From: an uncultured Clostridia bacterium
GTDB taxonomy: Bacteria > Bacillota > Clostridia > Christensenellales > Borkfalkiaceae
Assembly: GCA_947625555.1 (NCBI GenBank)
Contig: CANQOT010000005.1
Coordinates: 34,511 to 98,510 of the forward strand
Reading direction: 5' to 3'
DNA length: 64,000 nt
Positions 1 to 64,000 of this stretch are shown piece after piece. The position numbers were made by a program, and so were the translations under genes. Each line of letters opens with the position of its first letter. Within the stretch, counting starts at the first letter, position 1. Below the pieces are notes generated by a model. That model was given only the letters and a program-made list of their open reading frames with translations. It was not told where the DNA came from and did no database searches.

Positions 1-1035
1 GATCCAAACGGGGAAGTTGTACCCCTGCCAAAGGGGAGGCAGGACGGCGAGGAGCAGGGCGCAGAGCACGACGACGGGCGTATAGATGCGGGCAAACTTC
101 GTGATGAATTTTTCTGGTTTCGCCTTTTTCGCCGACGAATTTTCGACGAGTTCCAAGATCTTCGAGACGGCGCTCTCGGACGAGGGCCGGAGCACTTCGG
201 CCGTGATGACGCCGCCCTCGTTGACGCAGCCCGAAAGGACCTCGTCGCCGACGCCCACTTCGCGCAAATAGGCCTCCCCCGTCAAGGACTTGGTGTCGAG
301 CGAAGTCGCTCCCTCGATCACCTTGCAGTCCACGGGCACCCTATCGCCCCTGCGGATGAGAATGGTATCGCCCACGGCAAGCTCTTCGGGCGAAACTTCC
401 TCCTGCCCCTCTCCGCGAAGCCTTATGGCGGTGTCGCTTTTGAGGCTCATAAGGCGGGTGATGGCCGAGCGCGAGGAGCCGACGGCGATGCTCTGCAAGA
501 GTTCGCCGATCTCGTAGAGGAGCATGACGGCGGCGCCCTCCATATTCTCGCCGATGGCAAACGCGCCGATCGCGGCGATCGTCATGAGAAGGTTCTCGTC
601 GAGAAGGACTGCGGGATGGAAGCCGCCCTTGAACATGCGGGGAAGGTTGCGTGCGACCTTCCAAAGAACGCCCCACCCGGCGGCGAGGGCGGAGGCGAAA
701 AAGAGCGAAAAACTCACCCACCGCGCGATGCCGAGAAGGCGCAAAACGAGCGCGGGAATAAACAGGGCCGCGCCGACGGTAATGGATATTATCTCGGTGA
801 GGTGACGCTCCTTTTTTTGCGGGGCGTTTCCGTCGATGATCTCCACCTCCTCGAAGCCCGCGATGAGCGAAATGCACTTTTTGAGCGTCTCGTCGCCCTC
901 GTAGTCGAGCACCACCCTTTGATTGATGAAATCGGCGGCCGCGAGGGTGACGCCTTCGAGGCCCATGAGCTCCTCGGAGAGCTCGGCCGCACAGGCCGCG
1001 CAGTCGAGATTTTTGATTCGGATGACTTTGTGCAT
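1..1035 (-). CDS. cadA: Heavy-metal translocating P1B-type ATPase (Cd/Zn/Pb type), N-terminal part, truncated by the left edge
   Basis: Reverse-strand translation MHKVIRIKNLDCAACAAELSEELMGLEGV... (HMA domain with CxxC), followed by TM segments and ...EGATSLDTKSLTGEAYLREVGVGDEVLSGCVNEGG... (actuator domain). Frame open to base 1; absent from the ORF track because it runs off the edge. Confidence 0.92.
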   Translation of the reverse strand, partial: MHKVIRIKNLDCAACAAELSEELMGLEGVTLAAADFINQRVVLDYEGDETLKKCISLIAGFEEVEIIDGNAPQKKERHLTEIISITVGAALFIPALVLRLLGIARWVSFSLFFASALAAGWGVLWKVARNLPRMFKGGFHPAVLLDENLLMTIAAIGAFAIGENMEGAAVMLLYEIGELLQSIAVGSSRSAITRLMSLKSDTAIRLRGEGQEEVSPEELAVGDTILIRRGDRVPVDCKVIEGATSLDTKSLTGEAYLREVGVGDEVLSGCVNEGGVITAEVLRPSSESAVSKILELVENSSAKKAKPEKFITKFARIYTPVVVLCALLLAVLPPLWQGYNFPVWI

Positions 1036-1098
1036 GTTGGATCCTTTATTTAGATATTTATCGAAATAATCGTTTTTTATTGTTTTTTGCCGAAAATT

Positions 1099-1446
1099 TT
1101 ACAATTTACAGTGCAAATGCGTGCAGGCAAGTTCGAGGACGGCGACGACATGCTCGTCGGCAAGGGAATAGACGATATTCTGCCCGTCCCGCCTCGATTT
1201 GACGATCCCGTTCGCTTTGAGCAGCCGCAGCTGGTGGCTCACGGCGCTCTGCGCGCCCCCCACCGCCTCGACGATGTGAAAGACGCACATCTCGCCGTGG
1301 CGCAGGGCAAAGAGGATTTTAAGGCGCGAGGGCTCGGAGATCGTCTTGAAGATGGCGGCGACGCGCTCCACTTCGCCCTCGGGGGGCATGTTCTCGATGG
1401 CGCGGCGTGCGGCGCCCTCATGTTCGGCCTTGTGTTGACATTCCAT
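1099..1446 (-). CDS. ArsR/SmtB-family metal-sensing repressor (CadC/CzrA-like)
   Basis: 115 aa winged-HTH: ISEPSRLKILFALRHGEMCVFHIVEAVGGAQSAVSHQLRLLKANGIVKSRRDGQNIVYSL, C-terminal ELACTHLHCKL metal-ligand-rich tail; directly upstream of the P1B ATPase. Confidence 0.9.
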   Translation of the reverse strand: MECQHKAEHEGAARRAIENMPPEGEVERVAAIFKTISEPSRLKILFALRHGEMCVFHIVEAVGGAQSAVSHQLRLLKANGIVKSRRDGQNIVYSLADEHVVAVLELACTHLHCKL

Positions 1447-1465
1447 AGCGCTCTCCTATATCAAT

Positions 1466-1485
1466 ATATGAATAACTGTTCATAT
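1466..1485. promoter_or_regulatory. SmtB/ArsR-type operator upstream of the metal-sensor gene
   Basis: Imperfect palindrome ATATGAATAACTGTTCATAT; minus-strand form ATATGAACAGTTATTCATAT resembles the SmtB/CzrA 12-2-12 operator class; lies 19 nt upstream of the regulator start. Confidence 0.7.
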
Positions 1486-1531
1486 AGTAACACAAGAAAA
1501 AACGCTTTGTCAAGCGTTTTCCGAAAATTTC

Positions 1532-2338
1532 TTATAAATTTTTTTGAGAGACAAACACCGTGCCGTCCAGATAGGCGAGAGCGCCGCCGCAAAAAAGCTC
1601 CAACTCCTTTGCGACGAGCCGCTGCCGCGTCGCGTGCACTGCGGCATTCTTCCCGTGGTCGCCGTACTTTTCGTCGCCGACGACGGGGCGGCCGAGAAAG
1701 GCGAGGTGCGCGCGGATCTGGTGCGTCCTGCCCGTATGCAGGGTGATTTTGAGGAGGCTCGTATCGCCGCGCTCCTCTAAAACTTCGTACTCGGTGACGA
1801 TCTTCTCCCCTCTGCCCGCGCGCTTCACGCGGACGGTCGCCTTCTCTTCGTCCTTTTCGAGGACGGCTTCGAGCACATCGCGGCGCTTGGGCATCCTTCC
1901 GAACACGAGGGCGAGATAGCGTTTCTCGACGCGGCGATCGCGGAAGGCGGAAAGAAGCGCCTCCTCCGCAGTCCTGTTTTTGGCGAAGATCAAAAGTCCC
2001 TCCGTGTTGCGGTCGAGGCGGTGGATGAAGTAGGTCTCGCCGCGCTCCGCAAGGGTGTGAAAGACGGCCTCGGAATTTACCCCGCTCTCCTTGTCGGCGA
2101 CGATGACGTTTTCATCCTCATATAGAATTGTAAACGCGCGCGTGGCCTCCTCGGCGGGGGTTAGGTAGTAGCAGACCTCATCGCCCGAGGACAGCGCGAC
2201 GTTTTCGCCCACCTTTTTGCCGTTGACGCGCACGTCCTTGCGCTTTAAGAGGGCGCGCAGGTGCATCGACGCCTGTGCGCACACCGCGTCGGTGAAATCT
2301 TTGAGCGAGCTTTTTTCCTGTACGAGATACTTTTTCAC
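1532..2338 (-). CDS. RluA-family pseudouridine synthase
   Basis: Contains ETYFIHRLDRNTEGLLIFAK and HTGRTHQIRAHLAFLGRPVVGDEKYG; N-terminal S4-like segment; probable GTG start (MKKYLVQEKSSLKDF...). The longer ORF in the track includes out-of-frame feoB sequence. Confidence 0.88.
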   Translation of the reverse strand: MKKYLVQEKSSLKDFTDAVCAQASMHLRALLKRKDVRVNGKKVGENVALSSGDEVCYYLTPAEEATRAFTILYEDENVIVADKESGVNSEAVFHTLAERGETYFIHRLDRNTEGLLIFAKNRTAEEALLSAFRDRRVEKRYLALVFGRMPKRRDVLEAVLEKDEEKATVRVKRAGRGEKIVTEYEVLEERGDTSLLKITLHTGRTHQIRAHLAFLGRPVVGDEKYGDHGKNAAVHATRQRLVAKELELFCGGALAYLDGTVFVSQKNL

Positions 2339-4058
2339 GATTCTTTCCGAGGAGGAAGATGCCGAGGAGCGGGGCCATGACGAGGGCGACGTAGACCGCT
2401 CCGCCGACGAGGCAGAAGTAGACGGCATAGCAGAGGAGCAGGGCGGAGACCGTCTGTACGGCGGCATAGAGGAGAGCGCGGCCCTTCCCCACTTCCCGCG
2501 CCGTTGCGGCGATCGCCGAGACGCAGGGCGAACAGGTGAGGATGAACACGGCGAACGCAAACGCGCTCGCGCCCGAATAGGGGAACGTGCCGTAGAGCAT
2601 GGCGATGGCGCCCGCGACGTTCTCCTTCGCGATGAGCCCCGAAAGGGCGGCATAGGCGATGCGCCAATCCCCCATCCCCACGGGTGCGAACAGCCATTTG
2701 AGGCCCCCGCAGACGGTAGCGAGCATGCTCTCCTCCGCACCGCACAGCCTGAAAGAGAAGTCGAAGGAGGAAAGGAACCACGAGAGAAGGAAGAAGGCGA
2801 GGATGACCGTCGCCACCTTCATTATAAACTGTTTGATCTGAAAGAGCAAGGATTTTATGACGAAAAGCGGCCGCGGGAGTTGGAGCGGGGCGAGCTCGGC
2901 CACAAAGGGCGGCGACTTTTTTTTGAAGAAGAGGGCGACGAGGCAGGAGATGGCGACGCCGAGGACGTACAAGACGACGACTGCGGCGAACGGGTTTGCG
3001 AAAAAGGAGGCGGAGAGCGCCAAAAAGACGGGTAATTTCGCACTGCATGCGATGTAGGGAAGGCACAGAATGACCCGCCTCTGCATGGCCTTATCGTCGA
3101 GGCCGCGCGTCGTGGTGACGGCCGCCGCCGTGCACCCGAAGCCCATGAGCAGCGAAAATACTGCCCTTCCCGAAAGGCCGATCTTGGAGAAGGCGCCGTC
3201 GGTGAGGATGGCGAGGCGCGAGAGGAGACCGCTCTCCTCCAACAGGATCAAAAAGAGGTGCAAAAGGGCGATCTGCGGCAGAAAGCAGAGGACGCTCCCG
3301 AGGCTTTTCAAAATGCCGTCCTTTACAAGGCTTCGCACGATCCCGGAGGGGATACCCTCGGACATGCCCCCCAGATAATCGTTGAAGAGCCATTCGATGC
3401 CCTCCTTCATTTGATCGCCTATAAGCCCCTTGGCGAAGGTCAGAAAGAAGGCGAGAAGGAGGAGGCCCATAAAGAGCGGAATGCCGATAAAGCCGTTCAA
3501 AAGAAACCTATCCGCGCGCAAAAGACCCTCCCGCGCAGGACGGATGAGGGCGGAAATATCGACGGCCGGCACCTCAACGGGCCTCTGGCCGAGAACGCCC
3601 GAAAGGCTCTGCGCGATCGTCTTTTCCCCGGCGAACAGGACGGGGATCCCGAGGGCTGCGGCGAGGGCGGGCGCATCGGCCTTCCCCCCCTCGCGTTCGA
3701 ACCGCTCGTTCTTCGTGAGGACGAGGGCGCAGCGCCTTCCCCCGCGGGAGAGCGCGGAAATGAGGGGCAGGGTGCGCTCAATGCGGCCGCATTCGGCGAC
3801 AAAGACGAGGGCGGCGCTCCTATGTTCTTCGATATAGCGCAGGGCGAATTTCTCTTCGAGGCTGTTGCCCGCCGCCGTATAAATGCCCGGGAGATCGACG
3901 AGGACGACCTTATTTCCGCCGAGGACGGTCTCCTTTTCGAGGGCGTCCACCGTGACGCCGTGATAGTTCCCCACATGCGCATGTGCGCGCGCGAGGCGGT
4001 TGAAAAGGGTGCTCTTGCCCGCATTGGGATTGCCGACAAGGAGCATCATATCCGCCAT
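2178..4058 (-). CDS. feoB: Ferrous iron transport protein B
   Basis: MADMMLLVGNPNAGKSTLFNRLARAHAHVGNYHGVTVDALEKE...VDLPGIY (G1/G3), multiple TM segments with the FeoB Gate/C domain (LLMGFGCTAAAVTTTRGLDD). Confidence 0.9.
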   Translation of the reverse strand: MADMMLLVGNPNAGKSTLFNRLARAHAHVGNYHGVTVDALEKETVLGGNKVVLVDLPGIYTAAGNSLEEKFALRYIEEHRSAALVFVAECGRIERTLPLISALSRGGRRCALVLTKNERFEREGGKADAPALAAALGIPVLFAGEKTIAQSLSGVLGQRPVEVPAVDISALIRPAREGLLRADRFLLNGFIGIPLFMGLLLLAFFLTFAKGLIGDQMKEGIEWLFNDYLGGMSEGIPSGIVRSLVKDGILKSLGSVLCFLPQIALLHLFLILLEESGLLSRLAILTDGAFSKIGLSGRAVFSLLMGFGCTAAAVTTTRGLDDKAMQRRVILCLPYIACSAKLPVFLALSASFFANPFAAVVVLYVLGVAISCLVALFFKKKSPPFVAELAPLQLPRPLFVIKSLLFQIKQFIMKVATVILAFFLLSWFLSSFDFSFRLCGAEESMLATVCGGLKWLFAPVGMGDWRIAYAALSGLIAKENVAGAIAMLYGTFPYSGASAFAFAVFILTCSPCVSAIAATAREVGKGRALLYAAVQTVSALLLCYAVYFCLVGGAVYVALVMAPLLGIFLLGKNREKVSRTGKKLAQRFHRRGVRTGVDAPARPLKAQGRARQRQKGGRKRRAVLGR

Positions 4059-4276
4059 ACGCGCACCCCCAAAGCGAGCTCCTTTTCCATGGCGATGCGG
4101 CTGCTTCCCGCCTGTACGAGGTAGGTATGCCCGAGGAGCGACCTCTTCAAAAGGACGAGTTTTGCCCCGTTATAGATCCCGAGAGCGATGAGGCGGTCGC
4201 GTAGGTCGCCTTCGATCTCCACTTTCAGGACGACGGCGCGCTCGCCCTTTTTCAGATCGGAAATGTTCATATCCAT
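4046..4276 (-). CDS. feoA: FeoA family protein
   Basis: 76 aa MDMNISDLKKGERAVVLKVEIEGDLRDRLIALGIYNGAKLVLLKRSLLG..., overlaps the feoB start. Confidence 0.88.
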   Translation of the reverse strand: MDMNISDLKKGERAVVLKVEIEGDLRDRLIALGIYNGAKLVLLKRSLLGHTYLVQAGSSRIAMEKELALGVRVWRI

Positions 4277-4334
4277 AAAAAATGCGGACCCGCCGCAAAT
4301 TATGCGCGGATCCGCACGGATAGAACGCCGAACC

Positions 4335-4574
4335 TTACTTCGTCTCGCGAACGGTACGGTTGCCGCGGAGCTTCAAAGCGCCGTTCGTGATGATGGGCGA
4401 GATGATGAGCCAGATCGCCGCGAGCGCGATGAGCGAGTAGATGATGATCGAACCGACCGCGCGCGGGCCCATGAAGATCGCCGAGACAAGGTTGAAGTTG
4501 AAGATGCCGAACATTCCCCAGTTGAGCGCCCCGAGGAGCACGAGGATGTAGGCGATAAGATTGGCAATGACCAT
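4335..4574 (-). CDS. DUF378-type small membrane protein
   Basis: MVIANLIAYILVLLGALNWGMFGIFNFNLVSAIFMG... two TM helices; good RBS (AGGAGG) upstream of MVIAN. Confidence 0.75.
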   Translation of the reverse strand: MVIANLIAYILVLLGALNWGMFGIFNFNLVSAIFMGPRAVGSIIIYSLIALAAIWLIISPIITNGALKLRGNRTVRETK

Positions 4575-4631
4575 TGTTTTTCCTCCTGCCTTCATCTTGT
4601 GCAAGCGCGAAAATGTTATGCACCGCATGCA

Positions 4632-4661
4632 AAGACGGCGCCGCAAATGCGGCGCCGCCTT
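4632..4661 (-). terminator. Putative terminator hairpin downstream of the large surface-protein gene
   Basis: GGCGCCGC / GCGGCGCC stem with extended arms; weak T-run on the minus strand. Confidence 0.45.
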
Positions 4662-4692
4662 CGATATTTTATCAGGAGGTTTAATGACCGAA

Positions 4693-7338
4693 TTATCTGC
4701 TTTCCTTCTTATCCGACCTCTTTTTCGCACCTTTGAGCGAGGCGAGGTCAACTTCTTTGAGGTTCTTCTCGTTGGGCTTGATGACGAGGAGAAGGATGAT
4801 CGCGATGAGCAGGACGGCCGAGATCGCGAAGAGGATGATCGCCGTCGTGTTGTTCTTGATCCAGTTGGACGAACCGTAGAGGATATCCGATTCGTTCGTG
4901 ACCTCGATGACCTTGTAGGCATGGGCGGTGAGACCGGGATAGGTGCCGTCGATGACTTCGATCTCGACGACATAGAGGCCCGTCGCCTGCGGCGTGAAGC
5001 TCAACGAGGATTCGGGATCCCATTCGTAGGCGTTATCGGTATCGTCCCACTTGGCATCCTTTTCCTTGACGCTCGGGTCGTAGACCCTGATCTCTTCCAT
5101 GCGGCTCGTGAGGTCGCTGAACTTCACTTCGCCGACGGTATTATCCTTGTTAGCCTCGTCGAAGAGGTCGTTGCCGTCCTTCTTCGCGGTGAGCTCGTCG
5201 AAGAGGTCGACGAGTTCCTCGACGCCGTACTCCTTCTGCTCGGCCTCCGCGGGGGCGAAGGAATAGAGCTTGTATTCCGCATCGTAGCCCTCGAGGGCGA
5301 TGATGTCGAAGCTCGAAATGGAATAGTTCTGCTTGTTGTAAGCCGTGGTCTGGCTGCCGGGTTCCTTGATCTCGGGGCCCGTATAGCCGATATCGAAGGT
5401 AAATTCGGGAATGCCGCCGATCTCGAAGATGTTGGAAGCCGTCACGGTGACGAGTTCCCCGTCCTCATTGTAGTACTTCATCGCATTGCCTGCGGCATCC
5501 TGCGCGATCACGCGGAAGGTATAGGGGCCAACTTGGTCCACTTCGAAGCGGAGATTGTTGTAGCGCAGCGAGGTCGCCGACGAAGGCGTGGAGCCCGCCG
5601 CAGCGCGCGGTTTGAGGTAGTAGATGTTGAAGCGAAGGTTGCGGTAGTCGGCATAGTCGCTTTCGATGAGCGTGCGGAGGGAGGGAAGGTAGAAATACGA
5701 CCCGTCGCCCGCGCTCACGTTCTCGGCGGCCTCGGCTACGCGATCCTGATAGACGTCGAGAGCGTCGAGGTCCTGATCGTTTTTCGTGCCCGACCAATCG
5801 GAGGTGTTCGTCTTGCTTGAATCGTCGGGAGTAAGTCCGACAAAGTGCGGTCCCTTGACTTCGCGGTCGACCACGATGTAATCGAAGTAGTTCCCCTCTT
5901 CCACGGCGGTATATTCGGAGACCTTCTTGGTGCACGCTTCCCTCTTTTCGGTGCCGTCCTCGTTCTCGGTGGTGACGGTGCCCGTGCACGTCGCATCCTG
6001 CGAGAGCTTTTCGTAATCGGCTACGGTGTAGTAAGCGCCGTCCTCTTTATAGTGGCTGCAATTGGGATCGGAACAGTTGTACCCTACGACCTGCTGGTGC
6101 GCGGTACCGTCCGCTTCCTTGTCGCCCTTGACCTCGACGACATCTTCCTGCGCGGCATACCATGTGAGGTAGACGAAGGTATCGTTATCGTCGGTGCCGT
6201 CGTCGAGCTTGAAGCGGATGGAGACGTAGGCCTTCTCCCCCTCTTCGGCGCCGCCTTCGACGTTATCTTCCGTCGGCATAAAGAAGGTGGAACTTGCGCT
6301 CAAAGTGGAATATTCGGAATCCGTCGGTTTGAGATAGTACTGCGTTGCGGCCTCGTCGCCTTCGGCAGGCTTCTCGCGCTTCAACATGTAGTATTGACGG
6401 GTGACGGAGACCGATCTATCGCAGACGTCGATCGCCTCGTAGGTAAGGCTGAACCGCTGGCCGAGACGGAAGGAATAGATCTTCTCGTTGATGACGAGCA
6501 CGGCGGGCGCATTGTCCTCGACGGTACCGTCGGCGTTGACTTTGAAGGTCTGCCCGTTGAGCTCCTTCATGAGTAACGTCTGCGCGGCGTCCTCTTCGGC
6601 CGTCTCGGGAAGCGTCGCCTCGAACAGCATGGGAAGCTGGGGAGAGCTCGCGGCCGTAGAACGGTATTCGAGGTAGTAGCCGCCGATGTTGGTGAAGGCG
6701 CCGATCTTCTCTTCGTTGAGCAAAACGTCGAAGTTGCCGGGGACTTCGGGATCTTCGACGAACTCGAAAGCGAGGTCGTCGGCCGCGTTCGCAATGGTAT
6801 GGATGGCCTCGGGGGCATCCTCGTCGTCCTCTTCAAATTCGGCGTCGCGCACGGCAACGGTGAGCTTGTCCTGCTCGCTGTCGTAGGCGAAGTGCAAAGC
6901 GTTGGTCGTCTGACCGTCCTTGGTGACGTTCTCTTCGTCGCTCTGGAAGGTGATATCGAAACTCTCGAATGCGACCGTGCCGAAGGCAAAGGTCATCGTG
7001 AAGTGGCGGGCTACGCCGGGATCGACGAGCCCCGACTCGACGACGCCCGTCTGAACGTTCTCTTTGTCCTCGACAAACCATTTGAGGGCGAGGTCGCGGC
7101 GGTATTCGACGCTGCTCCCCTTCGCGAGCGTGAACTGCACATAGGAGGTCTCCTCCTCGCCCACCTCCGCCGCCTCCACCTTGGCGCCGTTGAGCGGCTC
7201 GAAGATCTGGGACGGCGTATAGGTCGCCGCATAGGCTGCGTGCCCGCGGGGAAGGAAGGAGAGCGCAAGACCGAGCGTAAAGACACACAGCACGGCGAGC
7301 GCAAAGATTGTAAACAACCGAAGTTTTGCCTTACTCAT
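4693..7338 (-). CDS. Large secreted/membrane-anchored surface protein of unknown function
   Basis: 881 aa; N-terminal signal peptide (MSKAKLRLFTIFALAVLCVFTLGLALSFLPRGHAAYA), acidic extracellular region, C-terminal TM (TTAIILFAISAVLLIAIILLLVIK) with short basic tail. Confidence 0.75.
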   Translation of the reverse strand: MSKAKLRLFTIFALAVLCVFTLGLALSFLPRGHAAYAATYTPSQIFEPLNGAKVEAAEVGEEETSYVQFTLAKGSSVEYRRDLALKWFVEDKENVQTGVVESGLVDPGVARHFTMTFAFGTVAFESFDITFQSDEENVTKDGQTTNALHFAYDSEQDKLTVAVRDAEFEEDDEDAPEAIHTIANAADDLAFEFVEDPEVPGNFDVLLNEEKIGAFTNIGGYYLEYRSTAASSPQLPMLFEATLPETAEEDAAQTLLMKELNGQTFKVNADGTVEDNAPAVLVINEKIYSFRLGQRFSLTYEAIDVCDRSVSVTRQYYMLKREKPAEGDEAATQYYLKPTDSEYSTLSASSTFFMPTEDNVEGGAEEGEKAYVSIRFKLDDGTDDNDTFVYLTWYAAQEDVVEVKGDKEADGTAHQQVVGYNCSDPNCSHYKEDGAYYTVADYEKLSQDATCTGTVTTENEDGTEKREACTKKVSEYTAVEEGNYFDYIVVDREVKGPHFVGLTPDDSSKTNTSDWSGTKNDQDLDALDVYQDRVAEAAENVSAGDGSYFYLPSLRTLIESDYADYRNLRFNIYYLKPRAAAGSTPSSATSLRYNNLRFEVDQVGPYTFRVIAQDAAGNAMKYYNEDGELVTVTASNIFEIGGIPEFTFDIGYTGPEIKEPGSQTTAYNKQNYSISSFDIIALEGYDAEYKLYSFAPAEAEQKEYGVEELVDLFDELTAKKDGNDLFDEANKDNTVGEVKFSDLTSRMEEIRVYDPSVKEKDAKWDDTDNAYEWDPESSLSFTPQATGLYVVEIEVIDGTYPGLTAHAYKVIEVTNESDILYGSSNWIKNNTTAIILFAISAVLLIAIILLLVIKPNEKNLKEVDLASLKGAKKRSDKKESR

Positions 7339-7474
7339 AAACTTACTCCGAGCGGGCGTGCGCCCGCGTACATATTCAAATATCTTTTTCTATTCTACAC
7401 GAATTTTCGGGGCGCGTCAAGCGCAATCGCCCTTTTTCGCGAGATTTTTCAAATTCGGTCCACTTTTTTCTGCT

Positions 7475-8173
7475 TCAAATGGGGCGGACGGCGGCGTCTA
7501 CGTCGAATCTGCTCCAAGGGGCTTCGCCCGCGGGCGGCGGCGCGATAAAGCGCATGCGCTCCCCCCGCACGGGGTGGGTGAAGGTGAGAGAATATGCCCA
7601 AAGGGCGAGCTTGCCCTTTTGCGCCTTCTCCCCGCCGTAGCGCACATCCCCATAGACGGGATGGGAAATGCCCGCCATCTGCACGCGGATCTGGTGGCTC
7701 CTGCCCGTGTGCAGTTCGATATCGGCGAGGGCGAGTTCCCCCTTCGCGGCGAGGATGCGGTAGTCGAGCACGGCGAGCTTGGCCCCGTCGGTGCCCTGCG
7801 TCGAGAGATACACCGTGTTGTTGACGGTATTCTTTTTGAGATAGTTGACGAGCCTGCCGCTCTCCTCGGCGGGCGCGCCGACGAGGACGGCGAGGTACTT
7901 CTTTTCGAAGTCCCCCGTCCGCATCTGCGAAGAGAGGCGGGAGGCCGCCTTGCTCGTCTTGGCAAAGACCATCACGCCGCCCGTGGGACGGTCGAGACGA
8001 TGGACGAGCCCCAAAAAGACGTTCCCCTTCTTTTGGTACTTCTCGCGCAGATATTCCTTGATAAAGTCGAGCATGTTCCCGTCGCCGCTCTCATCGGGAC
8101 AGGAAGCGACGTTCTGCGGTTTGAGCACGACGATGACATGGTTGTCCTCGTAGAGGACGGTAAGTTCATTCAT
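7475..8173 (-). CDS. RluA-family pseudouridine synthase
   Basis: VFLGLVHRLDRPTGGVMVFAKTSKAASRLS and HTGRSHQIRVQMAGISHPVYGDVRYG. Confidence 0.88.
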   Translation of the reverse strand: MNELTVLYEDNHVIVVLKPQNVASCPDESGDGNMLDFIKEYLREKYQKKGNVFLGLVHRLDRPTGGVMVFAKTSKAASRLSSQMRTGDFEKKYLAVLVGAPAEESGRLVNYLKKNTVNNTVYLSTQGTDGAKLAVLDYRILAAKGELALADIELHTGRSHQIRVQMAGISHPVYGDVRYGGEKAQKGKLALWAYSLTFTHPVRGERMRFIAPPPAGEAPWSRFDVDAAVRPI

Positions 8174-9026
8174 GGATAAAGATCCCTCCTGCGCCGCACG
8201 GGAGCGGAATGCCCTCCTCCGTCGGAAGGCCGACCTCGTACGCCTCGATCTTGCCCCGCCGCCCTTTGAGGCACAGCGAGAGGATATTGGACAGCACGGT
8301 GGGTTGCAGACCCGTCGTGTAGCTGTTGATGAGAAAGAAGAGCGGATCGTCGGAGAGGAGCTCCGCGCAGAGCGAGACGAAGGGAAAGAGCTCGGTCTCG
8401 ATCTTCCACATCTCCCCGCCGGGCCCGCGGCCGTAGGAGGGCGGATCCATCACGATGGCATCGTAGCGGTTGCCCCGCCGAAGTTCGCGGAGGACGAACT
8501 TCTTGCAGTCGTCCACGATATAGCGGATGCCGCCCGCGATGCCCGAAAGGCGCGCATTTTCGCCCGCGCGCTCCACCATGCCCTTGGCGGCGTCGACATG
8601 CACGACCTCCGCGCCCGCCTTGGCGAGGGCGACCGTCGCCCCGCCCGTATAGGCGAAGAGGTTGAGCACCTTCACGGGGCGGCCCGCCCCCTTGACGAGG
8701 GAGACGGTTTTCTCCCAATTTACGGCCTGCTCGGGGAAGAGCCCCGTATGTTTGAACCCCATGGGCCTTATTTTGAAGGTGAGATCGCGATAGGAGATGT
8801 TCCAACTTTCGGGAAGGGGCTTTTTGTATTCCCAGCTTCCCCCGCCCTTTTCGCTCCTGTGATAGACGGCGGAGAGCCCCGGATAGCCTTCGAGATCGCG
8901 CTGCGCCTTCCAGATGACCTGCGGATCGGGGCGGAGAAGAAGAAATTCCCCCCACCGCTCGAGCTTGTAACCGTCGCCCGTCGCGAGCACGGCGAAGTCC
9001 TTCCATCCATCCGCAAGTTTCATCAT
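8166..9026 (-). CDS. Class I SAM-dependent (23S rRNA-type) methyltransferase
   Basis: VKVLNLFAYTGGATVALAKAGAEVVHVDAAKGMVERAGENARLSG...YDAIVMDPPSYGRGPGGEMWKIE, RlmI/RlmL-like motifs; start taken as MMKLADGW. Confidence 0.85.
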   Translation of the reverse strand: MMKLADGWKDFAVLATGDGYKLERWGEFLLLRPDPQVIWKAQRDLEGYPGLSAVYHRSEKGGGSWEYKKPLPESWNISYRDLTFKIRPMGFKHTGLFPEQAVNWEKTVSLVKGAGRPVKVLNLFAYTGGATVALAKAGAEVVHVDAAKGMVERAGENARLSGIAGGIRYIVDDCKKFVLRELRRGNRYDAIVMDPPSYGRGPGGEMWKIETELFPFVSLCAELLSDDPLFFLINSYTTGLQPTVLSNILSLCLKGRRGKIEAYEVGLPTEEGIPLPCGAGGIFIHE

Positions 9027-9100
9027 GTGTTCTATTATAATAGAACGCGCGCGCTTTGTAAAGCAAAACGCGCGCCCGACGGAAAAATTTTCCCGTAGGA

Positions 9101-9130
9101 TAGAAAACGCCCGCCGCAATGCGGCGGGCG
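9101..9130 (-). terminator. Rho-independent terminator of the GH51-like gene
   Basis: CGCCCGCCGC-aat-GCGGCGGGCG, followed on the minus strand by TTTTC. Confidence 0.7.
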
Positions 9131-9150
9131 GAACAAGCCTATGTGTACGT

Positions 9151-10926
9151 TTATTTGCGGAATACGAGCACGCTGAAACTGTGCGGCGGGAGGAGCGCGG
9201 AACGGGGGGCGGCGGGGGCGATATCGCGGGCACACACCCTCTCGGGCTCCCCTTCGCAGTTGAAGGCACCCGTCTCCCCCTCCATGCGGATGATACGGGT
9301 GAGCATGCCGAACTCAAAATCCCCCTCGATCTCGGCCTGTACGCTCTCCGCCGAGGTGTTGACGAGTTTGACGAAGGTGAAGCCTTCGCGCTCGGATGCG
9401 GCGGCAACGACCTCTTCGTTCTCCGTTTGGATCTGCACGATTAGCTCGCCCGTATAGAGGCTGAACAGCTTCTGCACATAGTAGCTCGGCGAACCGAATG
9501 AGGCGCTCCCGTCGAACCAGATGAGGGCGGGCGTGCGCTGCGCATAGCCGATGCGTGCAAAGAGCGGCGCGAAGCTCTTGAAGGGTACCATGTCCGCATG
9601 GCGTTCCAAGGACGTCAGACATGCTGCCTCCGCAAGCGCTCCCTCCCATGTGCCCGAAGCGGGCGTCCGGTCTCCCATTTTCGAGGAGGCGGAAAGTTCG
9701 AGGAAGGTCTTTTCGGAGGGGATTTGCAAAGCGGACGGGAGCTTTTCGGGGGGAAGGGAAAGGCGTTCCCACGCAAGATCCCCCTCTTTGCCGAAAAGGA
9801 TGAGTTTGACGGCGCTCGCCGCGCGGATGCGGGCAGCAAAGGCCGCCACGGTCTCGGGCGGTGCGCCGTCCTCCACGGCAAGGCACGTCACGTTGAAGGG
9901 GGCGGAGTGGCCGAGCTCGTCGCGCAAACTCCCCCACATCGTATCCTTATCGCCGTTTGCGAACTCGATGAGGTCGAGCGCATCCTGCACGCATGCCTCA
10001 AATTCGGGATCGCCCGCGGGCAGATCGGGGAGCATGACGGTGGGAACGGGCCGTGCGCCGAGGTATTCGGCAAGGCGGAAGCACTCGAAATAGCCGAGGC
10101 CGAGCGTCTGCCCGTAGTGCGCGTAGGGCGAGGTGAAGTTGTTTTCCTCCGTAGCGTCCTGCGCCGCCCAAGGGTTCCACGTCTGGCGGCGGCGTTCCCC
10201 GGGCCATACCGAATCCTTCCACGGATAGGGATTGAGGCTGCTGCCGGGGACATGCCCGCCCGCAAAGCGCAAAAACTTGGGCTTCATCTCTTTGAGGAGC
10301 TCCACGAGGTCGCGGCGGAACACCCCCAAAATGGCGTTTTCGGGGAGCATGGAGAAGTCGTTCGCATGTACCATGCCCGCCTTGCGGAGGGTAAAGACAA
10401 ATTCGCCCCCCTCCACATCCGCCGGGCTCTTGAACTTCACTTCGTAGTGCGTCCACTTGCCGTTGGGCTTGATCTTGACCTTTTTGACGGCCACGGGCGC
10501 GCCGTCCTTATAGACGCCCACGAAGGCGAGATCTTTATAATCGTAGGAGCGGACGAAGAACCTGACGCGGTATTCCGTCCCGCGGGAGAGCTTGATGCCG
10601 CCGAAGGCCCTGTTCTTCATGCCGACGCCGTCCACATCGGCGACGACGCGCATATAGTGCGGATTTTCGGCGAAGAGGGGGCGGTCGGTTTTGAGCTTCA
10701 AGGCGACGTCCGCGCCCGCGGGCCACGGCTCCCAGCCGTAGGCGCCGCCCGTGGAGAGGGAGATCCTTCCCCCTTCCGCCTTCACTTCCTTCGCCTCGAA
10801 ATTGCGGTTTTCGAGCATCTCGGCAAAAAGTCCGCCGTCAAAGGCGTAGTTGACGTCCTCGAGCGAGATACCGAAGCCGCTCTGCTTGGCGGGGATCATG
10901 CTGTTTTCGCTGATGAAAACTTTCAT
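9151..10926 (-). CDS. GH51 alpha-L-arabinofuranosidase-like protein (possibly catalytically impaired)
   Basis: GISLEDVNYAFDGGLFAEMLENRNFE, LKPKFLRFAGG-like MKPKFLRFAGGHVPGSSLNPYPWKDSVWP, DALDLIEFANGDKDTMWGSLRDELGHSAPFN, ALAEAACLTSLERHADMVPFKSFAPLFARIGYAQRTPALIWFD match the GH51 scaffold. Confidence 0.8.
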   Translation of the reverse strand: MKVFISENSMIPAKQSGFGISLEDVNYAFDGGLFAEMLENRNFEAKEVKAEGGRISLSTGGAYGWEPWPAGADVALKLKTDRPLFAENPHYMRVVADVDGVGMKNRAFGGIKLSRGTEYRVRFFVRSYDYKDLAFVGVYKDGAPVAVKKVKIKPNGKWTHYEVKFKSPADVEGGEFVFTLRKAGMVHANDFSMLPENAILGVFRRDLVELLKEMKPKFLRFAGGHVPGSSLNPYPWKDSVWPGERRRQTWNPWAAQDATEENNFTSPYAHYGQTLGLGYFECFRLAEYLGARPVPTVMLPDLPAGDPEFEACVQDALDLIEFANGDKDTMWGSLRDELGHSAPFNVTCLAVEDGAPPETVAAFAARIRAASAVKLILFGKEGDLAWERLSLPPEKLPSALQIPSEKTFLELSASSKMGDRTPASGTWEGALAEAACLTSLERHADMVPFKSFAPLFARIGYAQRTPALIWFDGSASFGSPSYYVQKLFSLYTGELIVQIQTENEEVVAAASEREGFTFVKLVNTSAESVQAEIEGDFEFGMLTRIIRMEGETGAFNCEGEPERVCARDIAPAAPRSALLPPHSFSVLVFRK

Positions 10927-11354
10927 AAAAACTCCTTTGCCTGTTTCGCAAATTTCTTTTTATCAGAAGCCCCCTGCGGGGCAAAATAAGGGCAAAGAAA
11001 TTTGCGAGGGGTTAAGTACCGACATCTCAAAGCCGCGTCGGCCGCTGCTTTGCTCTGTTCTCAAAGACATCAAGCGTGCGGTGGCTTGGCAAATGGGGAC
11101 GCCCACGGCGGAAATCAATTCCGCCTAAGGCAACTCATTGGAAGCAAGGGCGCCTTTCGGGGTGAGGGCTGCGTATTGGAGGATTCTCCCGCCCAGAAGC
11201 CGCGATCGGGGCGGAAGGTTTACCCGTTACCGTAAAACGCGGAGAAGCAAGCAAGACAAGGAGAAGGAGCATTTCCGCAGGGAGCGTACTTTTGCGTACG
11301 TGACCAAGGAAAGCGCACCTTCGACAAAGTATTGCGTAGCTTATACGCGTTTCG

Positions 11355-13043
11355 CTACTCTATGGAATGCGCGATGTAGGTGATATGGTCCGCCGCCCTC
11401 TCCAAATTCCCGACGAGACTGATGAACACGCTCGAATTTTGCGGCTGGCACTTGCCCTCGTTGAGGCGCTTGATGTGCCTGTCCAAGAGGTCCTTCCGCT
11501 CCCTGTCGATCTCGTCTTCAAGGCGGTCCACCGCGCCGAGCGCATTCCTGTCCCGCGAGAGGAAGGCGGCGAGGGAGAGCGTATAGAGGTTCCTCACATT
11601 CTCGAACATCACGCGGATGAGGCCGAGAAATTCATCCGAGAACACGAGCCCGTCGTCCACATAGTGGCGGGTATATTTGGTGAGGTTATCGGCGAGCTCG
11701 CCGATACGCATGATATCGCTGAATACATAGTGCAGGGTCGAGACCGTCTTTTCCTCCTCGATGACGAGGGGGGATGCCGAAAGTCTCACGAGATAGGCGC
11801 TCCCGACCTTGTTGGCGGCCGCGAGCGCGCGGTTGTGTTCCTGCACCTTTTCGGCTGCGCCCGTATCCTTCGCCATGAAGCCCGTAAAGGAGATATCGAG
11901 GGTATCCATGGCATAGGCGAGCATCTTGCCCGTCTCCTGATAGAGATAGTCGAGGGCGACGGAGGGCTGGCGCAAAAGCCTTTCGTCGGGCTCCGAGATG
12001 AGTTCGGCCACGGGCGGCTGCGTCCCCTCTTTGCGGACGCGCACAATGTGTTCGGCGAGCCAGACAAAGCCCTTCACGAAGGGAAGGAAGAGGAGGGTGC
12101 TCGTGACGTTGAAGAGGGTATGGAAGAAGGCGATCTGCATGCCCGCCGCCATATCCGTCTCGCCGAGCGTCATCGACCCCGCGGGGAAGATGCCCGCGAG
12201 CACGGTATCGGCAAAGCCCTTCCAACAGACGAGGACGATCATGAAGATGATCGCGCCGAAGAGGTTGAACATAAAGTGGACGAGCGCCGCCCGCTTCGCA
12301 TTGGGCGTGGCCCCGAGCGAGGAGATGAGCGCCGTGACGCAGGTGCCGATGTTCGAGCCGATGATGATGTAGAGGGCCGCGTTCCCGCCCCCGCCGATCG
12401 TAAGGCCCGAGGTCGCCATCGTGAGGATGATGGCGTTGACGGCCGTCGAGGACTGCACGAGCGCGGTGATCGCGATGCCGAGAAGGAGCAGCAGCGCGGG
12501 ATTTTTGATGGCGGTGAGCACGCCCGAGATGGCCGCGTATTCGGCCGTCCCCTTCTCGAAAGAGAGGGCGCCCGACATAAATTTGAGGCCCACGAAGATG
12601 AGCCCGAAGGAGGCGATAACGAGCCCCGCCGTGACGACCTTCTCCTTCTTCGAGAACATCGTCATGAGGATGCCGACGGCGGCGAGCCCCAAAAAGAGGA
12701 CGGTGATATCCGAGCCCCCGATGGCGATGACCCATGCGTTGAGCGTCGTCCCGATATTGGCGCCCATGATGATGGAAGTCGCCTGAAAGAGCGTCATGAT
12801 GCCCGCGTTGACGAGGCCCACGACCATAACGGTAGTGAAGGCCGAACTCTGCCCGAGCACGGTGACGGCGGCGCCGATCCCGACGCCCGCAAAGCGGCTC
12901 TTCGCCGTCCTTGAAAGCATCTTGCGGAGCCTGCCGTGCGCGATCTTCGTCATATTTTCGGAGAGGATCTTCATGCCGACGAGGAAGGTACCCATGCCTC
13001 CCAAGATCTGCATGACGATCTTAACGATGTCCCATGCTCCCAT
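11355..13043 (-). CDS. Na+/phosphate cotransporter family protein with PhoU-like C-terminal domain
   Basis: 562 aa; LGGMGTFLVGMKILSENMTK, repeated GQSSAFTTVMVVGLVNAG and VQSSTAVNAIILTMA (NaPi QSS motifs), C-terminal helical PhoU-like region. Confidence 0.88.
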   Translation of the reverse strand: MGAWDIVKIVMQILGGMGTFLVGMKILSENMTKIAHGRLRKMLSRTAKSRFAGVGIGAAVTVLGQSSAFTTVMVVGLVNAGIMTLFQATSIIMGANIGTTLNAWVIAIGGSDITVLFLGLAAVGILMTMFSKKEKVVTAGLVIASFGLIFVGLKFMSGALSFEKGTAEYAAISGVLTAIKNPALLLLLGIAITALVQSSTAVNAIILTMATSGLTIGGGGNAALYIIIGSNIGTCVTALISSLGATPNAKRAALVHFMFNLFGAIIFMIVLVCWKGFADTVLAGIFPAGSMTLGETDMAAGMQIAFFHTLFNVTSTLLFLPFVKGFVWLAEHIVRVRKEGTQPPVAELISEPDERLLRQPSVALDYLYQETGKMLAYAMDTLDISFTGFMAKDTGAAEKVQEHNRALAAANKVGSAYLVRLSASPLVIEEEKTVSTLHYVFSDIMRIGELADNLTKYTRHYVDDGLVFSDEFLGLIRVMFENVRNLYTLSLAAFLSRDRNALGAVDRLEDEIDRERKDLLDRHIKRLNEGKCQPQNSSVFISLVGNLERAADHITYIAHSIE

Positions 13044-13221
13044 GTTGCGATCCTTTGCGCGGAAAACGCTCTATCCTCATTATAAATTGCAAACAAGAAC
13101 ATTATAACAGGAAAAAGCGGCCTTTGTCACGCATTTTTCGCACATTGGGGAAAATTTTGCCGCCGCAGGAAAAGATAAGGGGCGCGCCGCATAGGCGGCG
13201 CACCCCTCGGGTCCCCTTTTA

Positions 13222-15657
13222 TCAGTCGTCGACGGTGCGGTATTTCATGGCGAAAACTTCCTTCGCCTGCCACGTGATGCCCTTCAAGGGCCTGCCCCGC
13301 GTATTGGTCGCGTCGATGGGCACATCTTCGGTACAGATCTCGGACATGGTACCGTCGTCCGTCGTCACGGCGAGCATATAGGGCACCGTCACATAGTCGG
13401 CAAAGAGTACGCTCTCCCCTTTGAGCGAGGCGATCTGGACGCCCTTCCTGTAACGGGCGAGCGGATCGATCTGCGCCGCGATGACGCGCTTCCACCTGCC
13501 GCCCGTGACGGCCACGACGATCTCGCCCTCGCCGTCGATCTGCGCGGCAAAGATGACTTCGTCGCCGTCGCCGAGGTTCATGCCCTTCACGCCTCCCGCG
13601 ACGCGCCCCTGCATGGGGATATCGTCCTTCTTGGCGTTGAGGCACATGCCGCCCTTCGTGACGAAGAACACGGTGACGCCCTCTTCCTCGGAATCGTCCT
13701 CGACATTTACGACGGCATCGCCCTCGTTGAGGCGGATGGCCTGGAAGAAGTTCTTCGAGAGGTTGTATTCGCTCCACGCCGTCTTTTTAAGCATGCCCTG
13801 CCGCGTGATGAAGAGCAAATTCCCCTCGGAAGCGGCTTTGAGGACGGCGACGGGCTTTTCGCCCTTTTCGGCGTCGTCGAAGAGGTCGGAGAGCGCATAG
13901 CCCGTCTCCGTGAACTTCTTCGCGCAATCCATGCCGAAGATGCGGAAGCAGTTGCCGCGGTCGGAGAAGATGACGGCGAGTTCGTCCGACATCATCTTTG
14001 CGCTCTTGACGGCGACGGCATTCTTGCGGGTATTGGGCCCCACCGCCTTGTTCGCCGCCGCGAAGTTCTTCTCGGTGACGCACTTCACCTTGCCGTCCGC
14101 CGTGATCATGAAGATGCTCGCAACGCCGGGCTCGCGGATATCCGTGCGCTCGACGTCGGCCTCCGTCTCGCTCTCGGCAAGGGTGGACTTCCGCGGGGTA
14201 CGGTATTTCTTTTTGATCTCCAAGAGCTCGTCCCGCACCACTTGCAGTTGCAATTTGTTGCTGTTGACGATGGCGGTGAGCTTTTCGATGAGCGCCATCA
14301 AGGCTTTGAGTTCCTCTTCGAGCTTGAACACTTCGAGCTTGGTGAGGCGGGCGAGACGGAGGTCGAGGATGGCCTGCGCCTGCCGTTCGGAGAGGTCGAA
14401 GCGGGCACGCAGTTTGTCGCGGGCGTCCGCCGTGGAATCGGCCCCCTTGATGATCTTAATGACCTCGTCGATGTTGCGCACCGCGATGATGAGGCCCTCC
14501 AAAATATGGCAGCGCTCCTTGGCTTGGTTGAGGTCGAAGCGGGTGCGGCGCAAAATGACGTCGCGCTGGAAATCGACATAGTGGCGAATGATATCCAAAA
14601 GCCCCATGAGCATGGGTTTTCCGCCCGCGATCGCCACCATATTGATGCCGAAGGTCACTTCGAGGTCGGTGTATTTATAGAGCGTTTTCATGAGCTTGGG
14701 GATATCGGTATCCCCCCGCACTTCGACGACGGCGCGCATGCCGACGCGGTCGCTCTCGTCGGTGACGCGCAAGACGCCCGCGAGCTCCGTCTTTTTCTCC
14801 TCGCGCAGTTCCGCGATCTTGCGAAGCAGTGCGGACTTGTTCACCTGATAGGGAAGCTCGGTGATGACGATGAGCTTTTTATCCGCCTCCCCCGCTTCCA
14901 CGCGGATCTTGGCGCGCAAAGTTATGCGCCCCTTGCCCGTCTTATAGGCCTGCGTGAGTTCGTTGGCGATGATGTACCCGCCCGTGGGGAAGTCGGGTGC
15001 GGGGATGTGCTTCATCATCCCCTCGAGGGTGATGCGGGGATTGTCGATGTAAGCGACGACGCCGTCGATGGCTTCGCCCAAATTGTGGGGCGGGATATTG
15101 GTCGCAAGCCCCACCGCGATGCCCGATGCCCCGTTCACGAGGAGATTGGGGAAGCGCCCGGGGAGCATATCGGGCTCCTTCAAGGAATCGTCGAAGTTGA
15201 GCGAGAAGGGAACGGTGTTTTTCTCGATATCGCGCAGAAGTTCGAGCGCGATGGGTTCGAGGCGCGCCTCGGTATAGCGCATCGCGGCCGCGGGGTCGCC
15301 GTCCACCGAGCCGAAATTGCCGTGCCCGTTGACGAGCGTCTTGCCCATGTTGAAGTCCTGCGCCATGCGCACCATGGCGTCGTAGACCGAGCTGTCCCCG
15401 TGGGGATGATACTTGCCCATGCAGTCGCCGACGATGCGCGCCGACTTCTTGTGCGGCTTGTCGGGCGTGAGCCCCATCTCGGACATGGTATAGAGGATAC
15501 GCCTCTGGACGGGCTTCAAGCCGTCCTCCACGCGGGGAAGGGCCCTATCCAGAATGACGAACTCCGCATAGGGGAGCATGGACTTGGGGAGCACCTCTTC
15601 GAGCGGGGTCACAAAGAGGTTGCCCGTAGGTTCGATTTTCTGTTCAGGCTTCTTCAT
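13222..15657 (-). CDS. Type IIA DNA topoisomerase subunit A (GyrA/ParC family)
   Basis: [61 protein letters not shown]-terminal beta-pinwheel repeats. Confidence 0.93.
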
Positions 15658-17710
15658 TGCCGCCCTCCTTCTTGAGCTTTACGCGCTCCATAAAGGTATC
15701 CTGTTTGTTGAAGTTTGCGTTGCGGGCGAGGAATTCCTTTCTGCCCTCGACGCGGTCGCCCATGAGCGTCGTGATCATGTTCTCGGCGGCGACGGCGTCC
15801 TCCAAAGTCACCTGCGTCAGATTGCGCCGCGCGGGGTCCAGCGTCGTCGTCCAGAGCTGTTCGGCGCTCATCTCGCCGAGCCCCTTATAGCGCTGAATGA
15901 GGTACCCCCTCCCCACTTTATCGATCTTTTCCTGCAATTCGTTGTCGTCGTAGGCGTATTCCTCGATGTTGCCGTTTTGTTTATACACCTTGTAGAGCGG
16001 CGGCATGCCGATGTAGACGTGCCCCGCCGAGACGAGCGGGCGCATATAGCGGAAGAAGAAGGTGAGCAGGATACATCGGATATGGAAGCCGTCTTGGTCG
16101 GCATCGGAGAGGATGATGACCTTGTGGTAGTTGAGTTTATCGAGGTTGAAGTCGCTCCCGATGCCCGCGCCGAGGGCCGAGATGATCGTCCTGATCTCCT
16201 CGTTGGCGAGGACTTGGTCGAGCCGCTTCTTTTCGACGTTCAGGGGCTTGCCGCGCAGGGGCAGGATGGATTGGAACTGCCGCACGCGGGCCTGTTTGGC
16301 GGTGCCGCCCGCCGAATCGCCCTCGACGATGAAGAGTTCGTTCTGTTCGGGTTTCTTGCCCGAGCATGCCGCAAGTTTGCCCACGAGCATGAGCCCGTCG
16401 ATGCTGTTTTTGGCGCGGGCGGTATCCTTGGCCTGCCGCGCCGCAATGCGCACGCGCGCCGCCCCCTGTGCCTTCTTGATAATCTCTTCGAACGCCCTCT
16501 TGAATTTGGGATCGGCGGCGAGCGTTTTGAGCCCCTCCACCGTGACGCTCTCGACGGGGGATTTTGCCTCGGGGTTGCCGAGCTTCGTCTTGGTCTGCCC
16601 CTCGAACTGTACGTTCTTCATCTTGATGGAGAGGACGGCGGTGAGCCCTTCGCGGAAGTCGTCGCCGAGGAAGTTGGGATCCTTGTCTTTGAGGAATTTA
16701 TTGTCCCGCGCGAAGTCGTTGAGCATGCGGGTGAGCCCGCCGCGGAAGCCGATCTCGTGGAAGCCGCCCTCGGGCGTCGGGATGTTGTTGACGAAGGAAA
16801 AGAGGCTCTCGGTAAACTCCGAAGTGTGCTGGATGGCGAACTCGACGAGGATGCCGTCGCGCTCCCCTTTATAATACAGGGGTTTGGAATAGAGCTTGTT
16901 CTTGCCGTCGTTCAAAAAGTTTGCAAAGTCGGAGATGCCGCCGTCGTAGCGGAAGGTGGTGCTGTAAGGCTGCGTCGCGCCCAAGAGGTCGAGCTGGACG
17001 TCCTCCTCCGCCTTATCGCCCTTCGCGGCGTCGTACTCGTTCTGCGTGATGCGCTCGTCGGTGAGCGTGATGGTGAGCCCGCGGTTCAGAAAGGCGAGCT
17101 CTTCGAGGCGGTGCTCGACGGTTTCGAGGGAGAAGTCCACCGTGGAGAAAACGGCGTCGTCGGGCATGAACTGCACGAAGGTGCCGTGGCGCTTGGTACG
17201 CTGTTTGGTGTTGACGAGCGGCCCCGTCGGCACGCCCGAGATGTATTTTTTCTTCGCGCTGTCGTAGTAGGAATGAAATTCCATCTCCCACGTCGTTCCC
17301 TCGCGCATGACGCGGACTTTGAGCCACTTCGAGAGGGCGTTGGTGACGGATGCGCCCACGCCGTGGAGGCCGCCCGAGAAGGAATAGTTGTGCTCGTCGA
17401 ACTTTCCGCCCGCATGGAGCTGGGTAAAGACGACCTGCACGCCCGAGACCTTGGTCTTGGGGTGGATGTCGGTCGGGATCCCGCGGCCGTTGTCCTCGAC
17501 GGAGACGCTGCCGTCCTTGTAGATGCGGACGTCGATCTTGTCCGCATAGCCGTTGGCGGCCTCGTCGATGGCGTTGTCGACGATCTCCCAAAGGATATGG
17601 TGGAGACCCTTGGGACCCGTCGACCCGATGTACATACCCGGGCGCAAGCGGACGGCATCCAATCCCTCCAATATGGTGATGTCGCTCGCGTCGTAGTGCC
17701 TGTTTTCCAT
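15644..17710 (-). CDS. Type IIA DNA topoisomerase subunit B (GyrB/ParE family)
   Basis: [93 protein letters not shown]. Confidence 0.93.
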
Positions 17711-17768
17711 AGTTACCTCTTCATGTAAATATTTTCGGGAATGCCGCAGGCGGCGGCAAAATTCCGTA

Positions 17769-17822
17769 TTGACTTTTTCTTCCGTTTATGATATGCTTCC
17801 CTACGAGACAACGAATTGTCTC
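17769..17822 (+). promoter_or_regulatory. Rubrerythrin promoter with palindromic operator candidate
   Basis: TTGACT (17769-17774), 17-nt spacer, TATGCT (17792-17797), then GAGACAA-CGAA-TTGTCTC palindrome at 17805-17822 at the predicted start site. Confidence 0.6.
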
Positions 17823-17836
17823 ACAAAGGAGATCGC

Positions 17837-18385
17837 ATGATGAATAAGAACAACCCTTACGCCGGAACAAAGACGGAAAAGAACCTTTGGGAGGCGTTCG
17901 CGGGCGAGAGCCAGGCCCGCAACAAGTACACCTATTTTGCCTCCGTCGCCAAGAAGAACGGCTACGAGCAGATCGCCGAACTCTTCCTGAAAACGGCCGA
18001 CAACGAGAAGGAACACGCCAAACTTTGGTTCAAAGCGCTGGGCGAGCTCGGCACGACGGAAGAAAATCTCCTCGCCGCCGCCGAGGGCGAGAACGCCGAA
18101 TGGACGGATATGTACGAACGCATGGCGCGCGAGGCCGAGGAAGAAGGCTTCACGGCGCTCGCCGCACAGTTCCGCGGGGTCGCCGCCATCGAGAAGGCGC
18201 ATGAGGAACGCTACCGCGCCCTCCTCCACAACATCGAAGCCAAGCAGGTGTTCGAAAAGAGCGGCGTCACCGTCTGGGAATGCCGCAACTGCGGCCACAT
18301 CGTCGTCGGGACGACTGCCCCCGAGGTGTGCCCCGTCTGCAACCATCCGCAGGCCTTCTTCGAAGTGAAGAAAGAAAATTATTGA
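17837..18385 (+). CDS. Rubrerythrin
   Basis: [54 protein letters not shown] (di-iron) and C-terminal rubredoxin-like [29 protein letters not shown]. Confidence 0.95.
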
Positions 18386-18401
18386 TAGGTCCCCACCTTC
18401 G

Positions 18402-18429
18402 CCGTCCGCCCCGTGCGGACGGTTTTTTT
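18402..18429 (+). terminator. Rho-independent terminator after rubrerythrin
   Basis: CCGTCCGC-cccgt-GCGGACGG followed by TTTTTTT. Confidence 0.85.
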
Positions 18430-19105
18430 ATAGCGAACGGATGACGGAGAGCGCCTCGGGATAGTTCCTTGCGGTATGGCCGGCAAAGTTGCCGCCCTCC
18501 CTGCGCGGAAGATAGAGGATGAAGTCGATCCCCGCGTTCTTTGCGCATACCATGTCCGAGGTCAGGCTATCGCCGATCCATACGGCGCGGCTTCGGTCGA
18601 ACCCCTCGATGTGCGAGATCACATAGTCCGAGAAGGCCTTCGAGGGCTTCTCCGCCCCGATGGTCTCCGAGATGAAGGCGGCGGTGATATAGGGCAAAAA
18701 GCCCGCATCCTGCAAGTGCCGCTCCTGAATGGCGGCGCCGCCGTTGGAGACGATATAGATCTTGCCGCGCGCGGCGAGCGCTTCCAAAAATGCCCCTGCG
18801 CCCGCAAACGGAAAGCATACGAAGGGGAAATTCCGCCAATAGGCATCCGCAACGGCGGAGGCGTCCGCGTCGATGCGAAATTCTTCGAACAGGTCGCGGA
18901 AACGGCGGACCTTCAATTCTTCGCGCGAGATGCCGCCCCGCTCCAACAGCCGCCAAAGCCCCTCGTTGATCGCATGGAACCGGGCATAGACGCCGTCATT
19001 ACAGGGAAGGCCGAAGGAGGCCAACGTCCCGCGGAAATTCTCCCGCTCCGCCCGTTCGAAATCGAAGAGGGTATCGTCCATATCGAGGAGAAAGATATCC
19101 TTCAT
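18428..19105 (-). CDS. HAD-family hydrolase (YjjG-like)
   Basis: MKDIFLLDMDDTLFDFERAE (DxDxT), IVSNGG, IGAEKPSKAFSDY, WIGDSLTSDM. Confidence 0.85.
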   Translation of the reverse strand: MKDIFLLDMDDTLFDFERAERENFRGTLASFGLPCNDGVYARFHAINEGLWRLLERGGISREELKVRRFRDLFEEFRIDADASAVADAYWRNFPFVCFPFAGAGAFLEALAARGKIYIVSNGGAAIQERHLQDAGFLPYITAAFISETIGAEKPSKAFSDYVISHIEGFDRSRAVWIGDSLTSDMVCAKNAGIDFILYLPRREGGNFAGHTARNYPEALSVIRSL

Positions 19106-19106
19106 C

Positions 19107-21479
19107 TCAATCCTCGATGAGCGCGAGTTCGCTCAACGCCCGCGTGTAGGCAATATAGCGTTCATTCTCGGACATGCCCCTATCGTACACCGCCACGCAG
19201 GAAAATTCGAGGCCCTTGCTCTCGTACACGCTCATCACGTTGATCTTGCTCTTGGAGAGCTTGCCGTCCGACGAAAGGAGGTGGTAGCCCCGCTTTTGCA
19301 GCAGGGGGATATATTCTTCGCGGGCGATGAGGGCTTTGAGCCCCTGTTTCCCGCGGAAAAAGGCGGAAATTCCGCGCTGACGGATATGTTTGACCGCCTC
19401 CCCGTGCATGCCAACGGGCTGCATATCGACGTCGAGGAACTCCGAGACGAACTCGACGATCTCGTTGGTGTTGCGGTAGTTCCTGTCGAGGGAATAGACG
19501 GGGCAGGCAAGGGCCTCCCAGTTCCCCATTCCGCGGAACGGGGTGATGTTTTGTTTGAGATCGCCGAAAACGTTGAAGGCGGCATCCGCGTTGATCTTTT
19601 TGAGAAGGGCGTACTCCCCCTCCGAAATATCCTGCCCCTCGTCGATGAATACGAGCCCGTAGCGGGGGGTAAGTTTCCTGCCCGCCTCGGCGAGGACGTA
19701 GGCGATCGCAAAGCTGTCCGAGGGATAAACGCCCTGCATGCCGAACTTCCTTTTATAGGGTTTGACGGTCTCGCGATACAGCCAGCGCGCGATGTCTATG
19801 CTGTCCTTGCACTTGCCGAGATCGGAGGCGTATCCCGTGAGGCGGAATACGCCGAAAAACTCACGGAAGAGCTCACATCCCCCACCCATGTCCGCGATAA
19901 GGCCGTCGATTTTATCGATTTCCGAAATGAGTTCTTCCCGCCGCTCGATGCGGTCGCGGTAGGTGTAGACCTCGCCTTCCCCCCTCTTGATGCGGTAGCG
20001 TTTGAGATCGGCGATCTCGCGGCCGACGAGGTCTTTGAGCGACGCAAGGTCGCCATGCGCCGCCGCAAAAACTTGTTCCCCGTGCGAAGAGACGAACTGC
20101 GCGCAGCGGTAAAATTCGGTGAATTGGCGGAAGAAATGATCGGGGGTGTGCACTTTTTCATCGAGGACATAGTTCAGGAAATCCTCGACCTGCACGCAGG
20201 CGCTCATGAGGCTCCTGAAAGGCTTCGTGAAGTAGAACCCGCCCTCCTTGGACTCCTTCATCTCGCCGAGCACGGCGCGGCGCACCCGCGTGGAGGCGTT
20301 CTTGATGCGGGTATAGCTCTCGCGCAACGCGACACATTCGTCGAGGATGCGGAGGGAGATCTCGCGGCACTCCTCGGCCGTGAAGAGACCGCGGATATCG
20401 CAAAAGAGCTTGGAGATCTTCTTCTTGACGTCCTGCATGAAGCGGCGGGAATACAAATAGGCGAGATAATCGGGTTCTTCCCGCCGCTGCCCCATGCGCG
20501 CGGTGAGGTCGATGCCCTCGTTTTTGAGCACCTGTTCGTAATATTTTTTCAGGGTGATGGTGCGGACCCGTTCGAGTTCCAGCACCTGTGCGAGCTCGTC
20601 GATGAAGGAATTGAAGCTATCCGACGGGGTGATGACGAGCACGCCCTCGGGGCGGAGCTTCTCGTTGTTGTACATGAGATAGCTCAACCTGTGGAGGAGG
20701 ATCATGGTCTTTCCGCTGCCCGCGCACCCCTGCAAGACGAAGCTCTCGCGCTCGGGACGGGTGATCGCCTCGAACTGCTTTTCCTGGATCGTCTGAATGA
20801 TATCGCGGACATGGGTATCCTCTTTTCGCTCTTTGAGGATCTTGCGAAGGTAGGGATCGAAGAGGATCTCCTCATCCCGCCCCGCGATCTCTTCGGGCGT
20901 GAGGACGTCTCGCACCGAGAGGTATTCGTTCTTGAAATCGAGGACCTTGCCGTTTTTCACGGAGAGGGCGCGGCGGAGCACCGTGCGGTATTCGTATTCG
21001 TTGATGGTGAAGCGGACGCGGCTCTTTTGGTAGTAGCGGACGGCGATCGGGGCGCGCCAGTCGACGATTTCAAGGTTGACGTCCCCCTTCTTGCCGATGT
21101 AGTAGCTGTTGTACCCCTCCTTGTCGTCTATGACGTCCATCCGCGCGAAGTAGGGCTCGGAGAAGAAGCACTTGTAGGCGCCCATCTTCTTCGTCTCCGC
21201 GGCGATCTCGGCGTTCTTGCCGACGAGGAATCGGTAGTCCTCGGCGGTATAGTCGGAGGACTTGCGGATGACGTCGGCCTCGGCTTTGAGGGCTTCGATG
21301 CGCCTCTTGAAGCGGGCAATGTAAAAGACTTTGAGCGAGAGAAGGACGGCTTTGATGTGCTCTTCTTCATACACAAACTGCTCCCCCTCGTCGAGGAGGG
21401 AGAGGTACCATGCCTTATCGGCATCCTTCTTGGGCTTCATGAGCTCTTTTGCCGTGTAGCTTTTCATTCCGTACCGCAC
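19107..21479 (-). CDS. helD: HelD-like UvrD/Rep-family ATPase (RNA polymerase recycling factor family)
   Basis: 790 aa; VLQGCAGSGKTMILLHRLSYLMYNN (Walker A), YGLVFIDEGQDISEGEYALLKKI (Walker B), YRNTNEIVEFVSEFL; N-terminal coiled-coil typical of HelD. Confidence 0.82.
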   Translation of the reverse strand: MRYGMKSYTAKELMKPKKDADKAWYLSLLDEGEQFVYEEEHIKAVLLSLKVFYIARFKRRIEALKAEADVIRKSSDYTAEDYRFLVGKNAEIAAETKKMGAYKCFFSEPYFARMDVIDDKEGYNSYYIGKKGDVNLEIVDWRAPIAVRYYQKSRVRFTINEYEYRTVLRRALSVKNGKVLDFKNEYLSVRDVLTPEEIAGRDEEILFDPYLRKILKERKEDTHVRDIIQTIQEKQFEAITRPERESFVLQGCAGSGKTMILLHRLSYLMYNNEKLRPEGVLVITPSDSFNSFIDELAQVLELERVRTITLKKYYEQVLKNEGIDLTARMGQRREEPDYLAYLYSRRFMQDVKKKISKLFCDIRGLFTAEECREISLRILDECVALRESYTRIKNASTRVRRAVLGEMKESKEGGFYFTKPFRSLMSACVQVEDFLNYVLDEKVHTPDHFFRQFTEFYRCAQFVSSHGEQVFAAAHGDLASLKDLVGREIADLKRYRIKRGEGEVYTYRDRIERREELISEIDKIDGLIADMGGGCELFREFFGVFRLTGYASDLGKCKDSIDIARWLYRETVKPYKRKFGMQGVYPSDSFAIAYVLAEAGRKLTPRYGLVFIDEGQDISEGEYALLKKINADAAFNVFGDLKQNITPFRGMGNWEALACPVYSLDRNYRNTNEIVEFVSEFLDVDMQPVGMHGEAVKHIRQRGISAFFRGKQGLKALIAREEYIPLLQKRGYHLLSSDGKLSKSKINVMSVYESKGLEFSCVAVYDRGMSENERYIAYTRALSELALIED

Positions 21480-21521
21480 AAGAGGATATTTACTTGCAGA
21501 AACCGCGCCCTCGGGCGCTTT

Positions 21522-21806
21522 TTACTTCCTTCTCCGCTCCCGCTGTTCGGGCGCCGTGAGTTCGAGCGCGGCAGACAGAACAGGTTGGAGGGCAGAGACA
21601 TTGAGAGAATAGATAAGGGTCTGCGCGCGCCTGTCCACCTCGACGAGCCGAGCCTCTTTGAGGACGGAAAGGTGGTGCGAGACGGTCGCAGCCGAAAGCA
21701 AAAACTGGTCGGCGATCTCGCCCGCAGTGTGCGGGCGCCCCTTCAAGAGCATCAAGATCTCCCTTCTCGTCTCATCCGCGAGCGCCTTCCACGGATCCCT
21801 ACGCAT
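21522..21806 (-). CDS. ArsR-family transcriptional regulator (SdpR-like)
   Basis: MRRDPWKALADETRREILMLLKGRPHTAGEIADQFLLSAATVSHHLSVLKEARLVEVDRRAQTLIYSLN. Confidence 0.88.
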   Translation of the reverse strand: MRRDPWKALADETRREILMLLKGRPHTAGEIADQFLLSAATVSHHLSVLKEARLVEVDRRAQTLIYSLNVSALQPVLSAALELTAPEQRERRRK

Positions 21807-22003
21807 CGCTTCATCCTCCGTATTTTGAATATTATCTAAATAGTAACAGATTCGTCAAATTTTGTCAAGATTTTGTGGAAAAATAAGATAAAAATTTTTA
21901 TAGAGCCGGCTGTGCGGCGGAAAAGGCGGCCGAAAAGCCCGATTATTACGCTTTTTGAGCAATTTTGAGTGAATTTTATTTTTAAGGTTATCGAAATGTA
22001 GGC

Positions 22004-22051
22004 AAAAACCCTTGAAAAATCCAGAAATCGTGGGATTTTTCAAGGGTTTTT
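22004..22051 (-). terminator. Strong hairpin/terminator downstream of the rnpB duplication (potentially bidirectional)
   Basis: Perfect 19-bp inverted repeat AAAAACCCTTGAAAAATCC ... GGATTTTTCAAGGGTTTTT. Confidence 0.75.
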
Positions 22052-22069
22052 ATTTTAGTTACCTTGTTA

Positions 22070-22137
22070 TACTCCAATGCGCCCCCGCAAACGCGGGGGC
22101 GCATTGGGATCCGAGACGGACCTGTAAGCCGGGTTCT
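22070..22137. repeat. 68-bp duplicated copy of the rnpB 3' end plus hairpin (copy A)
   Basis: TACTCCAATGCGCCCCCGCAAACGCGGGGGCGCATTGGGATCCGAGACGGACCTGTAAGCCGGGTTCT, identical to 22271-22338. Confidence 0.98.
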
Positions 22138-22270
22138 TCGTCGGAGCAAATTTCGCTTCTGCGCCCTTCCCGCCTTCGCGGCAAGGGCTCCTTCGCGCCA
22201 TTGCTCCTCCTCTCCCCAAAAAAATACTTCGTCTTTTTTCGGGGACCCCTTGCCAGACAGAACCCGTACA

Positions 22271-22338
22271 TACTCCAATGCGCCCCCGCAAACGCGGGGG
22301 CGCATTGGGATCCGAGACGGACCTGTAAGCCGGGTTCT
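22271..22338. repeat. 68-bp duplicated segment (copy B, spans the native rnpB 3' end)
   Basis: Exact match to 22070-22137, 201 bp apart. Confidence 0.98.
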
Positions 22339-22670
22339 GTCTGGCGCGGCCATTTATCTAGGCCTACCGTCACCGATAGGCTCGAGCGTTATTCGCGGAT
22401 CTCCCCGGGCGGGCAACCCTATGTGGAGAGATCCCAAACTTGCATCGGACGGGGTTTACATGGCACGGGGCGTTACCGTCCCGTCGGTGAGCTCTTGCCT
22501 CGCCTTTCCACCTTATCCGCACCTGCCCATAAGGACGGGGCGGTTGTCTATTTCTGTTGCACTTTCCTTGAAGTCGCCTTCACCTGACGTTATCAGGCGT
22601 CCTGCCCTGCGATGCCCGGACTTTCCTCACCGTGCTTTCGCACGCCGCGGCCGCGTAGTCCGCTCGGATC
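22309..22670 (-). ncRNA. rnpB: RNase P RNA
   Basis: Minus strand: GATCCGAGCGGACTACGCGGCCGCGG...GTGAGGAAAGTCCGGGC...AGATAAATGGCCGCGCCAGACAGAACCCGGCTTACAGGTCCGTCTCGGATC; 5'/3' P1 pairing GATCCGAG/CTCGGATC; TATAAT -10 at 22677-22682. Confidence 0.93.
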
Positions 22671-22820
22671 GAGAGTATTATAGCACAAATTCGCAAAAAG
22701 TACTTGTTTTTTGCAAGTGTTCCGTCAAAATCGTCCCGAAGAATTTTTTGGAAGCCCCTCGGCCGCATTCTCGAAAAAACAAGGCGCCCCGTCGGGACGC
22801 CCTGCCGTTTCGCTCTGCAT

Positions 22821-23465
22821 TTAACTTCCGAGCGCTTCGCGCATCTTCTGCACCGCATCGGCGCGGGAGGAGGTGCCGATCTTCTCGTAGATGGAGGAGA
22901 TATAGTTGCGCGCGGTGCCGTCGGTGAGTTTAAGCGCGGAGGCGATCTGCTTGTTGGTGAATCCCTCGTAGATCATGAGGGCGATCTCCACCTCGCGCTC
23001 GGAAAAGCCGAACTCCCTTTTGAGTTTGATCTCCCTGTCGCTCGCGACGAGCCGCGCCACACTCGCAATGCGCCTTGCGACCTTGGCGGGGAGAATGGTG
23101 TCCCCCGCATGGGCGTTCTTCACCGCCTCGATGAGGGCAGGGGCGGAGATGTCTTTGAGGAGATACCCGCTCGCGCCGTTGTTGATGGCGTTGAGGATAT
23201 AGTCGCTGTCGTCGAAGGTCGTCAGGACGAGCACCTTGGTATCGGGGTGGCGCGCCTTGATCTCCTGCGTGGCGATGACGCCGTTCATGTTGGGCATGCG
23301 GATATCCATGAGGACGACGTCGGGCAACAGCTTGTCCACCGCCTCGACGGCCTTCGCCCCGTCCAAAGCGATGCCCACGACCTTGATATCGGGGCAGGAT
23401 GAGAGCACGCTCTCGATGCCGTCGGCGAGGATGGCCTGATCGTCTGCAATGAGGACCTTGATCAT
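22821..23465 (-). CDS. LuxR/NarL-family response regulator
   Basis: MIKVLIADDQAILADGIESVL...DVVLMDIRMPNMNGV (receiver), GFSEREVEIALMIYEGFTNKQIASALKLTDGTARNYISSIYEKIG (LuxR HTH). Confidence 0.93.
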   Translation of the reverse strand: MIKVLIADDQAILADGIESVLSSCPDIKVVGIALDGAKAVEAVDKLLPDVVLMDIRMPNMNGVIATQEIKARHPDTKVLVLTTFDDSDYILNAINNGASGYLLKDISAPALIEAVKNAHAGDTILPAKVARRIASVARLVASDREIKLKREFGFSEREVEIALMIYEGFTNKQIASALKLTDGTARNYISSIYEKIGTSSRADAVQKMREALGS

Positions 23466-23481
23466 TTGTGATCTCCTTTTA

Positions 23482-24747
23482 TCATTCTTTGGCGGCTTCG
23501 CCGTCGAGGGGAAGGGTAAGATGGATCTCGAAGCCCTCGTCGGGTTCGGTCTCGAACCATACCGTACCCCCGAGCGACTTCGCCCGCCTGTGCATTCCCA
23601 AGAGCCCGAAGCCCTCTTTGAGTTTGTCGATCTCGAGCCCCTTCCCGTTATCGGAGAGGAGCATATTCGCACGCCCGTCCTGCTTTTTTAGCTCGAACCA
23701 GAACGCCGTTGCATTCCCGTGACGGAGCCCGTTGGAGATGCCCTCCTTCAAGGTGTTGAGAAGGAAGCGGCGCTTGGCGTCGCACAGGTCGATGTCGTCG
23801 ATCTGATAGCGTACGGCGATGCCCGTTCCGTCCGTCGATTCGTGGATGATCTCGAGGAGCTGGTTTTTGAGGGTCACCCCGTCCTCCTGCCCCGAGAGAA
23901 GGTGCACGCTCTCGCGGAGCTCTTCGAGCGCGTGTTTGGCTTGCAGGTTGGCCGCCGCGATCTTGCGCTTGGCATCTGCGGGGTCGCTGTCGATGACGAG
24001 TTTTGCCGCCTCCGTCTGCATGATGACCGTCGTGATGGAGTGGCCCGCCGTATCGTGGATATCCTTTGCGATGCGCTGCCGCTCTTCGAGGGCGGTCATC
24101 TCCTGCAATTCCACGTAGGCGGAATTGAGCTTGATATTGGTCTCGTTGAGTTCGTCGTTCGCCTTGGTGAGCTCGCGGTTCTTCTTATAGAAGAAGATGG
24201 CGAAGTTGATGACGAGGAAGTGGATGACGATGAGCATGAGATCGCTCACCATGCTCGAAGCGACGGCGATGAAGTTGAATTTGGTGTGGTCGTCCTGACT
24301 GCGCAGAAATTCGGAAAAGGCGAAGGTGGTAAAGAGGATGACGATGCAGACGACGCACATAAAGATGCTACCGCCCAACCTGTCCTGGCTCAGATAGTAC
24401 TCGGTGAGGATGATGAGGTACATCGTCGTGATGAGGACGCTGCTCGCAAAGATGGTGAGGACGAGAAGACAGAGAACGTCGATGACATAGAAGGCGATCT
24501 TGCTCTTGAAGGTGTGCATCGACCAAAGTTTTACGGCATTCTCGATGAGGAAGAGCAGCGAAACGGGGAGCGTGATATACCATGAAGCGGGGATCCCGAA
24601 TTTGGGAGCGCGGTCGTTGACGATGAGAAAGACGGAGGCGATCAGGAGCGCCCCCCAGATGAAGAACTTCGCGTATTTATGAAAGACGTTCAGGTGGTCG
24701 AGCGCTTCCTTCGTCGTCGTGGGTGCATGATGGCCGAATTTCTTCAT
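23482..24747 (-). CDS. Sensor histidine kinase (HisKA_3 type)
   Basis: Multiple N-terminal TMs, EERQRIAKDIHDTAGHSITTVIMQTEAAKL (H-box), LLSDNGKGLEIDKLKEGFGLLGMHRRAKSLGGTVWFETEPDEGFEIHLTLPL (ATPase). Confidence 0.92.
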   Translation of the reverse strand: MKKFGHHAPTTTKEALDHLNVFHKYAKFFIWGALLIASVFLIVNDRAPKFGIPASWYITLPVSLLFLIENAVKLWSMHTFKSKIAFYVIDVLCLLVLTIFASSVLITTMYLIILTEYYLSQDRLGGSIFMCVVCIVILFTTFAFSEFLRSQDDHTKFNFIAVASSMVSDLMLIVIHFLVINFAIFFYKKNRELTKANDELNETNIKLNSAYVELQEMTALEERQRIAKDIHDTAGHSITTVIMQTEAAKLVIDSDPADAKRKIAAANLQAKHALEELRESVHLLSGQEDGVTLKNQLLEIIHESTDGTGIAVRYQIDDIDLCDAKRRFLLNTLKEGISNGLRHGNATAFWFELKKQDGRANMLLSDNGKGLEIDKLKEGFGLLGMHRRAKSLGGTVWFETEPDEGFEIHLTLPLDGEAAKE

Positions 24748-25463
24748 GATTCCTCCTCTCCGACGATATTCTCCTTACAGGCTCTTTTGATGGCGTCCAA
24801 CTTGCCGCTCAAAAAGTAGCTGAACGGCTCGTCCTTCCCCACGATGATGTGATCGTCGATCGTGGCCCCGTGCACCATGCACAAAAGCAGCATCTGCGTG
24901 GTGAAGCGGTCGTCTGCGGAAGAGGGCGTAGAGGGCGCGCCGGGATGGTTGTGCGCGATGACGATGCTGTGCGGCCGCTGGGTCGCGACGAGGCGGCCCA
25001 CCTCCTCGGGCGGAATGGTCACTTTATCGGGCAAAAACGAGGTGAATTGCTTGGTAAAGCGGACATGGTGGCACCGGTCGAGACAGTAGATCTCCACCAT
25101 TTCCTCCGTGCAGCCCTCGAAACGGGAGCCGAGAAATTCCGAAAAGGTATGTACGTTGAATACCTTCGGCGCCTTTTTCTCCTGTTTCACCATGCGTTCG
25201 CACAGCGTCGAAAGGGCCGTGAGATAGGTCGCCGTCGCCTCGCCGATGCCGTCCACTTCGAGGAGCTTTTCGAAGGAGGCGTTCAGCACCCCTTCCAAAC
25301 TTCCGAAGGCGGAAATGAGCGAATGCGCGATCGGGTTGGTATTCTTGCGCGGAATGGCATAGAAGAGAAGGATCTCCAACAGTTCATGGTCTTGCAGTCC
25401 GTCTGCGCCGTTCATAAGATGCCCAAACATCCGTTGTCTGTGTCCTTCGTGCATCGCTTCCAC
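24744..25463 (-). CDS. radC: RadC-family JAB/MPN+ protein
   Basis: HELLEILLFYAIPRKNTNPIAHSLI, VIAHNHPGAPSTPSSADDRFT (HxH...SxxD JAMM motif). Confidence 0.9.
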   Translation of the reverse strand: MEAMHEGHRQRMFGHLMNGADGLQDHELLEILLFYAIPRKNTNPIAHSLISAFGSLEGVLNASFEKLLEVDGIGEATATYLTALSTLCERMVKQEKKAPKVFNVHTFSEFLGSRFEGCTEEMVEIYCLDRCHHVRFTKQFTSFLPDKVTIPPEEVGRLVATQRPHSIVIAHNHPGAPSTPSSADDRFTTQMLLLCMVHGATIDDHIIVGKDEPFSYFLSGKLDAIKRACKENIVGEEES

Positions 25464-25579
25464 TCCGTCTCATTTCTTGTATTATAACAGGTTCCATATA
25501 AAAAAACAAGTGGGTGGGTCCATATTTTGTTCGAAAACCTTACAGATCCGCGGCAGCGGGCAACTTTTTCGGCAAACTC

Positions 25580-25608
25580 TTGACTTTTTTTGCCCGCTTT
25601 GATAAAAT
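25580..25608 (+). promoter_or_regulatory. Sigma-A-like promoter for the dipeptidase gene
   Basis: TTGACT - 17 nt - TAAAAT upstream of 25643. Confidence 0.6.
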
Positions 25609-25642
25609 CATCTCTGCAAATTCGGCCAAGCGGAGGACAACT

Positions 25643-26905
25643 ATGGACTATTTGAACGAAGCGGTAAAAAGCATTGCGGAGTGCATCCGCTTTGATTCCT
25701 CGCAGCAAAAGAAGGCCCCCGGCGCGCCCTTCGGCAAGGGCGCCGCGGAGTGCCTCGATCACTTTTTAGCCCTCGCGGAGCGCCTCGGCTTCGAGACGCA
25801 TAACTACGACGGATATGCGGGGGAAGCGCTCTTCGGCGAAGGGGAAGAATTTGCCATTCTATGCCATCTCGACGTTGTCCCCGCGGGCTCGGGGTGGGAA
25901 AAAGACCCCTTCGGCGGCCTCGTGGAAGGCGGAAAGATCTGGGGCCGCGGCGCCATGGACGATAAGGGCCCCGCGATCTGCGCCCTCTATGCGATGAAGG
26001 CTTTGAAGGACGAGGGCTTCCTCCCCAAAAAGAAGATCAAGCTCATCGTCGGGTGCAACGAGGAGGACGGCTGGGCGTGCATCGAGCACTACAAGGCGGT
26101 CGCCCATATGCCCGAAACGGGCTTCTCGCCCGACGCGGACTTCCCCGTCATCTATGCCGAAAAGGGCATTCTGCACGTCAAGCTCCGCTTCCCCGCAAAG
26201 GAGGTCCCCTTCAAGCTGTTGCAAGGCGGCACGAGCGCGAACATGGTGTGCGACGCGTGCGAGGCCCTTCCCAACGTCCGAGACGAGAAAAGGGCGACGG
26301 CGCTCGGCCTCGTTTTCGAGGGGGAAAAGCTCGTCTCCCGCGGCAAGAGCGCGCACGGCTCCACCCCCGAAAAGGGCCGAAACGCCATGTTGCCCCTGCT
26401 GAAATATTTTGAGGAGAACGAGGACGTCCGCCGCATCATCGAATACCTCTTCGACGACGTCTATGGCCTCAAAAAATTCTCCGACGAGACGGGCCCGCTC
26501 ACCCTCTCGCCCGATATCATCCAATCGGGCAAGGGCGAGATCGCGGTGGTGTGCGATATCCGTTATCCCGCCACCATGTCCGCGGATGGGGTGCACGAAA
26601 AACTGCGTGCGTTCGGCGTCCCCTACGAGACGGTGCACCACCAGGAGCCCCTTCTCGTGGAAAAGGACGACCCCCTTGTACAGACCCTTTTGCACGTCTA
26701 TGAGAAGTGCACGGGGGAAAAAGCCCAACCCGTCGCGATCGGCGGAGGCACCTATGCGCGGGCGCTTCGCCACGGCGTCGCCTTCGGCCCCGAAATGGAG
26801 GACGACGAGGCCGTCATCCATCAACCCAACGAATACATCACCGTGGAGCGCGTAAAACTCCTTTTGGAGATCTACCGCGAAGCCATCCGCGAGCTGACAA
26901 AATAA
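25643..26905 (+). CDS. M20-family dipeptidase (Sapep/PepV-like)
   Basis: AILCHLDVVPAGSGWEKDPFGGLVEGGKIWGRGAMDDKGPAICALYAMKAL, VGCNEEDGW, GGGTYARAL. Confidence 0.92.
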   Translation: MDYLNEAVKSIAECIRFDSSQQKKAPGAPFGKGAAECLDHFLALAERLGFETHNYDGYAGEALFGEGEEFAILCHLDVVPAGSGWEKDPFGGLVEGGKIWGRGAMDDKGPAICALYAMKALKDEGFLPKKKIKLIVGCNEEDGWACIEHYKAVAHMPETGFSPDADFPVIYAEKGILHVKLRFPAKEVPFKLLQGGTSANMVCDACEALPNVRDEKRATALGLVFEGEKLVSRGKSAHGSTPEKGRNAMLPLLKYFEENEDVRRIIEYLFDDVYGLKKFSDETGPLTLSPDIIQSGKGEIAVVCDIRYPATMSADGVHEKLRAFGVPYETVHHQEPLLVEKDDPLVQTLLHVYEKCTGEKAQPVAIGGGTYARALRHGVAFGPEMEDDEAVIHQPNEYITVERVKLLLEIYREAIRELTK

Positions 26906-26920
26906 AATGAGCGCATACGA

Positions 26921-26953
26921 AACCGCCTCAGGCAATTCCCGAGGCGGTTTTTT
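26921..26953. terminator. Terminator between convergent genes
   Basis: AACCGCCTC ... GAGGCGGTT followed by TTTT. Confidence 0.75.
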
Positions 26954-26961
26954 GCTTGAAC

Positions 26962-29900
26962 TTAAAGTTTTGCGATCGTGATCGTTGCCTCGTCGCCGTT
27001 GATATCGAGCTTCTTGGAATAGCCTTTTCCCGCCCCCTCCTGCACTTTTACGGCGAGAACGTCGGCGGCAAAGGCTCCGTCCGCAAGCACCTTGGCGGCG
27101 CGGCCCGAAGCGGTGTAGTAGAGCTCGATGCGGTCGGTCACCTCGAAGCCCGCTTCCTTGCGCAAAGATTGCACCTTGGAGACAAGTTCGCGTTCGCAAC
27201 CTTCATCCAAAAGCTCTTCGGTGAGCTCGGTATTGAGGGCGACGGTGATGCCGTACCCCTGCGCCGTCGCAAAACCGTGCGCGGACGACGTGAAGATCTG
27301 CAAATCTTCCTCAAAGAGTTCGACGGGTCCGTCGAGGTCGACGGTATAGGGCCCGCCCGCCTTGACGCAGGCGACCACTTCCGCCGCATTGCACGTCTGC
27401 AAGAACTCGGTGATGAGGCGAAGTTTCTTGCCGTACTTGGGGCCGAGGGTGCGAAGTTGGGGCTTTAAGGTGTAGGTGACGAGCTCCTCCCCCCCTTCGA
27501 GGAAGCGGAGCTTCTTCACATTGAGCTCGTCGAGAGTGACGGCTTCGAGTTCGCCCGAAATGGCAAGTTTCCTATCGGATGCGATGAGCATCTCCGAGAG
27601 CGGCTGGCGGTTCTTGATATTGCCCGCATTGCGCGCGCTCCGCCCGAGCTCGACGACGTGCAAAACGTCGTCCATGCCCGCCTCCAAGACGGCGTCCACC
27701 CATACCATGTCCGCGACGGGGTAGTCGCAAAGGTGCACGGAGATGGGCTCCTGCGGGAAAAATGCGGGTACCAGATTTTGGTACATCATCTCCGCCATGA
27801 AGGGCATATAGGGCGCGATGAGCTTGGAGAGCGTCACGAGAACGGTGTAGAGCGTCGTATAGGCCGCCGCCTTGTCCTCGGTCATCTCGGGTCCCCAATA
27901 GCGGTCGCGGCCCCTGCGCACATACCAATTGGAGAGCGCGTCGGTATAGTCCTGAATGGCGCGGGCGCTGTCGGTGATGTTGTAGACCCCGAGCAATTCG
28001 TCCACTTCCTTCACGAGGGTGTTGAGTTTGGAGAGCGCCCACCTGTCCATGAGCGAGAGGCGGCACTTCTTCAAATCAAATTTCGAGGGGTCGTATCCGT
28101 CGATCTCGGCATAGAGGGTGAAGAAGGCGTAGGTGTTCCAAAGCGTCCCCTGGAACTTCCTTTGGCTCTCGGAGACCGCCTCTTCGCCGAAGCGCGAGGG
28201 TAGCCACGGCGCACTGTTGGTGTAGAAGTACCACCTCACGGCGTCTGCGCCCTGTTTCAAAAGCACCGTCCACGGATCGACGACGTTGCCCTTGTGCTTG
28301 CTCATTTTGATGCCGTTTTTATCGGCGACGAGCCCCAAACTGATGCAGTTTTTGAAGGGCGCCCGATCGAAGAGAATGGTAGAGATGACGAGCAGGACAT
28401 AGAACCAGCCCCTCGTCTGGTCGACGGCTTCCGAGATGAAGTCGGCGGGGAAGGTCTCTTCGAAGAGGTCCTTGTTCTCGAAGGGATAGTGGTACTGCGC
28501 GAAGGGCATGGAGCCCGAATCGAACCAGCAGTCGATGACCTCGGGCGTGCGTTTCATCTTGCCGCCGCACTTTTTACAGGTGCAAAACAGCCTATCGACA
28601 TACGGGCGGTGCAGTTCGATATCCTCGGGCGCGCCCGTCTTTTCGCAGAGTTCCTTTTTGGAGCCGATGACCTCGATCTCGCCGCAGTCCGGGCATACCC
28701 AAACGGGGAGAGGCGTCCCCCAATAGCGGTCGCGGGAGAGGCCCCAGTCGATGACGTTTTCGAGGAAGTTCCCCATTCTGCCCTCTTTGATGCTCTCGGG
28801 CATCCAGTTCACCGAGCGGTTGGCGGCGATGAGCCGCTCCTTGACCTTGGTGACCTCGATAAACCAGCTCGCCCGCGCATAATAGAGAAGGGGCGTATCG
28901 CACCGCCAGCAATGGGGATAGCTGTGCTCGTAGGGCAGTTTCTTGAAGAGCAGCCCCCGCCCTTTGAGCATATCGAGAATGATCTTATCCGCATCCTTTG
29001 CGAAGAGCCCGTCGAGTTCGGGGCAACGCTCATCGAAGCGCCCCCGCTCGTTGACGAGCTGCACGACGGGGAGGTGATACTTTTTCCCGACGCGGTAGTC
29101 GTCCTCGCCGAAAGCGGGCGCGATGTGCACGACGCCCGTGCCGTCGGTGAGCGTGACATAGCCGTCGCAGACGACGAAATAGGCCTTCTCCTTGAAGCTC
29201 CCCTTCGCCCAATCGAAGAGGGGCTCGTACATGGTACCCTCGTACTCGCTCCCCTTGCGGCGGGCGACGATTTCGAAATTTTCGAAGAACTTGGGCGCGA
29301 GGGCTTCGGCGAGAATGTAGTGCGTGCCGTCCTCCGCGATGAGTTCGATATAGTCCTCGTCGGGGTTCATGCAGAGGGCAACGTTGGAAGGAAGGGTCCA
29401 CGGGGTCGTCGTCCACGCGAGAATATAGGTGTTTTCCGCCCCCTGTACCTTAAAACGGGCGATCGCGGAAGTTTCCTTCACGTCCTTATAGCCCTGTGCG
29501 ACCTCGTGCGAGGAGAGCGCCGTGCCGCAGCGGGGGCAGTAGGGAACGATCTTATGGCCTTTATATAAAAGCCCCTTCTTGTGTATCTCTTTGAGCGCCC
29601 ACCAAACGGATTCGATATAATCGTCGTGATAGGTGACATAGGGGTGCTCCATATCCACCCAATAGCCGACGCGCTCGCTCATCTTCTCCCACTCGCTCTG
29701 GTACTTCCAAACCGATTCCTTGCACTTCTTGTTGAAGGGCTCGATGCCGTACGTCTCGATCTGCTTCTTTCCGTCAAGTCCGAGCGACTTTTCCACTTCG
29801 AGTTCGACGGGCAGGCCGTGCGTATCCCAGCCCGCCTTGCGCAGGACATGGCAGCCCTTCATCGTGCGGTAGCGGGGAATGGCGTCTTTGATAGAGCGCG

Positions 29901-30081
29901 TCAAAACATGCCCGATGTGCGGCTTGCCGTTGGCAGTGGGAGGGCCGTCGAAGAAGGAAAATTCCTTGCCGCCCTCGTTCTTTTCGATGGACTTTTCGAA
30001 GATGTGGTTCTCTCTCCAAAAAGCCGCGATCTCCTCTTCCCGTTCCACGAAGTTGAGCGATGTGTCTACCTTTCTGTACAT
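26962..30081 (-). CDS. ileS: Isoleucyl-tRNA synthetase
   Basis: 1039 aa; [24 protein letters not shown] (HIGH), [16 protein letters not shown] (KMSKS-like), CP1 editing domain, C-terminal anticodon-binding region. Confidence 0.96.
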   Translation of the reverse strand: [1039 protein letters not shown]

Positions 30082-30107
30082 AAAAAACTCCTTGTCGGCA
30101 CTCTGTG

Positions 30108-30332
30108 TCAGCCGAAGATCCCCTTGCGCGGGCGGATGGCCTTGACGGCAAAGCCCGCAGCCGTCACGCAGGCGGCGAGCTCTTCGTCGCCGAGCGAACT
30201 CTCAACATAGACGATGCTCCTCTTGAAATTCGCCTTTGCGCTCAAAACGTTATCGAGAAGCAAAAGTTTGCGCTCCACGCGGTCGGCGCACCTCTTGCAA
30301 CAGAGATCTTCGATCTCGATGACTTTCTTCAT
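30108..30332 (-). CDS. Small heavy-metal-associated (HMA) domain protein
   Basis: 74 aa MKKVIEIEDLCCKRCADRVERKLLLLDNVLSAKANFKRSIVYVES...AACVTAAGFAVKAI, CxxC HMA fold. Confidence 0.8.
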   Translation of the reverse strand: MKKVIEIEDLCCKRCADRVERKLLLLDNVLSAKANFKRSIVYVESSLGDEELAACVTAAGFAVKAIRPRKGIFG

Positions 30333-30406
30333 ACCAACAAATTATAGCAAAAAAGCGGGTCGGTGTAAAGTTATTTCCGCCCGCAGAAAAAAGTTTTGCA
30401 TATCCT

Positions 30407-31117
30407 TTATGCTTCGTTGCGTTCCCGCACAGTATGACGGATATTGGAAAAATCGAATTTCCACTTGCCGTCGAACTTTCCGAACCGGTTCCAGAGCCAA
30501 AGAAGATAGCCGAGCACGGTGAAGATCAAAACGAGCACGAGGACCCACAGGCATGTGTTGCCATAGCCGAGTTCATGCACGTTGAGGAAGAAGTACGGGT
30601 ATTCAAAATTCTCGATCGCCGCGCCCAGGATGAAGATATATGCGACGTAGATAAGGGGTAAAATGAGGCTGTACAGGGGCGCAAACACCGACATGGTTCC
30701 CTTCTTCTCAAACAATATGTAATCAAGGACGAAGAGCAGCGGCGCGAGACAATGGTACGACATATTCCCGATATCCAGCCAATAGCTTGCCTTCGCGGGG
30801 CTGTTGAGGAGAAAGATCACGACGAGAAATGTGACGAGGATCATGACGGTCGTCATAAATTTGAAGGTCCGAAGGATCCTGTTGTATCCCTCGCGTTCCC
30901 CTTTCAGGACGCGGGCGGCCGTTGCGACGGTCACCGCGATCGAGACGACAAACACCACATAGTTAGACAGATTGGTATAGTACTTTAAGATCTCCCAGCT
31001 CATAGGCTGCCCGCCTTGCCCCGCGTAGAAAACGCGAAGAGAAAGCAGACAGGCAAGGAAGGAGACACAGCATAAAACAATGCGGTAAATGAGTTGCACG
31101 ACAAGATTTTTTCTCAT
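30407..31117 (-). CDS. Pr6Pr-like integral membrane protein
   Basis: Multi-TM: YRIVLCCVSFLACLLSLRVFYA...YYTNLSNYVVFVVSIAVTV...YHCLAPLLFVLDYILFEKKG. Confidence 0.65.
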   Translation of the reverse strand: MRKNLVVQLIYRIVLCCVSFLACLLSLRVFYAGQGGQPMSWEILKYYTNLSNYVVFVVSIAVTVATAARVLKGEREGYNRILRTFKFMTTVMILVTFLVVIFLLNSPAKASYWLDIGNMSYHCLAPLLFVLDYILFEKKGTMSVFAPLYSLILPLIYVAYIFILGAAIENFEYPYFFLNVHELGYGNTCLWVLVLVLIFTVLGYLLWLWNRFGKFDGKWKFDFSNIRHTVRERNEA

Positions 31118-31238
31118 ATTTGCCTCAAAATAGTTTCCTTTGTGTATTAAATTATAGCGGCTCGATTTCGATTTGTAAAGAAAAATCACGAAGTGAACAA
31201 AGAATTTTTCAAAAAAGAAACCCATTTGCCAAATAACG

Positions 31239-31267
31239 TTGCATTTTGCGCGGAAAATTGATATAAT
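31239..31267 (+). promoter_or_regulatory. Sigma-A-like promoter for the pyridoxal kinase gene
   Basis: TTGCAT - 17 nt - TATAAT. Confidence 0.6.
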
Positions 31268-31292
31268 ATGTTTCAGTTTCGGAGGTGATTCC

Positions 31293-32087
31293 ATGCGCGC
31301 GCTTGCGATCAACGATATCTCCTGCGTGGGGAAATGTTCTCTGACGGTGGCCCTGCCCGTCCTCTCGGCATGCGGGGCGACGGTGGATATCCTTCCCACC
31401 GCCCTCCTCTCCACCCACACGGGCGGGTTTACGGGGTACACCTTCCTCGGCCTCGACGACGAAATGAAAAAGATCTGCGACCATTGGGAGACGCTGGGGC
31501 TCAAATACGACGTCATTTTGAGCGGCTATCTCGGCAGCCGCGCCCAGATCGAGTTCGTGAAAGAAGTTAAAAACCGCTTTTTAAGAAGCGGCGGCATCTT
31601 TATCGTCGACCCCGTTTTGGGCGACAATTTCAAGTTCTATCACGGCTTTGATGAGGGGTTCGCCGCGGACATGGGTACCCTCTGCGCGCTCGCGGACTAC
31701 ATTCTGCCCAACGATACCGAGGCCTATCTCCTCACGGGCGAACGCGATTTTTCCAAAGCGCTCGCCAAACTTGCCGCCCTCTGCCCCCACCCCGTCATCA
31801 CGGGCGCAGACGATAAGGACGGCTACGCCCTCTACTACTTCGACGGGGGCGAAAAGCGCATGCCGCTTTGCAAGGTGGAGGGTTCCTTCCACGGCGCGGG
31901 CGACGTGTTTGCCTCGGCATTTGCGGGCTGTATCGGCCGCGGAATGCCCCTCGATGAGGCCTTGAAGCTCACCGTGGAATTTTGCCACCGCTCCATTTTG
32001 CGCACGGCGCGCGAGGTGCCCGATAAGAAGTACGGCATGAACTACGAGAAAGAACTCTATATCCTGACGGATCACTTCAAGCAATGA
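31293..32087 (+). CDS. Pyridoxine/pyridoxal kinase (PdxK/PdxY-like)
   Basis: MRALAINDISCVGKCSLTVALPVLSACG...PTALLSTHTGGFTGYTF...DYILPNDTEAYLLTG...SFHGAGDVFASAFAGC. Confidence 0.88.
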   Translation: MRALAINDISCVGKCSLTVALPVLSACGATVDILPTALLSTHTGGFTGYTFLGLDDEMKKICDHWETLGLKYDVILSGYLGSRAQIEFVKEVKNRFLRSGGIFIVDPVLGDNFKFYHGFDEGFAADMGTLCALADYILPNDTEAYLLTGERDFSKALAKLAALCPHPVITGADDKDGYALYYFDGGEKRMPLCKVEGSFHGAGDVFASAFAGCIGRGMPLDEALKLTVEFCHRSILRTAREVPDKKYGMNYEKELYILTDHFKQ

Positions 32088-32180
32088 CGGCAGGTGCATG
32101 GCTCCTCCGTGGGAGGAGCTGTCGCGCGTGAGCGCGACTGAGGTGGGGCGTATTCTGAATGCGTACCCACCCCCCTACCC

Positions 32181-32239
32181 CCCCTCCTCGGGAGGGGGCC
32201 TATTCGGGCTACCCCTCCTCGGGAGGGGGCCTATTCGGG
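32181..32239. repeat. Two tandem copies of a 28-bp GC-rich palindromic unit
   Basis: CCCCTCCTCGGGAGGGGGCCTATTCGGG at 32181-32208 and 32212-32239. Confidence 0.9.
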
Positions 32240-32274
32240 AAGACTTCCACCCATACCATACCAAGGAGGAAAAT

Positions 32275-32961
32275 ATGGATAAACAAAAACTGAAAAACGG
32301 TGCGCTGACGATCGCACAGAGGATCTGCGAGGGCGTGCTCGGGGGCATGATGATCTCCCTCGGCGGCGCCGTCTACCTCGCCTGCCGCTACGGTCTCACG
32401 GACGGGCAGGAAGTCCCCTTCTACGGGCAATACATCGGGGCGCTCCTCTTCTCGATGGCCCTGCTCGCCATCTGCATGCGCGGCTACGCCCTCTACACGG
32501 GCAAGATCGGGCTTGTTCCCCAAAAGCATTCCAAAGAGGATATCTCCGTCCTCCTTTTGGCGCTCCTCGGCAACCTCATCGGGACGGTCGCCTTCGGGTA
32601 CCTCATCGGGTTCATCTTCCCCCACCTCAAAGATTCGGCCGCTCTCCTCTGCGGAGAGGGCGGAAAGCTCGGGCAGGGGTACGGATTTGCGCTCCTTCGC
32701 GCCATTCTCTGCGGCATTCTCGTCTACCTCGCCATCGACCTTTATACCAATAATAAGACCCCCCTCGGCATTCTGATGTGCATTCCCGCTTTCATTTTGA
32801 GCGGCTATGAACACTCCATTGCGGACATGTTCTACTTCGCGGCGTCGGGCATTGCCTCGATCGAGGCGTTCGGATACCTCATGATGATCGTCCTCGGCAA
32901 CTCCATCGGCGCGCTCATCATTCCCCTCCTTCGCATGATAAAGCCCAAGAAAGAGGGTTGA
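32275..32961 (+). CDS. Formate/nitrite transporter (FNT) family protein
   Basis: GVLGGMMISLGGAVYLACR, LLGNLIGTVAFGYLIG, RAILCGILVYLAIDLYT, IPAFILSGYEHSIADMFYFA, VLGNSIGALIIP. Confidence 0.82.
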   Translation: MDKQKLKNGALTIAQRICEGVLGGMMISLGGAVYLACRYGLTDGQEVPFYGQYIGALLFSMALLAICMRGYALYTGKIGLVPQKHSKEDISVLLLALLGNLIGTVAFGYLIGFIFPHLKDSAALLCGEGGKLGQGYGFALLRAILCGILVYLAIDLYTNNKTPLGILMCIPAFILSGYEHSIADMFYFAASGIASIEAFGYLMMIVLGNSIGALIIPLLRMIKPKKEG

Positions 32962-33143
32962 GGCGAACTCCAAAACCCCCTCCCTGGGGAGGGGGAACGA
33001 GTACCTGCCCCCGTTTACGGGGGCGGGTGGCGAACGCAGTGAGACAGGTGGGGGCTTTTTCACATTCAACCCCCACCACCGCCTACGGCGGAGCCGCCCC
33101 CTTCAAAGGGGGCAGCTAACCCTCATTCGTTGCCGAAGGTGAC

Positions 33144-33169
33144 AGCTCCTCCCCGGGGAGGAGCTTTTT
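33144..33169 (+). terminator. Rho-independent terminator
   Basis: Perfect palindrome AGCTCCTCCCCGGGGAGGAGCT followed by TTTT. Confidence 0.75.
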
Positions 33170-33176
33170 ACAAAAT

Positions 33177-33202
33177 AAGACCCCTGCCGAAGCAGGGGTC
33201 TT
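33177..33202 (-). terminator. Terminator of the 33227-34249 lipoprotein gene
   Basis: AAGACCCCTGC-CGAA-GCAGGGGTCTT, T-rich on the minus strand. Confidence 0.75.
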
Positions 33203-33226
33203 TGATTGTGCCAAATGGCTTATTTG

Positions 33227-34249
33227 TTAGGCTTCGGGAACAAGCGTGAGGGTCGGGGTTTCGGCGCCAACCTTCCAAGCCACGGTGTACGTGCCGGCTG
33301 TCTCGACCTTAAGGTCGTTGCCCGTGCTCGTAGGATAGTAACCGCCATTCACGTCGGCCTGTTTGTAGTTCCAGACCTTGAACCTATCGGAGGTCGTGAG
33401 CTTCACGTCGACGCTGAACGTCTGCGTTGCAGCATCGTAAGTCATCTTGATGCAGTTCGTGGGAACAGCCGCAACGCCGCACAGAGACGGCCAGTTGCAG
33501 GTGGCCTTGCTCGCGACGGTGCCGACGATATACATATCGAACTGTTGGGTCACGTCCATGGCATCCTTCTTATCGATGAGTTCCACCTTGACCTTGTTCG
33601 CCTTCAAAATGCCGTCTTTCTGCGTGGTGATGGTGAACTTATACAGGCCGTCGGCACCCTGATTGACATGGATGTTGGTCTGAACATCCGAGAAAGGCTC
33701 GGTGACTGTGGTGACCGCGGAAAGATCGAGATCGGCAAAGAGGAACTGGAGAGTGTCGTCCCAAGCATCATTGCCATCGGCGTCTTTCTTCATGGCGCTC
33801 GGTTCGAGGATCTTGAACTCGTCCCCGAAGTAGAGCTCGAGCTCTACGGTGTAGACGGTGTTCTTATTCTCATCGAGTTCCTTATCGAGCTTGATGGATG
33901 AAAGAGCATTCGTCCAATTCGCCGATTTGAGGGTGCCGATGCCGGCGCCGAGGACATAGAGGTCGCGGGTGTCGAGATCGGGATCAGCGGGATCGACGGT
34001 GCTGCCGCCCTTCGTGTATCCGCATTCCGAGCAGGTATTGCCGACGAAGGTATGATCTTCCTTCGACTTTTCGTTGACGGTATTGTCGTCTTTGCAATAC
34101 TTCCAGTGCTGGGTCTCGTTGTGGTCCCACTCAGTGTAGGCGTGAACGTGACCGTCGTTGTCCTTTTTGCCGCAGGCTGCAATGCCAATGGCTGCCGTCG
34201 CTGCAATCGCCAAAGAAACGGCAACTGCAAGGAACTTTTTTGCTTTCAT
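33227..34249 (-). CDS. Putative lipoprotein, possibly carbohydrate (starch)-binding
   Basis: Lipobox AAIGIAACGKK; HVHAYTEWDHNETQHWKYC...HTFVGNTCSECGYTKGG motif; tandem beta-rich domains (DLYVLGAGIG..., DMYIVGTVAS...FKVWNYKQ) resembling SusE/CBM-like modules; adjacent to pullulanase. Confidence 0.6.
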   Translation of the reverse strand: MKAKKFLAVAVSLAIAATAAIGIAACGKKDNDGHVHAYTEWDHNETQHWKYCKDDNTVNEKSKEDHTFVGNTCSECGYTKGGSTVDPADPDLDTRDLYVLGAGIGTLKSANWTNALSSIKLDKELDENKNTVYTVELELYFGDEFKILEPSAMKKDADGNDAWDDTLQFLFADLDLSAVTTVTEPFSDVQTNIHVNQGADGLYKFTITTQKDGILKANKVKVELIDKKDAMDVTQQFDMYIVGTVASKATCNWPSLCGVAAVPTNCIKMTYDAATQTFSVDVKLTTSDRFKVWNYKQADVNGGYYPTSTGNDLKVETAGTYTVAWKVGAETPTLTLVPEA

Positions 34250-34644
34250 AGTTACTATCCTCCAAAAAATTTTTTAACGCATTTGCTGCGTTGTTTCCAT
34301 TTTCATTGTCAAATGCACTGCGGTGAGCCTTCGATGAGCCCTGCATGATGATTGACAGAAGCCTCACCCTCGTCCCCCCCCGCCTATGGCGGGGAGGGGA
34401 TATTTGGGAGGACATTAACGGCCGCGCATTGGCCGACTGTATTCGTTGTTATGCGTCGAGATGCTCTCCGCGTCGGTGATGTGTTTTTTGCACGCGTTCT
34501 TGTTCGGATATTACATTTTTTTCGGGCTATCGACTTAATTCTATCACAAAAAATGTTACGTGTCAATATACATTCCACAATTTTTTTCGAAATAATTTGG
34601 AAGAAAACGAAGGCCGGGGCGGAGAGATGTTGAGACTTAACCCC

Positions 34645-34809
34645 TCACGAAATTTTGTTTTGCGGTAAAAGGACTTCGTATAAGGGGATTCTCTCGATCC
34701 CGTTGGGGTCTACTTCGTCGCTACGCTCCTCGTGCCGACCTTGGATAATCAATAGAAGCCGCGGTCGGGGCGGAATGACAGGTTGTCCCAAGCAAAACAA
34801 AATTTGTGA
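34645..34809. mobile_element. MITE-like element with near-perfect terminal inverted repeats
   Basis: TCACGAAATTTTGTTTTGC (34645-34663) versus GCAAAACAAAATTTGTGA (34792-34809), inverted with a 1-nt indel; interior contains cttcgtcgctacgctcctcg. Confidence 0.6.
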
Positions 34810-34810
34810 A

Positions 34811-34848
34811 CAAAAGAAACGGACCCCGTGAGGGATCCGTTCTTTTTT
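34811..34848 (-). terminator. Terminator of the 34879-36420 gene
   Basis: AACGGA(C)CCC...GGG(A)TCCGTT stem flanked by T-runs on both strands. Confidence 0.7.
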
Positions 34849-34878
34849 GCTTTTTGCGGTTTTCACCGCGTCGATCGG

Positions 34879-36420
34879 TTACGCCTGCTTCGCAACCCAG
34901 CTGGCGGTATGCGTCTTGGCATTGAAGGTGACCGTCCAGGTGCCTTCGCCGAGAAGGATGTTACCGCCCTCCGCGGTGCCGTAATCCGACTTGTCACCCT
35001 GGCCATCGTGCTGATACCACTTGATCTTAAGCGCAGCCTTTTGGAGGCTACCATCGGGGTTATCGTCCCAGCCCTTCGGCACGAAGTCGACCGAGGTGAT
35101 GGTGATGTCAGCCGTCCAGATGTCCGGATTGTCCTTATCCTGCGTGAGGAAGATCGCATTTTCGGGATCGTCCCACCAAGAATCGGTGTGGCCCTTATAG
35201 GTACCGACGAAGTACCAACCATCTGCAAGAATGGCGCCCGTCTTGGTGATGGAGATCTCCATCTCTTTCACGGTCTGATCCGCATTAAGGATGACGTTGA
35301 GACGGATGGAATAATAACCCGTCGCGGCGATGATCGCCAATTCGCTTTCTGCCTTCTGCGTGAAGCTTCTTGCGTTGGTGATCCATTCGAACTTGGAAGT
35401 TCCGTTCTCGCCCCAAGCGAACATGATCTCGTCTTGGGCATAGAGCGCGACTTCGTTCAAAACATAGACGTTATGGGTCTTGTATTGGGTCTGCTTTTCA
35501 AATTTGAGGCCTTCGACCTTCTGATCGGTGCCTTTGAGAAGGCTGTCCCCATTCTTCGAGGTACCGACGAGGTAGTAAGCCGCATCGGCCTTATCGGCGA
35601 CGAAATCGGGGTTAGCATCCTCGTCATACTTGTAACGAAGGGTCATATTCTCGGTGATGGGGCCTTCTTCCCACTTGGTCGCGGTTTCGCCCGTGACTTT
35701 CTCGAAGCCGACAAACGCCATCATGGGAGGCGTGAGCGCTTCGTCGGGAGCGAAGGGGATCGCGGGAACGGTGGCGCCCTTCTGGTAGTATCTGCCGCGT
35801 GCGAGGAAGTTGGCGTTCGAGGGACCGACAGGGCTGTTGTCCTGATCGACGAACTTCACGAGTGCGAGCTCGGTGTAGGACTCGACCTGCTTAAAGGTGA
35901 TCGTACCGACGTTCGCAGCGACCGTGAGGGTGAGTTCGTACTTGCCGGACTTGCCGGTCGCGATGTTGATGTTCTGGATCTGGCCGACGCTGGGAGCCGC
36001 GACGAAATAGGATTCGCCGTTGAGCATGCCTGCGTCCGCAACGGAGCTGAAGCCCATCTGGCCCGCCCAGTCGTGATCGTGAATGATCTGGAACTCGTCG
36101 CCCTCATAGAGGTCGATGGTCAGGGTGTGGACTTCGGTCACGCCGTCTTCCGCATAGCTCCCCTTGAACGTGAGCCCGGGATACTCGCCCTTCTGATCCC
36201 AGTTGCACGTCCAGAGCGCTTCGCCGGAACCGACGCCGACGAGGGTATAGACTTTGCCTTCCCAATCCTTGTTAGGATCGTCGGTGGGATCAACGGCCGG
36301 GGGGTTCGGATCGACGGGTGTATCGGGATCTTTGTCCCCGCCGCAAGCCGCAAGGCCGGCGACTGCCGAAAGTGCCATGGCGCCTGCAAGCAGGATGCCA
36401 AACAATTTCTTTGCCTTCAT
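34879..36420 (-). CDS. Putative multi-domain lipoprotein, possibly starch-binding (paralogue of the 33227-34249 product)
   Basis: Signal/lipobox MKAKKLFGILLAGAMALSAVAGLAACGGD; repeated units YTLVGVGSG...DLYEGDEFQIIHD..., YYLVGTSKN...ALYAQDEIMFAWGE..., WYFVGTYKG.... Confidence 0.6.
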   Translation of the reverse strand: MKAKKLFGILLAGAMALSAVAGLAACGGDKDPDTPVDPNPPAVDPTDDPNKDWEGKVYTLVGVGSGEALWTCNWDQKGEYPGLTFKGSYAEDGVTEVHTLTIDLYEGDEFQIIHDHDWAGQMGFSSVADAGMLNGESYFVAAPSVGQIQNINIATGKSGKYELTLTVAANVGTITFKQVESYTELALVKFVDQDNSPVGPSNANFLARGRYYQKGATVPAIPFAPDEALTPPMMAFVGFEKVTGETATKWEEGPITENMTLRYKYDEDANPDFVADKADAAYYLVGTSKNGDSLLKGTDQKVEGLKFEKQTQYKTHNVYVLNEVALYAQDEIMFAWGENGTSKFEWITNARSFTQKAESELAIIAATGYYSIRLNVILNADQTVKEMEISITKTGAILADGWYFVGTYKGHTDSWWDDPENAIFLTQDKDNPDIWTADITITSVDFVPKGWDDNPDGSLQKAALKIKWYQHDGQGDKSDYGTAEGGNILLGEGTWTVTFNAKTHTASWVAKQA

Positions 36421-36497
36421 GGTTACATTTCCTCCAAAAAAATTTTTTTGATTTTCGCACGCACTGTGCGTTTGTGCCTGATTATTTTCGCGGTAGC

Positions 36498-39248
36498 TTA
36501 CGCCTTCTTGACGAATACGTAGCAGCTGATGCCCGCGATGGACTGCGAACCGTTAAGACCGGACTGGATCGCCGCCGTACCCGACTGGGTTCCGTTGATG
36601 CAGAGGTCCCAATTCCCCGTCGGAAGGGTGACGTTTGCCGCAGCCTCGTTGGGATTATAGACGATGAACACCTTATCCGTGCCGCTCGTCATCGAGAAGG
36701 AGAGCACGCCGCCGCTCCTTGTATAGTCGTTGATGACGCCCGAGGCATCCGCACTGCGGAGCGCGGGATGCGCCGCACGGAACGCGATGAGACCCGCATA
36801 GTACTGCATCATCTTGTACTGTTCGGAATCCTTTGTGAGAAGGTTCCATTTGAGGTTGTTCACGGCGTCGGACGCGTTGTAGCTGTTGTGGTTGTAGGTG
36901 CCGTCGGCATTTTCCTTGCTGCGGAGCATCTCTTCGCCCGCCTGCATGAAGGGAACGCCGAGCGACGTCTGCACGATGGCCGCGACGAGGCGGTTGTACT
37001 TCAAGCTCTTCTCGTTGATGCCCTTACCGTAAGCGAGTTGAAGTTTATCCCAAAGCGCGTAGTTATCGTGTGCGGAAGCATAGTTGATGACCTGCGTGGG
37101 GTTATCCGTCCACCAGCCGTTGGGTGCGGACGAACCGATGGCAGTGTTGGAGACGCCGCCGTTGACGCCGAACATGATCCTGTCCATAGCGTCCTCGTTC
37201 ACGGTGCCGCCCGTCGCATAGCCCTTGGTCGCATCATCCGTGCCGCCTTTGAGCGCGTTGCGGATGACGTCGTTGAACATGGCGATGCCGTTGGTCTTTT
37301 GCGTGGAGTTGACGGTCCTGATGTTGGTAAGCGTCGAAGGAACGCCGGCGGAAAGACCGCTCGTGCCGCCCGTCCAGCCCTCGCCGTAGATGAGCGCGTT
37401 GGGGTTGATCGCATGGACTGCAAGTTCGATATCCTGCATGGTGATCGCATCGTGAAGGCCCATAAGGTCGAAACGGAAGCCGTCGACGTTGTAATCGTTC
37501 AGCCAATGCCTTACGGAGTCGATCATGAACTTGCCGAACATCTCGCGTTCGGAAGCCGTCTCGTTACCGCAACCGCTGCCGTTCCAAGCCGTTCCGTTGG
37601 GCTGGAAGCGATAGTAGTAGTAAGGGACGATCTTCTGGAAGTTGGATTGGAGCCCGCTCGTGTGGTTGTACACAACGTCCATGATGACGCCGATGCCCTC
37701 TTTATGAAGGGCCTGCACCATCGCCTTGAATTCCTTGACGCGGGATGCGCCGTCGGTCGGATCGGTGGAGTAGCTGCCTTCGGGAATGTTGTAGTTCAAG
37801 GGATCGTAGCCCCAGTTGAACTGGTCGTTCCTCGATTCGTCGACAGAGGCGATATCGAAGGAAGGAAGAAGGTGCACGTGCGTGATGCCGAGTGCCTTCA
37901 AATAGTCGACGCCGACGGGCACGCCGTTCTCGGTAAGCCCCGTCTCGGTGAAGGCAAGGAACTTGCCCTTGTACTTGGAGCCGGAGATGTTGTTGGAGAA
38001 GTCGCGGACGTGGATCTCCCAAATGTTCGCGTCGGTGTAGTTGAACTTGCCGTTCGTCGCCGTCTTGGGAACGAAAGGCGTATGATCGAAGCCGCCTTCG
38101 GGATTGGTGTTGGCGATATCGATCACCATGCCGCGATCGCCGTTGAGCCCTGCGGAGACCGCATAGGGATCGACGACCTCGTTGGTGCCCGCCGCGTTGA
38201 CGACGGTGTAGGTGTAGTACTTATTGAGTACGTCTGCCTTGGTAAGTTCGACCGACCAAACGCCCTTCGAGCCGAGCGTAAGTTCGTGCGTCTTGGCCGT
38301 GCCTTCGCCCTTCGTGCCCGAATCGTAGATGTTGAGGGTGACTTTGCTCGAAGTGGGAGCCCAAAGACGGAACGTCGCCTTCGTGTCCGAAAGTTCGACG
38401 CCGAGCGTGCCGTTGTAACGATAGGTATCGTTGAATTTCGCGCTCGAGAAATAAGTCATGGGGACAACGGACGAAGTACCGTACCCTTGGAGCGTGACCG
38501 AGTACTGCTTGGAGAGCTCGAGGTTGGCGCCCATGGTGAGGGTGGCTTCCGTCGTGCCCTGGCTCTTCACGTTGACGATCTGGACCTCGTTGCCTTCGGC
38601 ATCGGTGACCTTCACGTCGCTTTGCGTGACGAACATCGCGGGCGTCATCGTGAATTTGATGGTGTTGAGCGCCGTAAGATCGGCAAGTTGCAGGATCTTC
38701 ATGGGAGACGTCGTCTTACCTCCGTCGTTACTCGTATAGAGCGTGCCGCTGCCCTTCTTCAAATACACGTCGAGCTTGCCGTCCTTGATATACGTATCCG
38801 AGAAAGGAACGAAGCGGTCCTCGCCCGAACCGTCCTTGCCGATGCCGTCCCACGAGACGATACCGCCCGGCGCATAGCCGCTCGAAGGCGTACCCGTACG
38901 GACGATAAATCCGAGCTCGCCGTCCGCAAGCGGAACTTTTACCTTGCAATACCCGCCGTACTCGCAGGGCTTCCAGGGCCAAGGCGTCTCGGAGCCGACG
39001 CTGCCGCTCGCCGTCCAGAGCCAAAGGTCGGAGTGCGCGATATCGCCGTCCCAATAGAGCGTGACGGTAATATTTTCGCCGTCGAAGACATCGGGTTCTT
39101 CGTACGGATCGCCGCACTCATCGCAGAAGCCGTCGCCGTTGGTATCGGCATGTGTATGCCCCCCGCCGCAGCCCGCGATCAAACATACGGACGCAAGCAT
39201 GACGGAAGCGATCAGCATGGAAATGAATGTGATCAGTCTCTTTTTCAT
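36498..39248 (-). CDS. pulA: Type I pullulanase (GH13), lipoprotein
   Basis: Lipobox VCLIAGCGGG; ENITVTLYWDGDIAHSDLWLWTA (CBM41/PUD-like), YNHTSGL (GH13 motif I), VDGFRFDLMGLHD (nucleophile), LIYGEGWTGG (acid/base), NYASAHDNYALWDKL. Confidence 0.92.
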   Translation of the reverse strand: MKKRLITFISMLIASVMLASVCLIAGCGGGHTHADTNGDGFCDECGDPYEEPDVFDGENITVTLYWDGDIAHSDLWLWTASGSVGSETPWPWKPCEYGGYCKVKVPLADGELGFIVRTGTPSSGYAPGGIVSWDGIGKDGSGEDRFVPFSDTYIKDGKLDVYLKKGSGTLYTSNDGGKTTSPMKILQLADLTALNTIKFTMTPAMFVTQSDVKVTDAEGNEVQIVNVKSQGTTEATLTMGANLELSKQYSVTLQGYGTSSVVPMTYFSSAKFNDTYRYNGTLGVELSDTKATFRLWAPTSSKVTLNIYDSGTKGEGTAKTHELTLGSKGVWSVELTKADVLNKYYTYTVVNAAGTNEVVDPYAVSAGLNGDRGMVIDIANTNPEGGFDHTPFVPKTATNGKFNYTDANIWEIHVRDFSNNISGSKYKGKFLAFTETGLTENGVPVGVDYLKALGITHVHLLPSFDIASVDESRNDQFNWGYDPLNYNIPEGSYSTDPTDGASRVKEFKAMVQALHKEGIGVIMDVVYNHTSGLQSNFQKIVPYYYYRFQPNGTAWNGSGCGNETASEREMFGKFMIDSVRHWLNDYNVDGFRFDLMGLHDAITMQDIELAVHAINPNALIYGEGWTGGTSGLSAGVPSTLTNIRTVNSTQKTNGIAMFNDVIRNALKGGTDDATKGYATGGTVNEDAMDRIMFGVNGGVSNTAIGSSAPNGWWTDNPTQVINYASAHDNYALWDKLQLAYGKGINEKSLKYNRLVAAIVQTSLGVPFMQAGEEMLRSKENADGTYNHNSYNASDAVNNLKWNLLTKDSEQYKMMQYYAGLIAFRAAHPALRSADASGVINDYTRSGGVLSFSMTSGTDKVFIVYNPNEAAANVTLPTGNWDLCINGTQSGTAAIQSGLNGSQSIAGISCYVFVKKA

Positions 39249-39538
39249 CCTGACTTTCTTTCCCCCTTTTTTTACCGAAAAGCTGTTTTTTTATTCGCCC
39301 GGGAAAATGCCTCCCCGCGGCGTGATAGCCTCCCGTTTATTCTTCGTTTATTGTACCACGGCTTTCATAAAATTGCAATAGATTTTACAAATTTAGGCAA
39401 ATTTTTTTTGAAAATTCACAAAAAGTGTGATTATGTAAAATATTTGTACTTTTATGCGTAATATTCCTCGAAAAATACACGCTTTCCGCGCGCGATGCGG
39501 CGGGCGCGCCCTATCCTTTTATAAGAAATAACAAAAGA

Positions 39539-40255
39539 TCACGGCGTTCCGCCCTCCGCAAGGGCAAAGAGGATGCGGGCGAGCAAGGCGCGGTCGTGCG
39601 CGAAATAGTCGGGTGCGGGCGCCCCCTCGTAGCGGCCAGACTGTTCGGTCTCGATATAGACGCATTTCAGTCCCGCCGCATGGGCGCCGCCCACGTCGTC
39701 GCGAAGATCGTTGCCGACGTAGATGCTCTCCTCCGGGCAGAGCGAGAAGGCATCGAACGCCATGGAAAAGAGGACGGGCGAGGGCTTTTTGAAGCCCGCT
39801 TCCGAGGAGAGCAGGATGCCGTCGAACGCGTGCGCGATGCCCGTCATATCCAGCTCGCGGCGCGTAAAGCACGCCTGCGCATTGGAGAGCAAATAGGCCC
39901 TTCCCCCTCGGACATGGATGCCGCGGATGAGCTCTTCGACCCCCTCAAAGAGGCGGAGCTTGTGCATGGAAGCATCGCGGAAGGCGTGGGCAAAAGTGGC
40001 GGCGTCGCCCAAAAAAATGCACCCCTGCCCCGCAAAACGGCCGAGAAGCGCCGAAAAGACGGCCAAAAGGTCGATCTCGCCGCCCTCGGGCAATTTTTCC
40101 GCCGCACTGCGGCAAAGAGACGCATAGGCGCGCTTCACTTCCGCCCCGTCGGGGGCGCAGAGCAGGCGGGCGACCTTCTCCCAAAAGCCGTCGCTCTCCT
40201 CGTCCGTGCGGATATCGATGAGCGTGCCGTACAGGTCGAACAAGAAGTTCTTCAT
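39539..40255 (-). CDS. HAD-family hydrolase (YjjG-like)
   Basis: MKNFLFDLYGTLIDIRTDEESDGFW, LLSNAQACF, GFKKPSPVLF, YVGNDLRDDVGGAHAAGLKCVYIET. Confidence 0.85.
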   Translation of the reverse strand: MKNFLFDLYGTLIDIRTDEESDGFWEKVARLLCAPDGAEVKRAYASLCRSAAEKLPEGGEIDLLAVFSALLGRFAGQGCIFLGDAATFAHAFRDASMHKLRLFEGVEELIRGIHVRGGRAYLLSNAQACFTRRELDMTGIAHAFDGILLSSEAGFKKPSPVLFSMAFDAFSLCPEESIYVGNDLRDDVGGAHAAGLKCVYIETEQSGRYEGAPAPDYFAHDRALLARILFALAEGGTP

Positions 40256-40267
40256 CCCTTCTCCGTA

Positions 40268-40295
40268 CGAAAACGGCGGCCCCTCGGAGCCGCCG
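40268..40295 (-). terminator. Terminator downstream of the acyl carrier protein gene
   Basis: CGGCGGC...GCCGCCG stem with T-run on the minus strand. Confidence 0.65.
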
Positions 40296-40306
40296 CGATC
40301 GCAAAC

Positions 40307-40534
40307 TTATTGCACGTTTTTATTGAGCATATCGACGATGTCCTGCACCGTCTTGACATTCTCCACTTCGCCGTCGGGCAGCGTGATGCCGTATTCCTCT
40401 TCGATGGCCATCATCAGTTCGACGACGTCGAGCGAATCGGCGCCGAGATCCTTGATGACTTCGGATTCGGGCTTGATGGTATCTGCGGCAATGCCGAGCT
40501 GATCGGCGAGCATCTTGCAAACTTTCTCGAACAT
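40307..40534 (-). CDS. acpP: Acyl carrier protein
   Basis: MFEKVCKMLADQLGIAADTIKPESEVIKDLGADSLDVVELMMAIEEEYGITLPD (DSL phosphopantetheine site). Confidence 0.95.
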   Translation of the reverse strand: MFEKVCKMLADQLGIAADTIKPESEVIKDLGADSLDVVELMMAIEEEYGITLPDGEVENVKTVQDIVDMLNKNVQ

Positions 40535-40609
40535 AGAGTTACCTCCTGCCCCGCACGCGGAGCAATTTGAATTGGTTTTCTTGTATTGTAACGCAAATCC
40601 TTGCAAATG

Positions 40610-41122
40610 TCAACGGTTTTGACGAAATTCCGCCTTTGCCCCCTCTGCGCCGAAAACTTCGCCAAGGGCCGCATGCCAGATCTCCTCGCGATAGCGCGGA
40701 TTGGCGGGCGAAGTCGAGGGCAGTTTGCGGGCGACGGGAAGAAGGGACGGGAAGTTTTGCGCGAGCAGCCCGTAGGCGGTCGTCCCGTTGCAGAACATGG
40801 CCTCCACCGGGGCGCGGGCAAGAAGGAGGGTAAGGTCGACCGCTTCGGCCTCTTTGATGGAGGCGTCGGCCGAGCCCTTGACCTCGCACGAGGCCACCAT
40901 GTCCCAAAGCGCGACCCCATTTCGAAGTAAAAACTCTCTCTTTTCCGCGATCGTTGCGGGGACGTTTTCGCCGAAGAACGAGCACAGCATCCGCCAGAAC
41001 CTGTTCTGCGGATTGCCGTAGTAAAAGCCCTCCTGCCTGCTCTTCACCGAGGGAAAACTCCCGAGGATGAGGAGGCGGCTTTCCCCGTCGTAAACGGGCG
41101 CAAATCCCTCGAAGCGGCTCAT
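40610..41122 (-). CDS. G/U mismatch-specific uracil/deoxyinosine DNA glycosylase (UDG superfamily)
   Basis: LLILGSFPSVKSRQEGFYYGNPQNRFWRMLCSFFGE...GVALWDMVASCEVKGSADASIKEAEAVDL...LPSTSPANPRY. Confidence 0.88.
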   Translation of the reverse strand: MSRFEGFAPVYDGESRLLILGSFPSVKSRQEGFYYGNPQNRFWRMLCSFFGENVPATIAEKREFLLRNGVALWDMVASCEVKGSADASIKEAEAVDLTLLLARAPVEAMFCNGTTAYGLLAQNFPSLLPVARKLPSTSPANPRYREEIWHAALGEVFGAEGAKAEFRQNR

Positions 41123-42357
41123 AGCGCAATGGGCCCTTTGAGCTTGCCGACGGAGGCGACGGCGGCGCGGGAGAGATCGAAGTTGGCGTCGACGGCGCGG
41201 CGGATATCGTCGAGCGTGAGGTCGGAGATCTCGGCCATGCGCTTTTCGAAGTCGTAGATCTCGCCCGTGTAGAGGAGATTTCTGCCATAGAGGAGCATCT
41301 GCGAGGAGGTGTTCTCCTGCGAGAAGATGTTGCCCGATTTGAGCTGTTCCCTGCCGCGCAGGAACTCTTCCTCCGTCGTCCCCTCCTCCTTGAACTTTTT
41401 GATGACATCCAGAACGGCAGCAGCGGCCTCCTCCGCCTTCTTGGGGTTGACCGCGGCATAGACGGTATAGAGGCCCGTCTCGGCGTAGTGCGAGGTGTAG
41501 GAATAGACGGAATAGGCGAGCCCCAACTCCTCGCGCACCTTCTTGAAGAGGCGGGAACTCATGCCGCCGCCGAGGATGGCGTTCATCACCTGCACCGCAA
41601 AGAAGCCCTCGCCGTCCCGCTTGACCGTGGGGAACCCAAAGGCGAAGTGCGCCTGTTCGATGGGCTTTTCGCGGAAGAGGTTGTCCCCCCTTTCCTGGAT
41701 ATTTTTTTTGCGGTTGACGAATTTCGTGGCTACCATGTCCGCGAACCATGCCTCGGCAAGGTCCATTGCACGGGCCGTCTCGATGTTCCCCGCAAAGGAG
41801 ACGACGATGTTTTCGGGGCAGTAGCGCTCCGCCTTATAGCGAAAGATATCCTCGCGGGTGAAGCCCTCCACGTTCTTCGCGGGGCCCAAAATGTTCCTGC
41901 CGTAACTGCAATTCCCGAATGCGGCGCGGGAGAGAAGGTCGAGGCAGAGATCTTCGGGCGAATCCTCGTCCATGTTGATCTCCTCGATGACGACGCCCTT
42001 TTCGCGCTTCATCTCCTCTTCGGGGAAGTTCGCGTTGAGGAAGAGGTCGGCAAGAAGCGCGAACGCCTCTGCCGCGTGGTCGGTCGTCGCCTTCGCATAG
42101 TAGCACGTCATGTCTTTCCCCGTGAAGGCGTTGACCTGCGCGCCCAACGCATCGAAGGCATCCGAGATCGCGAAGGCCGTCCGCATGGGCGTGCCCTTGA
42201 ACTGCATGTGCTCGATGAAGTGGGAGATGCCGTCCTCCCCGTCCGTTTCGTAGGCCGCGCCCGTGCCGACGAGAATGCCCATCGTGACGGAGAGAAGCCC
42301 CTCCATATGCTTCACGATGACGCGGACGCCGTTGGAAAGTGTCTTTGTTTCTACCAT
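41119..42357 (-). CDS. M16-family (insulinase-like) zinc metallopeptidase
   Basis: DGISHFIEHMQFKGT (HxxEH) near the N-terminus; ILGGGMSSRLFKKVREELGLAYSVYSY. Confidence 0.9.
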   Translation of the reverse strand: MVETKTLSNGVRVIVKHMEGLLSVTMGILVGTGAAYETDGEDGISHFIEHMQFKGTPMRTAFAISDAFDALGAQVNAFTGKDMTCYYAKATTDHAAEAFALLADLFLNANFPEEEMKREKGVVIEEINMDEDSPEDLCLDLLSRAAFGNCSYGRNILGPAKNVEGFTREDIFRYKAERYCPENIVVSFAGNIETARAMDLAEAWFADMVATKFVNRKKNIQERGDNLFREKPIEQAHFAFGFPTVKRDGEGFFAVQVMNAILGGGMSSRLFKKVREELGLAYSVYSYTSHYAETGLYTVYAAVNPKKAEEAAAAVLDVIKKFKEEGTTEEEFLRGREQLKSGNIFSQENTSSQMLLYGRNLLYTGEIYDFEKRMAEISDLTLDDIRRAVDANFDLSRAAVASVGKLKGPIAL

Positions 42358-42382
42358 TTGTATGCCTCTGTCCATATGTATT

Positions 42383-43081
42383 TCAGCCGAGGTTCTCCCC
42401 CACCGTAACGGCGCGGAGACCGTGCTCTTTCAGATAGCTTAGGATGCGGGGGAGCGCCCGCACCGTGTGCGCCATGGGGTGCATGAGGATGAGATCGCCG
42501 CCCGAGACGCCCTTCGTCGCCCGTTCGAAGCAGATATCCGCATCCTTGTCCCGCCAATCGACGGTATCGCGGCTCCAAAGAACGGTTTTGAGCCCCATGC
42601 TCTCCGCCGCCCGCACCGTCTCCTCCGAATAGGCGCCCGAAGGCGGGGCGAACAGCGTGACGGGCCGGTGGGTGACGAGGGACAAGAGCTCGACGCTCGT
42701 CGCGATCTCGCGCACGTTGGCGTCGAAGCCGAGGGTATCGTGGCTCAAATGAAAGTACCCGTGCGAGCCGATCTCGTGGCCCCTCGCCGCGATCTCCCTG
42801 ACGCAATCCACATGGTCGTCCGCCCAACAGCCGCCGATGAAGAAGGTCGCGGCGGCGCCGTATTCATCGAGAATGCCGAGCATGTCATACACCTCTTCCT
42901 CGCCCCAATAGACGTTGATCATGAGCGAGACGCCGTCCTCGCTGCCGCCCCTGCGGATGACCCGCTCTTCGAGGGTGGCGGCCGTACTCCCCGCGGGGAG
43001 AAAACAGACGACAGCGACGATGGCGATGACGGCAACGAGCGCCGCATTGGTGACGGCGGCGATCACACCTTGTTTTTTCAA
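42383..43081 (-). CDS. Polysaccharide deacetylase (NodB)-like protein with atypical motif 1
   Basis: N-terminal TM; ATFFIGGCWADDHVDCVREIAARGHEIGSHGYFHLSHD; APPSGAYSEETVRAAESMGLKTVLWSRDTVDWRD; ILMHPM. Confidence 0.82.
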   Translation of the reverse strand: MKKQGVIAAVTNAALVAVIAIVAVVCFLPAGSTAATLEERVIRRGGSEDGVSLMINVYWGEEEVYDMLGILDEYGAAATFFIGGCWADDHVDCVREIAARGHEIGSHGYFHLSHDTLGFDANVREIATSVELLSLVTHRPVTLFAPPSGAYSEETVRAAESMGLKTVLWSRDTVDWRDKDADICFERATKGVSGGDLILMHPMAHTVRALPRILSYLKEHGLRAVTVGENLG

Positions 43082-43143
43082 CAGTTTACCTCAAACGATA
43101 GCGATTTATCATCATTCTATTGTTTGGGTGAAAGGATTATGCC

Positions 43144-45486
43144 TTATTTGAGGGTGGCGATCGTCACGCCCGTCTCGCCCTCCCCGTACTTCCCGAGGCG
43201 GAAAGAGGCGACATGGGGGTGTTTTTTGAGGACGGCATGCACGGCGGCGCGGAGCTTCCCCGTACCCATGCCGTGGACGATGCGCACTTCGGCGAGCCCC
43301 GCGAGCACCGCGCTGTCCAAATATTTTTCCAGCTCGGACTCCATTTCCGCCGTCGTCATGCCGATGAGGTCGACTTCGGGGCGGATATCTGCGCGGGCCG
43401 TGACGTCGCGCTTCAACTGCACGGAGACTTCGGGCTTCGGCACATCGGTGGCGGTATATAGATCGTCCAAGGGCACTTTGATGCGGATGACGCCCGCCCG
43501 CACTTCGGCCTTTTCTTTGCCGACAGAGAGCACCGTCCCCTCCGTCTGCATGCTCCCGATGCGCACCCGCATGCCCGCGCGGACCGTCGCCGCATCGAGC
43601 TTTTCCGCACGGATCGGAGCCTCGTCCTCGGACATGGTACCCCTCTTTAACGTGTTCTTCAAAGTCCGCGCATGGATGAGGTCGCTCTCCGAGATGCTCT
43701 CCTTTTTGAAGATCTCCTCGATCTCGGAAAGGATCTCCTCTGCCTCGGCGGTGCGCTGCGAGACGATCCTCCTCGCCTCCGCCTTGGACGATGCGAGGAA
43801 TTTTTCTTTCTCTCTTGCGAACTTTTCCTCCTCGCGCCCGAGCGCCTTCATGCGCTCCTCCCATTCGCGGCGAAGCGCTTCCGCCTCCGCGGCGACCTTT
43901 TCCGCCTTGATACGGCTCTCCTCGGCCGCGCGGACGGTGCGCTCGAAGGTGCGTGCGCCCTCCGAAAGATAACCCCGCGCCTCCTCCACCGTCTCGGGCG
44001 GAAAGCCCAGCCGCGTACAGATCGCGAGGGCGTTGGAGGAGCCCGGCGCGCCCATTTTAAGTTCGTACAGGGGGCGGAAGCTGCTCGCATCGAACGCCAT
44101 GTTGCCGTTTTTGATCCCCTCCGTCTCGTAGGCAAACTCTTTGAGGGCGGAATAGTGCGTCGTGACGATGCCGCGGCACCCCTTCTTCATGAGGGCGGAG
44201 AGGACGGCCTTCGCGAGGGCCTGCCCCTCCTCGGGGTCGGTGCCCCCGCCCGGCTCGTCGATGAGCACGAAGGAATTTTCGCTCGCCTCTTTCAAAATTT
44301 CCCGCAGGCTGACGATGTGCGAGGAGAAGGTCGAAAGGTTCTCCTCGATGGATTGGCTGTCGCCCACGTCGCAGAAGATACGGCTCACGGGGAGGCGGGT
44401 GCCCTCTGCCGCGGGCACGAAGAGCCCGCACGCCGCCATGAGGCAGAAAAGGCCGCACATTTTGAGGGTGACAGTCTTGCCGCCCGTGTTCGCGCCCGAA
44501 AGGAGCAAAAAGCGGTAGCCCTCGCCGACCGACACGGAGACGGGCACGGCCTTCTTTTGATCGAGAAGGGGATGCCTGCCCCGCCTGATATCGACGACGC
44601 CCTTCGCATTCAGGGCGGGCTTTACCGCCTTCAACGCATAGCCGTATTCGGCGCGGGCATAGAAGGTATCCGCTTCGACGGTCAAGGCGACCGAATGCTC
44701 CAACGAGGCGCGCAGCCGCCCCAAACGTCCCGAAAGATCTTTGAGAATGCGCTCCTCTTCCTCCTTCTCGTCGACGGAGAGGGACTTCAACTCGTTGTTC
44801 ATTTCGAGGACTTCCTCGGGTTCGATGAACACCGTCGCCCCGCTCTGCGAGCGATCGTGCACGAAGCCGCGGACGGCGCGCTTGTACTCCGCCTTGACGG
44901 GAATGACGAAACGGTCGTCGCGGACGGTGACGAGGCCGTCCTGCAAAAATTTCTTTTCGTCCCCCGCAAGGTACTGCATGAGGCGGGCGCGGATCCGCTC
45001 GCCGAGGAGACGCATCTCCCGCCTGATGGCGAAGAGCTTTTCGCTCGCGTCGTCGGCAATTTTATCCTCGCTCACGATCTTGTCGCCGATCTCCCGTTCG
45101 AGGCGGGCGTCAAAATCGAGCTGCGAGACAAGGTCCTTGAAGAGGACGATGTTCTCGTCCGCAAGCGCGTTGACGGAATCGTACAGGACGCGGACGGAAC
45201 GCAGCATGCGGGCGCAGGAAAGGAGCTCCCCGCAGGAGAGCGCCGCCCCCTTCTCCGCGCGCTCCAACATATCCCCGCGCGGCGGAAAGTATTCCACCCG
45301 CCCCGCGCCGAGGGTGAAGAGGAGGCGGGTCGCCTCCTCGGTGTAGTCGAGAAGGGTCTTGGCGGCCGAAAGGTCCTCGGTGGGTTCGAAGGCGGCAAGC
45401 GCCGCCTTGCTCTCTTCGAGCACGGCATACTGCGAAGCCGCGTTCAAAATCTTATCGAGCTCTAAAAGTTCCCTGCTCCCCTTCAT
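43144..45486 (-). CDS. mutS2: Endonuclease MutS2 (MutS ATPase + Smr)
   Basis: LLLSGANTGGKTVTLKMCGLFCLMAACGLFVPA, FVLIDEPGGGTDPEEGQALAKAVL, C-terminal Smr IDLIGMTTAEMESELEKYLD...VRIVHGMGTGKLRAAVH. Confidence 0.93.
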   Translation of the reverse strand: MKGSRELLELDKILNAASQYAVLEESKAALAAFEPTEDLSAAKTLLDYTEEATRLLFTLGAGRVEYFPPRGDMLERAEKGAALSCGELLSCARMLRSVRVLYDSVNALADENIVLFKDLVSQLDFDARLEREIGDKIVSEDKIADDASEKLFAIRREMRLLGERIRARLMQYLAGDEKKFLQDGLVTVRDDRFVIPVKAEYKRAVRGFVHDRSQSGATVFIEPEEVLEMNNELKSLSVDEKEEEERILKDLSGRLGRLRASLEHSVALTVEADTFYARAEYGYALKAVKPALNAKGVVDIRRGRHPLLDQKKAVPVSVSVGEGYRFLLLSGANTGGKTVTLKMCGLFCLMAACGLFVPAAEGTRLPVSRIFCDVGDSQSIEENLSTFSSHIVSLREILKEASENSFVLIDEPGGGTDPEEGQALAKAVLSALMKKGCRGIVTTHYSALKEFAYETEGIKNGNMAFDASSFRPLYELKMGAPGSSNALAICTRLGFPPETVEEARGYLSEGARTFERTVRAAEESRIKAEKVAAEAEALRREWEERMKALGREEEKFAREKEKFLASSKAEARRIVSQRTAEAEEILSEIEEIFKKESISESDLIHARTLKNTLKRGTMSEDEAPIRAEKLDAATVRAGMRVRIGSMQTEGTVLSVGKEKAEVRAGVIRIKVPLDDLYTATDVPKPEVSVQLKRDVTARADIRPEVDLIGMTTAEMESELEKYLDSAVLAGLAEVRIVHGMGTGKLRAAVHAVLKKHPHVASFRLGKYGEGETGVTIATLK

Positions 45487-47609
45487 AAAAGCCTCCTCTC
45501 CGCGTGCCCCTTCGTCGTCTTTCCCGTGCGAAGGGGAAGGGCGGAATGATCGTAAAGACGCGACGCAATGCCCTGCGTTTCGGCGAGCGTCGCACAGTTA
45601 TAGAGCTCAAAGCGGCATACCATGCCCGAGATGCGGTATCTCCGCAGGGGGAAAACGCGCCCCTCATCGTCGGTGAGGCGGTAGTGCGCCTTCTTGTCGC
45701 ATTCCCCGCAAGTCGCCCCGAACGGGCAGTAGCAAAGGTCCATGACCTTGATGTCGCCGCCCGCGAGCGCAAAGGCTCCCCGCGCCGCAAGGGCGTCTTG
45801 CTCCCGCACGGTGAGTTCCTTGGAGAGGGCAAAATACTTCGCATATTCGGCGATCCCCGCCACCCCATAGGCGTTGGAGAGGTTGAGCCCCGTGCCCGCA
45901 AAGAGGGGGATGCGGTACTTTTTCGCGAGCAAAATGCCGTAATAGCCCTCCGCATAGATGCCGTCGAAGAGGGAAAATTTCTCCGCAAGAAGTGCCTCGT
46001 CCTCCGCCGTGAAGAGGGGCGGAAGATACAAAAAGACTTCGCCCGCATGCGCCGGCCGCGCGATCTTCGCATAGTCGGCGGGCTTATAGATGAGGATATC
46101 CGCGCCTTTCTCCCCTATGACCGCGGATACGGTACCCCTCTCGGGCGTGACATGGGCCTCGCCCGCGACGGGTTTAAGGGGCTCCCGCGGGGGATCGAGC
46201 CGCGCGAGAAGGGCGGCAAAGAAGTCCCTGCGGAAGGCGTTGAGGGCGGACTTTGGCATGAACGCCCCCTCCGTTTCGACGACGGTATGTACTTTTAGCG
46301 GAAGGCCGTCCGTCCTCTGGAAACATGCACGAAGCTCCCCTTCCGTGAGGGGCGCGCTTTGGGCGGGTTGGAGCAATGTCTCCCCCTCAAAGACGAGCCC
46401 TTCGCACCGGGCGCGCGGTCTTTCCCCCGCCATAAAGCGCAATTCGACAGATATGGGGCGCGCGCAAACGGGCAGAAGCGCCTCTTCGTTGGAGCGCACG
46501 GAAGTCGTGAGGCGCACCTCGTCGCCCGCACGCAGCTTTTGGGCGGAGGCGAGGTAGAACCCGCCCTCCCCGCTTTGGGAATAGACGGCCCCGCCGACCT
46601 CGTTTCCCCCGCGCAGGATCTTGAAAGCGTCCCCCCTCTCCGCAACGTATGCGGAGGAACAGAAGGGCTTACCCTGTCTGAATGAAAGGCTGCCGACGGC
46701 CTCCCCGATATGCCCCTGCACGCGGCGCGAGAGAAAGCCTTCCCGCTGCCCGAAAGCGAGCCCTTCGGTGTAATCGCCGCGGTTATAGGCGCGCACGAGG
46801 CGGCAAAACGCCTCGCCCGCGGGCTCGCCGCCGAGAAGGGCACGGTAGTATTTCACGGCCGCCGCAACATATTCGGGCCGCCGCATCCGCCCCTCGATTT
46901 TGAGGGAAGCGACCTCCGCGGCAAGCAGTTCGTCCACCCTTTTCCCGAGGCAGAGGTCGGAGGGCGAGAGCGCATAGGCCACGTTTTCGAACCCCTGCCT
47001 ATCAATTTTATAGCGTTTGCGGCAGGGCTGTTTGCACCGCCCGCGGTTGCCGCTGTTGTTTCCGATGAAGGACGAGAGATAACATTGCCCCGAAAAGGAC
47101 GAGCAGAGCGCTCCCTGTACGAATACTTCCGTCTCGATGATCTTCGCGACGGCCGCGATATCGGAGATGGGCGTCTCGCGGGCGAGTACGACGCGGGAAA
47201 AGCCGAATGCCTTCGCAAGTTCGGCCCCATATACGTTGCAGCACCCCGCCTGTGTGGACAGGTGCAAGACCATTTGGGGATAGCGGCGTTTGAGTTCCCG
47301 CCCGAGAAAAAGATCTTGGAGCAGGAGGGCGTCGGCGCCCGCATTCCAGACTTCGAGAGCGGTCGCAAAGAAATCGTCGAGCTCATCGTCCTTCACGAGG
47401 GTATTGAGCGCGACATAGACCTTCGCCCCGAGGATATGGGCCGTCCGTAAGATCTTTGCAAGCGGCTCCATGCCGAAATTCTCCGCACTTGCGCGCGCGG
47501 AGAAGCGGCCGAGCCCCAAATAGATGGCGTCCGCACCCGAAAGAAGGGCTGCATACGCCGCCCGTTCTCCCCCGGCGGGGGCCAAAATTTCCGCCTTCAT
47601 CCTTTGCAT
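45483..47609 (-). CDS. Peptidase U32 family protein (collagenase-like / RlhA-type)
   Basis: AEILAPAGGERAAYAALLSGADAIYLGLGRFSARASAENF; FVQGALCSSFSGQCYLSSFIGNNSGNRGRCKQPCRKRY. Confidence 0.9.
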   Translation of the reverse strand: MQRMKAEILAPAGGERAAYAALLSGADAIYLGLGRFSARASAENFGMEPLAKILRTAHILGAKVYVALNTLVKDDELDDFFATALEVWNAGADALLLQDLFLGRELKRRYPQMVLHLSTQAGCCNVYGAELAKAFGFSRVVLARETPISDIAAVAKIIETEVFVQGALCSSFSGQCYLSSFIGNNSGNRGRCKQPCRKRYKIDRQGFENVAYALSPSDLCLGKRVDELLAAEVASLKIEGRMRRPEYVAAAVKYYRALLGGEPAGEAFCRLVRAYNRGDYTEGLAFGQREGFLSRRVQGHIGEAVGSLSFRQGKPFCSSAYVAERGDAFKILRGGNEVGGAVYSQSGEGGFYLASAQKLRAGDEVRLTTSVRSNEEALLPVCARPISVELRFMAGERPRARCEGLVFEGETLLQPAQSAPLTEGELRACFQRTDGLPLKVHTVVETEGAFMPKSALNAFRRDFFAALLARLDPPREPLKPVAGEAHVTPERGTVSAVIGEKGADILIYKPADYAKIARPAHAGEVFLYLPPLFTAEDEALLAEKFSLFDGIYAEGYYGILLAKKYRIPLFAGTGLNLSNAYGVAGIAEYAKYFALSKELTVREQDALAARGAFALAGGDIKVMDLCYCPFGATCGECDKKAHYRLTDDEGRVFPLRRYRISGMVCRFELYNCATLAETQGIASRLYDHSALPLRTGKTTKGHAERRLL

Positions 47610-47618
47610 GATATCCGC

Positions 47619-48425
47619 CTACATGGCATAGTGTTCGATGGCATAGGCGACGCCGTCCTCCTCGCAGGAGGGCACCACCGTCGCGATGCGGCGAAGGGCT
47701 TCCACCCCGCTTGCGACGGCGAACCTCCCGCCCGCCGCTTGCAGCATGGGCACGTCGTTCTCCTGATCGCCGATCGCCGCGATCTCCCCTTGGGGGATAT
47801 GATAATAGCGGGATAAAAATCCGATCGCCGCGGCCTTGGTCTGCCCCTTCGGCATGATCTCGACGAGCCATTCCGAGGAGAGCGTGACAAAGTACTTCTC
47901 CCCGAATTTTTCTTCGAGCATAGCCTTCACCTTTTGCTGGTCCTCGGGCATGCACATGACGAGCGCCTTGGTCACTTTCATGTGTTTTGAGGCCACCATG
48001 TCCGAAAGCGGGGTAGCAGGAACGCTCCCCTTCACCCCGCAGATCTTCTCGTAGGCGTCGAGCAGCCCGTCCCGCCTGTTGGCAAAAAGCTCCTCCCCGG
48101 CGTAGATGTGGATATGCACGTCCCGCTCCTCCAAAAAGCGCACGACTTCGAGCGCCTCTTCCTCGGAAAAGGCGTCGTCTTTCAAAAGCTTCCCCGTCGC
48201 GATATCGGCGATCTGCGCCCCCTGAAAGGCGACGACGAGCCCCTCTTCGAGCCCCAATTCTTTGAGGCGGAGACGGATGGAGGAGAGCATCCTCCCCGTG
48301 CAGACGGCAAAGATCCCGCCCGCCCTTCTGTACGCCGCGATGGCGTCGATGTTGCGCTTCGAAACGGTCCCGTCGGCGCGGACGAGCGTCCCGTCGAAAT
48401 CGGATACAAACATGCGATATTTCAT
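47619..48425 (-). CDS. Cof-type HAD-IIB family hydrolase
   Basis: MKYRMFVSDFDGTLVRADGTVSKRNIDAI...KGQTKAAAIGFLSRYYHIPQGEIAAIGDQENDVPML. Confidence 0.9.
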   Translation of the reverse strand: MKYRMFVSDFDGTLVRADGTVSKRNIDAIAAYRRAGGIFAVCTGRMLSSIRLRLKELGLEEGLVVAFQGAQIADIATGKLLKDDAFSEEEALEVVRFLEERDVHIHIYAGEELFANRRDGLLDAYEKICGVKGSVPATPLSDMVASKHMKVTKALVMCMPEDQQKVKAMLEEKFGEKYFVTLSSEWLVEIMPKGQTKAAAIGFLSRYYHIPQGEIAAIGDQENDVPMLQAAGGRFAVASGVEALRRIATVVPSCEEDGVAYAIEHYAM

Positions 48426-50233
48426 AGTTCCTCGAAATATTTCCTGATGCGCGCGGCCAGCTCCTTCCCCACGCCCTCCGCCCCGGCGAGTTCCTTCTCG
48501 GAGGCGTGCATGATCTTGTCGATGGTGCCGAATTTGGCGATGAGGGCCTGCCGCTTCTTCCCCCCGACGCCCTCGATCTCTTCGAGCACGGACGAAAGGC
48601 TCCTCTTGGAGTGCAGGTTGCGGAAATATGTAATGGCGAAGCGGTGCGCCTCGTCACGGATGCGTTGGAGCATTTTGAGGGCGTAGTCGCGCCTGTCGAT
48701 CTTCACGCTCCCGTCGCTTTGCAGGGTAAAAACTTCCTCCTCCTGCTTGGCGAGGGCGATGAGGTCGATATCGGTGACGCCCATCTCGTCGAAAATGGCC
48801 TTGACGGCCGAGAGCTGCCCCTTGCCGCCGTCGATGACGATGAGCTGGGGCTTCGCAAAGCGCTCCTCCTCGTCGGTGCCGAGCTTGGCAAGGCGCCGCC
48901 GCAACACTTCCTGCAAGGATGCGAAATCGTTCGCCCCCTCCACCGTCTTGATGCGGAAGCGGCGGTATTCGTACTTGTCTGCCTCGCCCTCGGTAAAGAC
49001 GACCATGCTGCCCACTTTATCGACGCCCGAGATATCGGAGATATCGTAACACTCCATGCGGCGGGGGTAGCGCGTAAGGGACAAAAGTTCTTGAAGGCGA
49101 GCGCAGGCGTTCTTCGTCATGTCGTCCTTATGGGCGATCGCGGAGACCGACTTTTCGAGATATTCGGCGGCATTGCGGGTAGCCATGTCCAAAAGCTCCC
49201 TTCTGATCCCGTACTTCGGGCGGGTGATCTCCACGCCCCGCCCCTCCTTCTCCTTCGCATAGGCGGAGAAGAGTTCGTCGTCGAAGAGCTCCTCGAGAAT
49301 TATCTCGTGAGGGATCTGCTTGTTGGCGTAATATTGCGTGAGGAAACTCATCAAGAGCTCCCCCCGCTCCCCCGCGCCCTCGTCGAGGGCGAAATTCAAA
49401 CTCCCCTGCATGACGCCCGCACGCGTCACGAGGAGGGAAATGCACGCATAGAGCCCATTGGACGCATATGCCCATATGTCCGCATCTACATCCCGCGGCA
49501 TGGCGGTGATACGCCGCTCGCCGAGCTTGGAGAGCATGCGGATCTTGTTGCGGTAGTCGAGGGCGAGTTCGTATTCCTCCGCCTCGGCGAACTTCTGCAT
49601 CTTCTCGGAAAGCAGCCTCTCCGCATCCTCGTAGTCGCCACCGAGGAATGAAAGCGTCTTTTCGACGCGCTCCGCATATTCCTCCTTCGTGACAAAATGC
49701 GCGCAGGGGGAAAGACAACGCCCGAGGTGGTAGTTGAGGCAGGGCTTTTTGGGCTTTTCGCCGATCTTCGTCGAGCAGGTGCGGATATTGTAGATCTTCG
49801 CGGCGACGTCGACGATCTCCTTACAGCTCACGCCCCCCATGAAGGGCCCGAAATACTTGCCGTCCTTTTTCACCCTGCGGGTCACGGAGATGTGCGGAAA
49901 ATCCTCCCGCGTGTGCACCTTGATGTAGGGGTAGGTCTTATCGTCCTTCAAGAGGATGTTGTACTTGGGCTTGTACTTTTTGATGAGGGTGTTTTCGAGC
50001 GCGAGGGCGTCCACTTCGGAAGGCGCGACGATATAGGAAAAATCGGCGATGCTTCTCACCATCGCCTGCACCTTCTCGGGCTTCTCGGAGGAATGGAAAT
50101 ACTGCCGCACGCGGTTTTTGAGAATGCGCGCTTTGCCGACATAGATGACCGTCCCGTCCTTATCGAGCATGATGTAGACGCCGGGGGTATCGGGCAGCAG
50201 CTTCAATTTTTCGCGGATGGCGCTCTCGCTCAT
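48422..50233 (-). CDS. uvrC: Excinuclease ABC subunit C
   Basis: LPDTPGVYIMLDKDGTVIYVGKARILKNRVRQYF (GIY-YIG), MECYDISDISGVDKVGSMVVFTEG, LIVIDGGKGQLSA, C-terminal HhH. Confidence 0.95.
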   Translation of the reverse strand: MSESAIREKLKLLPDTPGVYIMLDKDGTVIYVGKARILKNRVRQYFHSSEKPEKVQAMVRSIADFSYIVAPSEVDALALENTLIKKYKPKYNILLKDDKTYPYIKVHTREDFPHISVTRRVKKDGKYFGPFMGGVSCKEIVDVAAKIYNIRTCSTKIGEKPKKPCLNYHLGRCLSPCAHFVTKEEYAERVEKTLSFLGGDYEDAERLLSEKMQKFAEAEEYELALDYRNKIRMLSKLGERRITAMPRDVDADIWAYASNGLYACISLLVTRAGVMQGSLNFALDEGAGERGELLMSFLTQYYANKQIPHEIILEELFDDELFSAYAKEKEGRGVEITRPKYGIRRELLDMATRNAAEYLEKSVSAIAHKDDMTKNACARLQELLSLTRYPRRMECYDISDISGVDKVGSMVVFTEGEADKYEYRRFRIKTVEGANDFASLQEVLRRRLAKLGTDEEERFAKPQLIVIDGGKGQLSAVKAIFDEMGVTDIDLIALAKQEEEVFTLQSDGSVKIDRRDYALKMLQRIRDEAHRFAITYFRNLHSKRSLSSVLEEIEGVGGKKRQALIAKFGTIDKIMHASEKELAGAEGVGKELAARIRKYFEEL

Positions 50234-50491
50234 ATCATCATTATATCCGACTGTGGGGATTTTTTCAAGAATTTTGCCCGAAAATTTATCCGCCGCCCAA
50301 AATTTGCGGCCCTTCCCTTCCCGCTTTGCCGCCGAAAAGAGGGCCTGCACGGTCTTGAAAAATCAAAAATTATAAAATGATCCTTATTCCTTCTATTTTA
50401 GCACTTTTTTAGCACTTCGTTTGCTATCATGCAAAAAAATGGGACCAAGGGGCAGATCCGCCCCCATCGTCCCGAAAAAAGGAGAATGGAA

Positions 50492-51724
50492 ATGAAAAAG
50501 AAAGCTATGTTGGGTCTGGCTCTCGCATGTGCGATGTGCTTCACGGTTTCCCTCGCCGCCTGCGGCAACAACGACGCCGTCGTTCCCGACACGACGAAAG
50601 TGACCGAAGAAGTCTGGAAGACGCAAGCCGCCGCATTTGCGGAGGCGACCAACTTTACGCTCGACCGCGTCTCCGTCGAAACGGGGAAATCCGTCGGCAT
50701 GATGAAGCTCGACGGTGCGGTCTACTACGAGGCATGGGGCGATGAAGAAGGCGTCTATACCCTCGAAAACGGAACGTACTACCACTACACGAAGGCGGAT
50801 GCTTCCGCATCATGGGAGAGGGACGAGACCAGTCAATCCGACTACGAAGACCGCATTGAAAGCCCGAAATATGTGATCGTATACGCGGCGGGAGCCGTAG
50901 CGGACGCCTACGCCTCGTTCACCTTCGACGACAAGACGGGCGTCTACTCCGCGGCAGAGCTCTCGATCGGGGAGGAAGCCACCCTCAAAGACGTAGAGGT
51001 CCTTATGTCCGACGGCAAGATCGCGAAAGTCGTCTGCACGCTTGTCGGCGGATATGAAGGAGACGGCGACGAGCGTGTCACCATCGACCATATCGGCACG
51101 ACCAAGATCACGGTCCCGACGAAATATAACGACGACGAGGGCGGCAGCGGCTCAAAGCCCAACCCCGACGCCCCCGGCCAGACGGTCGGCGACGCAAAGG
51201 CATGGGAGACGGCGATCAACGCGAGCGCGGAAAATTTCACCGTGGAAACGTCGCTTCAGGGTATGGATGTGACCATAAAGGTAGCCGGTGACAAAGTTGA
51301 GGAGACCCAATCTGCCACGGGCATGAACATATCCGTGTTCATCGTAAAAGAAGGCGACGTCTATACTACTTACGCGCCCTATGGCGATGGCAGTAAATGG
51401 GTGAAGACGACGGACACCTCCGGCAGCCTCAAAGAAGTTTTCGATGGGATGAAATCGCTTGTCACCGTGCTTGCGGATCATTTCAGCGACTTCACCCTGA
51501 AAGACGGGAAGTATGTCTGCGATAAAGAGCTTGAGCTTACGATCAACGGGAGTACCGCTCACGTCACCGAGATCGAAGCGGACTTTACGACCGGGAAGCT
51601 CGTATCGCTGAAATACACCGCCTCTGTTGAGATAGAGGGACAAATAGCCATCTCGACTTATACGTTCTCGAACTTCGGCACGACGGAAGTAGAGATCCCC
51701 ACAAAGAATATCGTGGAAAACTGA
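50492..51724 (+). CDS. Putative lipoprotein of unknown function
   Basis: Lipobox MCFTVSLAACGNND; repeated domains; good RBS (AAAGGAG). Confidence 0.7.
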   Translation: MKKKAMLGLALACAMCFTVSLAACGNNDAVVPDTTKVTEEVWKTQAAAFAEATNFTLDRVSVETGKSVGMMKLDGAVYYEAWGDEEGVYTLENGTYYHYTKADASASWERDETSQSDYEDRIESPKYVIVYAAGAVADAYASFTFDDKTGVYSAAELSIGEEATLKDVEVLMSDGKIAKVVCTLVGGYEGDGDERVTIDHIGTTKITVPTKYNDDEGGSGSKPNPDAPGQTVGDAKAWETAINASAENFTVETSLQGMDVTIKVAGDKVEETQSATGMNISVFIVKEGDVYTTYAPYGDGSKWVKTTDTSGSLKEVFDGMKSLVTVLADHFSDFTLKDGKYVCDKELELTINGSTAHVTEIEADFTTGKLVSLKYTASVEIEGQIAISTYTFSNFGTTEVEIPTKNIVEN

Positions 51725-51765
51725 TCCCGGGGAACGTTCAAGGAATTGCAAACAAAAAAGTCAAA

Positions 51766-51791
51766 GGGCGTCCGCGCATGCGCGGACGCCC
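51766..51791. terminator. Bidirectional terminator between convergent genes
   Basis: Perfect 26-bp palindrome GGGCGTCCGCGCATGCGCGGACGCCC, A/T runs on both sides. Confidence 0.8.
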
Positions 51792-51805
51792 CTTTCTATC
51801 CCCTT

Positions 51806-52141
51806 TCAGTACCCCAAAAATTCCACGCCCTTCAAGAGGATATCGTTGACGATCTCGTTGTAGAGCGAATAGAAAATGATCTTCCCGTGCCTCTCCGTGC
51901 ATACCATGCCCGCGTCCTTCAAGAATCGGAGCTGGTGCGAGACCGTCGTCTGATTGATGCCGAGCACGCGCGAAATATCGGTAACGCACATTTCCGAGAT
52001 GGCGAGCGCGGAGAGGATGCGCAGCCGCGTCCCGTCCGCAAAGATGGAGAAGAACCGCACGAGCGAGAAGAGCAGTTCGCCGTCGGGAACGTACCCCTCG
52101 ATGAGCCCCTGCGTGCGGCGGTCCAAGAGCAAAGTATCCAT
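51806..52141 (-). CDS. ArsR-family transcriptional regulator
   Basis: FFSIFADGTRLRILSALAISEMCVTDISRVLGINQTTVSHQLRFLKDAGMVCTERHGKIIFYSLYN. Confidence 0.88.
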   Translation of the reverse strand: MDTLLLDRRTQGLIEGYVPDGELLFSLVRFFSIFADGTRLRILSALAISEMCVTDISRVLGINQTTVSHQLRFLKDAGMVCTERHGKIIFYSLYNEIVNDILLKGVEFLGY

Positions 52142-52178
52142 ATGCTTCCCCCTGTCTGGTTTTTTCTTCATGATAGCA

Positions 52179-52196
52179 TATGTATCCTTGCACATA
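52179..52196. promoter_or_regulatory. Candidate ArsR operator
   Basis: TATGT-ATCCTTGC-ACATA inverted repeat 38 nt upstream of the regulator start. Confidence 0.35.
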
Positions 52197-52268
52197 CGAG
52201 CGATGTTTGTCGCATCGGAAGGGTTTCCGTCGAAAATCTCACCCCTCCCCGCATTTTTTGCACGAAAA

Positions 52269-52295
52269 AGCCCCTCCGCACTGCGCGGAGAGGCT
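52269..52295 (-). terminator. Terminator of the 52312-53394 gene
   Basis: AGCC(C)CTCCGC-actgc-GCGGAG(A)GGCT with TTTTT on the minus strand. Confidence 0.7.
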
Positions 52296-52311
52296 GCCTG
52301 ATCTGTCTGTT

Positions 52312-53394
52312 TTATTCCCCCGTTTCGGGTCCGCCGAAGCCGAGGACCTCGCCGCTGTATGCGGTAAACGAGAGTCCGCCGCCCACCTTCACGGAACTTT
52401 CGCACAGGAACAGGTTGCGCACTTCCAGCGAGGCGGTCAGGGAGACGTCGCTATACATGGAATATTCCTTGAAGAGCCCGCTCTCGTCGAAGGCAAGTTC
52501 GATATCAAAGACGGTCTTTTCGTAACGGAGATCGACGCGCGGGAGATATTGGAGCCACTCGGAAGGGATAAAACTTTCGATCAAGTCGTTGATGAGGTCG
52601 GTATAGAACCCCGCGTCCGCGACGATCGAAACCGCGATGCCGTTTGTATCGTCGATGCTCACCGTAAAGCCGAGGCCGATGAGCTTTTCCACGGCCAAAC
52701 GGAGCGTGAGGCCCTTGCTTATCTCTTCGGGAATGGTGGAAAAGGCGTCCTCCATCCGCTTGAAGGTCTCCGTCATCGCCGCATTTTCGATCTTATCTTT
52801 GAGTTCGGAAAGGGAAGTCTTTGCCTCCTCTTCCCCCTCCCCCGCGTACCAGATGAGGTCGCCGTCGTGACGGAAGCCCACGTCGAAGCTCTTGGAGAGG
52901 GGCTCGGAATCTGCCTTCGGGCCCTGCGCCTTTAACGTGAGGCTCGCCTTCCCGCCGCCGAACAGGTCGATGCCGAGCGCATTCTGTTCGCTCGAACGGA
53001 TCCCGATAATATCTTCCAGCCCGATGCCCGCGGTCAGTTCCGCATTCAGTTTTTCGTTGCCGCTCACTTCCGAGGTCAGGTGGAAGCCGTAGGACGCCGC
53101 CAAATCGCCCGCCGCGCAGAGCGCAAAGGACCAACCCTCCGCCTCGCTGTCGCCAAAGGCGGTCGAGACGTCGAAGTTATCGAGAAGGGCAAGGGGCGAA
53201 ACGACGGGGCCCGTCTCTTCGGGATCGCCCGGACGGACGTCCTCTCCGGGACCCTCCTGTTGGGGGCCGCCCTGCACATTCCCCTCATCGACGGAAGGAT
53301 CCCCCGACTTCGAAGGTGCGAAGGGGCCGCAGCCTGCAAACGCAAAGAGACCGAATGTAAGCGCAAGTCCGATGGAAATGCCTAACTTTTTCAT
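52312..53394 (-). CDS. Putative lipoprotein of unknown function
   Basis: MKKLGISIGLALTFGLFAFAGCGPF lipobox; low-complexity Gly/Pro/Glu linker, then beta-rich region. Confidence 0.65.
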   Translation of the reverse strand: MKKLGISIGLALTFGLFAFAGCGPFAPSKSGDPSVDEGNVQGGPQQEGPGEDVRPGDPEETGPVVSPLALLDNFDVSTAFGDSEAEGWSFALCAAGDLAASYGFHLTSEVSGNEKLNAELTAGIGLEDIIGIRSSEQNALGIDLFGGGKASLTLKAQGPKADSEPLSKSFDVGFRHDGDLIWYAGEGEEEAKTSLSELKDKIENAAMTETFKRMEDAFSTIPEEISKGLTLRLAVEKLIGLGFTVSIDDTNGIAVSIVADAGFYTDLINDLIESFIPSEWLQYLPRVDLRYEKTVFDIELAFDESGLFKEYSMYSDVSLTASLEVRNLFLCESSVKVGGGLSFTAYSGEVLGFGGPETGE

Positions 53395-53543
53395 ATTTCT
53401 CTCCTGTTGGAATTGGGATCGTGTTTATTATATCACTTTCCCCACTTTATTTGTCAACACTTTTTTCCGATTTCAAACAATTTCCGCCCCCGCGGAGAAA
53501 AGCCGACACTTACAGATCGGATTCGCCAACTTTCAAATTCCCA

Positions 53544-53572
53544 TTGATTTATGCGTGCAGGCGTGGTATAAT
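53544..53572 (+). promoter_or_regulatory. Sigma-A-like promoter for TIR-methyltransferase 1
   Basis: TTGATT - 17 nt - TATAAT. Confidence 0.65.
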
Positions 53573-53622
53573 GACGTCAAGTATGCCGCCCTATGCACGC
53601 GGCATGACCAAGGAGCCCACTT

Positions 53623-54930
53623 ATGAAGATCGACGTGTTTATCAGCTATGAACACAAATCAAAATCCATTGCCGACTCCATCGTCTCCTCTTTCGAACAG
53701 GATAAGATCAGATGCTGGTATGCCCCGCGGGACGTGATCGGGGACTATGCCACGAGCATCGTGGAGGCGATTGAAAATGCTTCCGTCTTTATCCTCATTT
53801 TGAGCGGCGAATCCTCCAACTCCCCGCATGTGCTCAACGAAGTCGAGATGGCTTACAAGAAGAATATCGAACAATCCCAGACGATCACCATCGTTCCCTT
53901 CAAGGTGTCCAACGATGAACTTTCGCGCGCGATGGAGTACTACATCAAGCGTATCCATTGGATCGACGCAACGACCAGCGGCATGGAGGCGGCGATCACC
54001 GACTTGAAGAAAAAAGTTAAGCGTCTGCTCGGGATCCGCGAAGAGCCCGATGGGAGCGACGGACACGAGAGAACGCGGAATACTTACTTTACTTCCGAAG
54101 ATTCCAAAGAGATCCGCAGGCTGCGTATCCAGGATCGGACCGTGCTCTCGTTCGACGGAACGATCTATTCGGACGGCGCGAAGAATTTCTCCAAGGTGAC
54201 CGCCCTCGACCTCGGAAGCAACCGCGGGGATAATTTCTTCAACCGCTTTTCTCCCCTGCCGAATCTGGAAAAGGCGATCGGGATCGAATATGACAAGGGC
54301 GCCGTGGAATACGCCAATAAAAAATTCGGGGCGGATAAATTCTGTTTTTATTGCTACGACGTGGAAGCGGACGATCTCGCGGAGCGTTTGGAACAGATCT
54401 GCGATGAACAGGGCATCGAGAAATTTAATATGGTGAATATTTCCATGCTCCTGCTCCACCTCAAAAAGCCCTTCGCCCTGTTGAAAACCATACGGCGTTT
54501 CATGGAGCCCGACGGTCTCCTCATCATTCGAGATATCGACGACGGCTTCAATGTGGCCTTCCCCGATAAGGAAAAGCTCTTCGAACAGACCATCCGTTAC
54601 TGCGCGGAGAGCGAATTTTCGGGTTATCGCACCAGCGGGCGAGAGATCTATACGATGCTCAAAGATACGGGCTTTAAGGATATCAAGCTCGAAAACCTCG
54701 GGCTTTCCACCGTGGGCATGGACTACGACGAGCGGGAGGCGCTCTTCGATACCTATTTCAGTTTTATTGCGGGCGACCTGCAATCGATGGCGCAAAAGTA
54801 TCCCGATTCGGAACACTACAAGACCGCCCATAAATGGATACAGGACCACTACGACCGTCTGGAAAGCGAATTTATGCGCGACGACTTCTTCTTTGTGCTC
54901 GGCTTCATGCTGTTCAGCGCGAGAAAATAA
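53623..54930 (+). CDS. TIR domain - SAM-dependent methyltransferase fusion protein (copy 1)
   Basis: N-term IDVFISYEHKSKSIADSIVSSFEQDKIRCWYAPRDVIGDYATSIVEAIENASVFILILSGESSNSPHVLNEVEMA (TIR); C-term VTALDLGSNRGDNFF...AIGIEYDKGAVEYANKKF...FYCYDVEADD...NMVNISMLLLHLKKP (class I MTase). Confidence 0.82.
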   Translation: MKIDVFISYEHKSKSIADSIVSSFEQDKIRCWYAPRDVIGDYATSIVEAIENASVFILILSGESSNSPHVLNEVEMAYKKNIEQSQTITIVPFKVSNDELSRAMEYYIKRIHWIDATTSGMEAAITDLKKKVKRLLGIREEPDGSDGHERTRNTYFTSEDSKEIRRLRIQDRTVLSFDGTIYSDGAKNFSKVTALDLGSNRGDNFFNRFSPLPNLEKAIGIEYDKGAVEYANKKFGADKFCFYCYDVEADDLAERLEQICDEQGIEKFNMVNISMLLLHLKKPFALLKTIRRFMEPDGLLIIRDIDDGFNVAFPDKEKLFEQTIRYCAESEFSGYRTSGREIYTMLKDTGFKDIKLENLGLSTVGMDYDEREALFDTYFSFIAGDLQSMAQKYPDSEHYKTAHKWIQDHYDRLESEFMRDDFFFVLGFMLFSARK

Positions 54931-54961
54931 CGGCTTTCGGGCCATGCACGATCGCTCCCAA

Positions 54962-54990
54962 AAGATCCGACGCTTCGTCGGGTCTTTTTT
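54962..54990 (+). terminator. Terminator after TIR-methyltransferase 1
   Basis: AGATCCGACG-CTT-CGTCGGGTCT followed by T-run. Confidence 0.8.
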
Positions 54991-54999
54991 CTTTCCACC

Positions 55000-55380
55000 G
55001 CACAGACGGAAGTCGGCCTCCGCGACGCACGGCTCGAAGGCAATATGCTCGTGTTCTGAACTTACGGGGATACCGACTTCATCATCTTCGCCCAGAAGAA
55101 GATCGAACTTTCGTGGCTCATCGTGCTCCTCGGCTGTTTGTGCGGGCTCGAAACGGCGGCCCTGCTCTATGTGGCGGGATACCTCATGAAGAACCGCACG
55201 GCGGCATTTGCGCCCTTCCTGCTCGGGGCCGTCATCGTTCCCGCTTCGGCCGGTCATGTGTGCATCGCACCGGGCGCGATCTGTCTCGTAGAAGCGGTCG
55301 CCCTCGTCCTGCTCGTCCTGCTGATACGGCGGCGCGAAAAAAACCGCGAAGCAGCCCTCCGCGGCAAAAAAACTTTATAA
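55000..55380 (+). pseudogene. Degenerate small membrane-protein reading frame with in-frame TGA (55057-55059)
   Basis: Same frame before and after the TGA: TEVGLRDARLEGNMLVF*TYGDTDFIIFAQKKIELSWLIVLLGCLCGLETAALLYVAGYLMKNR...; ends just before a strong terminator. Confidence 0.4.
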
Positions 55381-55394
55381 GACCGGAAGATCAT

Positions 55395-55427
55395 GATCCC
55401 CGCCGAACATAGGCGGGGATCTTTTTT
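55395..55427. terminator. Rho-independent terminator
   Basis: GATCCCCGCC-GAACATA-GGCGGGGATC followed by TTTTTT. Confidence 0.85.
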
Positions 55428-55442
55428 GCGGTCTCTCTGCGT

Positions 55443-56939
55443 TTACGAGACCCTCTTTAATTCCTCGTACACCTTCACCATAGCATAGGTATCGAGTTCG
55501 CAGTATTTGAGCAAATTCCGCTCCGCCTCGGCGCGCTCGCCTTCGGGCATCTCTTTGAGGCGCGGGAAGAGCTCCATCGCCTCGCTCCCGTTGTGCACCC
55601 CTTCCAGGTTGTGATAGTTGAGGGCGGGGTCGTCGGGATAGATCGCGGGGAGGACGCTCTTGATGGAAAACGAGCCACCCATGTCGCGATTGTAGTAGTA
55701 TCCGCGCTGGAACGGATCGAGGAGATCCTTGATGTTTTCCTTGATTTTGAGGAGGTGCGCTTGAAGGTCGGGGAAGGCCGCGGCAAGTTCCTTGATGCGC
55801 GTGCATTCGAACGTCTTATTGTAGGCGAGCACGCAGACGTCTTGGGGGATATCCGCGACGAGCCTTTCGGCAAGCGCCCTTCTCGGGTCCTCTTCCGGCC
55901 GCCCCAAAAACTCGCGGTGTTCGAGCTCACCGCCCGGTTCCTTCAAGATATGCAAAGAATACTGCACGGGGATCTGCTGATAGGGCCGCGTGCTGATGTA
56001 GCGCGGAATGGCGGGCTGGACCGTCTCGAAATCCAAAAAGTAGAGCGGGAAGGTGAGCGTCTGCAAAAAGCCGTCGATCCCCTCTCTGTCGATGTGCGTC
56101 CCCCTGTCCTCGAGGGCAAACTCCACCTGCCGGCGGCGCATCTCGTTGAGGGGGCCGCCGCTCTCTAATACATCCTTATAGCTGCGGATCCCCTCGCGGT
56201 AGAGCGCGAGCTTCTTCTCGTAGGCGAGACGGTACAGGCAGAACACGGAGGGCGAGGGCAAATTCCGCGTGCAATAGCCGAAGAAGGCACAGGGATAGGG
56301 ATCGTTGCACGATGCCGAAAGATCGATGGCAGGCTCTTCCTTGGAGGACATGACCTTTTCGGCCTCTTGCAGGCTCTCCTCCACCGTGCCGAGCTCCTCG
56401 TCCACGAGGGCGGTGATCTCCGTGATCTTGAAGAGCCTATGAAGGTCGAGAACGCCGTTAAAGACGTAGAGTGGGTCGAGTGTGACGACAAACACGCGGT
56501 TCACCTTCACCCCGCACTTTTGAAGGACGTATTTTTGATAGGACGTATCCACGATATAGACGTGGTGTTCGGGCGAAGTGCTGCTCTTGACTTCATAAAT
56601 ATCGTACCCCTGTTGCGTTTTTCGCAAGATATCCACGGCGCAATAGAGCCCCTGATAGTCGAAGGCGGCCTCGCAGATATTCTCCCTTCCCTCGGCGAGA
56701 TACATGCGCGTGAGCGCCTTCATCTTTTTGAGATCGAGAGTGCCGTCCGCCCGATACGAGGTGACCTCGACGAAGTCGCCGAAGAGCCCCATCGCAAGGT
56801 CGCCCACCTCGTTGCCCGCCGTATAGCGCGCCTGCGTCTCGGCATCGACGAGATATTCCTCGGGCTTGTATTTTTTGAGCCACGCGATCTTGGGACATTG
56901 CTTGAAATCACAGTACTTCGACTTGCTGAAATAAAACAT
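55443..56939 (-). CDS. DUF2779-type nuclease: Cas4/RecB-like PD-(D/E)XK + DEDD exonuclease-like domain
   Basis: N-term SKYCDFKQCPKIAWLKKY, AVDILRKTQQGYDIYEVKSST, CNDPYPCAFFGYC (Cas4-like Cys set); C-term PLYFLDFETVQPAIP, VLAYNKTFECTRIKELA, LLKYCELDTYAMVKVYEEL (DEDD motifs). Confidence 0.78.
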   Translation of the reverse strand: MFYFSKSKYCDFKQCPKIAWLKKYKPEEYLVDAETQARYTAGNEVGDLAMGLFGDFVEVTSYRADGTLDLKKMKALTRMYLAEGRENICEAAFDYQGLYCAVDILRKTQQGYDIYEVKSSTSPEHHVYIVDTSYQKYVLQKCGVKVNRVFVVTLDPLYVFNGVLDLHRLFKITEITALVDEELGTVEESLQEAEKVMSSKEEPAIDLSASCNDPYPCAFFGYCTRNLPSPSVFCLYRLAYEKKLALYREGIRSYKDVLESGGPLNEMRRRQVEFALEDRGTHIDREGIDGFLQTLTFPLYFLDFETVQPAIPRYISTRPYQQIPVQYSLHILKEPGGELEHREFLGRPEEDPRRALAERLVADIPQDVCVLAYNKTFECTRIKELAAAFPDLQAHLLKIKENIKDLLDPFQRGYYYNRDMGGSFSIKSVLPAIYPDDPALNYHNLEGVHNGSEAMELFPRLKEMPEGERAEAERNLLKYCELDTYAMVKVYEELKRVS

Positions 56940-56969
56940 CGCCTTCTCCTTTTGCCCCCGCGCACGCCG

Positions 56970-58247
56970 TCAGTTCTTTGTGGCGGTGAGGAAAAACATA
57001 CCCAACATGATGAAATATTTGCCTTCCATATAGTCGGCTTTCATCTGTTCGTGCCGTTCTTTCACTTTGGGAAGAAGATTGAACGCCTCGAAGTTATCAA
57101 AGTAGGAGGCGCTGTCTGCAGACCAAAGATCGGGATTAAAGTAGAGGTCCCAGAGCTCTTCGCGGTATTTCCCCCCAAAGTCCACGGAGGTGATCGCCGA
57201 GGAAAGCACGTCGATCTTACTAAATCCCGCATCCCGCAGCATCGCAGGAAGTTTGCGTGCCGTGCTTCTGTCTCCCGATTCCTTAGAATGCTCCCAGATG
57301 TAGAAACAGTCTTCAAAGAACTGCGAATGCGGATAGACAATGTTTGCGCCGTCGTCCTCATCCTGAATAAAGAGAGTGCCGTCGGGACTGAGCAACATAT
57401 AGAGATTTTTAAGAAGTCCTTCTGCATTACCAAGGTGTAACAGCACGGCAGAGATATGGATGATGTCGAATCCGAGAATGTTGTGCCGCTGCATACGCGA
57501 AAAGATCTGGCGGAAAAAGCCATCGGAAGTGACGTCGCAGCAGAAAAATTCGGTGTTCTCCGCAGCATTAGCTTTGGCGATTTCGATGGCTTCCGCATTG
57601 CTGTCCACGCCGATGAGAAAGCGGAAGTTGCTCTTTTCAAAGCGCACGAGAATGTTCTCCCCCGTATCGCAACCGATATCGAGGACTGCGGGAGAAGAAT
57701 ACTTCGGGAAGATATGCTCAAGATGCCGGATGGCATACTCGTTGAGATACCTGTTCTGCTCTTTGAGACGGATCTTCTCGACTTCTTTTTCAGTCGAATA
57801 AGTGCTTTGCAGATGTTCATCCGTCTTGAACGTGATGCCCGCCTGTTCGAAAATGGCAAGCACGAGGCTTTCGGTATCCTGATATTTTTCGGCGTAAAGC
57901 CAATTCAAACTACCCAAAAAGAGATTGATGATTTCTTGGTTTTCCTCTGTCAACGGTTCGAGTACGACGGGGACAATGTCGTAGGAAGGATTCTTCTTCT
58001 GCTGAAAGATCGCGCGGGCGATTTCGTTGCGCACCATGAGAGAAGAGACGCTCTCATTGGATAAAAAGACCACGAAATCGTTGGAATTATTGATAGCCTG
58101 GTTGATCTCTTCGATAAAATGCTGCTTACTGTCACGGAGCTGAAACCAACAGGATATACCGTAAAACTTGATCGTGTTGACGATCTTCTCCATTTTATCC
58201 CTGTTGGCATTGGAATAGGAAATAAAGATATCGAACTTTTCCGCCAT
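56970..58247 (-). CDS. TIR domain - SAM-dependent methyltransferase fusion protein (copy 2)
   Basis: N-term FDIFISYSNANRDKMEKIVNTIKFYGISCWFQLRDSKQHFIEEINQAINNSNDFVVFLSNESVSSLMVRNEIARAI (TIR); C-term AVLDIGCDTGENILVRFE...LIGVDSNAEAIEIAKANA...FFCCDVTSD...IIHISAVLLHLGNAEGLLKNLYMLLSPDGTLFIQDEDD (class I MTase). Confidence 0.83.
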   Translation of the reverse strand: MAEKFDIFISYSNANRDKMEKIVNTIKFYGISCWFQLRDSKQHFIEEINQAINNSNDFVVFLSNESVSSLMVRNEIARAIFQQKKNPSYDIVPVVLEPLTEENQEIINLFLGSLNWLYAEKYQDTESLVLAIFEQAGITFKTDEHLQSTYSTEKEVEKIRLKEQNRYLNEYAIRHLEHIFPKYSSPAVLDIGCDTGENILVRFEKSNFRFLIGVDSNAEAIEIAKANAAENTEFFCCDVTSDGFFRQIFSRMQRHNILGFDIIHISAVLLHLGNAEGLLKNLYMLLSPDGTLFIQDEDDGANIVYPHSQFFEDCFYIWEHSKESGDRSTARKLPAMLRDAGFSKIDVLSSAITSVDFGGKYREELWDLYFNPDLWSADSASYFDNFEAFNLLPKVKERHEQMKADYMEGKYFIMLGMFFLTATKN

Positions 58248-58349
58248 GATGGTTATACCTCGAAAGCATCATATTCCGTTTCGTATTATATCACGCCCCG
58301 CCCCTCAATTCAAGCCTTTTTTGATCTTATCAATTTTGATTTGTTCCTC

Positions 58350-59615
58350 TTATTCTTGATCGGAGGCATTTGCATTGCCATACTTTTCTTGATATTTTTC
58401 CGCAAATTTCTCCATGAGCCGATAAGCGGGGAAATTTTTGTCTTCGGGGCGGCTCCATCTCCCCGTCGTGCGGCAGGCAATCTCGATTTGATCAGTGGTT
58501 GTAAGAAACCAATATCGCACCCAGACTTTTTTTCCGTTTACCATTTGGCGAAGTACGAGAGTTTCGAGTTCATCCGAGGCAACGCCGTTCACGCTCTTCA
58601 CATGGGTAATTTCGTAACCTATAGCCTCGTTATACTCCTTGCTCTTAACGATGTTGCGCTCTATCCCTTTCAATAATGCTATGCAGGCCTCCTCGCGGCT
58701 CTCTTTCGGTTCCTCGTAAGTATCGGCGGCTAAAATTGCCTCGAAGTCGGGTTTTTCGATGCCTTCATAGAAATAATTCTGAAGCAGGGCGCGCAAGATC
58801 TTGCCGAAGAGAACATACTTCCGATAGTCGTTGGCAAGACGGTTTGCGGGGTGGGGCAAAAGATACAGCGATATATTTTCACCGTCTAATTCCTTTGCCA
58901 ACCGATAATATGTCCGCTCGCCGAAGGCAAAGACGATGACCTTTTCGTCTCTCTTCCCTTCGCGCAGAAGGTTGAGTTCTCTCTTCAAGAAGTTTTCTAT
59001 ACAATCCTTTGCAATGTAATCATTTCCGTTGCCATCGTTGGGATATTCGTCCGTTGTCAGATAATTTTTCTGATCGTTCTTCATGCCGCATTTGACCATG
59101 TTCGTCACATAGGCGTTCGCCATATGGAAGGTGCGGATAGCGGAATAAATCATCCAGCCGTATTCCTTTTGGACGAAATATTGCGGATAGAAAAATTTCT
59201 CGTTCGGCTCTCCGCACTGCCCCATGACCCAATACCAACTCTTGCTGATGTATTTTCCCTTATAAAGCGGTAAATCACCGCCGTCGACCGCGCCCGGGTT
59301 TTCCATGACGAAGAGGACTGGCTTTTGCGACCAAGCCGCAACCGTATCATGATCGACCCCGTGTGCATCCAAAAAGTCGAGGGTATGTGTGCCGTGCGTA
59401 ATGCGCGTGAATACGCATTTGGTGCCATCCTCTTGAACGAGTTCGCAGCCGTCGCATTTCCGGCAGACAGTGATTTTCTTATTGTCGTGTGTTCCCTTTT
59501 CCTCTTCGATGAAATGCTTGAAATTATAATCCTTTTCATCGGGTGCAAATTCAATCAGTCCGTCTTTCCCGAAATTCAGACTATGAAGGTTTTTGACGAT
59601 GGCTTCCAAATCCAT
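58350..59615 (-). CDS. UDG-superfamily-like protein of unknown function
   Basis: CRKCDGCELVQEDGTKC, KPVLFVMENPGAVDGG, AYVTNMVKCGMKND, DCIENFLKRELNLLREGKRDEKVIVFAFGERTYYRL, LYLLPHPANRLANDY: same order as family 4/5 UDG motifs. Confidence 0.5.
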   Translation of the reverse strand: MDLEAIVKNLHSLNFGKDGLIEFAPDEKDYNFKHFIEEEKGTHDNKKITVCRKCDGCELVQEDGTKCVFTRITHGTHTLDFLDAHGVDHDTVAAWSQKPVLFVMENPGAVDGGDLPLYKGKYISKSWYWVMGQCGEPNEKFFYPQYFVQKEYGWMIYSAIRTFHMANAYVTNMVKCGMKNDQKNYLTTDEYPNDGNGNDYIAKDCIENFLKRELNLLREGKRDEKVIVFAFGERTYYRLAKELDGENISLYLLPHPANRLANDYRKYVLFGKILRALLQNYFYEGIEKPDFEAILAADTYEEPKESREEACIALLKGIERNIVKSKEYNEAIGYEITHVKSVNGVASDELETLVLRQMVNGKKVWVRYWFLTTTDQIEIACRTTGRWSRPEDKNFPAYRLMEKFAEKYQEKYGNANASDQE

Positions 59616-59683
59616 AAATTTTCTCCTTTTGTTGATAATATTTTACCGTAGTATAGAACAAAGATTTTGCAGGTGCAATGGGT

Positions 59684-61486
59684 TTATGGCTTTCTTTTGC
59701 AACAGCCGATGACGGCGTCGAAAATATTTGATTCAACCGCGCCGATGAGCGCCGTTTTTCCGTCGGTTTTGATATTCCGAATCGTCTCTTCAAACGCATA
59801 TTTTGGAATGCGGAGCAGGATCACGAAGGCGTCGTATGGCTCGGCGGCAATTTCGCCGATTTTTGACGTAAGTTCCGCCTCTTCCCCCGCGCGGACGATC
59901 TTCATTTCGCAGACCGAATACGTATCCCGAAAGTACTTGACGTCCGTCTTGCAGAGCGCGACAAGGGCATTTTCACGCTGCGCCCCGTCGATCAGGGCGT
60001 CGAAGAAGCGCGGCGAAAGGGGCTTTTTCTCCCTTTCGCCGATCTCGAGATCGTACTTTTTCAAGAATTTTCGTACGAACGGCGCGCAGTCGGCATAAAA
60101 AGGAAGGTCGCCGCGGAACGCTTCGAGCTTTTCCATAACGGTATCGAGGTCGGGCGCCCTTGCGAGCATTTCATTCCGAATGCCCGTGAGTTCCGCGATC
60201 TCGGGCGGAAGGCTTCCCTCAAAGGCGACAAGGGAGAAAAAGCGCTCCGTCAGCTTCCCGTCTGTGATTTTGTCTGCCGAAACGGAGATCACGCGGTCAT
60301 GCTCTTCGTTTAAGCCGCTCGTCTCGACATCCAAGAGAACATATTTCTCACATGGGAAATTCTTTCCGCCGAAGATCTCCATGCCGTAATTTCCCCTATC
60401 GTCGAAGAGCTGAACGACCTGCACATGCCTTCCCGCAAGCTGCTTGGAATTGCGCCATGCGGAGAAGGGTTTTTCAAAGTGGGCGGGAATAAGGATGCTG
60501 ACGTCCATACGCGCCGCAAGCTCTTTAAGCCTCAACGTCTCCGAAAGACGGCGGTAGCGAGCATGGCTTTCCCCTTCCGAAAACAGTTTGAGATCGAGCA
60601 CGATCAGTCCGCAATTATCAATATGGGGGGCGATTTTTTCGGCAGCAGCGAGTGAAAGCCGCTCATCCGTGCACACTCTGCCGTCCAAAGATTTCGTCTC
60701 ATACTTCTCGGTGAGGCAAATTTTTTCGGTGGGAAATGCCGAATAAACGCTATCCTCTTTGTCGGTAAAGACCTTCACGCCGTCCCACGGCGGCTCGTGT
60801 GCAAGGCGGCAAAATTCGAGCACAAGTTCGTCCTCCCGCTCGGTTTCGAGCCCTTCGAGGAAGGTGACGCCGTACTCCGAGAAGAGGACGTTGTAGAGGT
60901 CCTCAATTTCGCCCTCCTCCTCGTCCATGAGGGCGAGCGCGAGGCGTGCATAAGCAAGCGTCCATGTGAGAAGGTCATCTCTCGTGTTCATCATGATGTC
61001 CTTGTCGAGGAGGAAAATCTCATATTCCGAGAATATCTCCGTCGTGGGCGTCCCGTCCTTAAATTCCCTTCGGATGGGAAACGTTTTCCCGAACTGCCGC
61101 ACGGGATGGACAAAAGAAAGTCCGCACTTTTTTGCGTGCTCGGCGAAGATACCTGCCGTATCGAAAAAGTTCGGAATCACAACGGGGACGCCCCCCTCTG
61201 CAAACGCACACACCCGTTTTGCGACATCTTCAAACGAGAGCGCGCCGATGAGGTGATCCTCCTGAACGCCGTAAGCCTCGGGGTTGCACGGGTCAAATTC
61301 GATGTCGTGCGCGTCGTAGCCGTCGATTGCAATAAACGAGGAGAAGTGGGAGACGATCTTCCTCTTCTCGATTTTAACCGCTGCAACTTCAACAAGATAG
61401 GGTTTTTCGGGTTTCTCTTTCAGCCCGCGGATATCGTCCGCGCAGGCAAATCCGAGGATGACATAGCTTTCGTTTCTGTCGATCAT
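59684..61486 (-). CDS. Multi-domain protein: two DnaQ-like exonuclease-fold regions flanking a DnaB-helicase-like segment
   Basis: C-term KYVLLDVETSGLNEEHDRVISVSADKITDGKLTERFFSLVAFEG (DnaQ-like); N-term YLVEVAAVKIEKRKIVSHFSSFIAIDG (DnaQ-like, lacking DxE); middle DNCGLIVLDLKLFSEGESHARYRRLSETLRLKELAARMDVSILIPAHFEKP resembles the DnaB Walker B/H3 region. Confidence 0.5.
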   Translation of the reverse strand: MIDRNESYVILGFACADDIRGLKEKPEKPYLVEVAAVKIEKRKIVSHFSSFIAIDGYDAHDIEFDPCNPEAYGVQEDHLIGALSFEDVAKRVCAFAEGGVPVVIPNFFDTAGIFAEHAKKCGLSFVHPVRQFGKTFPIRREFKDGTPTTEIFSEYEIFLLDKDIMMNTRDDLLTWTLAYARLALALMDEEEGEIEDLYNVLFSEYGVTFLEGLETEREDELVLEFCRLAHEPPWDGVKVFTDKEDSVYSAFPTEKICLTEKYETKSLDGRVCTDERLSLAAAEKIAPHIDNCGLIVLDLKLFSEGESHARYRRLSETLRLKELAARMDVSILIPAHFEKPFSAWRNSKQLAGRHVQVVQLFDDRGNYGMEIFGGKNFPCEKYVLLDVETSGLNEEHDRVISVSADKITDGKLTERFFSLVAFEGSLPPEIAELTGIRNEMLARAPDLDTVMEKLEAFRGDLPFYADCAPFVRKFLKKYDLEIGEREKKPLSPRFFDALIDGAQRENALVALCKTDVKYFRDTYSVCEMKIVRAGEEAELTSKIGEIAAEPYDAFVILLRIPKYAFEETIRNIKTDGKTALIGAVESNIFDAVIGCCKRKP

Positions 61487-61501
61487 GATTTTCTCCTTTG
61501 G

Positions 61502-62500
61502 TTATTCTTCGTAATTTTTTTGCATCTCGACGATGTCCGAGCATACCATGTCCGCAAGTGACTGTGGCGAAAGAACTTTCACATATCTCCCGAAGCTCAG
61601 GATCCAGAAGCGCATAGCGCGGGGAGAAGCGGTGACGCTCACACGGTATTCCCCCGAAGGGAGGAGCTCGATGTCCGCCTCTCGCCCGAAGGTGTCAAAC
61701 ACATAGTCGGGAATGTTTTGGGGGCTGTTGCGCGTCTCAAAGACGATCTTCTGCGGCTCATCGTAGTAGAGATTGGGGAGGCGGCTTTGCAGTTTCCCCA
61801 AATTTAACCCGTTCTCGCAGCCCTTGATAGAGGTGACGGGACGGGCACGTTCTTCCAAGGCGGAAACCTCCGTCATGCGGTCAACGCGCACGAACGCCAA
61901 GTCGTCGTGCCCCGCGAAGGCACAGGCGAGGTAGTACCCGCCGTTCTTCAAAAAGAGCTGAAAGGGGCTCGCTGTGTACGGCGTTTCCCGCCGCGGATGA
62001 AGTTTTTTGTCGGCGCCGTAGTCCTGATAGATGAATTTTACCTGCCGTTTTGCGGCGATCGCCTCGGTGAGAAGTTCGACGGAGAGGAAGAACTCCTGCC
62101 CGTCCGACTTGATATAATCGTCGAGGTTGACGACGTGGCGGGCATAATTTTTGAAATACTTCCCGCCCTCCTTTACGAGTTTTTCAATGAGCTGTTTGGT
62201 GTGCGCCTTGCAGATATTGCGGCTTGCAAGCACGGAATCGACGAGAAGGCGCAACTCCCCCACTTCGAACTTTTTCTCGGCGAGATATACGCCCGATTTA
62301 TCGGAGAGAATTTCATAGCCCGCGTCCTGCAAATATTCGATATTCCGCGCGACCGCCTTCCTCTCGCACTCGATGCCGTAAACGACTTTGAGCAGGCTTA
62401 TGATATCGCCCTGATGAAGTTTATGCTCGGCGTCCGAATATTCCGTCAGAATTTCGAGAATGCGCAGAATGAGCAGTTTTTTGGGTTCATAACTTTCCAT
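61502..62500 (-). CDS. WYL-domain transcriptional regulator
   Basis: N-term HTH (ISLLKVVYGIECERKAVARNIEYLQDAGYEILSDKSGVYL), central WYL-like VKFIYQDYGADKKLHPRRETPYTASPFQLFLKNGGYYLACAFAGHDDLAFVRVDRM. Confidence 0.85.
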   Translation of the reverse strand: MESYEPKKLLILRILEILTEYSDAEHKLHQGDIISLLKVVYGIECERKAVARNIEYLQDAGYEILSDKSGVYLAEKKFEVGELRLLVDSVLASRNICKAHTKQLIEKLVKEGGKYFKNYARHVVNLDDYIKSDGQEFFLSVELLTEAIAAKRQVKFIYQDYGADKKLHPRRETPYTASPFQLFLKNGGYYLACAFAGHDDLAFVRVDRMTEVSALEERARPVTSIKGCENGLNLGKLQSRLPNLYYDEPQKIVFETRNSPQNIPDYVFDTFGREADIELLPSGEYRVSVTASPRAMRFWILSFGRYVKVLSPQSLADMVCSDIVEMQKNYEE

Positions 62501-62591
62501 TTCGTTCTCCTTTTGCTCTATGATAGCAAAAGCCTTGTACCGAAAACGGGACAAGGACAGTATAACATAGATCAAATGACATTGCAAGGGG

Positions 62592-62903
62592 TCAATTGTT
62601 TGCAAGTTCCGCTTCCAATTCGTCGAATGCGTCCCGCATCGCCTCTTCCTTTGTCGCGTACTGATAGCGGGAAAAGTGCTTGTCGAAGGCATACTTCCAC
62701 CCGTATTTCGTTCCATCCTCGCGGGAAAGCTCGAAGAGGACGATCGTGTGCCCCTTGATGCGCAGATAGCTGTTCCCGTTGCGGGAGGTCTGCCACTGCC
62801 GCGTTACAAACGACCGCTCGCGCGACTGCCTCGATTTGAACGCCTGCTCCCGTTTCTTTGCCCCTTCGATATCGCCCTGCATCTTTCCCGCGCAGACGCA
62901 CAT
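62592..62903 (-). CDS. Small hypothetical protein
   Basis: Open frame in the same-strand run; basic N-terminus then GNSYLRIKGHTIVLFELSREDGTKYGWKYAFDKHFSRYQYATKEEAMRDAFDELEAEL. Confidence 0.5.
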   Translation of the reverse strand: MCVCAGKMQGDIEGAKKREQAFKSRQSRERSFVTRQWQTSRNGNSYLRIKGHTIVLFELSREDGTKYGWKYAFDKHFSRYQYATKEEAMRDAFDELEAELANN

Positions 62904-62906
62904 TCA

Positions 62907-63665
62907 TTACAACGCCTTGAAAAAAAGAATTACATCGTCCCCTTTCTGATTTTTGTATATATAATTATCCGTTTCAAACCCAACTTTATGATGAAGTTTT
63001 ATGCTTGCGATATTGTCAGCGCGTACCTGTTGATAGACAATTTTATAGCACTTTTCTCTACAAATTTCAAGCGCCCTATTCATGGCGATCGTACCGTACC
63101 CTTTTCTGCAACAGCCCAAAAACAACTCTATACCGATGGAAACTACGCTCTTTGAATGTTCATACAACGAAAGCGTACCGACCACTTTTTTACCCTGAAC
63201 GATTGCAAACATTTCAAAGTACTTTCCGTGATAGTCGAGAGAGTTCCAATCGCCTATCATTTTATCAATTGCTCGTATGGACATATTCGGACAATAGAAT
63301 TTTTGTAATGTTCCAATGTCCTCTGAATTGGGAATGAAGTTTCGCAGTACACATTTTTCCATATATTCGCTTACCAGTAACCCTTCGGCTCCCTTATTTT
63401 TTTCACCAACGACTATGAGATTTTGCTCTGCCTTTTGATAATATCGTGTTTCATCGAGTCTCTCCCCGGATAACAGCTCATTTACGCTGATACCGAGCAG
63501 ATTACAAAGCGGCATCATCAAACCGACTTCGGGCAATCCGCTACCCGTCTCCCACTTTGAAACTGTCTTTTCGGAGATCCCCAAACTTTCCGCAACCCGC
63601 CGTTGTGTGAACTTTTTCTCTATTCGGATAGCTTTCAAAAATTGTCCGATTTTGATTTGTTCCAT
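62907..63665 (-). CDS. XRE-family HTH - GNAT acetyltransferase fusion
   Basis: N-term IGQFLKAIRIEKKFTQRRVAESLGISEKTVSKWETGSGLPEVGLMMPLCNLLGISVNELLSGE; C-term GTLSLYEHSKSVVSIGIELFLGCCRKGYGTIAMNRALEICREKCYKIVYQQVRADNIASIKLHHKVGFE. Confidence 0.88.
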   Translation of the reverse strand: MEQIKIGQFLKAIRIEKKFTQRRVAESLGISEKTVSKWETGSGLPEVGLMMPLCNLLGISVNELLSGERLDETRYYQKAEQNLIVVGEKNKGAEGLLVSEYMEKCVLRNFIPNSEDIGTLQKFYCPNMSIRAIDKMIGDWNSLDYHGKYFEMFAIVQGKKVVGTLSLYEHSKSVVSIGIELFLGCCRKGYGTIAMNRALEICREKCYKIVYQQVRADNIASIKLHHKVGFETDNYIYKNQKGDDVILFFKAL

Positions 63666-63860
63666 AAAGCAATGCTCCTTATGCTTCCATAGTAGCACAT
63701 TGGTTTTTCTAAAACAACCCACGCTCCGTAGAGTTGGAAAAAACATTCAAATCTGCAAAAATAATCATATCATACGCAAAAAACAAAATCAAGTCAGAAC
63801 AGGGCGAATAAACCAATGGCACTTGGGCGAATGCCTGACTAAAGCGAGCACCCAAAAAGT

Positions 63861-63906
63861 GCAAAAAGACCCCAATAGAACCGTTTTGCGGGTTCTATTG
63901 GGGTCT
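63861..63906 (-). terminator. Rho-independent terminator of a gene entering from the right edge
   Basis: Perfect 16-bp stem AGACCCCAATAGAACC ... GGTTCTATTGGGGTCT; minus strand continues TTTTTGC. Confidence 0.75.
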
Positions 63907-63943
63907 CGAGTGGTGAGTGGTATTCAGTCTTAATCGAATATCA

Positions 63944-64000
63944 TCAGACGTAAATGTCAGCTAAACACTTTTCAAAAAATTTGAACGCCACATTAATTAT
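63944..64000 (-). CDS. C-terminal end of an unidentified gene truncated by the right edge
   Basis: Minus strand ...INVAFKFFEKCLADIYV** open to the edge, stop 38 nt before the strong terminator. Confidence 0.3.
   Translation of the reverse strand: MINVAFKFFEKCLADIYV

Follow-up and report, generated by a model that had tools for sequence, protein, structure and literature searches.

A 600-residue protein encoded in the 64,000-nucleotide stretch of bacterial DNA analysed here (the window) combines two DnaQ/epsilon-like domains with a middle part that is possibly DnaB-derived. Its exonuclease motifs are broken in ways that recur in its homologues, and its gene is under purifying selection. We put the chance at about even that this is a conserved, catalytically dead replisome-type composite belonging to a WYL- and operator-linked set of genes, whose products act as decoys or dominant-negative blockers. 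An earlier note, made from the letters alone, had called the protein a decoy or replisome-interacting pseudoenzyme; the reading frame, strand and length it gave agree with our open-frame check, and the pseudoenzyme claim is borne out by the catalytic losses common to homologues together with the selection on the gene. The gene and its parts are as follows.

59684–61486, minus strand: composite pseudoenzyme, whole coding sequence, 600 aa; open frame, called by codon usage
60902–61486, minus strand: N domain, residues 1–195, degenerate DnaQ/DEDDh fold with motif I lost (hhalign; AF2 and Foldseek)
60353–60901, minus strand: M domain, residues 196–378, possibly DnaB-derived, no Walker A (hhalign E 0.024)
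59852–60361, minus strand: B domain, residues 376–545, DnaQ/DEDDh fold with motif I kept and motifs II and III lost (Pfam RNase_T E 7e-13; alignment; Foldseek)
59687–59851, minus strand: C-terminal tail, residues 546–600, predicted β-α-β-β (alignment; dN/dS 0.065)

Domain structure and loss of active sites

The anatomy first proposed was largely right, in that each outer part has a DnaQ/DEDDh fold whose active site is degenerate. An intact D-E-D-D-H set is absent from the protein, B being without the motif II Asp and the motif III His and Asp, and N without motif I. Pfam identifies a single domain in the whole protein, RNase_T at residues 383–495 (E 7e-13), and DnaQ and PolC exonuclease domains match the same part in a PDB sequence search. 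When B is aligned with the intact DnaQ-type exonucleases of relatives (14 sequences), D386 and E388, within the LLDVETSG already recognised, fall at a retained motif I, and ADCAPFV (residues 465–471) stands in place of xxHNxxFD, with loss of the motif II Asp, as the earlier note had described. Motif III (HxxxxD) is also lost, with VRAGEE (residues 531–536) at its alignment position, a loss beyond what had been mentioned. In all B-bearing homologues, including L032, L033, L080, L081, L082, L008 and L010, the motif II Asp is replaced by V, I or A, so the degeneration of B is conserved and not private to the window copy; motif III is likewise lost in those B homologues that extend so far. Intact motifs were found only in a separate DEDDh gene beside an N-type protein (L073), the homologues of the module itself being degenerate.

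The N-terminal domain has no match in Pfam, and its assignment comes from profile and structure comparison. A profile of four N sequences matches the intact DnaQ-type exonucleases of the genus with 97.7% probability (hhalign, E 2e-12), and the AF2 model of residues 1–378, which is confident over most of residues 1–135 (pLDDT about 70–94), gives Foldseek matches for N to DnaQ, PolC-exo, 3'hExo and other DEDDh enzymes. Both results uphold the description of this region as DnaQ-like without the DxE: FACADDI stands at motif I, and the window copy and a close orthologue of it retain a partial NFFD. Because mixed full-length alignments put relatives of N onto B, two separate AF2 models were used. 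Standalone N-domain proteins of about 225–245 aa are present in other genera of the order. At the end of N and the start of M, residues 149–183 and 199–229 (window positions 60938–61042 and 60800–60892) form, by eye, an imperfect repeat, FSEYxIFLL...RDDLLTWTLAYARLA and FSEYGVTFLEG...REDELVLEFCRLA.

Modelling by domain gave DEDDh/DnaQ folds for N and B but did not resolve M, which is mostly at pLDDT 25–60. The central likeness to DnaB around Walker B, without a Walker A, stands in part. The resembling segment is real, and residues 196–378 contain no GKT/S motif (Walker A P-loop), but the match is weak: aligned from Walker B onward, M meets DnaB at hhalign E 0.024, with one of 100 and one of 60 column shuffles equally good, and neither Pfam nor PDB sequence searches with M return a DnaB match. 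M, which is found in 4 of 103 genomes of the genus, is thus possibly derived from DnaB. A template of DnaB with Walker B deleted fits worse than the native one (13 of 100 shuffles as good), and this deletion model was dropped. Comparison of M with the UDG-like, exonuclease, WYL, N, UvrD, AAA and VWA proteins of the loci gave nothing convincing, most being at chance and the nearest being WYL (9 of 60 shuffles as good) and N (7 of 60). A standalone P-loop gene in L086 (9461–9913), at first sight DnaB-like, is a generic P-loop protein by Pfam.

The 55-residue tail is common to the module variants that extend to the C terminus. No family match was found for it, and its derivation from a β-clamp (DnaN) fragment is unsupported (E 0.085, 26 of 200 shuffles as good).

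Between the window gene and an orthologue of 89% identity, dN/dS is 0.17 over the 600 codons; by part it is 0.12 for N, 0.18 for M, 0.20 for B and 0.065 for the tail. The loosest stretch is the region of the lost motif III (0.42). The gene is under purifying selection, which argues against a decaying open reading frame.

Gene neighbourhood and candidate operator

The 600-aa gene lies on the minus strand, 15 nt behind a WYL regulator gene, and is followed by a gene of the UDG superfamily. The features around it are:

61502–62500, minus strand: HTH-WYL-WCX transcription regulator, 332 aa (Pfam WYL E 1e-9, WCX E 3e-7)
58350–59615, minus strand: UDG-superfamily protein, 421 aa, downstream gene (Pfam UDG 24.7 bits, cut-off 24.3)
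62534–62555, minus strand: candidate operator, the inverted repeat CTTGTCCCGTTTTCGGTACAAG, 34 nt ahead of the WYL start; conserved, unique in its own genome
62559–62587, minus strand: promoter TTGCAA-17-TATACT in front of the operator, from a consensus scan in which chance matches also occur; conserved in WYL loci
62592–62903, minus strand: UvrD-like helicase remnant, about 100 C-terminal residues (92% identity to residues 831–930 of the 932-aa UvrD of L081)

Close orthologues of the WYL regulator are found in nine genomes of the genus, and in eight of them a variant of the dead DnaQ module lies next to it or one gene further downstream; the ninth contig stops at the WYL gene. The chance probability of this co-occurrence is 2e-8, calculated for events that, in a linked locus, are not independent. 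The variants behind WYL are NMBC, BC, B or C only, and the gene after them encodes either a UDG-like protein, from one of several clades, or an Mrr nuclease. Elsewhere in the order, two genomes have a PDDEXK_4 nuclease behind the N protein, directly or with a Sel1-repeat gene in between, and in L073 (G106) the intact DEDDh gene, a WYL gene, a dead N protein and a UDG-like gene are grouped together. PADLOC assigns the PDDEXK_4 proteins to defence candidate PDC-S26 and Mrr to PDC-S02; no complete defence system of a known type was recognised at the locus. The Pfam UDG model is matched marginally, by the window protein at the score given above and by L082 at 26.5 bits, with L070 below the cut-off and L080 not listed, and the downstream gene is thus marginally placed in the UDG superfamily as a putative glycosylase.

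The window is bacterial, its closest named relatives being uncultured Clostridia and Christensenellaceae MAGs. There is no support for a phage setting, as the searches yielded neither viral nor phage nor plasmid relatives of N or M. An origin of the gene in a phage or plasmid was likewise rejected, N and M being without relatives in viral contigs or plasmids and phage matches being confined to the generic DnaQ part.

Several further observations concern the surroundings. The UvrD-like gene, whole in L081 and L174, is reduced to a remnant in G007 and the window, where the breakpoint adjoins an HTH-GNAT gene (62907–63746). Genes combining TIR and methyltransferase domains (53623–54930, plus strand, and 56970–58247, minus strand; Pfam TIR_2 and Methyltransf_23), an unusual pairing near the locus, lie on both sides of a gene for a DUF2779 protein with a Cas4-like N-terminal part (55443–56939, minus strand; Pfam). 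Relatives of the latter, at about 48–62% identity, recur by WYL genes in L077, L085, L093, L094 and L097. More distant WYL regulators (about 35–40% identity) are longer than usual in L075, L076, L094, L096 and L097, and by eye their extra part resembles leucine-rich repeats. Beside another WYL gene, L087 encodes a Pol III alpha NTPase-like protein (4874–5737, minus strand; Pfam E 1e-7) and a protein (5734–6636, minus strand) which by eye looks like the beginning of RecF with its P-loop broken and has no Pfam match.

Directly behind the promoter, the window repeat reads CTTGTCCCG-TTTT-CGGTACAAG, and its conserved form is CTTGTCCCG-TTTT-CGGgACAAG. Allowing up to three mismatches, we found 12 matches in 8 of the 103 genomes searched, all upstream of genes of these loci: WYL (seven genomes), the C-only module (G095), UvrD (intact in G056, a remnant in G007) and a 245-aa gene (G056 and G015). 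A related repeat precedes both the WYL gene and the intact DEDDh gene of L073. Going by position only, we infer that the WYL protein binds the repeat, and the separate transcription units that carry it would then be regulated jointly by this protein. The WYL leader (62501–62562, minus strand) can also fold into two adjacent RNA hairpins (z −3.3), and the conserved repeat could act at the RNA level as a hairpin in the leader. An HTH-WYL-WCX regulator (by Pfam) and a conserved inverted repeat are both present, as in WYL-regulated defence loci; such regulators, and their sensing of ssDNA, are established elsewhere (PMC9122601, PMC10693628, PMC11804915).

Dead Pol III alpha and DnaB proteins in relatives

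The 245-aa gene found behind the repeat matches two curated Pfam models, DNA_pol3_finger (E 4e-11) and DNA_pol3_alpha (E 2e-7). Compared with DnaE of the genus, its product keeps the pre-catalytic segment and the finger, and the PDFDVDF segment is deleted; on this alignment it is a catalytically dead mini-Pol III alpha. Almost all short alpha-like ORFs of the genus lie on contigs with such a WYL gene, operator or module, apart from one small contig (G049:C101) that does not allow a judgement. In four genomes a protein of 121–125 aa is encoded directly downstream of the dead alpha, four of four being neighbours of it. From its match to DnaB (hhalign 98%, E 1.4e-13; blastp E 2e-15 to DnaB of the genus), with Walker A absent and Walker B lost, this protein is unmistakably a dead mini-DnaB. 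Values of dN/dS are 0.17–0.37 for the dead alpha and 0.18–0.46 for the dead DnaB.

Outside their own families, the best matches of the dead parts are the replication proteins of the genus and not those of phages. The mini-DnaB is most similar to the genus' own DnaB; in a tree the mini-DnaB proteins form one clade with long branches outside the true DnaBs, which does not place their origin firmly. The dead DnaB has no phage match, and the dead alpha has no match in viral contigs, the best of the phage matches listed for it including ordinary alpha subunits. The families of M, dead alpha and dead DnaB were seen in few genomes, all of this genus and family. The window genome lacks both dead alpha and dead DnaB, the full set being present in relatives only, as in G056, where dead alpha, dead DnaB, UvrD, WYL, dead DnaQ and a UDG-like gene are laid out together. 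Mutual exclusion of M and the separate dead alpha across genomes was considered and set aside, being suggestive but only at P 0.085.

Possible function

The dead sites, their conservation, the purifying selection, the operon layout and the repeat in front of separate transcription units are all readable in the sequences. The most likely reading is an inducible module for defence or DNA damage whose dead parts act as replisome decoys or in a dominant-negative way. The hypothesis of a decoy or replisome-interacting protein is strengthened because operator-marked loci of sister genomes encode a Pol III alpha and a DnaB that are both dead; a single operator-marked set thus combines UDG-like or nuclease genes with dead mimics of alpha, epsilon and DnaB. 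In such a system the WYL protein would sense infection or DNA damage, as ssDNA or a nucleotide, and release the operator. The dead parts, which resemble replisome proteins of the host lineage, would interact with replisome components or primer ends but catalyse nothing, serving either as decoys for replisome-hijacking phage proteins or as dominant-negative blockers, and the UDG-like or nuclease partner would meanwhile attack DNA. Hijacking or shutdown of the host replisome is common among phages. The most specific form of the proposal, an inducible shadow-replisome in which host-derived dead alpha, epsilon and DnaB under WYL control block or decoy replication during phage attack, together with a glycosylase-like or nuclease effector, is one that we advance tentatively.

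Its main rival is a DNA-damage complex with inactive subunits. In it the dead alpha, epsilon and DnaB-like proteins would serve, without catalysis, as the scaffold of a repair or translesion assembly that damage induces. A WYL damage sensor would control this assembly, UvrD and a base-excising glycosylase would be its partners, and the dead proteins would be comparable in principle to ImuB. Precedents are at hand in the WYL regulators PafBC, SiwR and DriD, which respond to DNA damage (PMC11804915, PMC10693628, PMC12340889), and in ImuB, an inactive polymerase of the mutasome (PMC12926913), and enzymes such as UvrD and the UDG-type proteins are of the repair type. The loci showed no error-prone polymerase, however, and their patchy, variable content, with Mrr, PDDEXK_4 and LlaJI-like nucleases and nearby TIR genes, looks more like defence; we consider a repair complex possible, if rather doubtful. 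A narrower role as partner or antitoxin, in which dead DnaQ only binds and restrains the UDG-like or nuclease protein or aims it at DNA 3' ends, its replisome likeness being historical, would agree with the position of the module just upstream of such a gene in most loci while all else varies. It is nonetheless unlikely, as it leaves the same operator before dead alpha and dead DnaB unexplained and the partner families are many and different. That the loci are functionless replication-gene fragments piling up in an unstable genomic island seems very unlikely: broken copies do occur, with a frameshift and fusion in one relative (G030; L033/L071) and a frame break in G011, as do the UvrD remnants of G007 and the window, but the low dN/dS of the 600-aa gene, above all of its tail, and of dead alpha and dead DnaB, the frames that stay open across divergent relatives and the conserved operator all argue against decay.

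Returning to decoys and dominant-negative parts, we know of no other integrated strategy of this kind in bacteria that uses inactive copies of three replisome parts, and a light check of the literature on related terms, partial in coverage, found no similar system. What is new is that dead alpha, epsilon and DnaB occur together in one operator-marked set, a claim that rests on none such being known. Should the function be ordinary repair scaffolding, novelty would be weaker and the system a variant of a known theme; even a role in DNA-damage tolerance would nevertheless put dead alpha, epsilon and DnaB to a use not recognised before. The system is open to direct testing because its parts are small and share the operator sequence as a mark.

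Comparison with known systems

With the DnaQ-type DEDDh 3'-5' exonucleases (Pol III epsilon, PolC exo and DinG exo), N and B share fold and sequence, and B also motif I. B differs from these enzymes in lacking motifs II and III and N in lacking motif I, and here the two are fused to each other and to M with no tie to a polymerase or helicase. The likeness to DnaB helicase is confined to a short stretch in M and to the relatives' separate 121–125-aa protein, which is clearly DnaB; Walker A is missing here, the mini-DnaB is also without Walker B, and the match of M is weak. As in WYL defence loci of the BrxR and CapW type, an HTH-WYL-WCX regulator heads variable DNA-acting genes, with an inverted repeat before its own gene, but the cargo includes dead replisome parts and is neither BREX nor CBASS, and the defence role is putative. 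Brig1 is an antiphage glycosylase of the UDG superfamily, and defence by such an enzyme is on record (PMC11078745). The UDG-superfamily protein described here also has defence-type genes nearby, but it is of another clade and is always with WYL and/or dead-DnaQ genes. ImuB, the inactive PolY homologue of the ImuA-ImuB-DnaE2 mutasome, offers the parallel of a dead polymerase relative under selection in a possible DNA-damage context. The dead parts of the present loci are instead a C-family alpha, DnaQ and DnaB, and no live error-prone polymerase was seen among their genes.
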